Positions 1 through 35,115 of a stretch of 35,115 nt of DNA are shown here, piece by piece. Position 1 is the stretch's first letter, and each line of letters begins with the position of its first letter. The notes under the pieces were generated by a model that saw only the letters and a list, made by a program, of their open reading frames with translations, was not told where the DNA came from and ran no database searches. Made by a program: the position numbers and the translations under genes. Source of the DNA: Lujinxingiaceae bacterium (GTDB lineage Bacteria > Myxococcota_A > Bradymonadia > Bradymonadales > Bradymonadaceae); the NCBI GenBank assembly GCA_013697635.1, contig JACCWM010000054.1, positions 1 through 35,115 on the forward strand, in the 5' to 3' direction.

Positions 1-264
1 AAGCGGTAGGTGGTCTCGACGGGGTAAGGTGCTGCAAAAATGACGTTTCTCAAGGCACTTTACTCCCGGAAATGGATGCGTTAGCGTTCTGGGACCAGCC
101 CCAGTATTTGGGTCGAAACATGGCGACTAAGCGCGGTCCGGCAAGGCCTGGGACCGTGAAATTAAACTACTCGGATCCTTCGACCTTGACCAGAGCCTTC
201 GCGACGTCGATCGCATGGGAACAGGCGTCATGAGGACCGCTCGCAGGTGGGAGCCGTAACACAC
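1..264. other. Left-edge stretch without a recognised gene
   Basis: No convincing coding frame is visible in this stretch upstream of the first ATP-grasp gene. It presumably holds that gene's promoter, but I cannot point to a clear -35/-10 pair or a sigma-54 signature. A weak inverted pair, TAAGGTGC at 25-32 and GCACTTTA at 55-62, has one mismatch and a 22-base loop, too weak to interpret. Confidence 0.4.
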
Positions 265-1485
265 ATGAAGGTCGTATTCTTAGCACCCAATTATCCCGCA
301 GAGATGCAGCAGTATACACGCGGTCTGGCTCAAGTCGGCGCCACGGTCTACGGCGTCGGTGACACCCCCGTCTCCCAGCTCGCGCCCTCGGTCAAGCACT
401 ACCTCACCGACTATTTGCACGTTCCGAGAATCCTCGACGAGGCCGACGTCGTGGCGCGCGTGCACCAGTGGATGCGCGGTCGCGAGGTCGACCGCGTGCT
501 GGCCAACTGGGAGGTGATGGTGATGACGGCCGCGCGCCTTCGCGAGCGCTTCGGTGTGCCGGGCATGTCGGTCGATACGGTGCATGGCTTTCGTGACAAG
601 CAGATCATGAAGGAGCGCGTGCAGGCCGCCGGCGTTCGCACGCCGCGCTCGGTGCGCGTGCACACCGTGGCCGACGCGATCGAGGCCGCCGAGAAGTTTG
701 GCTATCCGCTCGTGCTCAAGCCGATCGACGGCGCGGGCAGCGCTGATACCTACCGCCTCGACGGCCCAGAACAGCTGCCCGGCGTGCTCAAGGCCATGCG
801 CCACGTCAGCGAAGCTATCTGCGAGGAGTTCATCGAAGGCGAGGAGTTCACCTTCGATACCGTGAGCATCGGCGGCGTGCCCGCCTACATGAACGTCGCC
901 CAGTATCTGCCGCCGCCGATCATCGCGCGCAACCAGGAGCACTTGAGCCCGATCATCATCACCGTGCGCGATCTCAAGCAGCGCAAGCTCGCCGCCGGCA
1001 TCAAGCTGGGCAAGCAGGTGCTCAAGGCGCTCAACATGGGCGACGGCTTTACGCACATGGAGTGGTTTCGAACGAAGAGCGGCGAGGCGGTCTTCGGCGA
1101 GATCGGGTGCCGCCCGGGTGGCGCCTGTCTGGTCGACCAGATGAACTACACGGGCGACATCGATCTCTTCAAAGAGTGGGCGCGCGTGGCCTGTTGGGGC
1201 AAGTTCGAGGCGCCCACCGAGCGCAAGTACAACGCGGCGATCATCTTCAAGCGTGCCAAAGGCCAGGGGCGAATTACCCGCGTCGAGGGCCTGCGCGAGT
1301 TCATGCACACTTACGGCGAGCACGTGGTCGAGCAGCGCCTGCTGCCGATCGGCAGCCAGCGTCGCAACTGGAAGCATACGCTGATCTCGGACGGGCACAT
1401 CTTGCTGCGCCACCCGGATTGGAGTGTGACCAAGGAGCTGGCGGACATCGTGGCGAGCGACATCACGATGTATGCGGGCGGCTAA
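265..1485 (+). CDS. ATP-grasp domain ligase (paralogue 1)
   Basis: A soluble enzyme of about 406 residues with the ATP-grasp fold, which activates a carboxylate as an acyl-phosphate and joins it to an amine or other nucleophile. The N-terminal part (MKVVFLAPNYP) is a Rossmann-like pre-ATP-grasp domain. The ATP-binding core has YPLVLKPIDGAGS near residues 150-165, EEFIEGEEF near 193, and the C-terminal metal-binding segment THMEWF...FGEIGCRPGG near 265-290. It aligns throughout with the ATP-grasp at 7971-9200 (shared THMEWF and EIGCRP blocks), so the two are paralogues. I chose ATG 265 over the in-frame GTG at 247 because AGGTGGGA at 245-252 is a suitable ribosome site and conserved sequence begins at MKVVF. 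It faces the minus-strand amidoligase cluster across a structured repeat pair. Substrate unknown. Confidence 0.88.
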   Translation: MKVVFLAPNYPAEMQQYTRGLAQVGATVYGVGDTPVSQLAPSVKHYLTDYLHVPRILDEADVVARVHQWMRGREVDRVLANWEVMVMTAARLRERFGVPGMSVDTVHGFRDKQIMKERVQAAGVRTPRSVRVHTVADAIEAAEKFGYPLVLKPIDGAGSADTYRLDGPEQLPGVLKAMRHVSEAICEEFIEGEEFTFDTVSIGGVPAYMNVAQYLPPPIIARNQEHLSPIIITVRDLKQRKLAAGIKLGKQVLKALNMGDGFTHMEWFRTKSGEAVFGEIGCRPGGACLVDQMNYTGDIDLFKEWARVACWGKFEAPTERKYNAAIIFKRAKGQGRITRVEGLREFMHTYGEHVVEQRLLPIGSQRRNWKHTLISDGHILLRHPDWSVTKELADIVASDITMYAGG

Positions 1486-1497
1486 GCGTGGGCCTTT

Positions 1498-1545
1498 GAC
1501 CCTCCCCACTTTGTGGGGAGGTGGCTCGAAGAGCCGGTGGGGCCC
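1498..1545. repeat. Structured repeat, copy 1 (double hairpin)
   Basis: Two adjacent hairpins are seen: a 9-bp stem CCTCCCCAC (1501-1509) with GTGGGGAGG (1513-1521), loop TTT; and GGCTC (1523-1527) with GAGCC (1531-1535), loop GAA, followed by GGTGGGGCC. The reverse complement of 1627-1680 has the same layout. Copy 1 sits 12 bases past the stop of the plus-strand ATP-grasp gene and may act as its terminator, although no T-run follows. Confidence 0.75.
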
Positions 1546-1626
1546 TTTCGTGGGTTTAGAAATTCTCGTAGACCCTCGCGATCGCGCCACTTGTAAACCT
1601 GGACGCTCCCGATAACGCCACGCAAC

Positions 1627-1680
1627 GGCCCCCACCGGCGCTAAAGCGCCACCTCCCCTTCCCTTCGGGTGGGGAGGGTT
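1627..1680. repeat. Structured repeat, copy 2 (inverted relative to copy 1)
   Basis: This is an inverted copy of the element at 1498-1545. It contains GGCGCT (1637-1642) pairing with AGCGCC (1645-1650), and CCTCCCC (1652-1658) pairing with GGGGAGG (1671-1677) with an inner CCC/GGG. The second hairpin differs in sequence from copy 1 but keeps its pairing, so base changes are compensatory. It lies 4 bases past the stop of the GCS2-CBS gene. The two inverted copies with about 80 bases between them resemble a REP doublet (REPIN) and sit between convergent genes. Confidence 0.75.
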
Positions 1681-1684
1681 AAGG

Positions 1685-3613
1685 CTACTTGTCGTCGTCT
1701 TCGAGCTCGGGGCCGAGCAGCTTGTTGGCGACGCCGACGAACTCCTCTTCGGAGACGATGCCGACCAGGCGACCGTCTTGGACGACGGGCAAACAGCCGG
1801 TGCGGTAGCGCTTGAGCAGCTGGATCGCCTCGGCCGTCGACGTCTCGGGGTTGACCGTGTGCAGCTGTGCGACCTCGATCATGACGTCTTCGACCGAGGT
1901 TCTGCGCAGATTGCGTGGCCCGGTGAGCAATTGGAGCACTTCGCGGTAGCTGACCAGGCCGAGCAGCTGGTGATTGCGGTCCTCGACGGGGATGAAGCGG
2001 ATGCGCTCCCAGATCATCAGGTTGGCGAGGATCTCGACGGGGTCGTCGGGGTGCACGGTGAAGAGGTCGGTGCGCATGTACTGCTCGACTCTGTGGCAGA
2101 CCGAGGCGGCGGCATAGGCCTCGTCGAGGCGGGCGCGCTCCCACTGGGCGACGGGCCGCCCGGTGAGTTGGCGTTTCACCGTGGCGGCGACCAGCGCGTT
2201 GGCGCGCTCGCCGGGGGTTCCGCGATCGCGAAGTGAGTTCCAGGATCGAAACTGCCAGCTCGCGCCGGTGCGCCCGGTGCGGGCGCGCTCCTCGACGATG
2301 TCGAGGTATTTGCGGATGTCGGTGGGCTCGACGCCTGCGCGGTTGAGGCCGGCCTCGGCCATGGGGAGCAGCTGGTCGAGCACGAGGCGCTGAGCGCTGA
2401 TCTGCTGGCCGTCGAGCCACTCGAAGTGGGCGCCGAGGCCTTCGCGCGCGGCGATGTAGAAGTTGTTGCCAGCCTGGTCGAAGTCGATGCGCCGGGTGAT
2501 GTCGTCGCCGGAGGCGCCAAATTCGTTCATCATGCCGAACCAGAAGGCGCCGTTGGCGATCTGATCGATCGTGGAGGGGCCGGCGGGCATGATGCGGTTT
2601 TCGATGCGCAGGTGGGCTTTGCCGTCAGTGACGCCAAAGCAGGGGCGGTTCCAGCGGTAGATCGTGCCGTTGTGCAGGCGAAGCGCCTTCAGCAGCGGGA
2701 TACCGCCGGCGTCGAGCACGGCCATCGGATCTTCGTCGAGGTCGGTGCCGACCAGCGTGCGAAAGCGCGCGATGTCCTCCTGGTAGATCTCGGCGACCGA
2801 GGACTTGACCCAGCGCGTGCCGAAGCTGACGCGGGCTTCGGTCTCGCGCAGGTGAAAGGCCGGGTTGCGCGTGTCGACGGCCTGGCGAAACAGGCCGATG
2901 CGCGTCTCGGCCCATAGCCTGCGGCCAAAGGCTATCGGCGAGTTGGCCGAGACCGACATCAGCGGGCCGGTCAACACCTGGGCGATGTTGTACATGCGGG
3001 CAAACTCGCCGGGGCTGATTTGCAGGTGGACCTGGAAGCTGGAGTTGCAGGCCTCGACCATCACCGAGTCGTGGTCGATGATCAGCTCATCGAGTCCCTT
3101 GATCGAGAGGCTGAATTTACCGCCGCGCAAATCCGTGACGATCTTGTTGAGCGCCTGATAGCGAGGGCTCGGGACCATGTTGTCCAGGCCCAGGTCGGTC
3201 TTTCGCAGCGTGGGCAAGATCCCCATGAGCACGACGTTCATGTCGAGCTCGCGGGCAGCGCTTCGCGCGTCGTCGACGAGTTGGTCGAGCTGGGCGTGGA
3301 GTCTGGCGATGCCGTCGCCGCCGAGCAACTGCGGATCGCAGTTGGCCTCGATCTGAAACTGCGCAAGTTCGGTGGTGTAGTGGCTGCCGCCGAGGCGCTC
3401 GAGCAGCGGGAAGATGCCGCGCGTCGGCCCCCATGTCGAGTCGACGATGAACATCTCCTGCTCGGCGCCGATGCGCTGAATGCCCGATTCGAAGTGTCCT
3501 TCGGCGAGCATGCGCTCGAGGGCGCGCAGATCGACGAGAAGCGCCTGCATAAATTCGCGGTGCTTTTCGGCGGTTTGAGTCTCTTCCAGATCCTTGTGCG
3601 TGCGCGTCGTCAT
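1685..3613 (-). CDS. GCS2-family carboxylate-amine ligase fused to two CBS domains
   Basis: A 642-residue protein. Residues about 45-450 match the glutamate-cysteine ligase type 2 (GCS2) family of ATP-dependent carboxylate-amine ligases. The metal/ATP motif GAEQEMFIVD lies at 49-58, with FQIEANCDPQ near 86 and the typical RIENRIMPAGPS segment in the C-terminal half. Residues about 510-630 form two CBS motifs (VEQYMRTDLFTVHPDDPV... and VEDVMIEVAQLHTVNPETS...), a pair that usually binds adenine nucleotides and regulates the attached enzyme. The acidic end is ELEDDDK. It is the last gene of the leftward cluster, 6 bases after the esterase stop. The family is normally 350-500 residues without CBS, so this is an unusual fusion that suggests control by energy charge (inference). 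True glutathione synthesis is possible but unlikely in this context. Confidence 0.9.
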   Translation of the reverse strand: MTTRTHKDLEETQTAEKHREFMQALLVDLRALERMLAEGHFESGIQRIGAEQEMFIVDSTWGPTRGIFPLLERLGGSHYTTELAQFQIEANCDPQLLGGDGIARLHAQLDQLVDDARSAARELDMNVVLMGILPTLRKTDLGLDNMVPSPRYQALNKIVTDLRGGKFSLSIKGLDELIIDHDSVMVEACNSSFQVHLQISPGEFARMYNIAQVLTGPLMSVSANSPIAFGRRLWAETRIGLFRQAVDTRNPAFHLRETEARVSFGTRWVKSSVAEIYQEDIARFRTLVGTDLDEDPMAVLDAGGIPLLKALRLHNGTIYRWNRPCFGVTDGKAHLRIENRIMPAGPSTIDQIANGAFWFGMMNEFGASGDDITRRIDFDQAGNNFYIAAREGLGAHFEWLDGQQISAQRLVLDQLLPMAEAGLNRAGVEPTDIRKYLDIVEERARTGRTGASWQFRSWNSLRDRGTPGERANALVAATVKRQLTGRPVAQWERARLDEAYAAASVCHRVEQYMRTDLFTVHPDDPVEILANLMIWERIRFIPVEDRNHQLLGLVSYREVLQLLTGPRNLRRTSVEDVMIEVAQLHTVNPETSTAEAIQLLKRYRTGCLPVVQDGRLVGIVSEEEFVGVANKLLGPELEDDDK

Positions 3614-3619
3614 CGTCTC

Positions 3620-4381
3620 TTACCCAGTTTTGGACCAGTCGGAAAGAATTTTGGGCAACATCGCCCGCCAGGTAGGCCAGTCGTGGTGCCATTCGTGGCC
3701 CCATGATTCCACGCGGTTGGGCACGCCATTGCTGCCCAGCGAGTGGGCCATCGCCCAGGACTCGCCGATGTTCTCGGCGCGGCCTTCACCGGATACCAGG
3801 AGCACGAAGCGCGAGCGAAGCACATCGAGGTGGCGTCCACCGAGCGCAGGAACGAAGTGAAGCGGCGAGGAAACCCAGAATTCGTCGCTAAACTCATGCG
3901 GCCCGGCATCGTAGAATCGCCTCATATCGTACGTGCCACTCATCGCGATCGCACGTGCAAATACATCGGGGAAGCGACAAAGTACAGCCACGGCGTTAAA
4001 GGCGCCGATCGAGGCGCCCGCCGACCAGATCTCGATGTCCGGTGACTGGCAATCGTTACGAATGGCGGGCACGACCTCGTGGCGAATATAGCGGTGGAAC
4101 TGATCTTGGACCCACATCTGATGGCGGGCATCACCCTCGCCAGAGATCAGAGCCAAGCCGGCCACGCTGTCGCATGAGTAGACCTTGATCTTGCCGGCGT
4201 TGATCAGCGGCTCGAGCACGCGGATCATGAGCATACGCTCGACCTCTTCGGCGTCGCCACCGGCGGTCGGAAACAGCAGCACCGGGCGGCCATGGTGGCC
4301 CCAGCGAACCAGAGTAACCTCGCGGCGCAGGCGCTCGGAGTACCAGCGTGAGCTGACTTTAAAGGCGGTATCGACGCTCAT
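3620..4381 (-). CDS. Esterase D / PHB-depolymerase-like alpha/beta hydrolase
   Basis: A 253-residue alpha/beta hydrolase of the putative-esterase type (PF00756-like). The nucleophile elbow is GASIGAFNA, with Ser inside G-A-S-I-G, in the context WSAGASIGAFNA. The C-terminal WGHEWHHDWPTW supplies the probable catalytic His. There is no signal peptide, so it is probably cytoplasmic. Its ATG overlaps the TGA of the upstream ATP-grasp gene by 4 bases (4378-4381), and AAGGGGG lies 4 bases before the start, so the two are translationally coupled. It probably hydrolyses an ester or thioester on the product or intermediate of the neighbouring ligases (inference). It is shorter than, and lacks the N-terminal domain of, the second esterase at 5894-7027. 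Confidence 0.85.
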   Translation of the reverse strand: MSVDTAFKVSSRWYSERLRREVTLVRWGHHGRPVLLFPTAGGDAEEVERMLMIRVLEPLINAGKIKVYSCDSVAGLALISGEGDARHQMWVQDQFHRYIRHEVVPAIRNDCQSPDIEIWSAGASIGAFNAVAVLCRFPDVFARAIAMSGTYDMRRFYDAGPHEFSDEFWVSSPLHFVPALGGRHLDVLRSRFVLLVSGEGRAENIGESWAMAHSLGSNGVPNRVESWGHEWHHDWPTWRAMLPKILSDWSKTG

Positions 4382-5853
4382 TTTGCCCCCTTGACGGTCT
4401 TTTTGGCGCTGACTTTTTGGGCGCTGACTTTTGGGGCGCCGGGCACGTTATCGGCGCGCCAGGCTTGCACGCGGTTCCAGAACAATTCGGTAAACTGCTC
4501 GACCTCGTGCTCGGGGTAGAGCGCGACGACCTTTTGGCGCATCGCGTCACGGGCCACGGGGGTGGCAAAGAACTCCCAGTTGGCCTCCTCGATGTGACCG
4601 AGTTTGGTTGCGCAGAACTCCTCGAAGCGCTCGAGATCGAAGCGCTGTTCGGCGATCTGGGCGTAGGCGCGAAGGCGCTCACGGTAGGGCATGTCGCGCT
4701 GGGCGGCGATCGCATAAAACGGCTCCCAATCGAGCGTGCGACGCATCTTGCGCTTGGTGACGGCGCAAAAGATCGACCAGCGCAGATTGGCCAGCACCAG
4801 CCAGGGGAAGTGGTAGTGCAGCGAGGTCACCTGGGAGTCGGGGCAGGCGTTGGCAAAGTCGATCGGATGCCAGACGCCGTTGCTGCGCATGGCCTCGCAG
4901 GAGTTGAAGTCCCAGCCGAAGTAGGCGTTGATCGTCAGCGTCGTATCGCGAAGAATCGAGGCCTCCTCGTCGGAGACGAAGTCGGTGTCCATCGTGTAGC
5001 GATCGTGCAAGGGGGCGTCGGCGTCGTAGCGCACCATGTGTGTCTGGGGCCCAAGGCCGATGCAGCGCACGAAGCTGTCAAAAGGATCGACGGCCTTTTG
5101 CAGGTGCATGGCCTGCTTACCGGACTCCTCGTAGCGCTGGCGCAGGTCTTTTTCGTTTCCGACGAAGCTGACGCCTCGCCAGCCGCCGCCGTCATAGGGC
5201 TTCATGAAGAGCGGGTAGCCCATCTTGGCGCCAAGCGCGCCCAGGTCGAAGAGTTTGGCGTAGCGCTTGAGCGTGGGGCGCAGATCGGGATGGGGATCGT
5301 AGGTCTTGGGCGGCACCATCCAAGTCTCGGGAATCGGCATGCCCAGGTGCATCATCGCCGCATAGGTGGTGTGCTTCTCCATGGACTGGATCGACCAGGG
5401 GTTGTTGAGCACGTAGAGGTCGTCCATGATGACGGCCTTTTTGACCCACTCGCGGTTGGGCATGTACCAGTGCGTGAGTCGGTCGAGCACGACGTCGTAC
5501 TTGCAGGGCTGAGCCAGGTTGAAGGGCTCGATGGTGACGCGCTCGACCTCGACGCGTACATCCTGGCCTTGCCAGTCGACGCACAGGTCCATGTCGCGCA
5601 GGATGTGTTCGTAGCAAATCGGCCAGCAGATATCGGCCCCAAGCGAGAGTCCGATCTGGCGGGTGACCGTCTGGCGATCCGTTTTGGGCGCGGCCTTTGG
5701 GGCGGTGCTCTTGGCCTTTTTGGCCTTTTCGGCGACCGCGCTCGAGGCCTGCTTGGTCGTGGTGCTCTTTTGGGTCTTGGTGCTCTTGGTGACAACCTCG
5801 GCATCCTTGGTCGTCTTGTTGGCCCGTGGGCTCGCTGCTTTCTTCGTGGTCAT
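4378..5853 (-). CDS. ATP-grasp-like protein with basic, histone-H1-like tails
   Basis: 491 residues. Residues 1-60 are a low-complexity Lys/Ala/Thr/Ser/Pro tail (TTKKAAS, KKAKSTAPKAAPK), and the last 20 residues are again basic (SAQKVSAKKTVKGAK). Between them lies a globular domain with ATP-grasp features: GYPLFMKPYDGGGWRGV near 215-230 is the ATP-binding loop, and INAYFGWDFNSCEAMRSNG...IDFANACPDS near 315-345 matches the metal-binding segment. It is divergent from the other two ATP-grasps in this window. The ATG has GGAG 9 bases upstream, and the stop overlaps the next esterase start. The basic tails resemble those of histone-H1-like bacterial proteins. They could bind nucleic acid, polyphosphate or another polyanion, or be a modification substrate (inference). 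Substrate unknown. Confidence 0.82.
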   Translation of the reverse strand: MTTKKAASPRANKTTKDAEVVTKSTKTQKSTTTKQASSAVAEKAKKAKSTAPKAAPKTDRQTVTRQIGLSLGADICWPICYEHILRDMDLCVDWQGQDVRVEVERVTIEPFNLAQPCKYDVVLDRLTHWYMPNREWVKKAVIMDDLYVLNNPWSIQSMEKHTTYAAMMHLGMPIPETWMVPPKTYDPHPDLRPTLKRYAKLFDLGALGAKMGYPLFMKPYDGGGWRGVSFVGNEKDLRQRYEESGKQAMHLQKAVDPFDSFVRCIGLGPQTHMVRYDADAPLHDRYTMDTDFVSDEEASILRDTTLTINAYFGWDFNSCEAMRSNGVWHPIDFANACPDSQVTSLHYHFPWLVLANLRWSIFCAVTKRKMRRTLDWEPFYAIAAQRDMPYRERLRAYAQIAEQRFDLERFEEFCATKLGHIEEANWEFFATPVARDAMRQKVVALYPEHEVEQFTELFWNRVQAWRADNVPGAPKVSAQKVSAKKTVKGAK

Positions 5854-5893
5854 ATGCGCCGTCTCCGTCTGCCAGTGTGGTGCCGTGCCGTTG

Positions 5894-7027
5894 CTATTCG
5901 TACATCATTAGAAAGGTGCCAGGGTAAAGCCACGAGAGCCCCTCGCGAAGCCTGTCGCGCCAATTTTCCCAGTTATGGCCGTCTCGCGCCTCCCGAAACC
6001 GCACGTCCATGCCGGTCGATTCCAACAAAGGGATCAGCGAGCGATTTTCGTAGATCAGCGACTCGTACATGCCGCAGCTGACGAAGACGCGCTCGGAGAA
6101 GGCCGTCGGTTTTGCGCGCAACTGGTTCATAAAGAGCACGACCGGATCGAAGGCCGGACCGCGCTTGTTGCCCTCGCCGATGTCGGTGAAGGCAAACGAG
6201 CCCGATTGCAGCAGCAGGCGGCCGTAAAAGCCGGGTCGGCGCCAGGCTGTTGAGAGCGCGGCGACTGCGCCAAAACTTGCGCCCATCAGGCAGCGGGCCT
6301 GGGGCTGGGCGCGCAAGGGGAACTTGCTCTCCAGATAGGGCACGAGCTCATCGGTGAGAAAGCGGGCATGGCGCTCATCGTTGGCATACTCGCCGATGCG
6401 ATAGGGCGAGTTCGTAAAGGCCACGATCATGTCGGGGATTTCACGGCGGGCCATCAGATTGTCGAGAATCGAGCCCAGGGAGGCGTAGTTGAGGTAGTCG
6501 TCTCCGTCGTGCACGATCAAGAGCGGATAGCGCCGCGAGGAGCGAAAGCGCGCAGGCAGATAGATCTTGGTCTTGCGTCGGCCAAAGACGGCGCTGGGGA
6601 ATTCGACGACCTCGTAGGTTCCGCGCGCGGACTCGGGATCGCGGTGTATCCAGGAGGGCACCGAATAGCCGGCTCCGTGGGCGACCGAGTTGGCCCCGAA
6701 GGGATCACGGGCCAGATGGGGATTGAGCGGGTCTTGAATCCAGTGGCCGTGGCCATCGCGCACGATCTCGAATTTGTACTCCACGCGCGAGGCTGGAGGC
6801 AGCGGCATGGTCAGGTGCCAGACGTCGGTCTTGGCAATCCGGGCCAGATTCTGCGAGGAGGCCAGGCCAAAGACCCAGTGTCTGAGACGCACCTCCTGGG
6901 CCTCGCCACGCCAGACGAAGGTGATCGCGCCGCCTTCGACGAGCGGGAAGGTGTTGGCACGAAAGAAGGCGCGAATCGAGTGGACCGTACGTGGACCGGC
7001 GGCGAAATCTTCGATCACTTGGCTCAT
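5894..7027 (-). CDS. Esterase with N-terminal E-set/CBM48-like domain
   Basis: 377 residues from ATG 7027, which has AAGGAG 8 bases upstream and overlaps the TGA of the S51-like gene by 4 bases. Residues about 25-135 look like an early-set immunoglobulin-like domain (VWRGEAQEVRLRHWVFGL...MPLPPASRVEYKFEI...WIQDPLNPHLARDPFGANS), as in enterochelin esterases and CBM48 glycogen-binding modules. The C-terminal part is an esterase-D fold with IVHDGDDYL, the nucleophile elbow GASFGA and a late RDGHNWENWRDRL containing the probable catalytic His. No signal peptide is seen. The E-set domain next to a glycogen synthase gene raises the possibility of alpha-glucan binding; enterochelin-esterase-like chemistry is the other reading. 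A 40-base gap separates it from the next gene. Confidence 0.85.
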   Translation of the reverse strand: MSQVIEDFAAGPRTVHSIRAFFRANTFPLVEGGAITFVWRGEAQEVRLRHWVFGLASSQNLARIAKTDVWHLTMPLPPASRVEYKFEIVRDGHGHWIQDPLNPHLARDPFGANSVAHGAGYSVPSWIHRDPESARGTYEVVEFPSAVFGRRKTKIYLPARFRSSRRYPLLIVHDGDDYLNYASLGSILDNLMARREIPDMIVAFTNSPYRIGEYANDERHARFLTDELVPYLESKFPLRAQPQARCLMGASFGAVAALSTAWRRPGFYGRLLLQSGSFAFTDIGEGNKRGPAFDPVVLFMNQLRAKPTAFSERVFVSCGMYESLIYENRSLIPLLESTGMDVRFREARDGHNWENWRDRLREGLSWLYPGTFLMMYE

Positions 7028-7974
7028 GGTTTCCACTCCTTCTCGACGTCGCCGGCGATGGTCAGTCGTTCGGCCTTGACCTGTTGCAAGACGCCGTCCT
7101 TGAATTCGATGCGTGAGCCGGGATCGAGCGCGATGCAGGTCGCCGGTGCCATGCGCTGGGCGAAGCGGCCGATCTTTTCGCGCTTGTTCAATTGGACGCG
7201 CCGCGACATGTCGGGCAAGACGACCACACCGGGACAAATGCCCAGGCCTGGGTCGATCACCTGGGCCAGGTTCTTGCCAAAGGGCGGCGAGTCGTGGAAG
7301 AGCACGATGCGCTCGGTCAGTGCCATCGCTCCGGCGGACCAGGCGACGATTGGGCGGCGGCCTACCCGGGCCAATACATCGAACAGGCGCATGCGGTTGA
7401 GCAAGGCCAGGATATGGCCGCCGGCGATCACTACCGCGTCGCAGCCCTCGATCACCGCAGCGATCTCTTCGCTGTGTGTGGTGACGGCTTGTCGCTCGCG
7501 CGGCTTCCAGGTCGCGTCGAAGTCATCGAGCACGGACGCGCAGCGGGCCAGGTGGTCGGCGTCGAGGTGGCGAAGCTGGGTGACCGAGATCTGGCGTTGC
7601 TCGTCGAGCTCCAAGGGGTCGACGTGGCGAACGGCGATCGCGGAGGCCACGTCGTCAACCGCATCGAGGCGCATGCGATAGAATTCCTGGAGGTGCTGCA
7701 AATGCTTTTGGCGCGCGGCCGCGGCACACGCGAGATCGGCGTCGGCGCCAAATGCTTTTTCGGAGCGGGCGTGCAGCGCGAGGTTGACCCTTGGTCGTCC
7801 CATACGCCGGGCAAGCGTGTCGTCCTCGGCCTCGTTTTCCTGCCAGCCAGCCGTGATCAAGGCCACCGTTCCGCTGACCTCCAAATTGTCCAATACTTGG
7901 GCGATTTCGGCGTAGTCGCTCTGGGGTCCGAGGAGCACAATTGGGCCTTGCGGCCATTGTTCATTGCTTGTCAT
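7024..7974 (-). CDS. S51/cyanophycinase-like class I GAT-fold hydrolase
   Basis: 316 residues. The fold is that of peptidase S51 / type 1 glutamine-amidotransferase-like proteins. It has an N-terminal strand IVLLGPQSDY, a mid-protein VVIAGGHILALL, and the nucleophile elbow IVAWSAGAMAL, where Ser of SAGA is the expected nucleophile as in cyanophycinase and dipeptidase E. A helical insertion of about 100 residues between the first strands and the elbow is longer than in typical PepE. There is no signal peptide. It overlaps both neighbours by ATGA. S51 enzymes cut acidic or isopeptide-linked peptides, so this may break down what the flanking ATP-grasp ligases make (inference). Confidence 0.82.
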   Translation of the reverse strand: MTSNEQWPQGPIVLLGPQSDYAEIAQVLDNLEVSGTVALITAGWQENEAEDDTLARRMGRPRVNLALHARSEKAFGADADLACAAAARQKHLQHLQEFYRMRLDAVDDVASAIAVRHVDPLELDEQRQISVTQLRHLDADHLARCASVLDDFDATWKPRERQAVTTHSEEIAAVIEGCDAVVIAGGHILALLNRMRLFDVLARVGRRPIVAWSAGAMALTERIVLFHDSPPFGKNLAQVIDPGLGICPGVVVLPDMSRRVQLNKREKIGRFAQRMAPATCIALDPGSRIEFKDGVLQQVKAERLTIAGDVEKEWKP

Positions 7975-9200
7975 GCGCGTGCCCTGACCTTCATGGTCTG
8001 TCCGACGTAGTCCAAAATGCGTCGAAGCTCGTCGTAGTTCTCGTGTTTCATGCGCAGCCAGGCGTTGGCCATGTAGCCGGCTTCAACGCCCTGCGTCGGC
8101 GAGCCGGTCGGCGGCAGATGGTAATCGATGATGTTGGGAGCGAAGCGATCGCGAATGGTGTTCCAGCCTTGATAGCCGGCGATGCGACCGTCACGATCGG
8201 GTCGCAGCGCGATCAGTCCGGTGGCGTATCGGCGCGAGGGGCGCTGGCTTGGCCGGTTGTGGCAGAGCAGCATGGCCCATTCGCGGTACAAGTCCATGTC
8301 GTTGGCGACGTTGTACAGATCCCAGGTGCGAACACCCGGTGGACGACAGCCAATCTCGGAGAATTTCAGCCCGCGGGGGCCGAAGAACCACTCCATGTGC
8401 GTGGCCGAGGTCTCGATGCCGAGCACTTTGACGACTTTGCGTCCCATTTCCTTGATCTCGGCGTAGCCCGGCGCGCTGTCGATTCGGTTGGTCGTCACCA
8501 GGTAGGGCGAGATCCAGCGCGCGCGCATCGCATCGAGCACGTTGGGATAATAGTGGCTGATGAAATCGTGCACGATCTCGCCGTTATGCGTGAGCGAGTC
8601 GTAGAAGCCCTCGTGGCCTTCGATGAACTCTTCGACGGCCACCGAGCGACCGGCTCGGTCGACGCCGCTTGCGCGAATGGCGGCCTCGAGCTCGGCATCC
8701 GAGTCGACGCGGTATGTGCCGGAGGCGCCCGCGCCGTCGCGCGGCTTGATGATCAACGGATAGCCGACCTGCTCGGCAAAGGCGCGAACCTCGGCCCCGC
8801 TGGAGGCGCCGGTGGATTGGGCGCATGAGACGCCGCCCTCGCGAAGGGCTTCTTTCATCGCGGGCTTGTCGCGGCAGAGATAGGCCGTGCGATAGGACAT
8901 GCCCGGGATCGATGCGGCCTCGCGCACCTTTGCCGCGGTCAGCACATGGGCCTCGACGGTGGTCTCGAGGCGGTCGACGTGAGCGTGGCGCTGCACGTGG
9001 GCGACGGCGCGAAGCATCGACTTTTCGTCGCAGACGTTTTTGACCTCCTCATAGTGCGTCAGGAGGTGTCGCATTTCATCGTCGAGCGAGGCTTTCGATC
9101 CCTCGCCGATGGCCGTGACTTTGGCACCGACCTCGGCCAGGGCGCGCACGAAATGACGTTGATTGGTGGGGAATCGTGGTTCCACAAAGATTACATGCAT
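7971..9200 (-). CDS. ATP-grasp domain ligase (paralogue 2)
   Basis: 409 residues, beginning MHVIFVEPRFP, with the same architecture as the plus-strand protein at 265-1485. It has a pre-ATP-grasp Rossmann-like domain, then YPLIIKPRDGAGASGTYR near 155-170 (ATP binding), VEEFIEGHEGF near 203, and the metal-ligand segment THMEWFFGPRGLKFSEIGCRPPG near 280-300. GGGGAG lies 8 bases before the ATG, inside the end of the glycogen synthase gene; its TGA overlaps the start of the S51-like gene. ATP-grasp ligases join a carboxylate to an amine or thiol. Two paralogues in one locus suggest two successive couplings or two alternative substrates (inference). Confidence 0.88.
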   Translation of the reverse strand: MHVIFVEPRFPTNQRHFVRALAEVGAKVTAIGEGSKASLDDEMRHLLTHYEEVKNVCDEKSMLRAVAHVQRHAHVDRLETTVEAHVLTAAKVREAASIPGMSYRTAYLCRDKPAMKEALREGGVSCAQSTGASSGAEVRAFAEQVGYPLIIKPRDGAGASGTYRVDSDAELEAAIRASGVDRAGRSVAVEEFIEGHEGFYDSLTHNGEIVHDFISHYYPNVLDAMRARWISPYLVTTNRIDSAPGYAEIKEMGRKVVKVLGIETSATHMEWFFGPRGLKFSEIGCRPPGVRTWDLYNVANDMDLYREWAMLLCHNRPSQRPSRRYATGLIALRPDRDGRIAGYQGWNTIRDRFAPNIIDYHLPPTGSPTQGVEAGYMANAWLRMKHENYDELRRILDYVGQTMKVRARA

Positions 9201-9203
9201 CGT

Positions 9204-10637
9204 TCAACTCCCCAGGCGGGAAAAGAGTGTTTCGTAGATGCGGGCTTGAGCAGCCCAGGAATAGTCTTTGGCCATGCCGTTGGCCTGCAATTGGCGCCAG
9301 GCCGCCGGGTCACGGTAGGTCTGCAAGGCCGTGCTCAGTGCCCAGCGCAGGCCGTGGGTGTCATGGTGATCGAAGACAAAGCCCGTGCCCGTGCCGCTTG
9401 GCGGATGCCATTGCTGCACGGTATCGGCCAGGCCGCCGGTTCGGTGCACGACAGGCACCGTGCCGTAGCGCAGGCTGTACATCTGGTTGAGGCCGCAGGG
9501 CTCGTAGCGCGAGGGCATCAAAAAGATGTCCGAGCCGGCCTCGATCATGTGCGCCAGGGGATTGGAGAAGCCCCGATAGAAGACCACTTGCTTTGGAAAC
9601 GCGCGCTGCAGTGAGGCGAAGGTCTCCTCGAGGCGCGACTCGCCATTTCCCAGCACGATGAGCTGCACGTCGCGCTTGGCGAGCAGGGCAGGCAAGACGC
9701 CGGGGATAAGCTCGAAGCCCTTCTGGCTGGCCAGGCGCGAGACGATGCCAACCAGGGGCACACCCTTGACGTAGGGCAGGCCCATGCTGGTGAGCAGGGC
9801 TTGTTTGTTCTTCTCTTTGCCGGAGAGATCGTCGGCGCTGTAGTGATGGGCGATGTGTTTGTCGGTCTCGGGCGACCAAACTTCGTAGTCGACGCCGTTG
9901 AGCACGCCGACCACGGTCGAGGAGCGTGCACGCAGGAAAGGATCCATGCCGGCGCCGTGCTCCTCGGTCTGGATCTCTCGGGCGTAGGTCGGGCTGACTG
10001 TGCTGATGCCGTCGGCGTAGATCACGCCGTGGAGCATGAAGTTGATGCGTCCCTGGCGCAGCAAGTCCTGGTGCAAGAGGTGCTCGGAGCCGCCGAGATT
10101 GAGATCGGGCAGGATATCCGAGGAGAATCCGCCCTGGTAGTTCATGTTGTGGATCGTGAGCAGCGTGCGCGTGGAAGCGAAGAGCTTATCCCAGGCAAAC
10201 TGGGTCTTGAGGATCAGGGGCAACATCGCCGTCTGCCAGTCGTGACAGTGTAAGATGTCGGGCGCAAAGCCCATACGCTGGCTGGTCATCAGCGCAGCGA
10301 TGCTCAGCGTCAAAAAGCGCCGGTGTTCATCGGGGGCATTGCCGTAGATCGAGCCGCGCCCAAAGAGCACGGGGCAGTGCACGAAGTAGGCGGTCTTGTT
10401 GTCGGCATCGCGCAAGATCTTGGTGCGGTAGGTGTGGGAGCCAAGCCTGACGTCGAGCTCGTCGACGACCTTCTCGAAGCGCAAGGCCGAGGTGTCGACT
10501 TTGTCGTAGAGCGGCAGGAAGACGCGCACATCGTGGCCGGCGCGCTGCAGATAGCGCGGAAGGGCACCGACGACATCGGCCAGTCCACCCGTCTTTGCAT
10601 ACGGGACCATCTCCGAGCTAACTCCCAAGATATTCAT
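9204..10637 (-). CDS. glgA: Glycogen synthase, GT5 family
   Basis: 477 residues from ATG 10637, preceded by GGAG 7 bases upstream. The ATG lies only two bases after the stop of the amidohydrolase gene; an in-frame start at 10649 would overlap that gene. It matches bacterial starch/glycogen synthase: KTGGLADVVGALP at the N-terminus (K15-T-G-G, ADP-glucose site), HCHDWQTAMLP, the GT-B linker region GIVSRLASQKGFEL, and the C-terminal catalytic block SRYEPCGLNQMYSLRYGTVPVVHRTGGLADTV. It elongates alpha-1,4-glucan from ADP-glucose in the cytoplasm. No other glycogen gene (glgB, glgC, glgP) is in the window. Its tight packing in an amidoligase operon is unusual and suggests either a glucan-linked product or a specialised paralogue (inference). 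Confidence 0.93.
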   Translation of the reverse strand: MNILGVSSEMVPYAKTGGLADVVGALPRYLQRAGHDVRVFLPLYDKVDTSALRFEKVVDELDVRLGSHTYRTKILRDADNKTAYFVHCPVLFGRGSIYGNAPDEHRRFLTLSIAALMTSQRMGFAPDILHCHDWQTAMLPLILKTQFAWDKLFASTRTLLTIHNMNYQGGFSSDILPDLNLGGSEHLLHQDLLRQGRINFMLHGVIYADGISTVSPTYAREIQTEEHGAGMDPFLRARSSTVVGVLNGVDYEVWSPETDKHIAHHYSADDLSGKEKNKQALLTSMGLPYVKGVPLVGIVSRLASQKGFELIPGVLPALLAKRDVQLIVLGNGESRLEETFASLQRAFPKQVVFYRGFSNPLAHMIEAGSDIFLMPSRYEPCGLNQMYSLRYGTVPVVHRTGGLADTVQQWHPPSGTGTGFVFDHHDTHGLRWALSTALQTYRDPAAWRQLQANGMAKDYSWAAQARIYETLFSRLGS

Positions 10638-10639
10638 AC

Positions 10640-11569
10640 TCAACTCCACTGCCCGAGCGCACGAGCGAGCGCCCGTGCGACACGCTCGATCTTCTCGGCG
10701 CCGATGTGCATCTGAACGAACGGATCAAAGGGATCGGCCAGCAGATCACGGCGCACTTCAAGACAAAGTGCGCGTCCGGGCCGCTCCATGACGTGGTCCC
10801 AGGCCATGGTGCTGGGATGTAGCGGATAGGTCGAGCCCTCGGACAGTGGCCAGTCCAGCGCAGCAAGCTCTTTTCGAAGCGCCTCGAGCAGCTCGCGCGG
10901 CGCATGATCGCGGCCCTCGCTGTCGCGGCAAATCACGTCGATCTCAGGTCGAAGCGGCCAACTCGGCTCGATCTCGGGCTCGTAGGCCCGTCGAAGATTT
11001 TTGACGATGTCTTCGTCGACTTGCACGTCGACCGAGCGAGGCGAATAGGTGTGAAGCAAGAGCACCGCGCCATTGGGGCTGAGGCCGGCGGCCGCCGTCT
11101 TCACCGCATCCATGTAGGCGTCGTAGCGATCGCGAAGCAGCGCGCGGTCCGACTGGGCAACGATCCAGGGCATCAGCCCTGGCGTCACGCGGCCCTCGCG
11201 AAAGGCCTCCGGCGAGGCGTCCATGCGCCGGTTGCAATCGATGAAGGTGCGAGGGATGCGCGAGCGCACCAGCACAACGCTTCGCGTCGGCGCCATCTCC
11301 ACTAGATACTCGGCCGTCTTGAGTGCCAGCTCGAAGGCGCCCACGTCGGTGTTCACATGGAAGAAATCGCAAAGCCCTTCGGGCAGCGGACTCTCCATGT
11401 GAGCGGCCAACTCCAAAAAGTCCGCCGTCTCGGTGGCCCCATGGGGGATCTCCATCAACAGGTCGGGAGCAGCCGAGGCGTCGGCCTCGAGACCGCGTAC
11501 CACATGGACATCGGCAATGTGAGCAATGGAGTGGGACTGCATACATCTCGTTTCATGTACCCGAACCAT
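10640..11569 (-). CDS. N-formylglutamate amidohydrolase-family enzyme
   Basis: 309 residues if ATG 11569 is used. It matches the FGase family (PF05013-like): LLMEIPHGAT near 38-48 with the conserved His-Gly, RTFIDCNRRMD near 106-116, VLLLHTYSPRS near 168-178, and ALCLEVRRDLL near 273-283. Family members hydrolyse N-acyl or N-formyl amino acids and acidic amides using a zinc site related to M14 and AstE/ASPA peptidases. ATG 11569 lies inside an inverted repeat and has no ribosome site. The in-frame ATG at 11542, preceded by GAG in ACGAGATGT, is an equally good start and would remove nine residues. It may begin its own transcript, since 131 bases separate it from the M14 gene. Confidence 0.85.
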   Translation of the reverse strand: MVRVHETRCMQSHSIAHIADVHVVRGLEADASAAPDLLMEIPHGATETADFLELAAHMESPLPEGLCDFFHVNTDVGAFELALKTAEYLVEMAPTRSVVLVRSRIPRTFIDCNRRMDASPEAFREGRVTPGLMPWIVAQSDRALLRDRYDAYMDAVKTAAAGLSPNGAVLLLHTYSPRSVDVQVDEDIVKNLRRAYEPEIEPSWPLRPEIDVICRDSEGRDHAPRELLEALRKELAALDWPLSEGSTYPLHPSTMAWDHVMERPGRALCLEVRRDLLADPFDPFVQMHIGAEKIERVARALARALGQWS

Positions 11570-11577
11570 GGGTTCGG
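11561..11577. promoter_or_regulatory. Inverted repeat at the start of the amidohydrolase gene
   Basis: CCGAACC (11561-11567) and GGTTCGG (11571-11577) form a perfect 7-bp inverted repeat with a 3-base centre. It overlaps the upstream candidate start codon and lies just before the alternative ATG at 11542. It could be an operator or an RNA hairpin in the leader. AT-rich sequence at about 11585-11597 lies immediately upstream and could be a -10 region. Confidence 0.4.
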
Positions 11578-11652
11578 TCGAAGCTGAAAATATTAAAGCA
11601 CGCCTACCAGAATCAGCATGGCGCGCTACAAGTGCGCACTATATCTGAGCCT

Positions 11653-11684
11653 TGCGCGACGCGCTAGCGCGTTGTCGTGGCAAG
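11653..11684 (-). terminator. Hairpin after the M14 peptidase gene
   Basis: Imperfect stem-loop between the M14 gene and the amidohydrolase gene. ACGCGC and GCGCGT pair around a TA centre, and outer CTTGC and GCAAG arms can extend it. No T-run follows on the minus strand, so termination is uncertain; it may be an attenuating or RNA-stabilising structure. Confidence 0.3.
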
Positions 11685-11700
11685 GGTCAAGCGAAACCTC

Positions 11701-13410
11701 TTACAGTTCGATGACGATGGTGTTGCAGCCGGCCCGCCCGGCGTTCCAGCGGATCTCGAGGCGGCCTTTTCCGTGGACGGTCCACTCGACGAATTGGCGG
11801 TGGCCGCGGGCGGGCAGCCCGGCGTAGACGGCGTTTCGCGCGCTTCCGGTGCGCACATTGCCCCAGCCGTCGAGGTGGTCGAGTTGGCGCTCGAGGGGGT
11901 GATCGCAGACAAGACCAGCGCTCAGGTGCAAGCGCGCCCAGACCGGAGGACTTGCACCAATGGTGCTGCCGCGCTCGAGACCGCTGGTCGGCAAGAAACC
12001 CAGGTTTTCCAGGGTCAGGCGCACGCGGTGAACGCCGTCGCCAAGTGGCGTGGTCGCGAGATTGGCCTGGACCTCGGGCAGCGCCTGGCGAGCGCGCTCG
12101 GCCATCTTGAAGGCCTTGGCACACTCGTCGGCCAGGAGTTTGGTCGGCGGGTTTCGGATGGTGCGCAGGTACTCGATGCCTCCGATTTCGACGGGGCCGA
12201 GTTGCGGGTGTTCAAAAGGGCGCCAGGCCACGACGTTGTCGGCGTCTTCGGCGAACTTGCGCAGGAACTGTCGCAGCTGCTCGGGCGGCGGACGCATGAG
12301 AAAGTCGATCGGGCTTTGGACTTCGATGGCGGCATAGCCGATGGGATCCCATAACTCCACGGTGAAGCCCGGCACGCCGAAGACGGTGCTGATCGTGTCG
12401 GCCCAGACGCCGACAATCGCGCGCTCCTTGTCGTACATGAAGTCTGGAAAGACGCGAACGACGCGGTAGCCCGTGCCCTCGGCCACGTCGACGGCGAGCT
12501 GTTCCATGAGATCGATGTCGCCCTTGCTGAGCGGAGAATCCTTGCGATAGGGCTGGGTGAGAATGCAACCCGTGTAGGTGTGCATGGTCAGCGCACAGGC
12601 CAGACGCGGGTGGGCTGCGAAGGCGTCCACGACGGCGCGCGACTCTGGCTCGCTCAGGGGAAAGCGGCCGCCATGCATGCCGAACATCGAAAACGGCTCC
12701 CAGCCGCCCGGAAAGTTGCGGTTGAGATCGACGCCGAACTCGCGTGCGGCGCTGGTCCAGCGTACGCCGTCCCAGTTGACAAAGGTGCCTTCGTCGCAAA
12801 GAAAGAAGGCATCTTTTGCATCGTCATCGAGCGTGCGAGGGCGCATAAAGGGCGCCCAGGTCTCGTCCTCGACGAAGGCGCCCGCCGGATGCTTCCAGCG
12901 CATCATGCGAACCGCGCCGTCGCCGTCGATATCACACGCGTCGAGGCCACCGCGCACCTGTCCGCCGACGCTTGGGCTCAGCGACGAGCGCACAAACGGC
13001 GCGCCCTCGTACATGGCTTGCACGCCGTCGGGCGAGATGCACGGCATGGCCACCACCTCGTGGGTCGAGAACCAGCGCGCAAGCGCAGCGTCGGCGTCAA
13101 GCAGGCGCTCCATCCAGGTCGAGATCGCGAAGAGGACGGCGCTAACGCCGGTGAACTCACTGGCATGGGTGCCGGCATCGAGCCATAGAGCCGGGCGTTC
13201 TCCGCGCCTGGAGCCGTCTGCTCCGAGGTCTTTGGCGCTCAAAGTCAGCAAGAGCAGGGGGCGTCCACGGCCGGACTCGCCGACGACCGTGAGTTCCACC
13301 CACTCGGGGTGTTCGGCTGCCAGCGCGCGGCAGAAGTTCTCGACGTAGTTGAAATCGACGTAGTCGTCGGCGTGATAGGGGGTCCAGGACATGGCGGGCA
13401 CAGAGCTCAT
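11701..13410 (-). CDS. M14-family zinc carboxypeptidase-like protein
   Basis: 569 residues from ATG 13410; ATG 13392 is also possible, and an upstream TTG would add ten residues. The M14 signature is complete: zinc ligands in GTHASEF (H82 and E85 from this start), SPDGVQ, DLNRNFPGGW (substrate-binding Asn-Arg), the third zinc ligand in LTMHTYTG, and the catalytic Glu in FTVELW. A DIDGDGAVRMMRW segment is the acidic-loop insertion seen in some large M14 members. A beta-rich C-terminal domain of about 140 residues follows. No signal peptide is seen, so a cytoplasmic site is likely, unusual for a carboxypeptidase. It is the first gene of the leftward set, 131 bases from the next, and may remove terminal residues from the cluster's peptide-like product (inference). 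Confidence 0.87.
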   Translation of the reverse strand: MSSVPAMSWTPYHADDYVDFNYVENFCRALAAEHPEWVELTVVGESGRGRPLLLLTLSAKDLGADGSRRGERPALWLDAGTHASEFTGVSAVLFAISTWMERLLDADAALARWFSTHEVVAMPCISPDGVQAMYEGAPFVRSSLSPSVGGQVRGGLDACDIDGDGAVRMMRWKHPAGAFVEDETWAPFMRPRTLDDDAKDAFFLCDEGTFVNWDGVRWTSAAREFGVDLNRNFPGGWEPFSMFGMHGGRFPLSEPESRAVVDAFAAHPRLACALTMHTYTGCILTQPYRKDSPLSKGDIDLMEQLAVDVAEGTGYRVVRVFPDFMYDKERAIVGVWADTISTVFGVPGFTVELWDPIGYAAIEVQSPIDFLMRPPPEQLRQFLRKFAEDADNVVAWRPFEHPQLGPVEIGGIEYLRTIRNPPTKLLADECAKAFKMAERARQALPEVQANLATTPLGDGVHRVRLTLENLGFLPTSGLERGSTIGASPPVWARLHLSAGLVCDHPLERQLDHLDGWGNVRTGSARNAVYAGLPARGHRQFVEWTVHGKGRLEIRWNAGRAGCNTIVIEL

Positions 13411-13765
13411 GGGGCAGTTGGCGCGTGGAGCGCGCAGCAAGGTGGGGCCAGGGCCGATCGACTAGGGTCCAAAGCCAGCTTCGCCCATAATACAGGCGGG
13501 CTGGCTGTGCCAGCGAAAAGAGGATGACCAGCGGACAACCTCGTCCACTGCGCACAGCATTGATGACGGCTTGGGGTAAGGCGCGTGAGCTGAACTAGTC
13601 CCACTGCGCTTTGGCGAGTGGTATTTGACAAGATCGCGCAAGCCAGCCATGAATCTCGCATCGAGCTCTTGAGCATCAAGGGCGTCCGCAACTCTCAAAA
13701 ACGCGCGTCTGTTGAGCCTGATGGCCAGCCAGCGGACGCGATGACTACCGCGAAGGTCATTGGCC
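13411..13765. other. Intergenic region between divergent genes
   Basis: This 355-base region separates the leftward M14 gene from the rightward permease gene and must hold both promoters. TTGACA at 13625-13630 is a consensus -35 for the plus strand, but the -10 at the right distance is poor. CATAAT at 13486-13491 is a possible -10. No convincing gene is seen; frames reading through here lack ribosome sites and recognisable sequence. Confidence 0.4.
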
Positions 13766-14521
13766 ATGCTCACTGCGTCCGCGATTGCCCTGTTGATGGC
13801 GATCGTCTTTGTGGCCTTCGTCACCGAAGCCGCTGTGGGCTTTGGGGCGACGATCCTCACCGTCACGCTTGGTGCGCACCTCGTACCGATCAAAGTGCTG
13901 CTTCCAGCGTTTGTCCCGCTCAACATCTTGTTGTCGCTGTGGATCGTGGCGTTGCATCACAAGGACATCGACCGTGATTATCTGACACGGCGTATTTTGC
14001 CCTCGGTAGCGGTGGGAATGATTGGTGGGATGGGGCTCTACCGCATCGGCAGCCCCGAACATCTTTTACTGGGCTTTGGCGTCTTCGTCGTCCTGCTCTC
14101 GGCCGGCGAGCTCTACAAGGTGTTTCGCTTTAAGGCATCGAGCGCGCCCATGGCTGCCTGGAAGTCGATCGGCATGTTGGGTGCAGGCGGCATCGTTCAT
14201 GGCATGTTTGGCTCGGGAGGACCGCTGATCGTCTACGTGGCTGGCCGGCAACTTCATGATAAGGGCAAGTTTCGTGTGACGCTGGCGACGCTTTGGCTGA
14301 TTCTCAACACCGTCTTGGTTCTCCACTTTCTGATTGCAGGTGATCTCACGCTCACGACGCTCAAGACCTCGATGCTTTTGTTACCGATGCTCGCCCTGGG
14401 GATTGCGGTCGGTGACCAGGCTCACAAACGCCTCGCTCAGCATGTCTTTCGCGTCGTGGTGTGGCTGGTGCTACTCGTGGCTGCCGTCATTTTGGTCGGC
14501 CGGCACATGTTCGCCGATTGA
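13766..14521 (+). CDS. TauE/SafE-family membrane permease
   Basis: 251 residues, almost entirely hydrophobic, with about seven or eight membrane helices. The two-repeat architecture of the TauE/SafE (PF01925) family is visible: FVTEAAVGFGATILTVTLGAHLVP in the first half, and GGIVHGMFGSGGPLIVYV, the hallmark glycine-rich half-helix, in the second. Family members move sulfite, sulfoacetate, taurine-derived or other organic anions across the inner membrane. I use ATG 13766 because GAAGG (13752-13756) is 9 bases upstream; an in-frame TTG at 13760 is too close to it. It stands alone, with no sulfur-metabolism gene nearby, so the substrate is open. Confidence 0.88.
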   Translation: MLTASAIALLMAIVFVAFVTEAAVGFGATILTVTLGAHLVPIKVLLPAFVPLNILLSLWIVALHHKDIDRDYLTRRILPSVAVGMIGGMGLYRIGSPEHLLLGFGVFVVLLSAGELYKVFRFKASSAPMAAWKSIGMLGAGGIVHGMFGSGGPLIVYVAGRQLHDKGKFRVTLATLWLILNTVLVLHFLIAGDLTLTTLKTSMLLLPMLALGIAVGDQAHKRLAQHVFRVVVWLVLLVAAVILVGRHMFAD

Positions 14522-14552
14522 CCCGCCAGATTCCTTTCGCAAACTCAAAACA

Positions 14553-14580
14553 GTGTCAGGAACCTTTACAAGTTGTTGAT
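14553..14580 (+). repeat. 28-base RAYT-associated repeat, solo copy
   Basis: A 28-base sequence beginning GTGTCAGGAACCTT and ending CAAGTTGTTGAT. It shares 28-base length and most positions with copies at 15854-15881 and 30393-30420, and with an inverted copy at 17007-17034. The middle copies flank the tyrosine transposase gene; this one is a solo copy between the permease and L,D-transpeptidase genes. Confidence 0.7.
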
Positions 14581-14649
14581 TATTAAGGTGGATGTGGAGG
14601 GTGTGTGGTCGGATGGATGGACGAAGGCGTTTGGGCGCAGATGATTAGA

Positions 14650-14681
14650 CCTCAAGGATTGGTTAACCTGACCTTGAGGAG
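14650..14681 (+). promoter_or_regulatory. Inverted repeat that includes the ribosome binding site
   Basis: CCTCAAGG (14650-14657) pairs perfectly with CCTTGAGG (14672-14679), and the loop is centred on a second palindrome GGTTAACC (14661-14668). The Shine-Dalgarno sequence GAGGAG (14676-14681) overlaps the right arm, 5 bases before the GTG start of the L,D-transpeptidase gene. In RNA this stem would hide the ribosome site; as DNA it could be an operator. Confidence 0.5.
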
Positions 14682-14686
14682 TCGCC

Positions 14687-15766
14687 GTGTACAAGATCCT
14701 CGTCTCTATCGCTTCGATCCTGCTGCTTGCCGGTTGTCCACGCGCAAGTCAAGTGCCGGACGCGGACGTTCGCCCGCCGTCAAACCCGGATCCCAAAGTT
14801 CAACAGGTGCCTCACACGGCCTCGTTGATCGAGGACATTTCGATAGACAGTGTCAATTCCGAGCCGATCTTGGACGTGCCAGCCGAAGGGGAGGGGCCGG
14901 CGATCGCCCATGTGCAGATTTTGCTCGACCGGGCGAACTTCTCGCCAGGCATGATTGATGGCCATTGGGGGCATAATACGGAGCGAGCGGTCTATTGGTT
15001 TCAGCGCGCGCATGCTCTCGAGCCAACGGGCCGGGTTGATGAGCGCACTTATGGGCACCTGCGTGATGAGGCTGGAATAGACTTTCTCGTTGGCATCTAC
15101 GAGCTTACCGAGGAAGACTTGGAGGGGCCGTTTGTCGACGTACCTTCGCGCAACTACGAGCGAACGGACCTGGAGTGGCTGGGCTTTTCATCGGCCAAAG
15201 AAATGCTCAGCGAGCGCTTCCATCTGAGTCCGGAGTTGCTCGAGCAACTCAACCCCGAGATCGACTTCGAAGCACTTGAGACGGGCCAAGAACTCAACGT
15301 TCCCAATGTCGAGATCGTAGAATTCGTCGATCAGGATAAGGCCTCAGCGGCAGCCACGCCCGTCGCTTCAATCACCATCTCAAAAGACGAGAACTATCTG
15401 CATGCGCTCGACGAGAGCGGCGAGATTTTGTTCCACTTTCCGATCACACTTGGCGATGCCTACGACCCTGAGCGCTTCTCCAGTCTTCGAGTAGAGGCGA
15501 TCGCCTATGAACCCGACTTTCACTATCAGCCGGAGCTACACGGCGGCCCAGCTGATGCCGAAGATGCCAGGATTGCGCCGGGTCCCAACAGCTCTGTCGG
15601 CCTGGTTTGGATGGCGCTCGATGAGCCCGGTTTCGGCATCCATGGCACCGAGTCGCCCGATACAATCGGCTATGCTACATCGCTTGGCTGCGTGCGCCTG
15701 ACCAATTGGGATGCAGTCTTTCTGGCCAATCACACCCCGATCGGAACGGAAGTAGAGTTTCGCTAA
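14687..15766 (+). CDS. L,D-transpeptidase lipoprotein with peptidoglycan-binding domain
   Basis: 359 residues. The start is GTG with GAGGAG 5 bases upstream. The N-terminus KILVSIASILLLAGC is a lipoprotein signal with lipobox LAGC, so it is membrane-anchored in the periplasm. An acidic/proline linker is followed by a PG-binding-1 domain (HVQILLDRANFSPGMIDGHWGHNTERAVYWFQ, about 75-105), a degenerate LysM-like segment (LSERFHLSPELLEQLNP...LNVPN, about 170-210), and a C-terminal YkuD catalytic domain with HGTES...SLGCVRL (His319, Ser332, Cys335, Arg337). Such enzymes form 3-3 crosslinks in peptidoglycan or attach proteins to it. A terminator overlaps its stop codon, so it is probably monocistronic. 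Confidence 0.92.
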   Translation: MYKILVSIASILLLAGCPRASQVPDADVRPPSNPDPKVQQVPHTASLIEDISIDSVNSEPILDVPAEGEGPAIAHVQILLDRANFSPGMIDGHWGHNTERAVYWFQRAHALEPTGRVDERTYGHLRDEAGIDFLVGIYELTEEDLEGPFVDVPSRNYERTDLEWLGFSSAKEMLSERFHLSPELLEQLNPEIDFEALETGQELNVPNVEIVEFVDQDKASAAATPVASITISKDENYLHALDESGEILFHFPITLGDAYDPERFSSLRVEAIAYEPDFHYQPELHGGPADAEDARIAPGPNSSVGLVWMALDEPGFGIHGTESPDTIGYATSLGCVRLTNWDAVFLANHTPIGTEVEFR

Positions 15767-15789
15767 ACGGCCAGGAAAATGGCCGTTTT
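15765..15789 (+). terminator. Intrinsic terminator of the L,D-transpeptidase gene
   Basis: AAACGGCCA (15765-15773) and TGGCCGTTT (15780-15788) form a perfect 9-bp stem with loop GGAAAA and a short T-tract running into the end of the stem. The left arm overlaps the TAA stop at 15764-15766. Its symmetry would also let it work weakly in the other direction. Confidence 0.8.
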
Positions 15790-15791
15790 CA

Positions 15792-15870
15792 TGAGGAGAG
15801 TGTCTGAGGAGAGTGTCAGGAGTCATTACTGAGGAGAGTGTCTACTGAGGAGAGTGTCAGGAGTCATTAC
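15792..15870. repeat. Tandem repeats upstream of the transposase gene
   Basis: The 13-base unit TGAGGAGAGTGTC occurs four times, at 15792-15804, 15805-15817, 15830-15842 and 15846-15858. Two of these continue into AGGAGTCATTAC (15818-15829 and 15859-15870), making a 25-base direct repeat. The last unit runs into the 28-base RAYT-associated repeat at 15854-15881, so the array looks like stuttered copies of the element's left end. Confidence 0.8.
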
Positions 15871-16011
15871 AAGTTGTTGATTTTATGTAGCTAAGCGAGC
15901 TCGATTCATCCAGCAATCAACTTTTTACGATTAACACGCAACTTTTGAGCCCATCTCTCGAAAACAGATCAGTCGGCGCTCGAGCCGATATCTTGAAAAC
16001 CTGGAGATCTG

Positions 16012-16980
16012 ATGGGCCGCCGCCTTCGCATTCAAGAAGAGAAAACAATCTATTTCGTTACCAATCGCTGTTTGCAGCAGCGAATGTTTCTCGTGCCAAC
16101 CGACGAGGTCAACAGGATCGTTTTGGCCTGGTTAGGCCGCGCGGTTGCCGTTCACGGGGTCAAACTTCTATTCTTTGTATTCATGAGCAATCACTTTCAT
16201 CTGGGTGTTCTGGCCCCCAAGGAGAATTTGGAACGCTTCATGGCCTACTTTCAGGGAAACCTGGCAAAGAGCCTCAATCGCCTCCATGGGCGCTCCGGGC
16301 CGATTTTTGGGCGCCGCTACAGCGCAGAGCCGATCCTCGACGATGCGTCATTGCTCGATAAGATGTTGTACACGCTGCAGAATCCTGTGAAGGCCGACCT
16401 GGTTGAGCACCCTGCGCAATGGCCCGGCGTCTCCTCTTGGTCGTCACATATGAGCGGTGCGCCGCTGGATGCTGTCTGGACCGATGGTGCCCAACTTCGC
16501 CGGTTGCGAAGGCGCAACGATCATCGGGTTGCGGACGAAATGCTCGCCACGGTGCACTATCCCATCGAGGTGGAGCGCTTGCCAGAGTTCGGGGAGTACA
16601 CACAGGCTCAGTTTGCGGCGAAGCTCAATGAGCTCGTGGCCGATCGCTGCGAGGTGCTCAAAGCGAGAAGAAAGAAGGAGCGCAAAAAAGTCTTAGGGCC
16701 TGGCAAGGTACGCAGTCAAAAGTATTTCAGTCAGCCTCGTAAGCCATCGGCGGCTTCGCCACAACCACTTTGCCATACCATCAATCCGGTCACTCGAGCT
16801 GCCTACCGTCAAATGGTCAAGGGCGTCACAACCGCCTATCGCAGGGCAATGAGGCATTGGCGCCAGGGACAGCTGGAGGTGCGCTTTCCACGTGGCACGA
16901 TACCGCCGGGCTGGATTCGCTGCGTGGGCGACGGTGATCTGGTGAAGGTGATTCGAGACACGTGCGATGATTTTGGGTAA
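16012..16980 (+). CDS. REP-associated tyrosine transposase (Y1/HUH family)
   Basis: 322 residues. The N-terminal about 150 residues match the IS200-like Y1 transposase domain as found in REP-associated tyrosine transposases (RAYTs). The HUH-type metal site is FVFMSNHFHLGVL (His-Phe-His near 61-63), followed by RSGPIFGRRYSAEPI and YTLQNPVKADLVEHPAQWPGVSSW, the typical RAYT block. A C-terminal extension of about 140 residues, rich in basic residues (ARRKKERKKVL), may bind DNA. GGAG lies 6 bases before the ATG. RAYTs cut and rejoin single-stranded DNA at REP hairpins and are usually single-copy, domesticated genes; the flanking inverted repeats fit that. The catalytic Tyr was not assigned with confidence. 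Confidence 0.88.
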   Translation: MGRRLRIQEEKTIYFVTNRCLQQRMFLVPTDEVNRIVLAWLGRAVAVHGVKLLFFVFMSNHFHLGVLAPKENLERFMAYFQGNLAKSLNRLHGRSGPIFGRRYSAEPILDDASLLDKMLYTLQNPVKADLVEHPAQWPGVSSWSSHMSGAPLDAVWTDGAQLRRLRRRNDHRVADEMLATVHYPIEVERLPEFGEYTQAQFAAKLNELVADRCEVLKARRKKERKKVLGPGKVRSQKYFSQPRKPSAASPQPLCHTINPVTRAAYRQMVKGVTTAYRRAMRHWRQGQLEVRFPRGTIPPGWIRCVGDGDLVKVIRDTCDDFG

Positions 16981-17006
16981 GCGGGTTCCAAATTTTAGCG
17001 CGTGAA

Positions 17007-17034
17007 ATCAACGGTTTGTGAAGGTGCCTGGCAC
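17007..17034 (-). repeat. 28-base RAYT-associated repeat, inverted copy
   Basis: The reverse complement of this stretch begins GTGCCAGGCACCTT, where the solo copies have GTGTCAGGAACCTT. It begins 27 bases after the transposase stop. Its end GTGCC-T-GGCAC is a perfect 5-bp palindrome, so this copy has more hairpin potential than the others. Confidence 0.65.
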
Positions 17035-17072
17035 GAGTTTGGGCACGAGTTTGGGGCACGAGTTTGGGGGCG
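17031..17072. repeat. Short tandem repeat after the transposase gene
   Basis: GCACGAGTTTGG is repeated three times with one to three extra Gs (starting at 17031, 17043 and 17056). It adjoins the inverted 28-base repeat and mirrors the tandem repeats on the other side of the transposase gene. Confidence 0.75.
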
Positions 17073-17097
17073 CGAGGAACTGGGCGATCTCGCACGG

Positions 17098-19497
17098 CTA
17101 GCTTTGTCGTCGGGCCAGGATGTTCAGGCCGACGTGGGCAACGCCTGGCTCGGAGCGCAGGGCGTTGGCGAGTAGGAAGAGCTCGCGGTTGGTACGGGTC
17201 GTGGAAGTGAGCACTGTGCGGTGCTCGTGGGAGAAGGTGTGGTGGTGGACGATGTCGAGTTCGTAGCGTTGGTTGAGCCGGGTGAGGGTGCCAAGGCCGA
17301 CGCCGCGGGCGAGGTTGATGGCGATTTCATTGGTCAGAAGAACGGGGCGGATGTCGGTGGTGCAGTCGCCCGGTGAGCATGCGTCGAGATACATGTTTTG
17401 AGGACGCTCGTGTTGGCCGAGGACTTCGAATACGCCTGTGAGCGAGGCAATGGGTTGGAGCATTTTCTCGAGGTTGAGGGTCACGTCGCGGCGTTGCTGG
17501 CGCGTGCCCTGGAGGGCGAAGTACAGCCAGGTGCCCGATGGCATGGTGCCAATCGGCTCGAGCTCGCGGGCTCCGAAGGTGGTCATGGCGCCACGAATCA
17601 CATCGATCTCTTTGGCGTGTGGAGCGTTGAGCGAAATTGCCACGACCTCCTCATCGAAGGGGATTATCGTCATGCCGGCGTGGGCGATTGCCCTGGTGCG
17701 AAGCGGCGTGACGCGGCTGCGCTTGGGCGTCGGTTGGCCGCTGATGACCGTCACGTGAGCCTCGATCCGCGGGGCGACCTGCTCGGCGATGGCACCACGT
17801 TGGTAGAGCGGGCCGACAAAGAAGGTCTGAACTTCGGTGGAGCTCATGGCGTAGAGATCGAAGTCGCTGAGCACGAGGTCTTTGACGCCACGCACGTGCC
17901 AGGTGGCCGCCAGCGTCGGGGTGACCGGATCGGTGATGTCAAAAACACGCACGCCGTTTGCCTCGTCGGCCACAAAGAGGCGCTCGCCGAGAACGGCCAG
18001 ACCACGGGGCCGGGCAATCGGATACGTGGTGCGAAGCACTGGCTGGTGCGCCTGGCTGAGGTCGATGACCTCCAGGCGCGAGGTGCAGCGATTTCTGGGG
18101 TTGTCGATGATAATAGTGCGGTAGGCGATACTTCCTTGCATGACGACCGGGTCGTAATTGACCGGGCAATCCTGGCGAAACTCACCAAGCAGACGCGGCT
18201 GGCTGGCGACACCAAGCGAGGCTGTGACGACCGCGTCGCGCCCGGCGACGAGCAACAAGTTGTCGTGGCGCTGCAGCGCTTCGGGACCGTTGTTCAAGCG
18301 GATGATGTGGCTGATCCTGGGATGGCGCGGAGCGCTTACATCAAAGGTGGTCAACAGCCCGGCGCTTGCACCGGCGGTGCCGCTCAAAACATAGAGCGTG
18401 CTGCCAAAAACCATCATCTGACTGAGTGAGCCCGCGCCGCCGCTGCCACCCTGTGGCATGCCCGCTTTGGGGGACGGAGCAACGCTCTTTTTTTGCTGGC
18501 CACCACTGCTCATATCCGCCATCGATCGGGGAGCGTTCTCCGCAACGGCTCTGGATTGCGAGGGCATTGGACCACGGCGCCTTGCGACGTCATCCTGCTC
18601 GAAGTCCTGATTTTGGCAGCGTCCGCCTCGGCAATTCCCAGGATGCCGTGGGTATTGCGGTGGTGCAGGTGGCTGGCACCAGGTCGGAGCGCTCATGCGG
18701 CCTTCACGAATCTGGGCATACTGCTCGAAGGTGGGCAACTGCGACGGCGCCGCGCCGTGATAGTAGCCGCCGCCGCCAGCGTCAGGCAGGGCACCCTTGA
18801 GCCTCGCCACCTCGCGAGGCGCGGCGCGATCCGAGATGTCGAGCACCACCAGGTCGCGGTTGTATCCCGTGGCGGCGCGCTCTTCGACAAAGGCCGTCTT
18901 GCTGTCGTAAATGAAGAAGTCGCGGGCGCCGCTGCGGTCGCTTCCGCCCTCGAGTTCGAAGGCGTAGCGCTTGGCAATGCTGAGCGAGACCAGGCCGACC
19001 TCGGTTGAGGTAAGAAAAAGTCGCTGGTTGTCGCGATCGACGAAGATGCGCTCAAATGGGCCCGGGACGCGTGCAGCCTCGTCATGCTTTGAGGGCGTCA
19101 ATGAGCGCACCTGTGAGGCGCTCAAAACGATGTTTTGCTGGGAGAAGTCGACGGGAAAGTCGCGCACCCAGCGGGCCGCCTCGGGACGCCCGCGCAGATC
19201 GTGATCTTTTGCGCTCAGAGAGACGCTGTAGAGCTGCTCGAGGTTGGCCATCTCTTGAGGATGGTCACCGGTCCATTTGTCCATGACCGGCTGCCAGCAT
19301 GCACAATAGTCCTCGTAGGCTTCGCGAACCGAGCGCGAAGCGTTAGCCGGTGCCTCACAGGAAAACCGTTGTTTGAATTGCGGACCGCTCGCGCTCGCTG
19401 GAGTTGACATCGCGAAGGCGCTCGCCAGTACGACCAGCGCAGCGAGGGTTGTACTAATTAGGCGGTGCCGAGTGCGCTGTGATCGGTGTGCAGACAT
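17098..19497 (-). CDS. Exported beta-propeller domain protein
   Basis: 799 residues from ATG 19497, chosen because AGAGGAAG lies 5 bases upstream and a signal peptide begins there: MSAHRSQRTRHRL, then LISTTLAALVVLASAFAM and a probable cut after ASA. An upstream in-frame start would add 26 residues without a ribosome site. The mature part has repeated propeller blades of the LVIVD / C-terminal beta-propeller (PF09826-like) kind: DLVVLDISDRAAPREVARLKG, LTTFDVSAPRHPRISHI, LEVIDLSQAHQPVLRTTYP, VRVFDITDPVTPTLAATW. A Pro/Gln/Gly-rich, Cys-containing linker (about 285-370) interrupts the blades. The C-terminal about 220 residues are a separate domain with VISLNAPHAKEIDVIRGA-type strands. Probably periplasmic or surface-exposed; function unknown. 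Confidence 0.85.
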   Translation of the reverse strand: MSAHRSQRTRHRLISTTLAALVVLASAFAMSTPASASGPQFKQRFSCEAPANASRSVREAYEDYCACWQPVMDKWTGDHPQEMANLEQLYSVSLSAKDHDLRGRPEAARWVRDFPVDFSQQNIVLSASQVRSLTPSKHDEAARVPGPFERIFVDRDNQRLFLTSTEVGLVSLSIAKRYAFELEGGSDRSGARDFFIYDSKTAFVEERAATGYNRDLVVLDISDRAAPREVARLKGALPDAGGGGYYHGAAPSQLPTFEQYAQIREGRMSAPTWCQPPAPPQYPRHPGNCRGGRCQNQDFEQDDVARRRGPMPSQSRAVAENAPRSMADMSSGGQQKKSVAPSPKAGMPQGGSGGAGSLSQMMVFGSTLYVLSGTAGASAGLLTTFDVSAPRHPRISHIIRLNNGPEALQRHDNLLLVAGRDAVVTASLGVASQPRLLGEFRQDCPVNYDPVVMQGSIAYRTIIIDNPRNRCTSRLEVIDLSQAHQPVLRTTYPIARPRGLAVLGERLFVADEANGVRVFDITDPVTPTLAATWHVRGVKDLVLSDFDLYAMSSTEVQTFFVGPLYQRGAIAEQVAPRIEAHVTVISGQPTPKRSRVTPLRTRAIAHAGMTIIPFDEEVVAISLNAPHAKEIDVIRGAMTTFGARELEPIGTMPSGTWLYFALQGTRQQRRDVTLNLEKMLQPIASLTGVFEVLGQHERPQNMYLDACSPGDCTTDIRPVLLTNEIAINLARGVGLGTLTRLNQRYELDIVHHHTFSHEHRTVLTSTTRTNRELFLLANALRSEPGVAHVGLNILARRQS

Positions 19498-19814
19498 GTG
19501 CTTCCTCTTCGAGAATGGGCGCCTTGGAGAGCACCGTGGTTGATCATCTACACCCTGTAACGGTGGTGCGCTCAAATGGATCTCAAAACGTGTTCATTGG
19601 TAATCCTCGGCGGGTTTTGGGTGCAAAATGCCCGCGCCACTGAGTGTCTCGATTTCGCAATTTGTCGGCAGATGTGGTACATCTCGGACAAGTTCGTTTT
19701 TTGATGTGCACTTAGTTTTTGGTGAGCCCACCAAAGTGATTCGCGCATTGCTGTTTGCCTATTGAATTGTCATTGATTGCTCAACGCTGACTGAAGTTGC
19801 TTACTGGAGGTGTG
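19498..19814. promoter_or_regulatory. Divergent promoter region with two inverted repeats
   Basis: A 317-base, relatively AT-rich gap between divergent starts. It contains AGATGT (19670-19675) with ACATCT (19679-19684) around GGT, and TTTGGTG (19718-19724) with CACCAAA (19729-19735) around a 4-base loop. Both are short palindromes of a size suited to a dimeric repressor or activator. No consensus promoter pair is clear and no gene is seen. Confidence 0.45.
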
Positions 19815-21542
19815 ATGCGACACCTGCTTGTGATCCTCATAGCCTCATCGCTAATTTTCTCGGTGGGCTGTGAGGGAGAGATGTATCTCTCCGATGGGAC
19901 GACACCGCTCGATGGCTCGCCATTCCCGTCGCAAAAGCCCACAAAACCTGGCGAAGATCCGGACCCAACAGACCCGCTTGATCCCGAAGTGCCTGTGGTC
20001 GAGGTCTTCGTGCCAGGCAATCCCGTGATGCGCCGGCTCACCTCGATCGAGTACGTCAACACCGTCGAAGACGCCTTTGGCATCGGTTTTGTCGATCTGG
20101 TGCTTCCCCATGATCCGACGACGCACGGTGTTACCTCGATCGCGATGGCGTCCGTGACCGTCAGCAACCTGGGTGTCGAGCAGTACGAGACGGCCGGCTT
20201 TGAGATCGCGCGCGTGATCAGCGCCATGCCCTCCGTGCGCGAACGTCTCGTCCCATGTGAGAGCAGCAAGGTCGATGACTACCCCGCCTGCTTTGAGCAG
20301 TTCATCCGCAACTACGGCCGTCGTCTATGGCGTCGTGATTTGAGCGACGTTGAAGTCAAGGGATACCGCGACGTTGCCGTCGAGGCGGCGAAGACTCTGG
20401 GCGACTTTTCGGGCGGCTTCGAGTTTGCATTGGCCGGCCTGCTCCAGTCGCCAAACTTGATTTATCGCACCGAGTACGGCGAGCCCGATGACGAGCGTCC
20501 TGGTCTTCGAAAGCTCACCGGGTTGGAGCTCGCCACCAAACTTTCGTATTTGATCTGGGGCTCGTCGCCCAGCGATGCCATGATCACGATGGCAAGCCAG
20601 GGTGAGTTGGCGACGTCGCATCAACTTCGCGCCGAGGGCAAGGCGATGCTCGAAGCACCGCGAGCGCGCCAGACCTTCGACAATTTTTGGAACGAGTACT
20701 TCGAGCTGCAAGGGCTGGACGGCCTGATCAAGGACCAGGCCACCTATCCTGAGTTCAGCGCGGCTGCGACGCGCAGCATGCGCGAGGAGACCTTGCGATT
20801 GATGGAGCACCTGGTTTTTGAAATCGGTGCCGATATGCGCGAGATGTTCACCACACGCACCACCTTCGTCGACGGCCGTCTCAGCGCGATCTACGGTCTC
20901 GACGCTGAGGGTGAGACGCGCCAGCGTAGCTTTGAGAAAATCGAGTTGCCCGTCGACGCAAGGCGCGCCGGTGTTCTCGGCCACGCGAGCTTTCTCAGCG
21001 TGCAGAGCCATATCGTGACCAATTCGCCCACCCATCGTGGCAAATTCATCCTCGAGGCGCTGATGTGCCAGGGCGTCGAGCCGGCGCCACCCAATGTGCC
21101 AACGCTGATTCCCGAGGCCAATCCTGAGCTCGACCCGCAGACCTTGCGCGAGCGCCTGGAGAATTACTTCGATCAACCCGGCTGTGGCCACTGCCATGCG
21201 CAGATCGATTATCTGGGCTTTGGTCTGGAGAATTACGACGCGATCGGGCGCTGGCGCGAGCTCGACAATGGGCTTGCGATCAACGCGCGTGGAACGCTCA
21301 ACGGCATGGAGTTCGAGGACAGTGCCACGCTGGGAGCGGCGATCGCCGCTGACCCAAAATCGATGAATTGCATGGTTCGAAAGACTTATCGCCATGTGGT
21401 CGGGCGCATTGAGCAGGCCGGTGATGAGCCGCTGATCGCCGAGCTGACCACCAAGTTTGTCGCATCCAACTATCGATTCGAAGAGATGCTGCTCGATATC
21501 ATCTCCAGCGAAGCGTTCCTTTACGTGCAGGAGGCGCAATGA
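19815..21542 (+). CDS. DUF1592/DUF1588/DUF1585-family lipoprotein
   Basis: 575 residues from ATG 19815, with GGAGG 5 bases upstream. The N-terminus RHLLVILIASSLIFSVGC is a lipoprotein signal with Cys at about 20, followed by a Pro/Asp linker. Domains then follow in the known order: MRRLTSIEYVNTVEDAFGI (DUF1587), NYGRRLWRRDLSDVEVKGY (DUF1595), LTGLELATKLSYLIWGS with DNFWNEYFELQGLD (DUF1592), FVDGRLSAIYGLD and LSVQSHIVTNSPTHRGKFI (DUF1588), and CGHCHAQIDYLGFGLENYD (DUF1585). The CGHCH (C457, C460, H461) is a CxxCH motif that could bind haem c. Stop and start overlap (ATGA) with the DUF1552 gene. This pairing recurs in Planctomycetes, Verrucomicrobia and Myxococcota; the role is unknown, possibly exported oxidation or polymer breakdown. 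Confidence 0.92.
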   Translation: MRHLLVILIASSLIFSVGCEGEMYLSDGTTPLDGSPFPSQKPTKPGEDPDPTDPLDPEVPVVEVFVPGNPVMRRLTSIEYVNTVEDAFGIGFVDLVLPHDPTTHGVTSIAMASVTVSNLGVEQYETAGFEIARVISAMPSVRERLVPCESSKVDDYPACFEQFIRNYGRRLWRRDLSDVEVKGYRDVAVEAAKTLGDFSGGFEFALAGLLQSPNLIYRTEYGEPDDERPGLRKLTGLELATKLSYLIWGSSPSDAMITMASQGELATSHQLRAEGKAMLEAPRARQTFDNFWNEYFELQGLDGLIKDQATYPEFSAAATRSMREETLRLMEHLVFEIGADMREMFTTRTTFVDGRLSAIYGLDAEGETRQRSFEKIELPVDARRAGVLGHASFLSVQSHIVTNSPTHRGKFILEALMCQGVEPAPPNVPTLIPEANPELDPQTLRERLENYFDQPGCGHCHAQIDYLGFGLENYDAIGRWRELDNGLAINARGTLNGMEFEDSATLGAAIAADPKSMNCMVRKTYRHVVGRIEQAGDEPLIAELTTKFVASNYRFEEMLLDIISSEAFLYVQEAQ

Positions 21543-22900
21543 ACCGCACCCTCGATCGAAGAACTTTTTTGCGGGGCGCCGTCATGGGTGCCGTGGCGAC
21601 GCTGGCCTTGCCGCCGCTCGAAATCATGATGAACTCGAGCGGAACGGCCTTTGCTAACGGGACGCCGATTCCCAAGCGTTTCGGCGTGTTTTTCTGGGGC
21701 AATGGCGTTGTCGTGCCGCGCTGGGTGCCTCAGCAAACCGGTCGCGATTGGACCAGCGATGAGCTTCGACCGCTGATCGATGCCGGGCTCAAGGACTATG
21801 TCTCGGTGGCTTCCGGCTACGACATCAAGACGGGCAATCCGCGCGGCCATCATGCCGGTGCCGTTGGCATTCTCTCGGGCGCACCGCTCATTCCCCAAGA
21901 CCCAGGAAACGCAGGCTACGCCTCGACCTTTAGCGCGCCATCGATCGACCAGGTGGTCGCCAGCCACATCGGCATGGGCACGCGCTTCAAGTCGATCGAA
22001 TTCGGCGTCGACCCGCGCGTCAGCCGCAGCGAAGGTACGACTCTTGCGCACCTCTCGCACAATGGTCCGGACAACGTCAACCAGGCCGAATACAGCCCGC
22101 ATCGCTTGTTTTCGCGCATCTTTGGTGATGGCTTCGTCGATCCGCTCGACGTTCAGATCGATCCCAAGCTTGCGCTTCGCCGCAACATCCTCGATGCCGT
22201 GCGCGAGGACGTACACCGGCTCAACGCAAAGCTTGGCGCCTCGGACAAGATTCGCCTCGACCAACATCTCGAGGGCGTGGTCTCGTTGCAAAACCGCCTG
22301 TACTCAATTGAGAATGCTCCGCCACCGCCAACGGCTTGCATCGTCGGCGACAGCCCCGGTGAGATTGGACACGACACGGCCCAAAAACAGCGTGATCGCT
22401 CGCGCGCGCTGTCGGATTTGCTCGCGCTCTCGCTGGCCTGTGACGCAACGCGGGTCTGGTCCAATCTCTTCAATGGTTCGGTTTCGGGAACCGTCTTTTG
22501 GGGGATCGATCCCAACGTCGACTTTCACCAATTGACCCACGATGAGCCCGGTGAGCAACCCAAAGTGCACCAGATCGTGACCTTCATCATGGAGGAGTTC
22601 GCCTACCTGCTCAACGCGCTCAAGAGTACGCCCGAAGGCGACGGCAATCTTCTCGATCACTCGGTGATCCTGGCTTCCTCCGATCTCGCGTCGGGCTATC
22701 TGCACAACCTCGTCGACTATCCAATCCTGCTTGCAGGCAAGGGTGGCGGCGCCCTGCGAGGGGGCGTCCACCATCGCGCCAATCGTGGAAACGCCTCGGA
22801 GGTATTGCTGACCTGCCTTCGCGCCATGGACTGCCCTGGCACTTCGTTTGGTGTGGCCGGCGGCCAGGTTCAGGAGAGCGTCTCGGCCTTCGAGAGCTGA
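21539..22900 (+). CDS. DUF1552 protein with Tat-type signal
   Basis: 453 residues. The N-terminus has DRRTFLRGAVMGAVATLALPP, a twin-arginine (RRTFLRG) export signal with a hydrophobic stretch and cut near AFANG, so it is exported folded to the periplasm. The rest matches DUF1552: FGVFFWGNGVVVPRWVPQ, HHAGAVGILSGAPL, SIDQVVASHIG, DRSRALSDLLALSLACDATRVWS and SVILASSDLASGYLHN. The family resembles DUF1501 proteins, which are related to the alkaline-phosphatase/sulfatase superfamily. It is translationally coupled to the DUF1592 lipoprotein, so the two probably act together. Use of Tat suggests a cofactor or metal. Confidence 0.92.
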   Translation: MNRTLDRRTFLRGAVMGAVATLALPPLEIMMNSSGTAFANGTPIPKRFGVFFWGNGVVVPRWVPQQTGRDWTSDELRPLIDAGLKDYVSVASGYDIKTGNPRGHHAGAVGILSGAPLIPQDPGNAGYASTFSAPSIDQVVASHIGMGTRFKSIEFGVDPRVSRSEGTTLAHLSHNGPDNVNQAEYSPHRLFSRIFGDGFVDPLDVQIDPKLALRRNILDAVREDVHRLNAKLGASDKIRLDQHLEGVVSLQNRLYSIENAPPPPTACIVGDSPGEIGHDTAQKQRDRSRALSDLLALSLACDATRVWSNLFNGSVSGTVFWGIDPNVDFHQLTHDEPGEQPKVHQIVTFIMEEFAYLLNALKSTPEGDGNLLDHSVILASSDLASGYLHNLVDYPILLAGKGGGALRGGVHHRANRGNASEVLLTCLRAMDCPGTSFGVAGGQVQESVSAFES

Positions 22901-22919
22901 GCGTCGGCCAACCGCTCAG
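22897..22919. terminator. Shared hairpin covering both stop codons of convergent genes
   Basis: CTGAGCG (22897-22903) and CGCTCAG (22913-22919) form a 7-bp stem with a 9-base loop. The plus-strand TGA (22898-22900) lies in one arm and the minus-strand stop (22916-22918) in the other. There is no T-run on either side, so it may be a weak bidirectional terminator. Confidence 0.5.
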
Positions 22920-25078
22920 TCGATCCAATCCGGCAGGGCGGACAGCGCGCGACCATAGATCGGCAAGGATTCTTTGACGCGCTCGGTCGTCGGTGGTCCT
23001 TGCTCCCACTTCTGCCAGGTAAAGCGCGGGGTTTCGGTGATCAACTTGCCGTTTAAGACGATGCTCAAAGCGACGCCGTCGCTCTCCTGGAGTTGGCGGC
23101 CCGGACGATCCCTGTAGTCGTGCATGACCGTTCGCCGGCTGGGATCGACAAAGTTCAACAATGACCAGGGGATACGGATGTCGACGTGGGTGTCGCTGAC
23201 GACCACGGCATCGTGGCTGCTGGGGCTTTGGCGATGGCCTCGAATTCGCAGCCGGCCGATGTCATGGAAGGTGGGCTCAAACCAGTGCGTGCCGTCATTG
23301 CTGCCGCGCTCCTGGCCGTTTTGCCAACGCACGAGCTTCCAGGGACCGCCGTCGCTTGGCACCGAGCGAAAGAGCTGAACCGGATCGACGTCGCGCCTCC
23401 AGATCGCAAAGAGGTCATAGGCCTGGGTGACGTAGAGTTCGGCCGAGTCTGTCGCCTCGATCACGAGCGCAAATTCACTTCGATTGGCCGTGCGCACGCC
23501 TCCGGGCAGGATCGACTCGCCCAGGTCCGCGCGGTAGGTGTCGTAGCCGATGACGAGGCGATCGCCCTCGCCAAGGGGTGTGGCCAGCTCAACGCGGGCG
23601 TGGAAGAAGGCCGGGTCGGTGTCAATGCGTACGCGGCTGAGCGCAGGGTCTCCGGTGATGTGAACACGGCGCGCGAAGTCAGGCGCGCCGGCGTCGAAGG
23701 CGATCAGCCCGAAGTTTTGCTCGGCTGCGGTGACGTTATGCCACAGGGCGCGCCGCTCGACGGGGAAGTCGAACTGGTCGGTGATCCAGGTCGGCTTCCA
23801 CCACTCGTCGATCCAGGAGAAGAAGGCGCCGCCGGCGCAGTTCGCGTCGTAGATCGTGCGCATCATCCGTGCGCCAACCTCTCCCTGCTCGCGCTCGTCG
23901 TGTCCGCCGTGATCCATGCCGAGATGGCCATAGTGGGCGCTTCCCCAGCTCGAAGGCACGCCAAACTCAGCGATCAGCAGCGGGATGTTGCGGTAGTGGC
24001 TTCGCAGATCGATCAGATAGCCCAGATAGCTATTGGGACCCTCGGCGTCCTCGAAACGTCGGTAGTCGGGATCATCGGGGATGAAGTCCGGATAATAGGG
24101 ATAGGCATGGTAGCTCGCGAAGATGCCACCGGGCGCGTCGACCGGCTCGATGCGTGAGATGTCAAAGACGGCGATGTCCTCGTCGCTGTAGTGGTCGCCC
24201 TCGGTGGGATGGCTCAGCGGGTCGAGCGTGGGCCAACTCGAGACGCTGACCGGGCGCTGCACGCCGTAGTTGTCCCGCTCGTACTTGATCAGGCTGTCGA
24301 GGTGGCGCGCCCACCAGACCTCGGTGGCCTCGGAGGCGCGCACCTGAAAGACCTCGCCGGTGAAGCTGCGCACGTTCATGTGCGCGTCGTTCGTGATCAG
24401 CACCTCCTCGGGGTGCACCTCGCGACCGATGATCCAACCCAAGATCCAGGGTGAGACGTTGGCCCGGTACTCGCCATAGGCGCGGCCGTAGCGGTGGCCA
24501 ATCGTGCAATTTCCGTGGGAGCAGTCGAGCACCTCGAGGATGCCCTCCTCGAAGTGCGCCGTCATCTCGAAGAGGTCACCCGAGATGCTTTGCTCATCGA
24601 GCCAGATGCCGTGCAGCAGATAGAGCGGGTTGTCCGGATTGCGGTGATTGTGGATCGCCAACGCCTCATAGAAGCGCGGATAGTGCAGCGTGTAGATGCG
24701 CAAGGTGTTGATCCCCGCATCGCGCATCTGTTCGAACCAGCGCGCGTACTGCTCGCGGGTGGCGGCCAGCTCGCCGGCGCGCGTGCCGGGCACGGCCACG
24801 CCCAGGTTGATCCCTTTGACGAAGAGCTCGCGGTACTGGCCATCGATGTGCACGGTCAGATAGTCGCTCGTCGTCGCAAACGGCAGCGGATCGAGCTCAC
24901 CGAGTGGGGGCAGCTCGACGTGGGGCACTTGGGTGTCGTCTTCGAGATCCTCGGGAGCGTGAGGCACGTCGTCACAACCCCAGAGCGTTGTAGCCAACAA
25001 GCAGAGGATCACGAGACCAATTGTGCGCCGCAAAGCTGCGTCGCTCGCGATAAAGAGGTCGCCGAGCAAAGAATTCAA
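22916..25078 (-). CDS. Glycoside-hydrolase-like (clan A TIM-barrel) lipoprotein
   Basis: About 720 residues from a TTG start at 25078, chosen because AGGAGG (25083-25088) lies 4 bases upstream; a farther in-frame ATG at 25150 has no such site. A lipoprotein signal (GLVILCLLATTLWGC) follows 20 residues in. The body looks like a clan GH-A (beta/alpha)8 enzyme: LFVKGINLGVAVPGT, AGINTLRIYTLHYPRFYEAL, SPWILGWIIGREVHPEE (Glu in the acid/base position), FASYHAYPYYPDF, and IPLLIAEFGVPSSWG (Glu in the nucleophile position). A beta-rich C-terminal region follows. Next to a divergent exopolysaccharide synthase operon it probably trims or modifies that polymer in the periplasm or at the surface (inference). 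GH family not assigned. Confidence 0.82.
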   Translation of the reverse strand: MNSLLGDLFIASDAALRRTIGLVILCLLATTLWGCDDVPHAPEDLEDDTQVPHVELPPLGELDPLPFATTSDYLTVHIDGQYRELFVKGINLGVAVPGTRAGELAATREQYARWFEQMRDAGINTLRIYTLHYPRFYEALAIHNHRNPDNPLYLLHGIWLDEQSISGDLFEMTAHFEEGILEVLDCSHGNCTIGHRYGRAYGEYRANVSPWILGWIIGREVHPEEVLITNDAHMNVRSFTGEVFQVRASEATEVWWARHLDSLIKYERDNYGVQRPVSVSSWPTLDPLSHPTEGDHYSDEDIAVFDISRIEPVDAPGGIFASYHAYPYYPDFIPDDPDYRRFEDAEGPNSYLGYLIDLRSHYRNIPLLIAEFGVPSSWGSAHYGHLGMDHGGHDEREQGEVGARMMRTIYDANCAGGAFFSWIDEWWKPTWITDQFDFPVERRALWHNVTAAEQNFGLIAFDAGAPDFARRVHITGDPALSRVRIDTDPAFFHARVELATPLGEGDRLVIGYDTYRADLGESILPGGVRTANRSEFALVIEATDSAELYVTQAYDLFAIWRRDVDPVQLFRSVPSDGGPWKLVRWQNGQERGSNDGTHWFEPTFHDIGRLRIRGHRQSPSSHDAVVVSDTHVDIRIPWSLLNFVDPSRRTVMHDYRDRPGRQLQESDGVALSIVLNGKLITETPRFTWQKWEQGPPTTERVKESLPIYGRALSALPDWID

Positions 25079-25370
25079 GTTGCCTCCTGAGGCATGGGTT
25101 AAGTCTTTGGACCAAAATAGAAAAAGGGCTTGCGAGTTGATGTGATGCAACCAAGTTTAAGCATGAACCAGCCACAAACGAGTCGATAGTCGACCTATGT
25201 GCTCACCCCAACGAAAGCAGCGGGTGAGCGTATCTGTACCGGTGACGCGCGCATCCTTTGAGGCCTTGCCGGTGGCGCAGGGGAGCGAGCTTTTTCTAAA
25301 TTTGGCCGATGGCCCCTGGACGCCAATGGTCTCTGGGCCGTGTGGTCGTGCCCATGCACGTGGGGATAAA

Positions 25371-26537
25371 ATGTTGATGGAATGGATGGCATCTTGGGAG
25401 TTGGAAACGGCTCGATTCGTGGCCGTCGTTGTGCTGCTTGCGGCCGCGAGCAGTCTCGCTCTCTTGTTTGCGGGCTTATTTGTTCAGGGTTGGTGGCAGG
25501 CCCACCGCGAGCGGCTCAAGAACCGCTTGTCTTTGCAGCTAAGTGATCTGGTGGCCTGCAGCGATGCGGCGGCGATACCGCCCTGGGTCGAGCAGTGCGG
25601 CCCGCTGGCGCGCACGTGCCTCTCGGAGTTGGTCTTGGAGAGGCTCGCGGCAAGCCAGGGCAACACGCGAAAGCAAATGGCCGAGCTGTATGTGACTCTG
25701 GGCTTTGCCGGCGACGATCGCCGCCGGCTTCGGTCGATGAATTGGAAGACTCGGCTGCGCGCGATGCGCCGGCTCTTTATCGTGGCCGGCTTCGAGGAGC
25801 GTGAGGAGCTGCTCGGTGCGCTCGACGACCACTATTTGATGCGCGTGCTGGCCGCACATGCCCTGGCGCGCAGCGGCGAGGTCAACGACGTGCTGCGTGC
25901 GCTCAACGCGCTCGATCTGCACTCCAATTTGATGGAAGCGCCGGTCTACGCCTTGCTCAAGTACTTGCCCCGCGATCGTTTCAGCGAACTGTTCGCCAAC
26001 TGGGAAAACATCACATCCGCTCGCGTGCGCCGCGTCGTGTTGGTCACAGCAGCAAGCCAGGGGCTCCCGAGGGCGGCGACCATGATCGAGCGACTCGCCA
26101 AAGACCCCGACGTCGAGGTGCGGATCGGGGTTTGCATCGCGGCCAGCCGACTGAAAACGCGCTGCACGCTGGATTTCTTGTTCGTCCTGCTCAAGGACGA
26201 AGCCTGGGAGGTGCGCGCCAAAGCGGCGCGAGCGCTGGCCAGCCATCCCAGCCTGCGTGCTCTCGAGCCCTTGAGTGAAGCGATGAACGATCCGGCCTTC
26301 TGGGTGCGCCAAAACGCGGCACTGGCCATGCAGGCCGTCGGCCTGATGGGCCAGCATCGCCTCGACAAAATCACGGCCGGCTCAGACGCCCATAAGGTGC
26401 AAGTCTGGGGCAGCGAGCAGGAGATCACGCGCTTTCGCGCCTACCTCGAGTTGAACATGGTCTGGGTTGCCGACGCCGCCGGTGAGGATGTCTCACTCCC
26501 ACAATTCAAAGCCGATCTAGCCAGGACGAGTCAGTGA
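25371..26537 (+). CDS. Membrane-anchored HEAT-repeat protein
   Basis: 388 residues from ATG 25371, with GGGGA 5 bases upstream. An in-frame ATG at 25197 would add 58 residues of unrecognised sequence without a good ribosome site. One membrane helix near the N-terminus (VAVVVLLAAASSLALLFAGLFV) leaves the rest in the cytoplasm. That part is made of helical HEAT-type repeats, for example DDHYLMRVLAAHALARSGEVNDVLRAL, PDVEVRIGVCIAASRL and EAWEVRAKAARALASHPSL. Its stop overlaps the GTG of the glycosyltransferase (GTGA). HEAT proteins are scaffolds; here it probably docks onto or regulates the synthase, in the role PilZ or GGDEF partners play elsewhere (inference). Confidence 0.85.
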   Translation: MLMEWMASWELETARFVAVVVLLAAASSLALLFAGLFVQGWWQAHRERLKNRLSLQLSDLVACSDAAAIPPWVEQCGPLARTCLSELVLERLAASQGNTRKQMAELYVTLGFAGDDRRRLRSMNWKTRLRAMRRLFIVAGFEEREELLGALDDHYLMRVLAAHALARSGEVNDVLRALNALDLHSNLMEAPVYALLKYLPRDRFSELFANWENITSARVRRVVLVTAASQGLPRAATMIERLAKDPDVEVRIGVCIAASRLKTRCTLDFLFVLLKDEAWEVRAKAARALASHPSLRALEPLSEAMNDPAFWVRQNAALAMQAVGLMGQHRLDKITAGSDAHKVQVWGSEQEITRFRAYLELNMVWVADAAGEDVSLPQFKADLARTSQ

Positions 26538-27934
26538 CCACATATATCGATCTCTTCATCTTCGCCTATTGTCTCATGCTTGCGTTGTCCTCGATGTTTC
26601 TGATCGTCTTTGCCGTCGTCGAGATTACGCGGCGAAAGGCCACACGAATGCCCGAGCTCGACGAGGAGGTGCTCTCGGAGGTGAGCACGCCGCCGATCGC
26701 GGTGATTGCGCCGTCCTACAACGAGCAGGTTCATATCGTTGAGTGCGTGCGCGGCTTCTTGGGGCTCGATTACCCTCAGCACGAGGTGATCGTGGTCAAC
26801 GACGGCAGCACCGACGCGACGCTCGAGCGGTTGATCGCGGACTTTGAACTCGAGGAATGCGACCGCTTCGTGCAGCGCCAGATCCCCACCTCGGAGGTGC
26901 GCGCGATCTACCGCTCACGCCAGGATGCGCGGCTATGGGTGGTCGACAAGGTCAACGGCGGCAAAGCCGACGCGCTCAACGTGGGCATTAACCTTGCGCG
27001 CTGCCCGCTGGTTTGCTGCGTCGATGCCGATACGATTCTTGCCAAGGATGCGCTGCTGCGCCTGGTCGAGCCCTACCTCTACGATCCCCAGGGCGTGGTC
27101 GCAGTCGGCGGCACGGTGCGCATCATCAACGGCTGCAAGGTCGAGGACAGCGCGATCAAAGAGATCGCGCTGCCCTCGTCGTGGCTTGCGCGCTTTCAAA
27201 TCGTCGAGTACCTGGGCGCATTTCTCTTTGGGCGTATGGGCTTTAACCGTCTCGGTGGCAACGTGATCATCTCGGGAGCGGTCGGGCTGTTTTTGCGAAC
27301 GGCGCTGGTCGAGGCCGGCGGCTATGCGCGCGACACGATCGGGGAGGACGCCGAGTTGGTGATCCGCTTGCATCGTCGCGAGTGCCACCGCGCCGTGAGG
27401 CGAAAGGTCGTGCAGATCCCCGAGCCGATCTGTTTTACCGAGGCGCCCGAGGATCTGGCGACCTTTGCCCGTCAACGCGACCGTTGGCACCGCGGGCTGG
27501 CTGACGCGCTCTGGAAGCATCGCGCCATGTTCTTCAGCCCGCGCTATGGACGAACGGGCATGCTTGTTTTGCCCTGGTTTCTGGTCTTCGAGTTGCTCGC
27601 GCCGCTGGTCGAGTTGCTTGGCTATCTGTGGCTGTGCTCGGCGGTGGCCTTTGGCTTTATTTCTTGGCCGATGGCCGGTGTATTCTTGCTCATTGCGCTG
27701 GCCTGGGGGCTGATCCTGTCCTTGCAGAGCATCCTGATCGACAACTGGAGCTTCAACGTCTTTCGCTCCTCGCGCTCGCGGATCGGTCTGGTCCTGACGG
27801 CCATCTTGTTCAACGTCGGCTACCGGCATCTGACGCTGGTCTGTCGGCTCAGCGGGCTGGCGCGCTACATGATCGGCTCGAAGACCTGGGGCGTGATGAA
27901 GCGCAAGGGCTTTCGTCGCTTGGGGGCGGCATGA
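26534..27934 (+). CDS. Processive family-2 glycosyltransferase, inner membrane
   Basis: 466 residues, starting at a GTG that overlaps the HEAT gene stop. One N-terminal membrane helix (LFIFAYCLMLALSSMFLIVFAVV) precedes a GT-A catalytic domain with all landmarks of the cellulose/PNAG/hyaluronan synthase type: VIAPSYNE, VVNDGSTD, VDADT, GEDAEL and the processivity motif RQRDRWHRG (Q-x-x-R-W type). At least four C-terminal helices follow (FLVFELLAPLVELLGYLW, MAGVFLLIALAWGLILSLQSI, IGLVLTAILFNVGY). It resembles PgaC or YaiP and should polymerise a sugar from a UDP-sugar while moving the chain through the membrane. The polymer cannot be told from the sequence. Confidence 0.92.
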   Translation: MTTYIDLFIFAYCLMLALSSMFLIVFAVVEITRRKATRMPELDEEVLSEVSTPPIAVIAPSYNEQVHIVECVRGFLGLDYPQHEVIVVNDGSTDATLERLIADFELEECDRFVQRQIPTSEVRAIYRSRQDARLWVVDKVNGGKADALNVGINLARCPLVCCVDADTILAKDALLRLVEPYLYDPQGVVAVGGTVRIINGCKVEDSAIKEIALPSSWLARFQIVEYLGAFLFGRMGFNRLGGNVIISGAVGLFLRTALVEAGGYARDTIGEDAELVIRLHRRECHRAVRRKVVQIPEPICFTEAPEDLATFARQRDRWHRGLADALWKHRAMFFSPRYGRTGMLVLPWFLVFELLAPLVELLGYLWLCSAVAFGFISWPMAGVFLLIALAWGLILSLQSILIDNWSFNVFRSSRSRIGLVLTAILFNVGYRHLTLVCRLSGLARYMIGSKTWGVMKRKGFRRLGAA

Positions 27935-29205
27935 AGCCGACGATCTGGCGTGAATTCGGCCTTTGTATGACCACGGTGGGCCTCGTGCTGAGCTGCGGGT
28001 GTGCCTCGGCGCCAAAGAGTGAGGGCACGCAGCGCGCTGCCATGCTGTGCGAGCCCGCGCCGGCCAATTGGGAGGCCAATCTCGAGCTGGTTCGCCACAG
28101 GGCAGCGGCATGGCTTCAAATCGTCGAGATGGGCCAGAGCTCGTCGAGCGCGCCCCGGCTGGCCATATTGTCCTATCCCGAGGGCGCACCAGAGCTCGCC
28201 AGGCGCAGCTTCATCTACGACGCTGCGCTGGCCGTGCTGTACTTTAGCTGGATCGACGAGGTCGAGCGCGCCGAGGGCCTGGTCAACACGCTCATCGCCT
28301 TACAGGGCCGCGACGGGGCCTGGGGTTTTAGCTTCGATGTTGATCGTGATGGCTTCTATGATGTCGGCTACACCCGCGCCGGCAGTATCGCCTGGGTCGC
28401 TCATGCGCTGGCCTATTTCGGGCAGCGCTTCGAGCACAAGGAGGCGGTGTTTGCCGCCAGAAAGGCCGCACGCCATCTGGTGCGCCAGCGTGTGAACGAC
28501 GCGAATGCCGCCCACCATGGGCTGGTGCGCGCCGGGCGCGGCTCCCACGACCCCTCCAGCGGGCGGCGCAAGCTCGTGGTGCCGGTGGACTTTGCCGTAA
28601 CCGAGCATCAATTCGATGTCCACATGGCCTTGGCCAACGCCTATCCGCGCGCAGCCGAGTTGCTCGCTGCCTCGGTGATCGAGCGCCTGTGGCTCGATGG
28701 TGCCGGACGCTTCGCCGTCGGCGCAGGGCCGCAGGGCCTCGATGAGCAGCGTGCGCTCGATGCGTCGGGCGGATGGGGGGCGCTATGGCTGTGGTCGATC
28801 GGCGAACGTGAGCGTGCGCGACGCAGCCTGGCCTATACCTTGGAGCACTTCACAGCGCAGACCGAGAGGATCGGGGGCTATGTGCCCTACCTCGATCCGA
28901 TCGACGGTCACTCGCCGCAGAGCGCGCGCGATTTGATCTTTGTTGAAGGAAGCCTCGGCGTGGGTCTTGCGGCGCTGCGTCTGGGTGAGCGCGCTGTGGC
29001 CCGAGGCGCGCTCGAGATGGCCGTGCATCTCTCGTGCGCGAGTGGACCGGGTATTCCCTATGCCAACCGCGACGTCGCGATGTTTCCAGCCATACCGGCT
29101 GGCGCGTCGACGCTGTGGTTTCTATTTCTGGAACGCGAGTACTCGACGGGCAAGCGTGCCCCGCTGTTCGAGTCACTGTGGGTCGAGCCAATCGAGGAAT
29201 CATGA
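27931..29205 (+). CDS. Alpha/alpha-barrel (six-hairpin-like) lipoprotein
   Basis: 424 residues from ATG 27931, which overlaps the glycosyltransferase stop (ATGA). A lipoprotein signal is present: GLCMTTVGLVLSCGC with the lipobox Cys near 22-24. The remainder is helical with repeats of the toroid type seen in six-hairpin glycosidases, polysaccharide lyases and terpene-cyclase-like folds: SFIYDAALAVLYFSWI, LVNTLIALQGRDGAWGFSFD, RAGSIAWVAHALAYF, ASGGWGALWLWSIG and RDLIFVEGSLGVGLAALRLG. Asp and Glu in these blocks could be catalytic. Its position between synthase and outer-membrane genes suggests a periplasmic polymer hydrolase, lyase or epimerase (inference). I do not assign a family. Confidence 0.78.
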   Translation: MKPTIWREFGLCMTTVGLVLSCGCASAPKSEGTQRAAMLCEPAPANWEANLELVRHRAAAWLQIVEMGQSSSSAPRLAILSYPEGAPELARRSFIYDAALAVLYFSWIDEVERAEGLVNTLIALQGRDGAWGFSFDVDRDGFYDVGYTRAGSIAWVAHALAYFGQRFEHKEAVFAARKAARHLVRQRVNDANAAHHGLVRAGRGSHDPSSGRRKLVVPVDFAVTEHQFDVHMALANAYPRAAELLAASVIERLWLDGAGRFAVGAGPQGLDEQRALDASGGWGALWLWSIGERERARRSLAYTLEHFTAQTERIGGYVPYLDPIDGHSPQSARDLIFVEGSLGVGLAALRLGERAVARGALEMAVHLSCASGPGIPYANRDVAMFPAIPAGASTLWFLFLEREYSTGKRAPLFESLWVEPIEES

Positions 29206-30347
29206 CCAGACAATTGAGCACCATCTTCATCGTCAATGTCGTATTTGCCCTGGCCTTGAGCGGTCCGGCTTTGGCGGAGTGCACCGAGGCCATGGAACTT
29301 CGCCTGGGCGAGTGGTTTGTCGAAGCCGAGCAGGCCGCTCGCGATTGTCTGGAGCGCCGCCCGGAGAATGCCGAGGCCTGGGCCGAGCTCGCGCGCTCGT
29401 TGGCTGTGCAAGGGCGACTTGCTGAGGCCGTCGAGGCGGTCGACCAAGCGCTCGTCGAGCATCCCCACTCCGGCGACTACACGCTCTTGCTCGCTCGCTT
29501 GTGGTACTGGCAGGGCGAGCATGAGCGGGCAATTCAGACATTGTCGAGCTTGCCCGTGGGCTGGAGTGATACCCACGACGTGGTCGTCTTGCGCCGTGAG
29601 ATCGACCTGGCCCTGGCTGCGCCGCCCGATCTGCTCGCTTCAAAGTCCTATTTTCTGGTTCAGGTCGGCTATCTGGCGGCCTCCGAGCGGCCCGAAGGCT
29701 GGCATTTTCGCCACGCCCTGGGCCTGGGAGTGACGCAGCGCCTGCTCGCTGAGGTCAATTTTGAGGGCATCCGTCGAGGCTTTGGTCAGGCCCGCTTTAC
29801 CGATTTCATGGTCGGTGGCGCCAGCGAATATCGCTTCGACGCGGGATACAGGATGCGCGCCGGTGGAGCCTACACACTCAATCCGCGCTTCTCACCTCTT
29901 TGGAACGCGTATGTCGAGCCTGGATTCGTCTTTGAGGGCGGCCTCGAGTTGGGCCTGCGCTTTTGGCGCATCGAATTTGAACAGGCCGGCATCAACGTGC
30001 TCAACCCCGGCGTGGTCAAGTATCTCGGTCCTTGGCTCTTCGACGCGCGATACTATCTGGGAATCGAGAGTGGCCAGAGCCTTCGCCACTCCGTGCTCGG
30101 GCGCACCGGCTACTTTTTCCACGACGACCTCCATGTCTATCTGGGCGCCGGCTTGGCCAACCACGCCGACTACCTCGAAGGCCGTCAGATCAGCCACGAA
30201 TACGGCCTGATCGGCCTGAGCGGCATTGAGTTCGGCTTCAGCCAGCGCCTTCATATGCTCGTCGACTACCAGTACCGCCACGAGGCGGCCAGCGAGCGCG
30301 TCCTTGGCCAACACCGCATCACGGCCGGCCTGCGCACGCGCTTTTGA
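29202..30347 (+). CDS. TPR plus YaiO-like outer-membrane beta-barrel protein
   Basis: 381 residues from ATG 29202, overlapping the previous stop (ATGA). It has a Sec signal (STIFIVNVVFALALSGPALAE). Residues about 30-130 are TPR-like repeats (GEWFVEAEQAARDCLERRPENAEAWAELARSL, GRLAEAVEAVDQALVEHP). The C-terminal about 230 residues alternate in the manner of an outer-membrane barrel and end in a terminal aromatic (GLRTRF), resembling E. coli YaiO. TPR plus barrel is the layout of PgaA/BcsC-type exporters, so this is the likely outer-membrane exit for the polymer made by the GT2 enzyme. The barrel is smaller than PgaA's and may be a partial or simplified pore. Confidence 0.85.
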   Translation: MTRQLSTIFIVNVVFALALSGPALAECTEAMELRLGEWFVEAEQAARDCLERRPENAEAWAELARSLAVQGRLAEAVEAVDQALVEHPHSGDYTLLLARLWYWQGEHERAIQTLSSLPVGWSDTHDVVVLRREIDLALAAPPDLLASKSYFLVQVGYLAASERPEGWHFRHALGLGVTQRLLAEVNFEGIRRGFGQARFTDFMVGGASEYRFDAGYRMRAGGAYTLNPRFSPLWNAYVEPGFVFEGGLELGLRFWRIEFEQAGINVLNPGVVKYLGPWLFDARYYLGIESGQSLRHSVLGRTGYFFHDDLHVYLGAGLANHADYLEGRQISHEYGLIGLSGIEFGFSQRLHMLVDYQYRHEAASERVLGQHRITAGLRTRF

Positions 30348-30356
30348 GCGCGTTGG

Positions 30357-30386
30357 GGGCCAAAAATGGTGCCAAAATTTTGGCCC
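30357..30386 (+). terminator. Hairpin after the exopolysaccharide operon
   Basis: GGGCCAAAA (30357-30365) pairs with TTTTGGCCC (30378-30386) as a 9-bp stem; an inner alternative is the palindrome GCCAAAATTTTGGC (30371-30384). It begins 10 bases after the stop codon. There is no T-run after the stem, so its strength is uncertain. Confidence 0.5.
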
Positions 30387-30392
30387 GTAACG

Positions 30393-30420
30393 GTGTCAGG
30401 AACCTTCGCAAGTCATTGAT
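30393..30420 (+). repeat. 28-base RAYT-associated repeat, distant solo copy
   Basis: This has the same 28-base layout as the copies near the transposase gene, beginning GTGTCAGGAACCTT and ending with CATTGAT. It lies 13 kb from the transposase gene, in the short gap between convergent genes, the usual place for REP sequences. Confidence 0.65.
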
Positions 30421-30435
30421 ACTTCATCGAAATTT

Positions 30436-30918
30436 TTAGGCGCCTTGTGAGGGGGCGCCTTCGCTTCGATCCGGTAGCCTCGCTTGGTAGGGCGACTCGA
30501 GGCCCAGCTGCTCGAAGATGGCTTTGAGGCCGGCGCCGGGTGGCGAGTTGACGTCGAAACCGGTGATGAGCTCGCCCTCGATCGTGAGCAGCGGACGCTC
30601 CTCGGCCAGATGGAAGTGGCGCTGGGTTGGCTCGATTGGCGCGATTCCGGGTAGATCGAGCACGGCGTCGTGAGTTCCCGACATCTGGATGGTCAGCCAA
30701 ACACCCTGGTGCAGTTGCTGAAGGTCGTGGGCGTCGAGCGAGAAATCCGAGAAAGCCTCGTGCAGGCTGTGCATGACTTCGAGAAATTCGAACTTGTCCA
30801 TGGGTTCGCGTGTCCATCCGCGGACATGAAAGTCGTCGGCGAGCAGGCGCTCGGCCCACTCAAACTGGCCGGTTTGAAGGGCACGAAAGAAATCCTTGGC
30901 GATATCAAATGGTGCCAT
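30436..30918 (-). CDS. NTF2-fold / SnoaL-like protein
   Basis: 160 residues from ATG 30918, with AGGA about 9 bases upstream; a longer frame back to 31125 reads through a terminator and is rejected. The pattern IAKDFFRALQTGQFEWAERLLADDFHVRGW, KFEFLEVMHSLHEAFSDFSLDAHDLQQL and RPLLTIEGELITGFDV is that of the NTF2-like superfamily, SnoaL/ester-cyclase type. These small cone-shaped domains act as enzymes or ligand-binding proteins on many substrates. No signal peptide is seen. It stands alone and its leader contains a terminator-like hairpin (31012-31037), so expression may be controlled by attenuation. The specific function cannot be assigned. Confidence 0.75.
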   Translation of the reverse strand: MAPFDIAKDFFRALQTGQFEWAERLLADDFHVRGWTREPMDKFEFLEVMHSLHEAFSDFSLDAHDLQQLHQGVWLTIQMSGTHDAVLDLPGIAPIEPTQRHFHLAEERPLLTIEGELITGFDVNSPPGAGLKAIFEQLGLESPYQARLPDRSEGAPSQGA

Positions 30919-31011
30919 CTCTTTGTCCTTGGGCGTTCGTGGTCTTTTATGAGCGCGCGCGACCCGCCGGGTGCTGCGCGCGGCCTGGGTAACGTGCTGA
31001 AATATAGGCAC

Positions 31012-31037
31012 AAAAAAGCCGGCGCAGGCGCCGGCTT
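31012..31037 (-). terminator. Strong intrinsic terminator in the leader of the NTF2-like gene
   Basis: A 10-bp perfect GC-rich stem (31016-31025 with 31028-31037, containing AAGCCGGC and GCCGGCTT) with a 2-base loop is followed, on the minus strand, by six Ts (31017-31012). It ends 94 bases upstream of the NTF2-like start, with no gene found immediately upstream on that strand. It may be an attenuator, or the end of a small minus-strand RNA. Confidence 0.7.
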
Positions 31038-31084
31038 CCCCAGGAGAGTGCTCGTGTGCGTTTTTGTCACACATCCACCGTGAT

Positions 31085-31109
31085 CTGGGGACAGATGTCC
31101 CCAGTTTTT
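31085..31109 (+). repeat. Hairpin with T-run; possible dispersed palindrome
   Basis: CTGGGGACA (31085-31093) and TGTCCCCAG (31096-31104) form a perfect 9-bp stem with a 2-base loop, followed by TTTTT on the plus strand. No plus-strand gene ends just before it. It could be a terminator blocking read-through toward the sigma-54 promoter, a REP-like palindrome, or an antiterminator partner for 31012-31037. Confidence 0.55.
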
Positions 31110-31188
31110 GTGGCTTTGAGCGCAATTGGAGCGCCGGGAAGGGCTAAGATGCAGCGATTTCGGCTCCGTTGTTGGCGAGAGTGCGCCC

Positions 31189-31204
31189 TGGCACGCACTG
31201 TGCA
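31189..31204 (+). promoter_or_regulatory. Sigma-54 promoter of the lipoprotein-M23 operon
   Basis: TGGCACG-CACT-GTGCA matches the sigma-54 consensus TGGCACG-N4-TTGCA at all but one fixed base. The invariant GG (31190-31191) and GC (31202-31203) are ten bases apart as required. Transcription should start near 31215, about 45 bases before the ATG at 31261. Transcription would need an enhancer-binding activator; no such gene is in the window. Confidence 0.78.
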
Positions 31205-31260
31205 GGTGTGAGTGGATGTAGGATGGTTGTCTACTTACCCACACATCGAAAGGAATTGTC

Positions 31261-31971
31261 ATGAACCATGATGGATGCGCTTTGCGGAGAACACTCTCTC
31301 GCCTTGCGGCCCTCTCACTGGGCTTTGCGCTTGTGGGATCGGCAGGATGCATGGAGCAGAAGAGCCCAGACAATGCCAATGCGCTTCACGCCGTTCAAGC
31401 CGAACTTGTGAGTGCCGAGAGCTGCGCGGACGATGTGCGCGCGACCGCGAAGCTCGGGCCGATTCTGACGATTGACGAGCCGGTCGAGATCGAGGCTGAC
31501 GTTGCGCCCACGACCTTCATCATCGACGTCGACTGGGACGAGGCACGCGGCTATGGCCGCGTCGATGCCCGCCTGCTTCCCGAGGAAGTCGCCTCCAAAG
31601 TTGAGCATCTGCCACTTCCCGTGTTGCTTCCAGCGCTTGGCGACATCTTGGAGCGCATGGTGGTCGTGACCGACGAGTACTGGTACGCCGCCTCCGTAGC
31701 CTTTGAAGATCACACGGTGCTGGTGCAGGCATCGCGCATCGGTTTTGAGCGCGAAGGCGACGAGGGCCGCGAGATCGAGGAGCGCATCGTCGAGAACGAC
31801 TTTCTGGTCTCGCGCAACTCGCTGATCGCAACCTTGAGCTTTCCGGCCTTCGGCCTGGTCTACACGATTGACGTCGAGTGCGAGAATCCTGACACCAATG
31901 TGCTTTGCACCGAGGACGACTACATCCTCTCGCTGGCCAACGCCATGAGCATCGCTGGAGGTACGCTATGA
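31261..31971 (+). CDS. Lipoprotein of unknown function
   Basis: 236 residues, with AAGGA 6 bases before the ATG. The N-terminus has an arginine-containing n-region, then LAALSLGFALVGSAGC, a lipoprotein signal with Cys about 30. The mature protein is acidic and beta-rich (TTFIIDVDWDEARGYGRVDARLLPEEV, YWYAASVAFEDHTVLVQASRIGFE), with a late Cys pair (VECENPDTNVLCTEDD). I do not recognise a family. It is the first gene after a sigma-54 promoter, and its TGA overlaps the ATG of the M23 peptidase gene, so the two proteins are probably made together and may work together at the cell surface. Confidence 0.8.
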   Translation: MNHDGCALRRTLSRLAALSLGFALVGSAGCMEQKSPDNANALHAVQAELVSAESCADDVRATAKLGPILTIDEPVEIEADVAPTTFIIDVDWDEARGYGRVDARLLPEEVASKVEHLPLPVLLPALGDILERMVVVTDEYWYAASVAFEDHTVLVQASRIGFEREGDEGREIEERIVENDFLVSRNSLIATLSFPAFGLVYTIDVECENPDTNVLCTEDDYILSLANAMSIAGGTL

Positions 31972-33563
31972 AGCGCTTTCTCATCCTTGCTACGCTCGCT
32001 GCGGCCTCCATCGGCCTGGTCGTCTTGGACAGCGCTCCGGTTGCTGCGCAATCCTTTACCTACAAGCCGGCCGGCGAGCTCGTCGCCGGCAGCGGTCGCG
32101 GTCGCGCAGACAGCACGACCTATGTCTCGAACATGCGCTTTCCGATCGAGCGTGGACCGGCCTTTGCCAACTCCCAGGTCTGGGGTCACGGTGGTTATTC
32201 GGGCCCGGCTGGCGGACAGTGCCACTCGAACAACTACTCCTATCCATGGCGCGACAACTACTGTGAGACGCGCAGCTGGTCGGTGCCGATGTGTCCAGGC
32301 GGCAAGGGTCATCAGGGCCAGGACATTCGCCCCTCGACCTGCGAGAACTCCAAGCATAACGCCGTTGCCGCCGTCGATGGCAAGATCACCAACATCGGCA
32401 GCTACTCGGTCTCTTTGCAGGCATCTGACGGCACGCGCCACCGCTACTTGCACATGTCTCATGTGGCCGTCTCGGTCGGCCAGAACGTGAAAAAGGGCCA
32501 GGTGCTTGGCCGCGTCTCCAACAAGATGGGCGGCACGCCGACCACGATCCATCTTCACTACGATCTGTACCGAAACGGTCAATTCATCCCGACCTACATG
32601 TCACTGGTCAACTCCTACAAGAGCTTGATGGGGGTGAACACGCCGGTGCCTCCTCCGCCCGCTCCAAAGCCTGCTGCGGGTGGCTGCGAGGGTACGGCCG
32701 CCTCGGGCGCCTCGAGCGCGCTGTTCAAGGACTTCGTTCCGACGCAAACGGGCTACCGCGAGTCGGAGTTGCTCTACCGCGCCGGCATCACCAGCGGCTG
32801 CAAGCAGTCGCCCTTGATGTTCTGCCCGAATTGCCCGGCAACGCGCCGGCATATGGTCATGTTTTTGGTGCGCGCGGCCAAGCTCGATGTCTCCAAGCCG
32901 CCAACGCGGGCAACCTTCTCCGATGTTCCGGTGGGCTCTATGGGCTTTGCCCATGTCGAGGCTGCGGCCAAGGCCGGCATCACGACCGGCTGCGGAAATG
33001 GCAAGTTCTGCCCGGACAACACCGTCACGCGGGCGCAGGCTGCCTCACTGGTGCGGCGCACGATGAAGTGGCCACTGGTTCGCCCGGCGAAGTCGAACTT
33101 CAAAGATGTCGCCACGAGCTCGACGCACTACGCAGACATCGAGACCTTGCGCAGCCGCTGCGTCACCCGCGGCTGCACTTCGGACACCTTTTGTCCCAAC
33201 GCCGAGCTGACCCGCGCACACGCCGCAGTCTTCATCGCTCGCGCCTTCAATCTCAGCAACATCAACTCCTGCGCCGTCAATCCGGCCGCTCAGACGGCAA
33301 GCTCCTCGCCGGTGATGGCAGCTGAGGCCACCAACGGGGGCATGGGACCGGCCGCCGGCGCCGAAGCTGAAGCTCCGCCAGGATCAAACACCTCGAATAC
33401 CTCGAACACCTCGAACACCAGCAACAACAATCACCAGTCCAGCGCCGGCCCGTCGGGCTGCAGCGCAGCGCAGGCACCGCTCGGCCAGGGCGGCCCCGCG
33501 CAACTCATCGCGCTGCTCGTTGTCGGCATGCTCGGCCTTCGACGGGCAAGGGCCAAGCGCTGA
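31968..33563 (+). CDS. M23 peptidase with SLH repeats and MYXO-CTERM-like tail
   Basis: 531 residues from ATG 31968 (4-base overlap with the lipoprotein stop; GGAGG 6 bases upstream). A Sec signal precedes AQSFTYKP. The LytM/M23 domain has GHQGQDI (His115-x3-Asp119) and HLHYDL (HxH, about 195-197), so all zinc and catalytic positions are present and it is probably an active peptidoglycan or protein endopeptidase. A Pro-rich linker precedes three Cys-rich SLH-like repeats (about 250-430; FKDFVPTQTGYRESELLYRAGITSGC, FSDVPVGSMGFAHVEAAAKAGITTGC, FKDVATSSTHYADIETL), then an Asn/Thr/Ser repeat. The C-terminus GPSGCSAA...LIALLVVGMLGLRRARAKR has the Gly-Cys, helix and Arg cluster of MYXO-CTERM sorting tails, suggesting anchoring at the cell surface. 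Confidence 0.9.
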   Translation: MKRFLILATLAAASIGLVVLDSAPVAAQSFTYKPAGELVAGSGRGRADSTTYVSNMRFPIERGPAFANSQVWGHGGYSGPAGGQCHSNNYSYPWRDNYCETRSWSVPMCPGGKGHQGQDIRPSTCENSKHNAVAAVDGKITNIGSYSVSLQASDGTRHRYLHMSHVAVSVGQNVKKGQVLGRVSNKMGGTPTTIHLHYDLYRNGQFIPTYMSLVNSYKSLMGVNTPVPPPPAPKPAAGGCEGTAASGASSALFKDFVPTQTGYRESELLYRAGITSGCKQSPLMFCPNCPATRRHMVMFLVRAAKLDVSKPPTRATFSDVPVGSMGFAHVEAAAKAGITTGCGNGKFCPDNTVTRAQAASLVRRTMKWPLVRPAKSNFKDVATSSTHYADIETLRSRCVTRGCTSDTFCPNAELTRAHAAVFIARAFNLSNINSCAVNPAAQTASSSPVMAAEATNGGMGPAAGAEAEAPPGSNTSNTSNTSNTSNNNHQSSAGPSGCSAAQAPLGQGGPAQLIALLVVGMLGLRRARAKR

Positions 33564-33599
33564 GTATTCTCGGCTGAAAACAATTCGCCAAAGCGCTTC

Positions 33600-33642
33600 G
33601 CGCCGGCGCACTCTCCCATGAGTGCGCCGGCGCTTTGCTTTC
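33600..33642 (+). terminator. Strong intrinsic terminator of the M23 operon
   Basis: A perfect 14-bp stem (GCGCCGGCGCACTC at 33600-33613 with GAGTGCGCCGGCGC at 33620-33633), loop TCCCAT, followed by the T-rich TTTGCTTTC. It starts 37 bases after the stop codon. It isolates this unit from the next sigma-54 promoter downstream. Confidence 0.9.
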
Positions 33643-33805
33643 TTGATGCGTTGAAAATTCGTCAGCGCTTCGGCGGCTGGCGAACAATATTCGTGTTCTT
33701 GGCAGATTTTGCGCCCACTTTTGTGATGTTTGTGTTTGGAGGCTGGCTTGAAAATGGTTTTGATTTCAACACATTGGATGCTTTCTTGTGGATGGGTTGT
33801 GCGAA
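33643..33805. other. AT-richer upstream region of the beta-propeller gene
   Basis: Non-coding stretch between the terminator and the sigma-54 promoter. Its base composition is lower in GC than its neighbours, as expected for an upstream region where an enhancer-binding activator or IHF might bind. I see no clear inverted repeat. A short frame starting at 33618 begins inside the terminator and is not a gene. Confidence 0.4.
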
Positions 33806-33821
33806 TGGCACTAGTGTTGCA
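33806..33821 (+). promoter_or_regulatory. Sigma-54 promoter of the beta-propeller lipoprotein gene
   Basis: TGGCAC-TAGTG-TTGCA matches the core sigma-54 elements TGGCAC and TTGCA exactly, with the invariant GG (33807-33808) and GC (33819-33820) ten bases apart. Transcription should start near 33833, leaving a leader of about 80 bases before the ATG at 33912. Confidence 0.85.
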
Positions 33822-33911
33822 CCGAAGCCACGGTGATGTTGCATATTATGGTAAACCAGTTGGCCTCCCTTTGTTCGCCCTTTGACCTGATCGAGTTTTT
33901 GAGGTGTGTGT

Positions 33912-35115
33912 ATGTGCAGTCGAATGTCGCGTTTTAGTGGGGGGCTGGCCGTGTTGCTTGTGGCGCTGGTTGCGAGCGCGTGTTCGCCAAACGAGGCGAA
34001 CACCAACAACAGCGAGTTTCCGCCGATCGACCCGCCGATAGGCTCGAGTGACTTCGTCTCGGCCGACGGTCGGGCCGGCGATCAGTCGCGCGGGCCAAAC
34101 AACGAGGGCAACAACAGCAACAACAGCAACAACACCAATGCACCCAGCCCTGGTCAGGACGGCGTCACCGATGATCGCGAGGTCGAGGAGGGCGACATCT
34201 ACCGCCTGCTCGGCGAGGGCAAGATCCTCAATTTGAACAGCTACCGCGGCCTGCAGGTGATCGATTTTGAGGACCTGGCTAATCCGCGCATCCTGGGGCG
34301 CGCCGAGATGAGCGGCTGGCCGGTTGAGCTCTATGCGTCCGGAACGCGCGCGGTGGTGCTGCTCAACGACTGGCGCGGCTACTATGGCAGCCGCTTTGAT
34401 TCGGCGATCACGGGGGTTTCGGGTGGCCTGGTGGTCTCGGTCGATTTGAGCGATCCGGCCCATCCCAAGATCACCGATCAGGCGCATGTGCCGGGCTTCA
34501 TCCAGACGAGCCGCCTTGTGCGCGGCTCGAACAGCCAGACGCTGTATGTGGCCGCAAGCCAGTGGGGAAGCTGGGAGGGGGGCGACTGGGCGACGCGCAC
34601 CACGGTCAAGAGCTTCGATTTGAGCGGTGACACGATCAAGGCGCGCACTGAGCTCTCGCTGGGCGGCTATGTCACCGACATTCAGGCCACGCCAACGCGC
34701 CTGCTCGTCGCGCACGGCAACTCGAACTGGTGGGGCAGCGGCCAGGGCAGCAAGGTGAGCATCGTCGACATCTCGAGCCTCGACGGCACGATGTACTCGG
34801 GCGCCGAGGTCGAGGTCAAAGGCCAGGTGTTCTCGCAGTTCAACATGGATATGCACAAAGACGTGCTGCGCGTCGTCTCGGGCAGTCGCTGGGGCAGCAC
34901 GAACTCCAACTACATCCAGACCTTCGACGCCAAAGACATCAACGACGTCAAGCTTATCGATCAGGCAAGCTTTGGCGATGGCGAGAATCTGCACGCCACG
35001 CTGTTTCGGGGCAACAAGGCGTTTTTTGTGACCTACTTTCAGGTCGATCCCTTCCATGCCTTCGAGATCACCGACGCCGGCCAGGTCACCGAGAAGAGCG
35101 AGTTCATCGTCTCGG
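33912..35115 (+). CDS. Beta-propeller domain lipoprotein (cut by right edge)
   Basis: Open from ATG 33912 to the end of the window, 401 codons without a stop, so the C-terminus is missing. GAGGT (33901-33905) lies 6 bases upstream; ATG 33924 is a second candidate. The N-terminus SGGLAVLLVALVASAC is a lipoprotein signal. An Asn/Ser-rich linker follows (NNSNNSNNTNAP and similar), then propeller blades of the PF09826 kind: GDIYRLLGEGKILNLNSYRG, LQVIDFEDLANPRILGRAEM, LVVSVDLSDPAHPKITDQAHV, TVKSFDLSGDTIKARTELSL. The opposite strand carries a long open frame that is only a GC-skew shadow. It is distantly similar in type to the protein at 17098-19497. Probably an outer-membrane or periplasmic protein; function unknown. 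Confidence 0.88.
   Translation, partial: MCSRMSRFSGGLAVLLVALVASACSPNEANTNNSEFPPIDPPIGSSDFVSADGRAGDQSRGPNNEGNNSNNSNNTNAPSPGQDGVTDDREVEEGDIYRLLGEGKILNLNSYRGLQVIDFEDLANPRILGRAEMSGWPVELYASGTRAVVLLNDWRGYYGSRFDSAITGVSGGLVVSVDLSDPAHPKITDQAHVPGFIQTSRLVRGSNSQTLYVAASQWGSWEGGDWATRTTVKSFDLSGDTIKARTELSLGGYVTDIQATPTRLLVAHGNSNWWGSGQGSKVSIVDISSLDGTMYSGAEVEVKGQVFSQFNMDMHKDVLRVVSGSRWGSTNSNYIQTFDAKDINDVKLIDQASFGDGENLHATLFRGNKAFFVTYFQVDPFHAFEITDAGQVTEKSEFIVS

Follow-up and report, generated by a model that had tools for sequence, protein, structure and literature searches.

The locus at positions 22916-30347 raises the question of what envelope machine is encoded when a processive family 2 glycosyltransferase (GT2) is joined to a HEAT-repeat protein, two lipoproteins and a predicted outer-membrane barrel, and what the HEAT repeats do in such a machine. 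The whole stretch of DNA analysed here, 35,115 nucleotides and hereafter called the window, comes from a member of the Bradymonadaceae, a predatory lineage. We consider it probable that the locus encodes a distinct synthase-dependent exopolysaccharide system, with a clan GH-A glycosidase-like protein (GH), HEAT and GT2 as its module, here in a diderm form. This reading is based on gene anatomy, folds, catalytic-motif conservation, co-occurrence across phyla and gene fusions, and from these we infer the enzymatic activity, the export of polymer and the function of HEAT.

Four genes were found in series on the forward strand, joined by three 4-base overlaps. The first (25371..26537) encodes a membrane HEAT-repeat protein with one N-terminal transmembrane (TM) helix and a predicted cytoplasmic solenoid, assigned from a PF13646 match (87 bits), its topology and its adjacency to the GT2 gene. 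Its stop codon (26535-26537) overlaps the GTG start (26534) of the gene for the processive GT2 synthase (26534..27934), the stop of which (27934) overlaps the ATG (27931) of the gene for an (alpha/alpha)6-barrel lipoprotein (27931..29205). The stop of the latter (29205) overlaps the ATG (29202) of a gene encoding a predicted TPR plus YaiO-like outer-membrane beta-barrel export protein (29202..30347), assigned from profile matches and linkage. The GH gene (22916..25078, reverse strand) is divergent from this operon and encodes a lipoprotein of about 720 aa with a lipobox ending in TLWGC. Coordinates, domains and fold models thus confirmed the four overlapping genes and the divergent GH-A lipoprotein that had been predicted originally, and only the limits of two genes were shifted. 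The GH gene most likely starts at TTG 25078, with a good Shine-Dalgarno sequence, AGGAGG at 25083-25088, 4 nt upstream, and not at 25150, while the HEAT gene most likely starts at ATG 25371 or 25377 and not at 25197. No sigma-70-like site was found by a promoter scan of the intergenic region between the GH gene and the operon (25079..25370), and an Rfam search of the window gave no match. The upstream neighbours are a DUF1592/1588-type gene, a gene overlapping it and a gene for an LVIVD-repeat protein; downstream lie a SnoaL-like gene and a gene for an M23-SLH protein.

The GT2 (466 aa) matched PF00535/PF13641 and carries the motifs DGS, DAD, GED and QRDRW (QxxRW). The corresponding D, DxD, ED and QxxRW motifs were near-invariant in an alignment of about 57 GT2 sequences, and these are the processive GT2 motifs by which synthase-dependent exopolysaccharide systems are recognised. 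The best curated model was TIGR03937 PgaC_IcaA, at 128.7 bits against a cut-off of 422, and the CelA model gave 67.8 of 699 bits. When a profile of the GT2 family was compared with four E. coli references (PgaC, BcsA, NfrB and YaiP), PgaC scored highest (147 bits), and the GT part of NfrB reached only 19 bits. In a tree the GT2s of these loci clustered apart from the four references, the exact root being unsure because the reference branches are very long. A GT2 profile search found a single copy of this GT2 in the window's genome, and so no separate PilZ-regulated copy that might make the polymer instead was seen.

The GH protein, a putative new family, gave no Pfam, NCBIfam or PDB-sequence match. 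Its structure model (pLDDT 87) comprises a clan GH-A (beta/alpha)8 barrel followed by a C-terminal beta-rich region. The model and the alignment place a Glu after strand 4 (E221) and a Glu on strand 7 (E372; numbering of window:22919-25081), as in clan GH-A. The best structural match was a GH157 beta-1,3-glucanase (Z 32.3, rmsd 2.5 over 315 residues). GH157 endo-beta-1,3-glucanases such as LaGH157 have the same fold, but the protein encoded here is a lipoprotein with an extra C-terminal beta region, shares 18% identity with that match and was not linked to the family by profile, since no GH157 sequence was matched at E up to 1 when its profile was searched against PDB. The acid/base Glu was retained in 36/41 aligned sequences and the nucleophile Glu in 40/43. 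Catalytic Glu was lost in a few copies (L083, L180 and L183), and therefore the GH fold may be structural in some relatives. The lipid-anchor Cys was invariant in the first GH alignment (n=23); of the clostridial copies added to the alignment later, most lack this Cys and carry a hydrophobic segment at the N-terminus.

No Pfam or NCBIfam match was found for the second lipoprotein, which was modelled as an (alpha/alpha)6 barrel (pLDDT 88). Its alignment revealed the conserved residues YD, EH..D, LD and E. The model matched many (alpha/alpha)6 enzymes at similar Z, including dextran dextrinase (33.0), MmpH (30.7) and cellobiose 2-epimerase (29.9), and thus points to no single activity; a PDB profile search with the alignment found nothing. 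From the model and the conserved residues it is a probable glycan hydrolase/epimerase-type enzyme. It is common in the phylum of the window's genome and was not seen in the Bacillota loci. The product of the last gene showed strong TPR matches and a weak match to YaiO-like barrels, with scores under the curated cut-offs for TIGR04390 (24.6 of 32 bits, E 2e-5) and PF19413 (20.6 of 23.9 bits, E 5e-4). The PgaA model TIGR03939 gave 15.9 of 366.65 bits, and in the TPR part only. In most diderm relatives the TPR-barrel gene is linked to the locus, so the unlinking that would have spoken against the original prediction was not seen; monoderm Gram-positive relatives contain the module without any barrel.

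The operon and the divergent GH gene were also found in four relatives at 32-60% identity, with most proteins at 37-60%, namely putative Bradymonas sediminis (G007), putative Persicimonas caeni (G010) and two uncultured bacteria; in G014 the contig ends before the barrel gene. The arrangement is conserved in all four and is therefore far more than chance. In putative B. sediminis and P. caeni a further gene, for a response regulator, lies between GH and HEAT. A three-gene form, HEAT-GT2-barrel, was present in G020; G014 has it too, as a second copy. Across the phylum, the GH profile matched 24/329 genomes and the GT2 profile 49/329, and 23 of the 24 GH genomes also have the GT2 (hypergeometric P 9e-21, with genomes treated as unrelated). 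The GH gene was unlinked to GT2 in family f11. One locus with a GT2 and a giant TPR protein (L031 in G038), in which no HEAT was found, was excluded as a HEAT-less cousin.

The module was also found beyond the phylum. GH was present in 18/245 Clostridia genomes, in the gene order GH-HEAT-GT2 and in one direction, and the same in-line order occurred in plasmid records of Paenibacillus cellulosilyticus, Deinococcus radiophilus and Planococcus maritimus. Gene fusions tie parts of the module together. A partner of about 370 residues without a Pfam match, called DKTVP here, is joined to the C-terminal end of GT2 in family f11, and in two loci (L176 and L209) it stands at the N-terminus of a GH copy. 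In Deinococcus the GH protein carries fused TPRs. The window's genome gave no match to DKTVP. Genes for VTC (polyphosphate polymerase), DUF4956 and CotH precede the module in L177 and Planococcus. Parts of this set were found in L183 and L187, and the L183 module lies behind or near them. Such a CotH-PPP-DUF4956 cassette has been reported beside Gram-positive Pel operons as accessory genes (Whitfield et al., PMC7112168).

The HEAT protein matched PF13646 with an E of 1e-24. In the window protein, as in most family members examined, the single TM helix lies at the N-terminus and the residues after it are positively charged overall, and therefore the HEAT repeats are probably cytoplasmic. In the window a one-TM HEAT protein adjoins a GT2 of this clade. 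In every family locus with contig room, in the phylum of the Bradymonadaceae, in Bacillota (Clostridia and Bacilli) and in Deinococcus, HEAT was found on the GT2 strand, adjacent or a few genes away. Within 1.5-kb flanks, HEAT-GT2 adjacency was seen in 23/23 family loci against 0/15 control loci, the controls being other GT2s that included E. coli PgaC, BcsA, NfrB and YaiP, and the HEAT profile having been built partly from the same loci it scored. Co-occurrence of HEAT and GT2 across genomes, by which the original prediction could be judged, was essentially complete.

What this partner does for regulation is a separate matter. The original prediction was that HEAT repeats replace the usual PilZ or GGDEF partner, which would make the synthase independent of c-di-GMP. 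It would agree with this that no PilZ, GGDEF, MshEN or REC domain was found in the five locus genes or the ten neighbours scanned, and that a linked REC gene is absent in the window locus and in two others (L023 and L024). However, a response regulator gene lies beside HEAT in five loci (L021, L022, L025, L026 and L175), HEAT is accompanied by a REC-PilZ gene in L131 and by a GGDEF-like-REC gene in L142, and a GGDEF/EAL gene lies 3' of GT2 in L177. Replacement as originally worded is weakened because HEAT coexists with REC, PilZ, GGDEF or EAL genes in these relatives, and six PilZ proteins encoded elsewhere in the window's genome are available in trans. Independence from c-di-GMP is therefore unlikely, and from these gene neighbourhoods an obligate adaptor subunit of the synthase is a better description of HEAT than a replacement for PilZ or GGDEF.

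The nature of the product was weighed in the same way. Some enzymes of GT2 families with QxxRW-like motifs do not polymerise, and the GT2 might make a glycolipid or decorate protein or cell wall without forming a long exopolymer, the lipoproteins and barrel then serving surface delivery. The CotH kinase and VTC genes of relatives in Bacillota might point to modification of surface proteins, but PPP-DUF4956-CotH also stands beside true Pel polymer operons (PMC7112168). The TPR-barrel, linked in diderms and absent in monoderms, fits polymer export, and glycan-cutting enzymes are constant partners, which makes a glycolipid or a decorating role quite unlikely. A divergent PNAG (pga/ica-type) system, with its usual subunits too diverged to recognise, would account for PgaC_IcaA as the best curated model, for the top rank of E. 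coli PgaC among the references, for a TPR-barrel exporter as in PgaA and for the polysaccharide deacetylases near L022 and L176. It is nevertheless distinctly improbable, since the PgaC and PgaA scores fall so far under their cut-offs, neither a PgaB-like deacetylase nor PgaD was found in the locus, the GT2s cluster by themselves at a distance from PgaC, though on long branches, and neither HEAT nor the GH-A protein belongs to the pga gene set. What is supported of the original prediction is a synthase-dependent, envelope-spanning polymer locus that encodes two lipoprotein enzymes acting on glycans, and here HEAT is an obligate partner.

In the distinct HEAT-partnered system that we favour, the GT2, judged by its motifs, would act in the inner membrane, polymerising an activated sugar and extruding the chain. 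HEAT, anchored by its single TM helix, would dock its cytoplasmic solenoid on the GT2 as a dedicated subunit and could transmit signals of a response regulator or c-di-GMP protein that acts nearby or in trans. In the periplasm both lipoproteins would trim or remodel the chain, the GH-A protein as a core component and the (alpha/alpha)6-barrel protein alongside it, and in diderms the TPR/YaiO-like barrel would guide it through the outer membrane. As to the polymer, we tentatively regard a homopolymer of beta-linked hexose or N-acetylhexosamine as probable.

The GH-HEAT-GT2 core is a widespread module that has apparently gone unrecognised. There is perhaps an even chance that it represents a further major cross-phylum class of exopolysaccharide synthase, in monoderms and diderms alike, with its own new GH family and with obligate HEAT as a new kind of regulatory adaptor linking a processive GT to signals from response regulators or c-di-GMP. 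If this is true, predatory Bradymonadaceae, clostridia, bacilli and Deinococcus would share an exopolysaccharide system missed by current databases, in which the GH and (alpha/alpha)6 proteins have no Pfam or NCBIfam model and GT2 and HEAT get generic names only. Bradymonas sediminis, Persicimonas caeni, Deinococcus radiophilus and Planococcus maritimus are cultivable organisms that allow direct tests of a HEAT-partnered synthase.

The layout had been likened originally to PNAG and cellulose systems; the functional likeness held, but membership did not, the PgaC, CelA and PgaA models all scoring far under cut-off. PNAG systems (PgaABCD/IcaADBC) also combine a GT2 synthase, a TPR-barrel exporter and a periplasmic enzyme with GH activity, but the window locus has a HEAT subunit and a different GH, and a scan of the five genes and ten neighbours gave no Pfam match to the PgaB deacetylase/GH or to PgaD. 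Bacterial cellulose systems (BcsA-B-Z-C) comprise a GT2 synthase, an (alpha/alpha)6-barrel glycanase (BcsZ, GH8) and a TPR-barrel exporter. The window locus has counterparts of all three but lacks the BcsA PilZ domain and the BcsB subunit. E. coli NfrB-NfrA-YbcH consists of a GT2 with QxxRW, a TPR-rich outer-membrane pore and a periplasmic accessory protein, encoded by overlapping genes (PMC8669469). These four traits are common to both systems, but Nfr has no HEAT, and the 466-aa synthase of the window contains only GT2 domains, without the fused MshEN of NfrB. By the tests run on its sequence, the window locus is not a PNAG, cellulose or Nfr system. The accessory cassette of Gram-positive Pel operons also precedes GH-HEAT-GT2 in L177 and Planococcus, but Pel uses PelF and PelD/E/G, and the annotated loci showed none of these. 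The stalk cluster of Zetaproteobacteria (PMC8250860) was rejected as a counterpart; it has a different gene set, and its Sfz2 is a GT2 with an EpsE-like domain and no HEAT.

No description of the module was found in the open-access literature on HEAT with YaiO, PNAG, response regulators or polysaccharide. The closest layout is that of the necrotic-enteritis locus NELoc-2 of Clostridium perfringens, which contains in order VTC, 'tubulin/FtsZ', a 497-aa CotH, a 685-aa hypothetical protein, a 377-aa HEAT protein and a 466-aa GT2 (Lepp et al. 2010, PMC2879425 Table 4; PMC5964661) and is known only as a disease-associated list of genes such as 'chitin synthase' and 'heat repeat' (PMC2879425; PMC5964661). 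It differs from the window locus in having no barrel and no (alpha/alpha)6 lipoprotein. Its layout is that of the Clostridia loci, the 'tubulin/FtsZ' being DUF4956-sized and the 685-aa hypothetical protein GH-sized, and from order, sizes and domains rather than from sequence we infer that NELoc-2 holds the GH-HEAT-GT2 module. If true, this would explain the role of its HEAT, 'chitin synthase' and hypothetical genes.

As to the partners of the module, a family of about 370 residues without a Pfam match, labelled DKTVP, occurs in loci of relatives (for example L121:6320-8806 on the minus strand, L022:6887-8035 and L209:8991-12116). Its signature is 'VLDKTVP...EH..LFW', and GG.I..EFNTF is conserved. 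The DKTVP family is fused to the processive glycosyltransferase (GT2) in one family and, in Bacillota, to the glycosidase-like GH protein. The GH relatives of loci L083, L180 and L183 have lost one Glu of the catalytic pair and are possibly binding-only versions.

The HEAT-repeat partner has grown to open frames of 1237-1354 aa in loci L134, L135, L137 and L138, with 17 HEAT_2 stretches in L134; at these loci it stands beside a response regulator and a GT2 that belongs, more distantly, to the same clade.

Beside the module, window 19797-22900 carries a gene for a DUF1587/1592/1588/1585 protein, followed with a 4-base overlap by a second gene, whose product presumably resembles a DUF1552-type protein. 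Such pairs are frequent in Planctomycetes and Myxococcota. At 31905-33563, this Gram-negative lineage encodes an M23 peptidase that carries SLH domains.

In a cousin locus without HEAT (L031:3082-10607), a PgaC-like GT2 adjoins a giant TPR protein whose end resembles a barrel.
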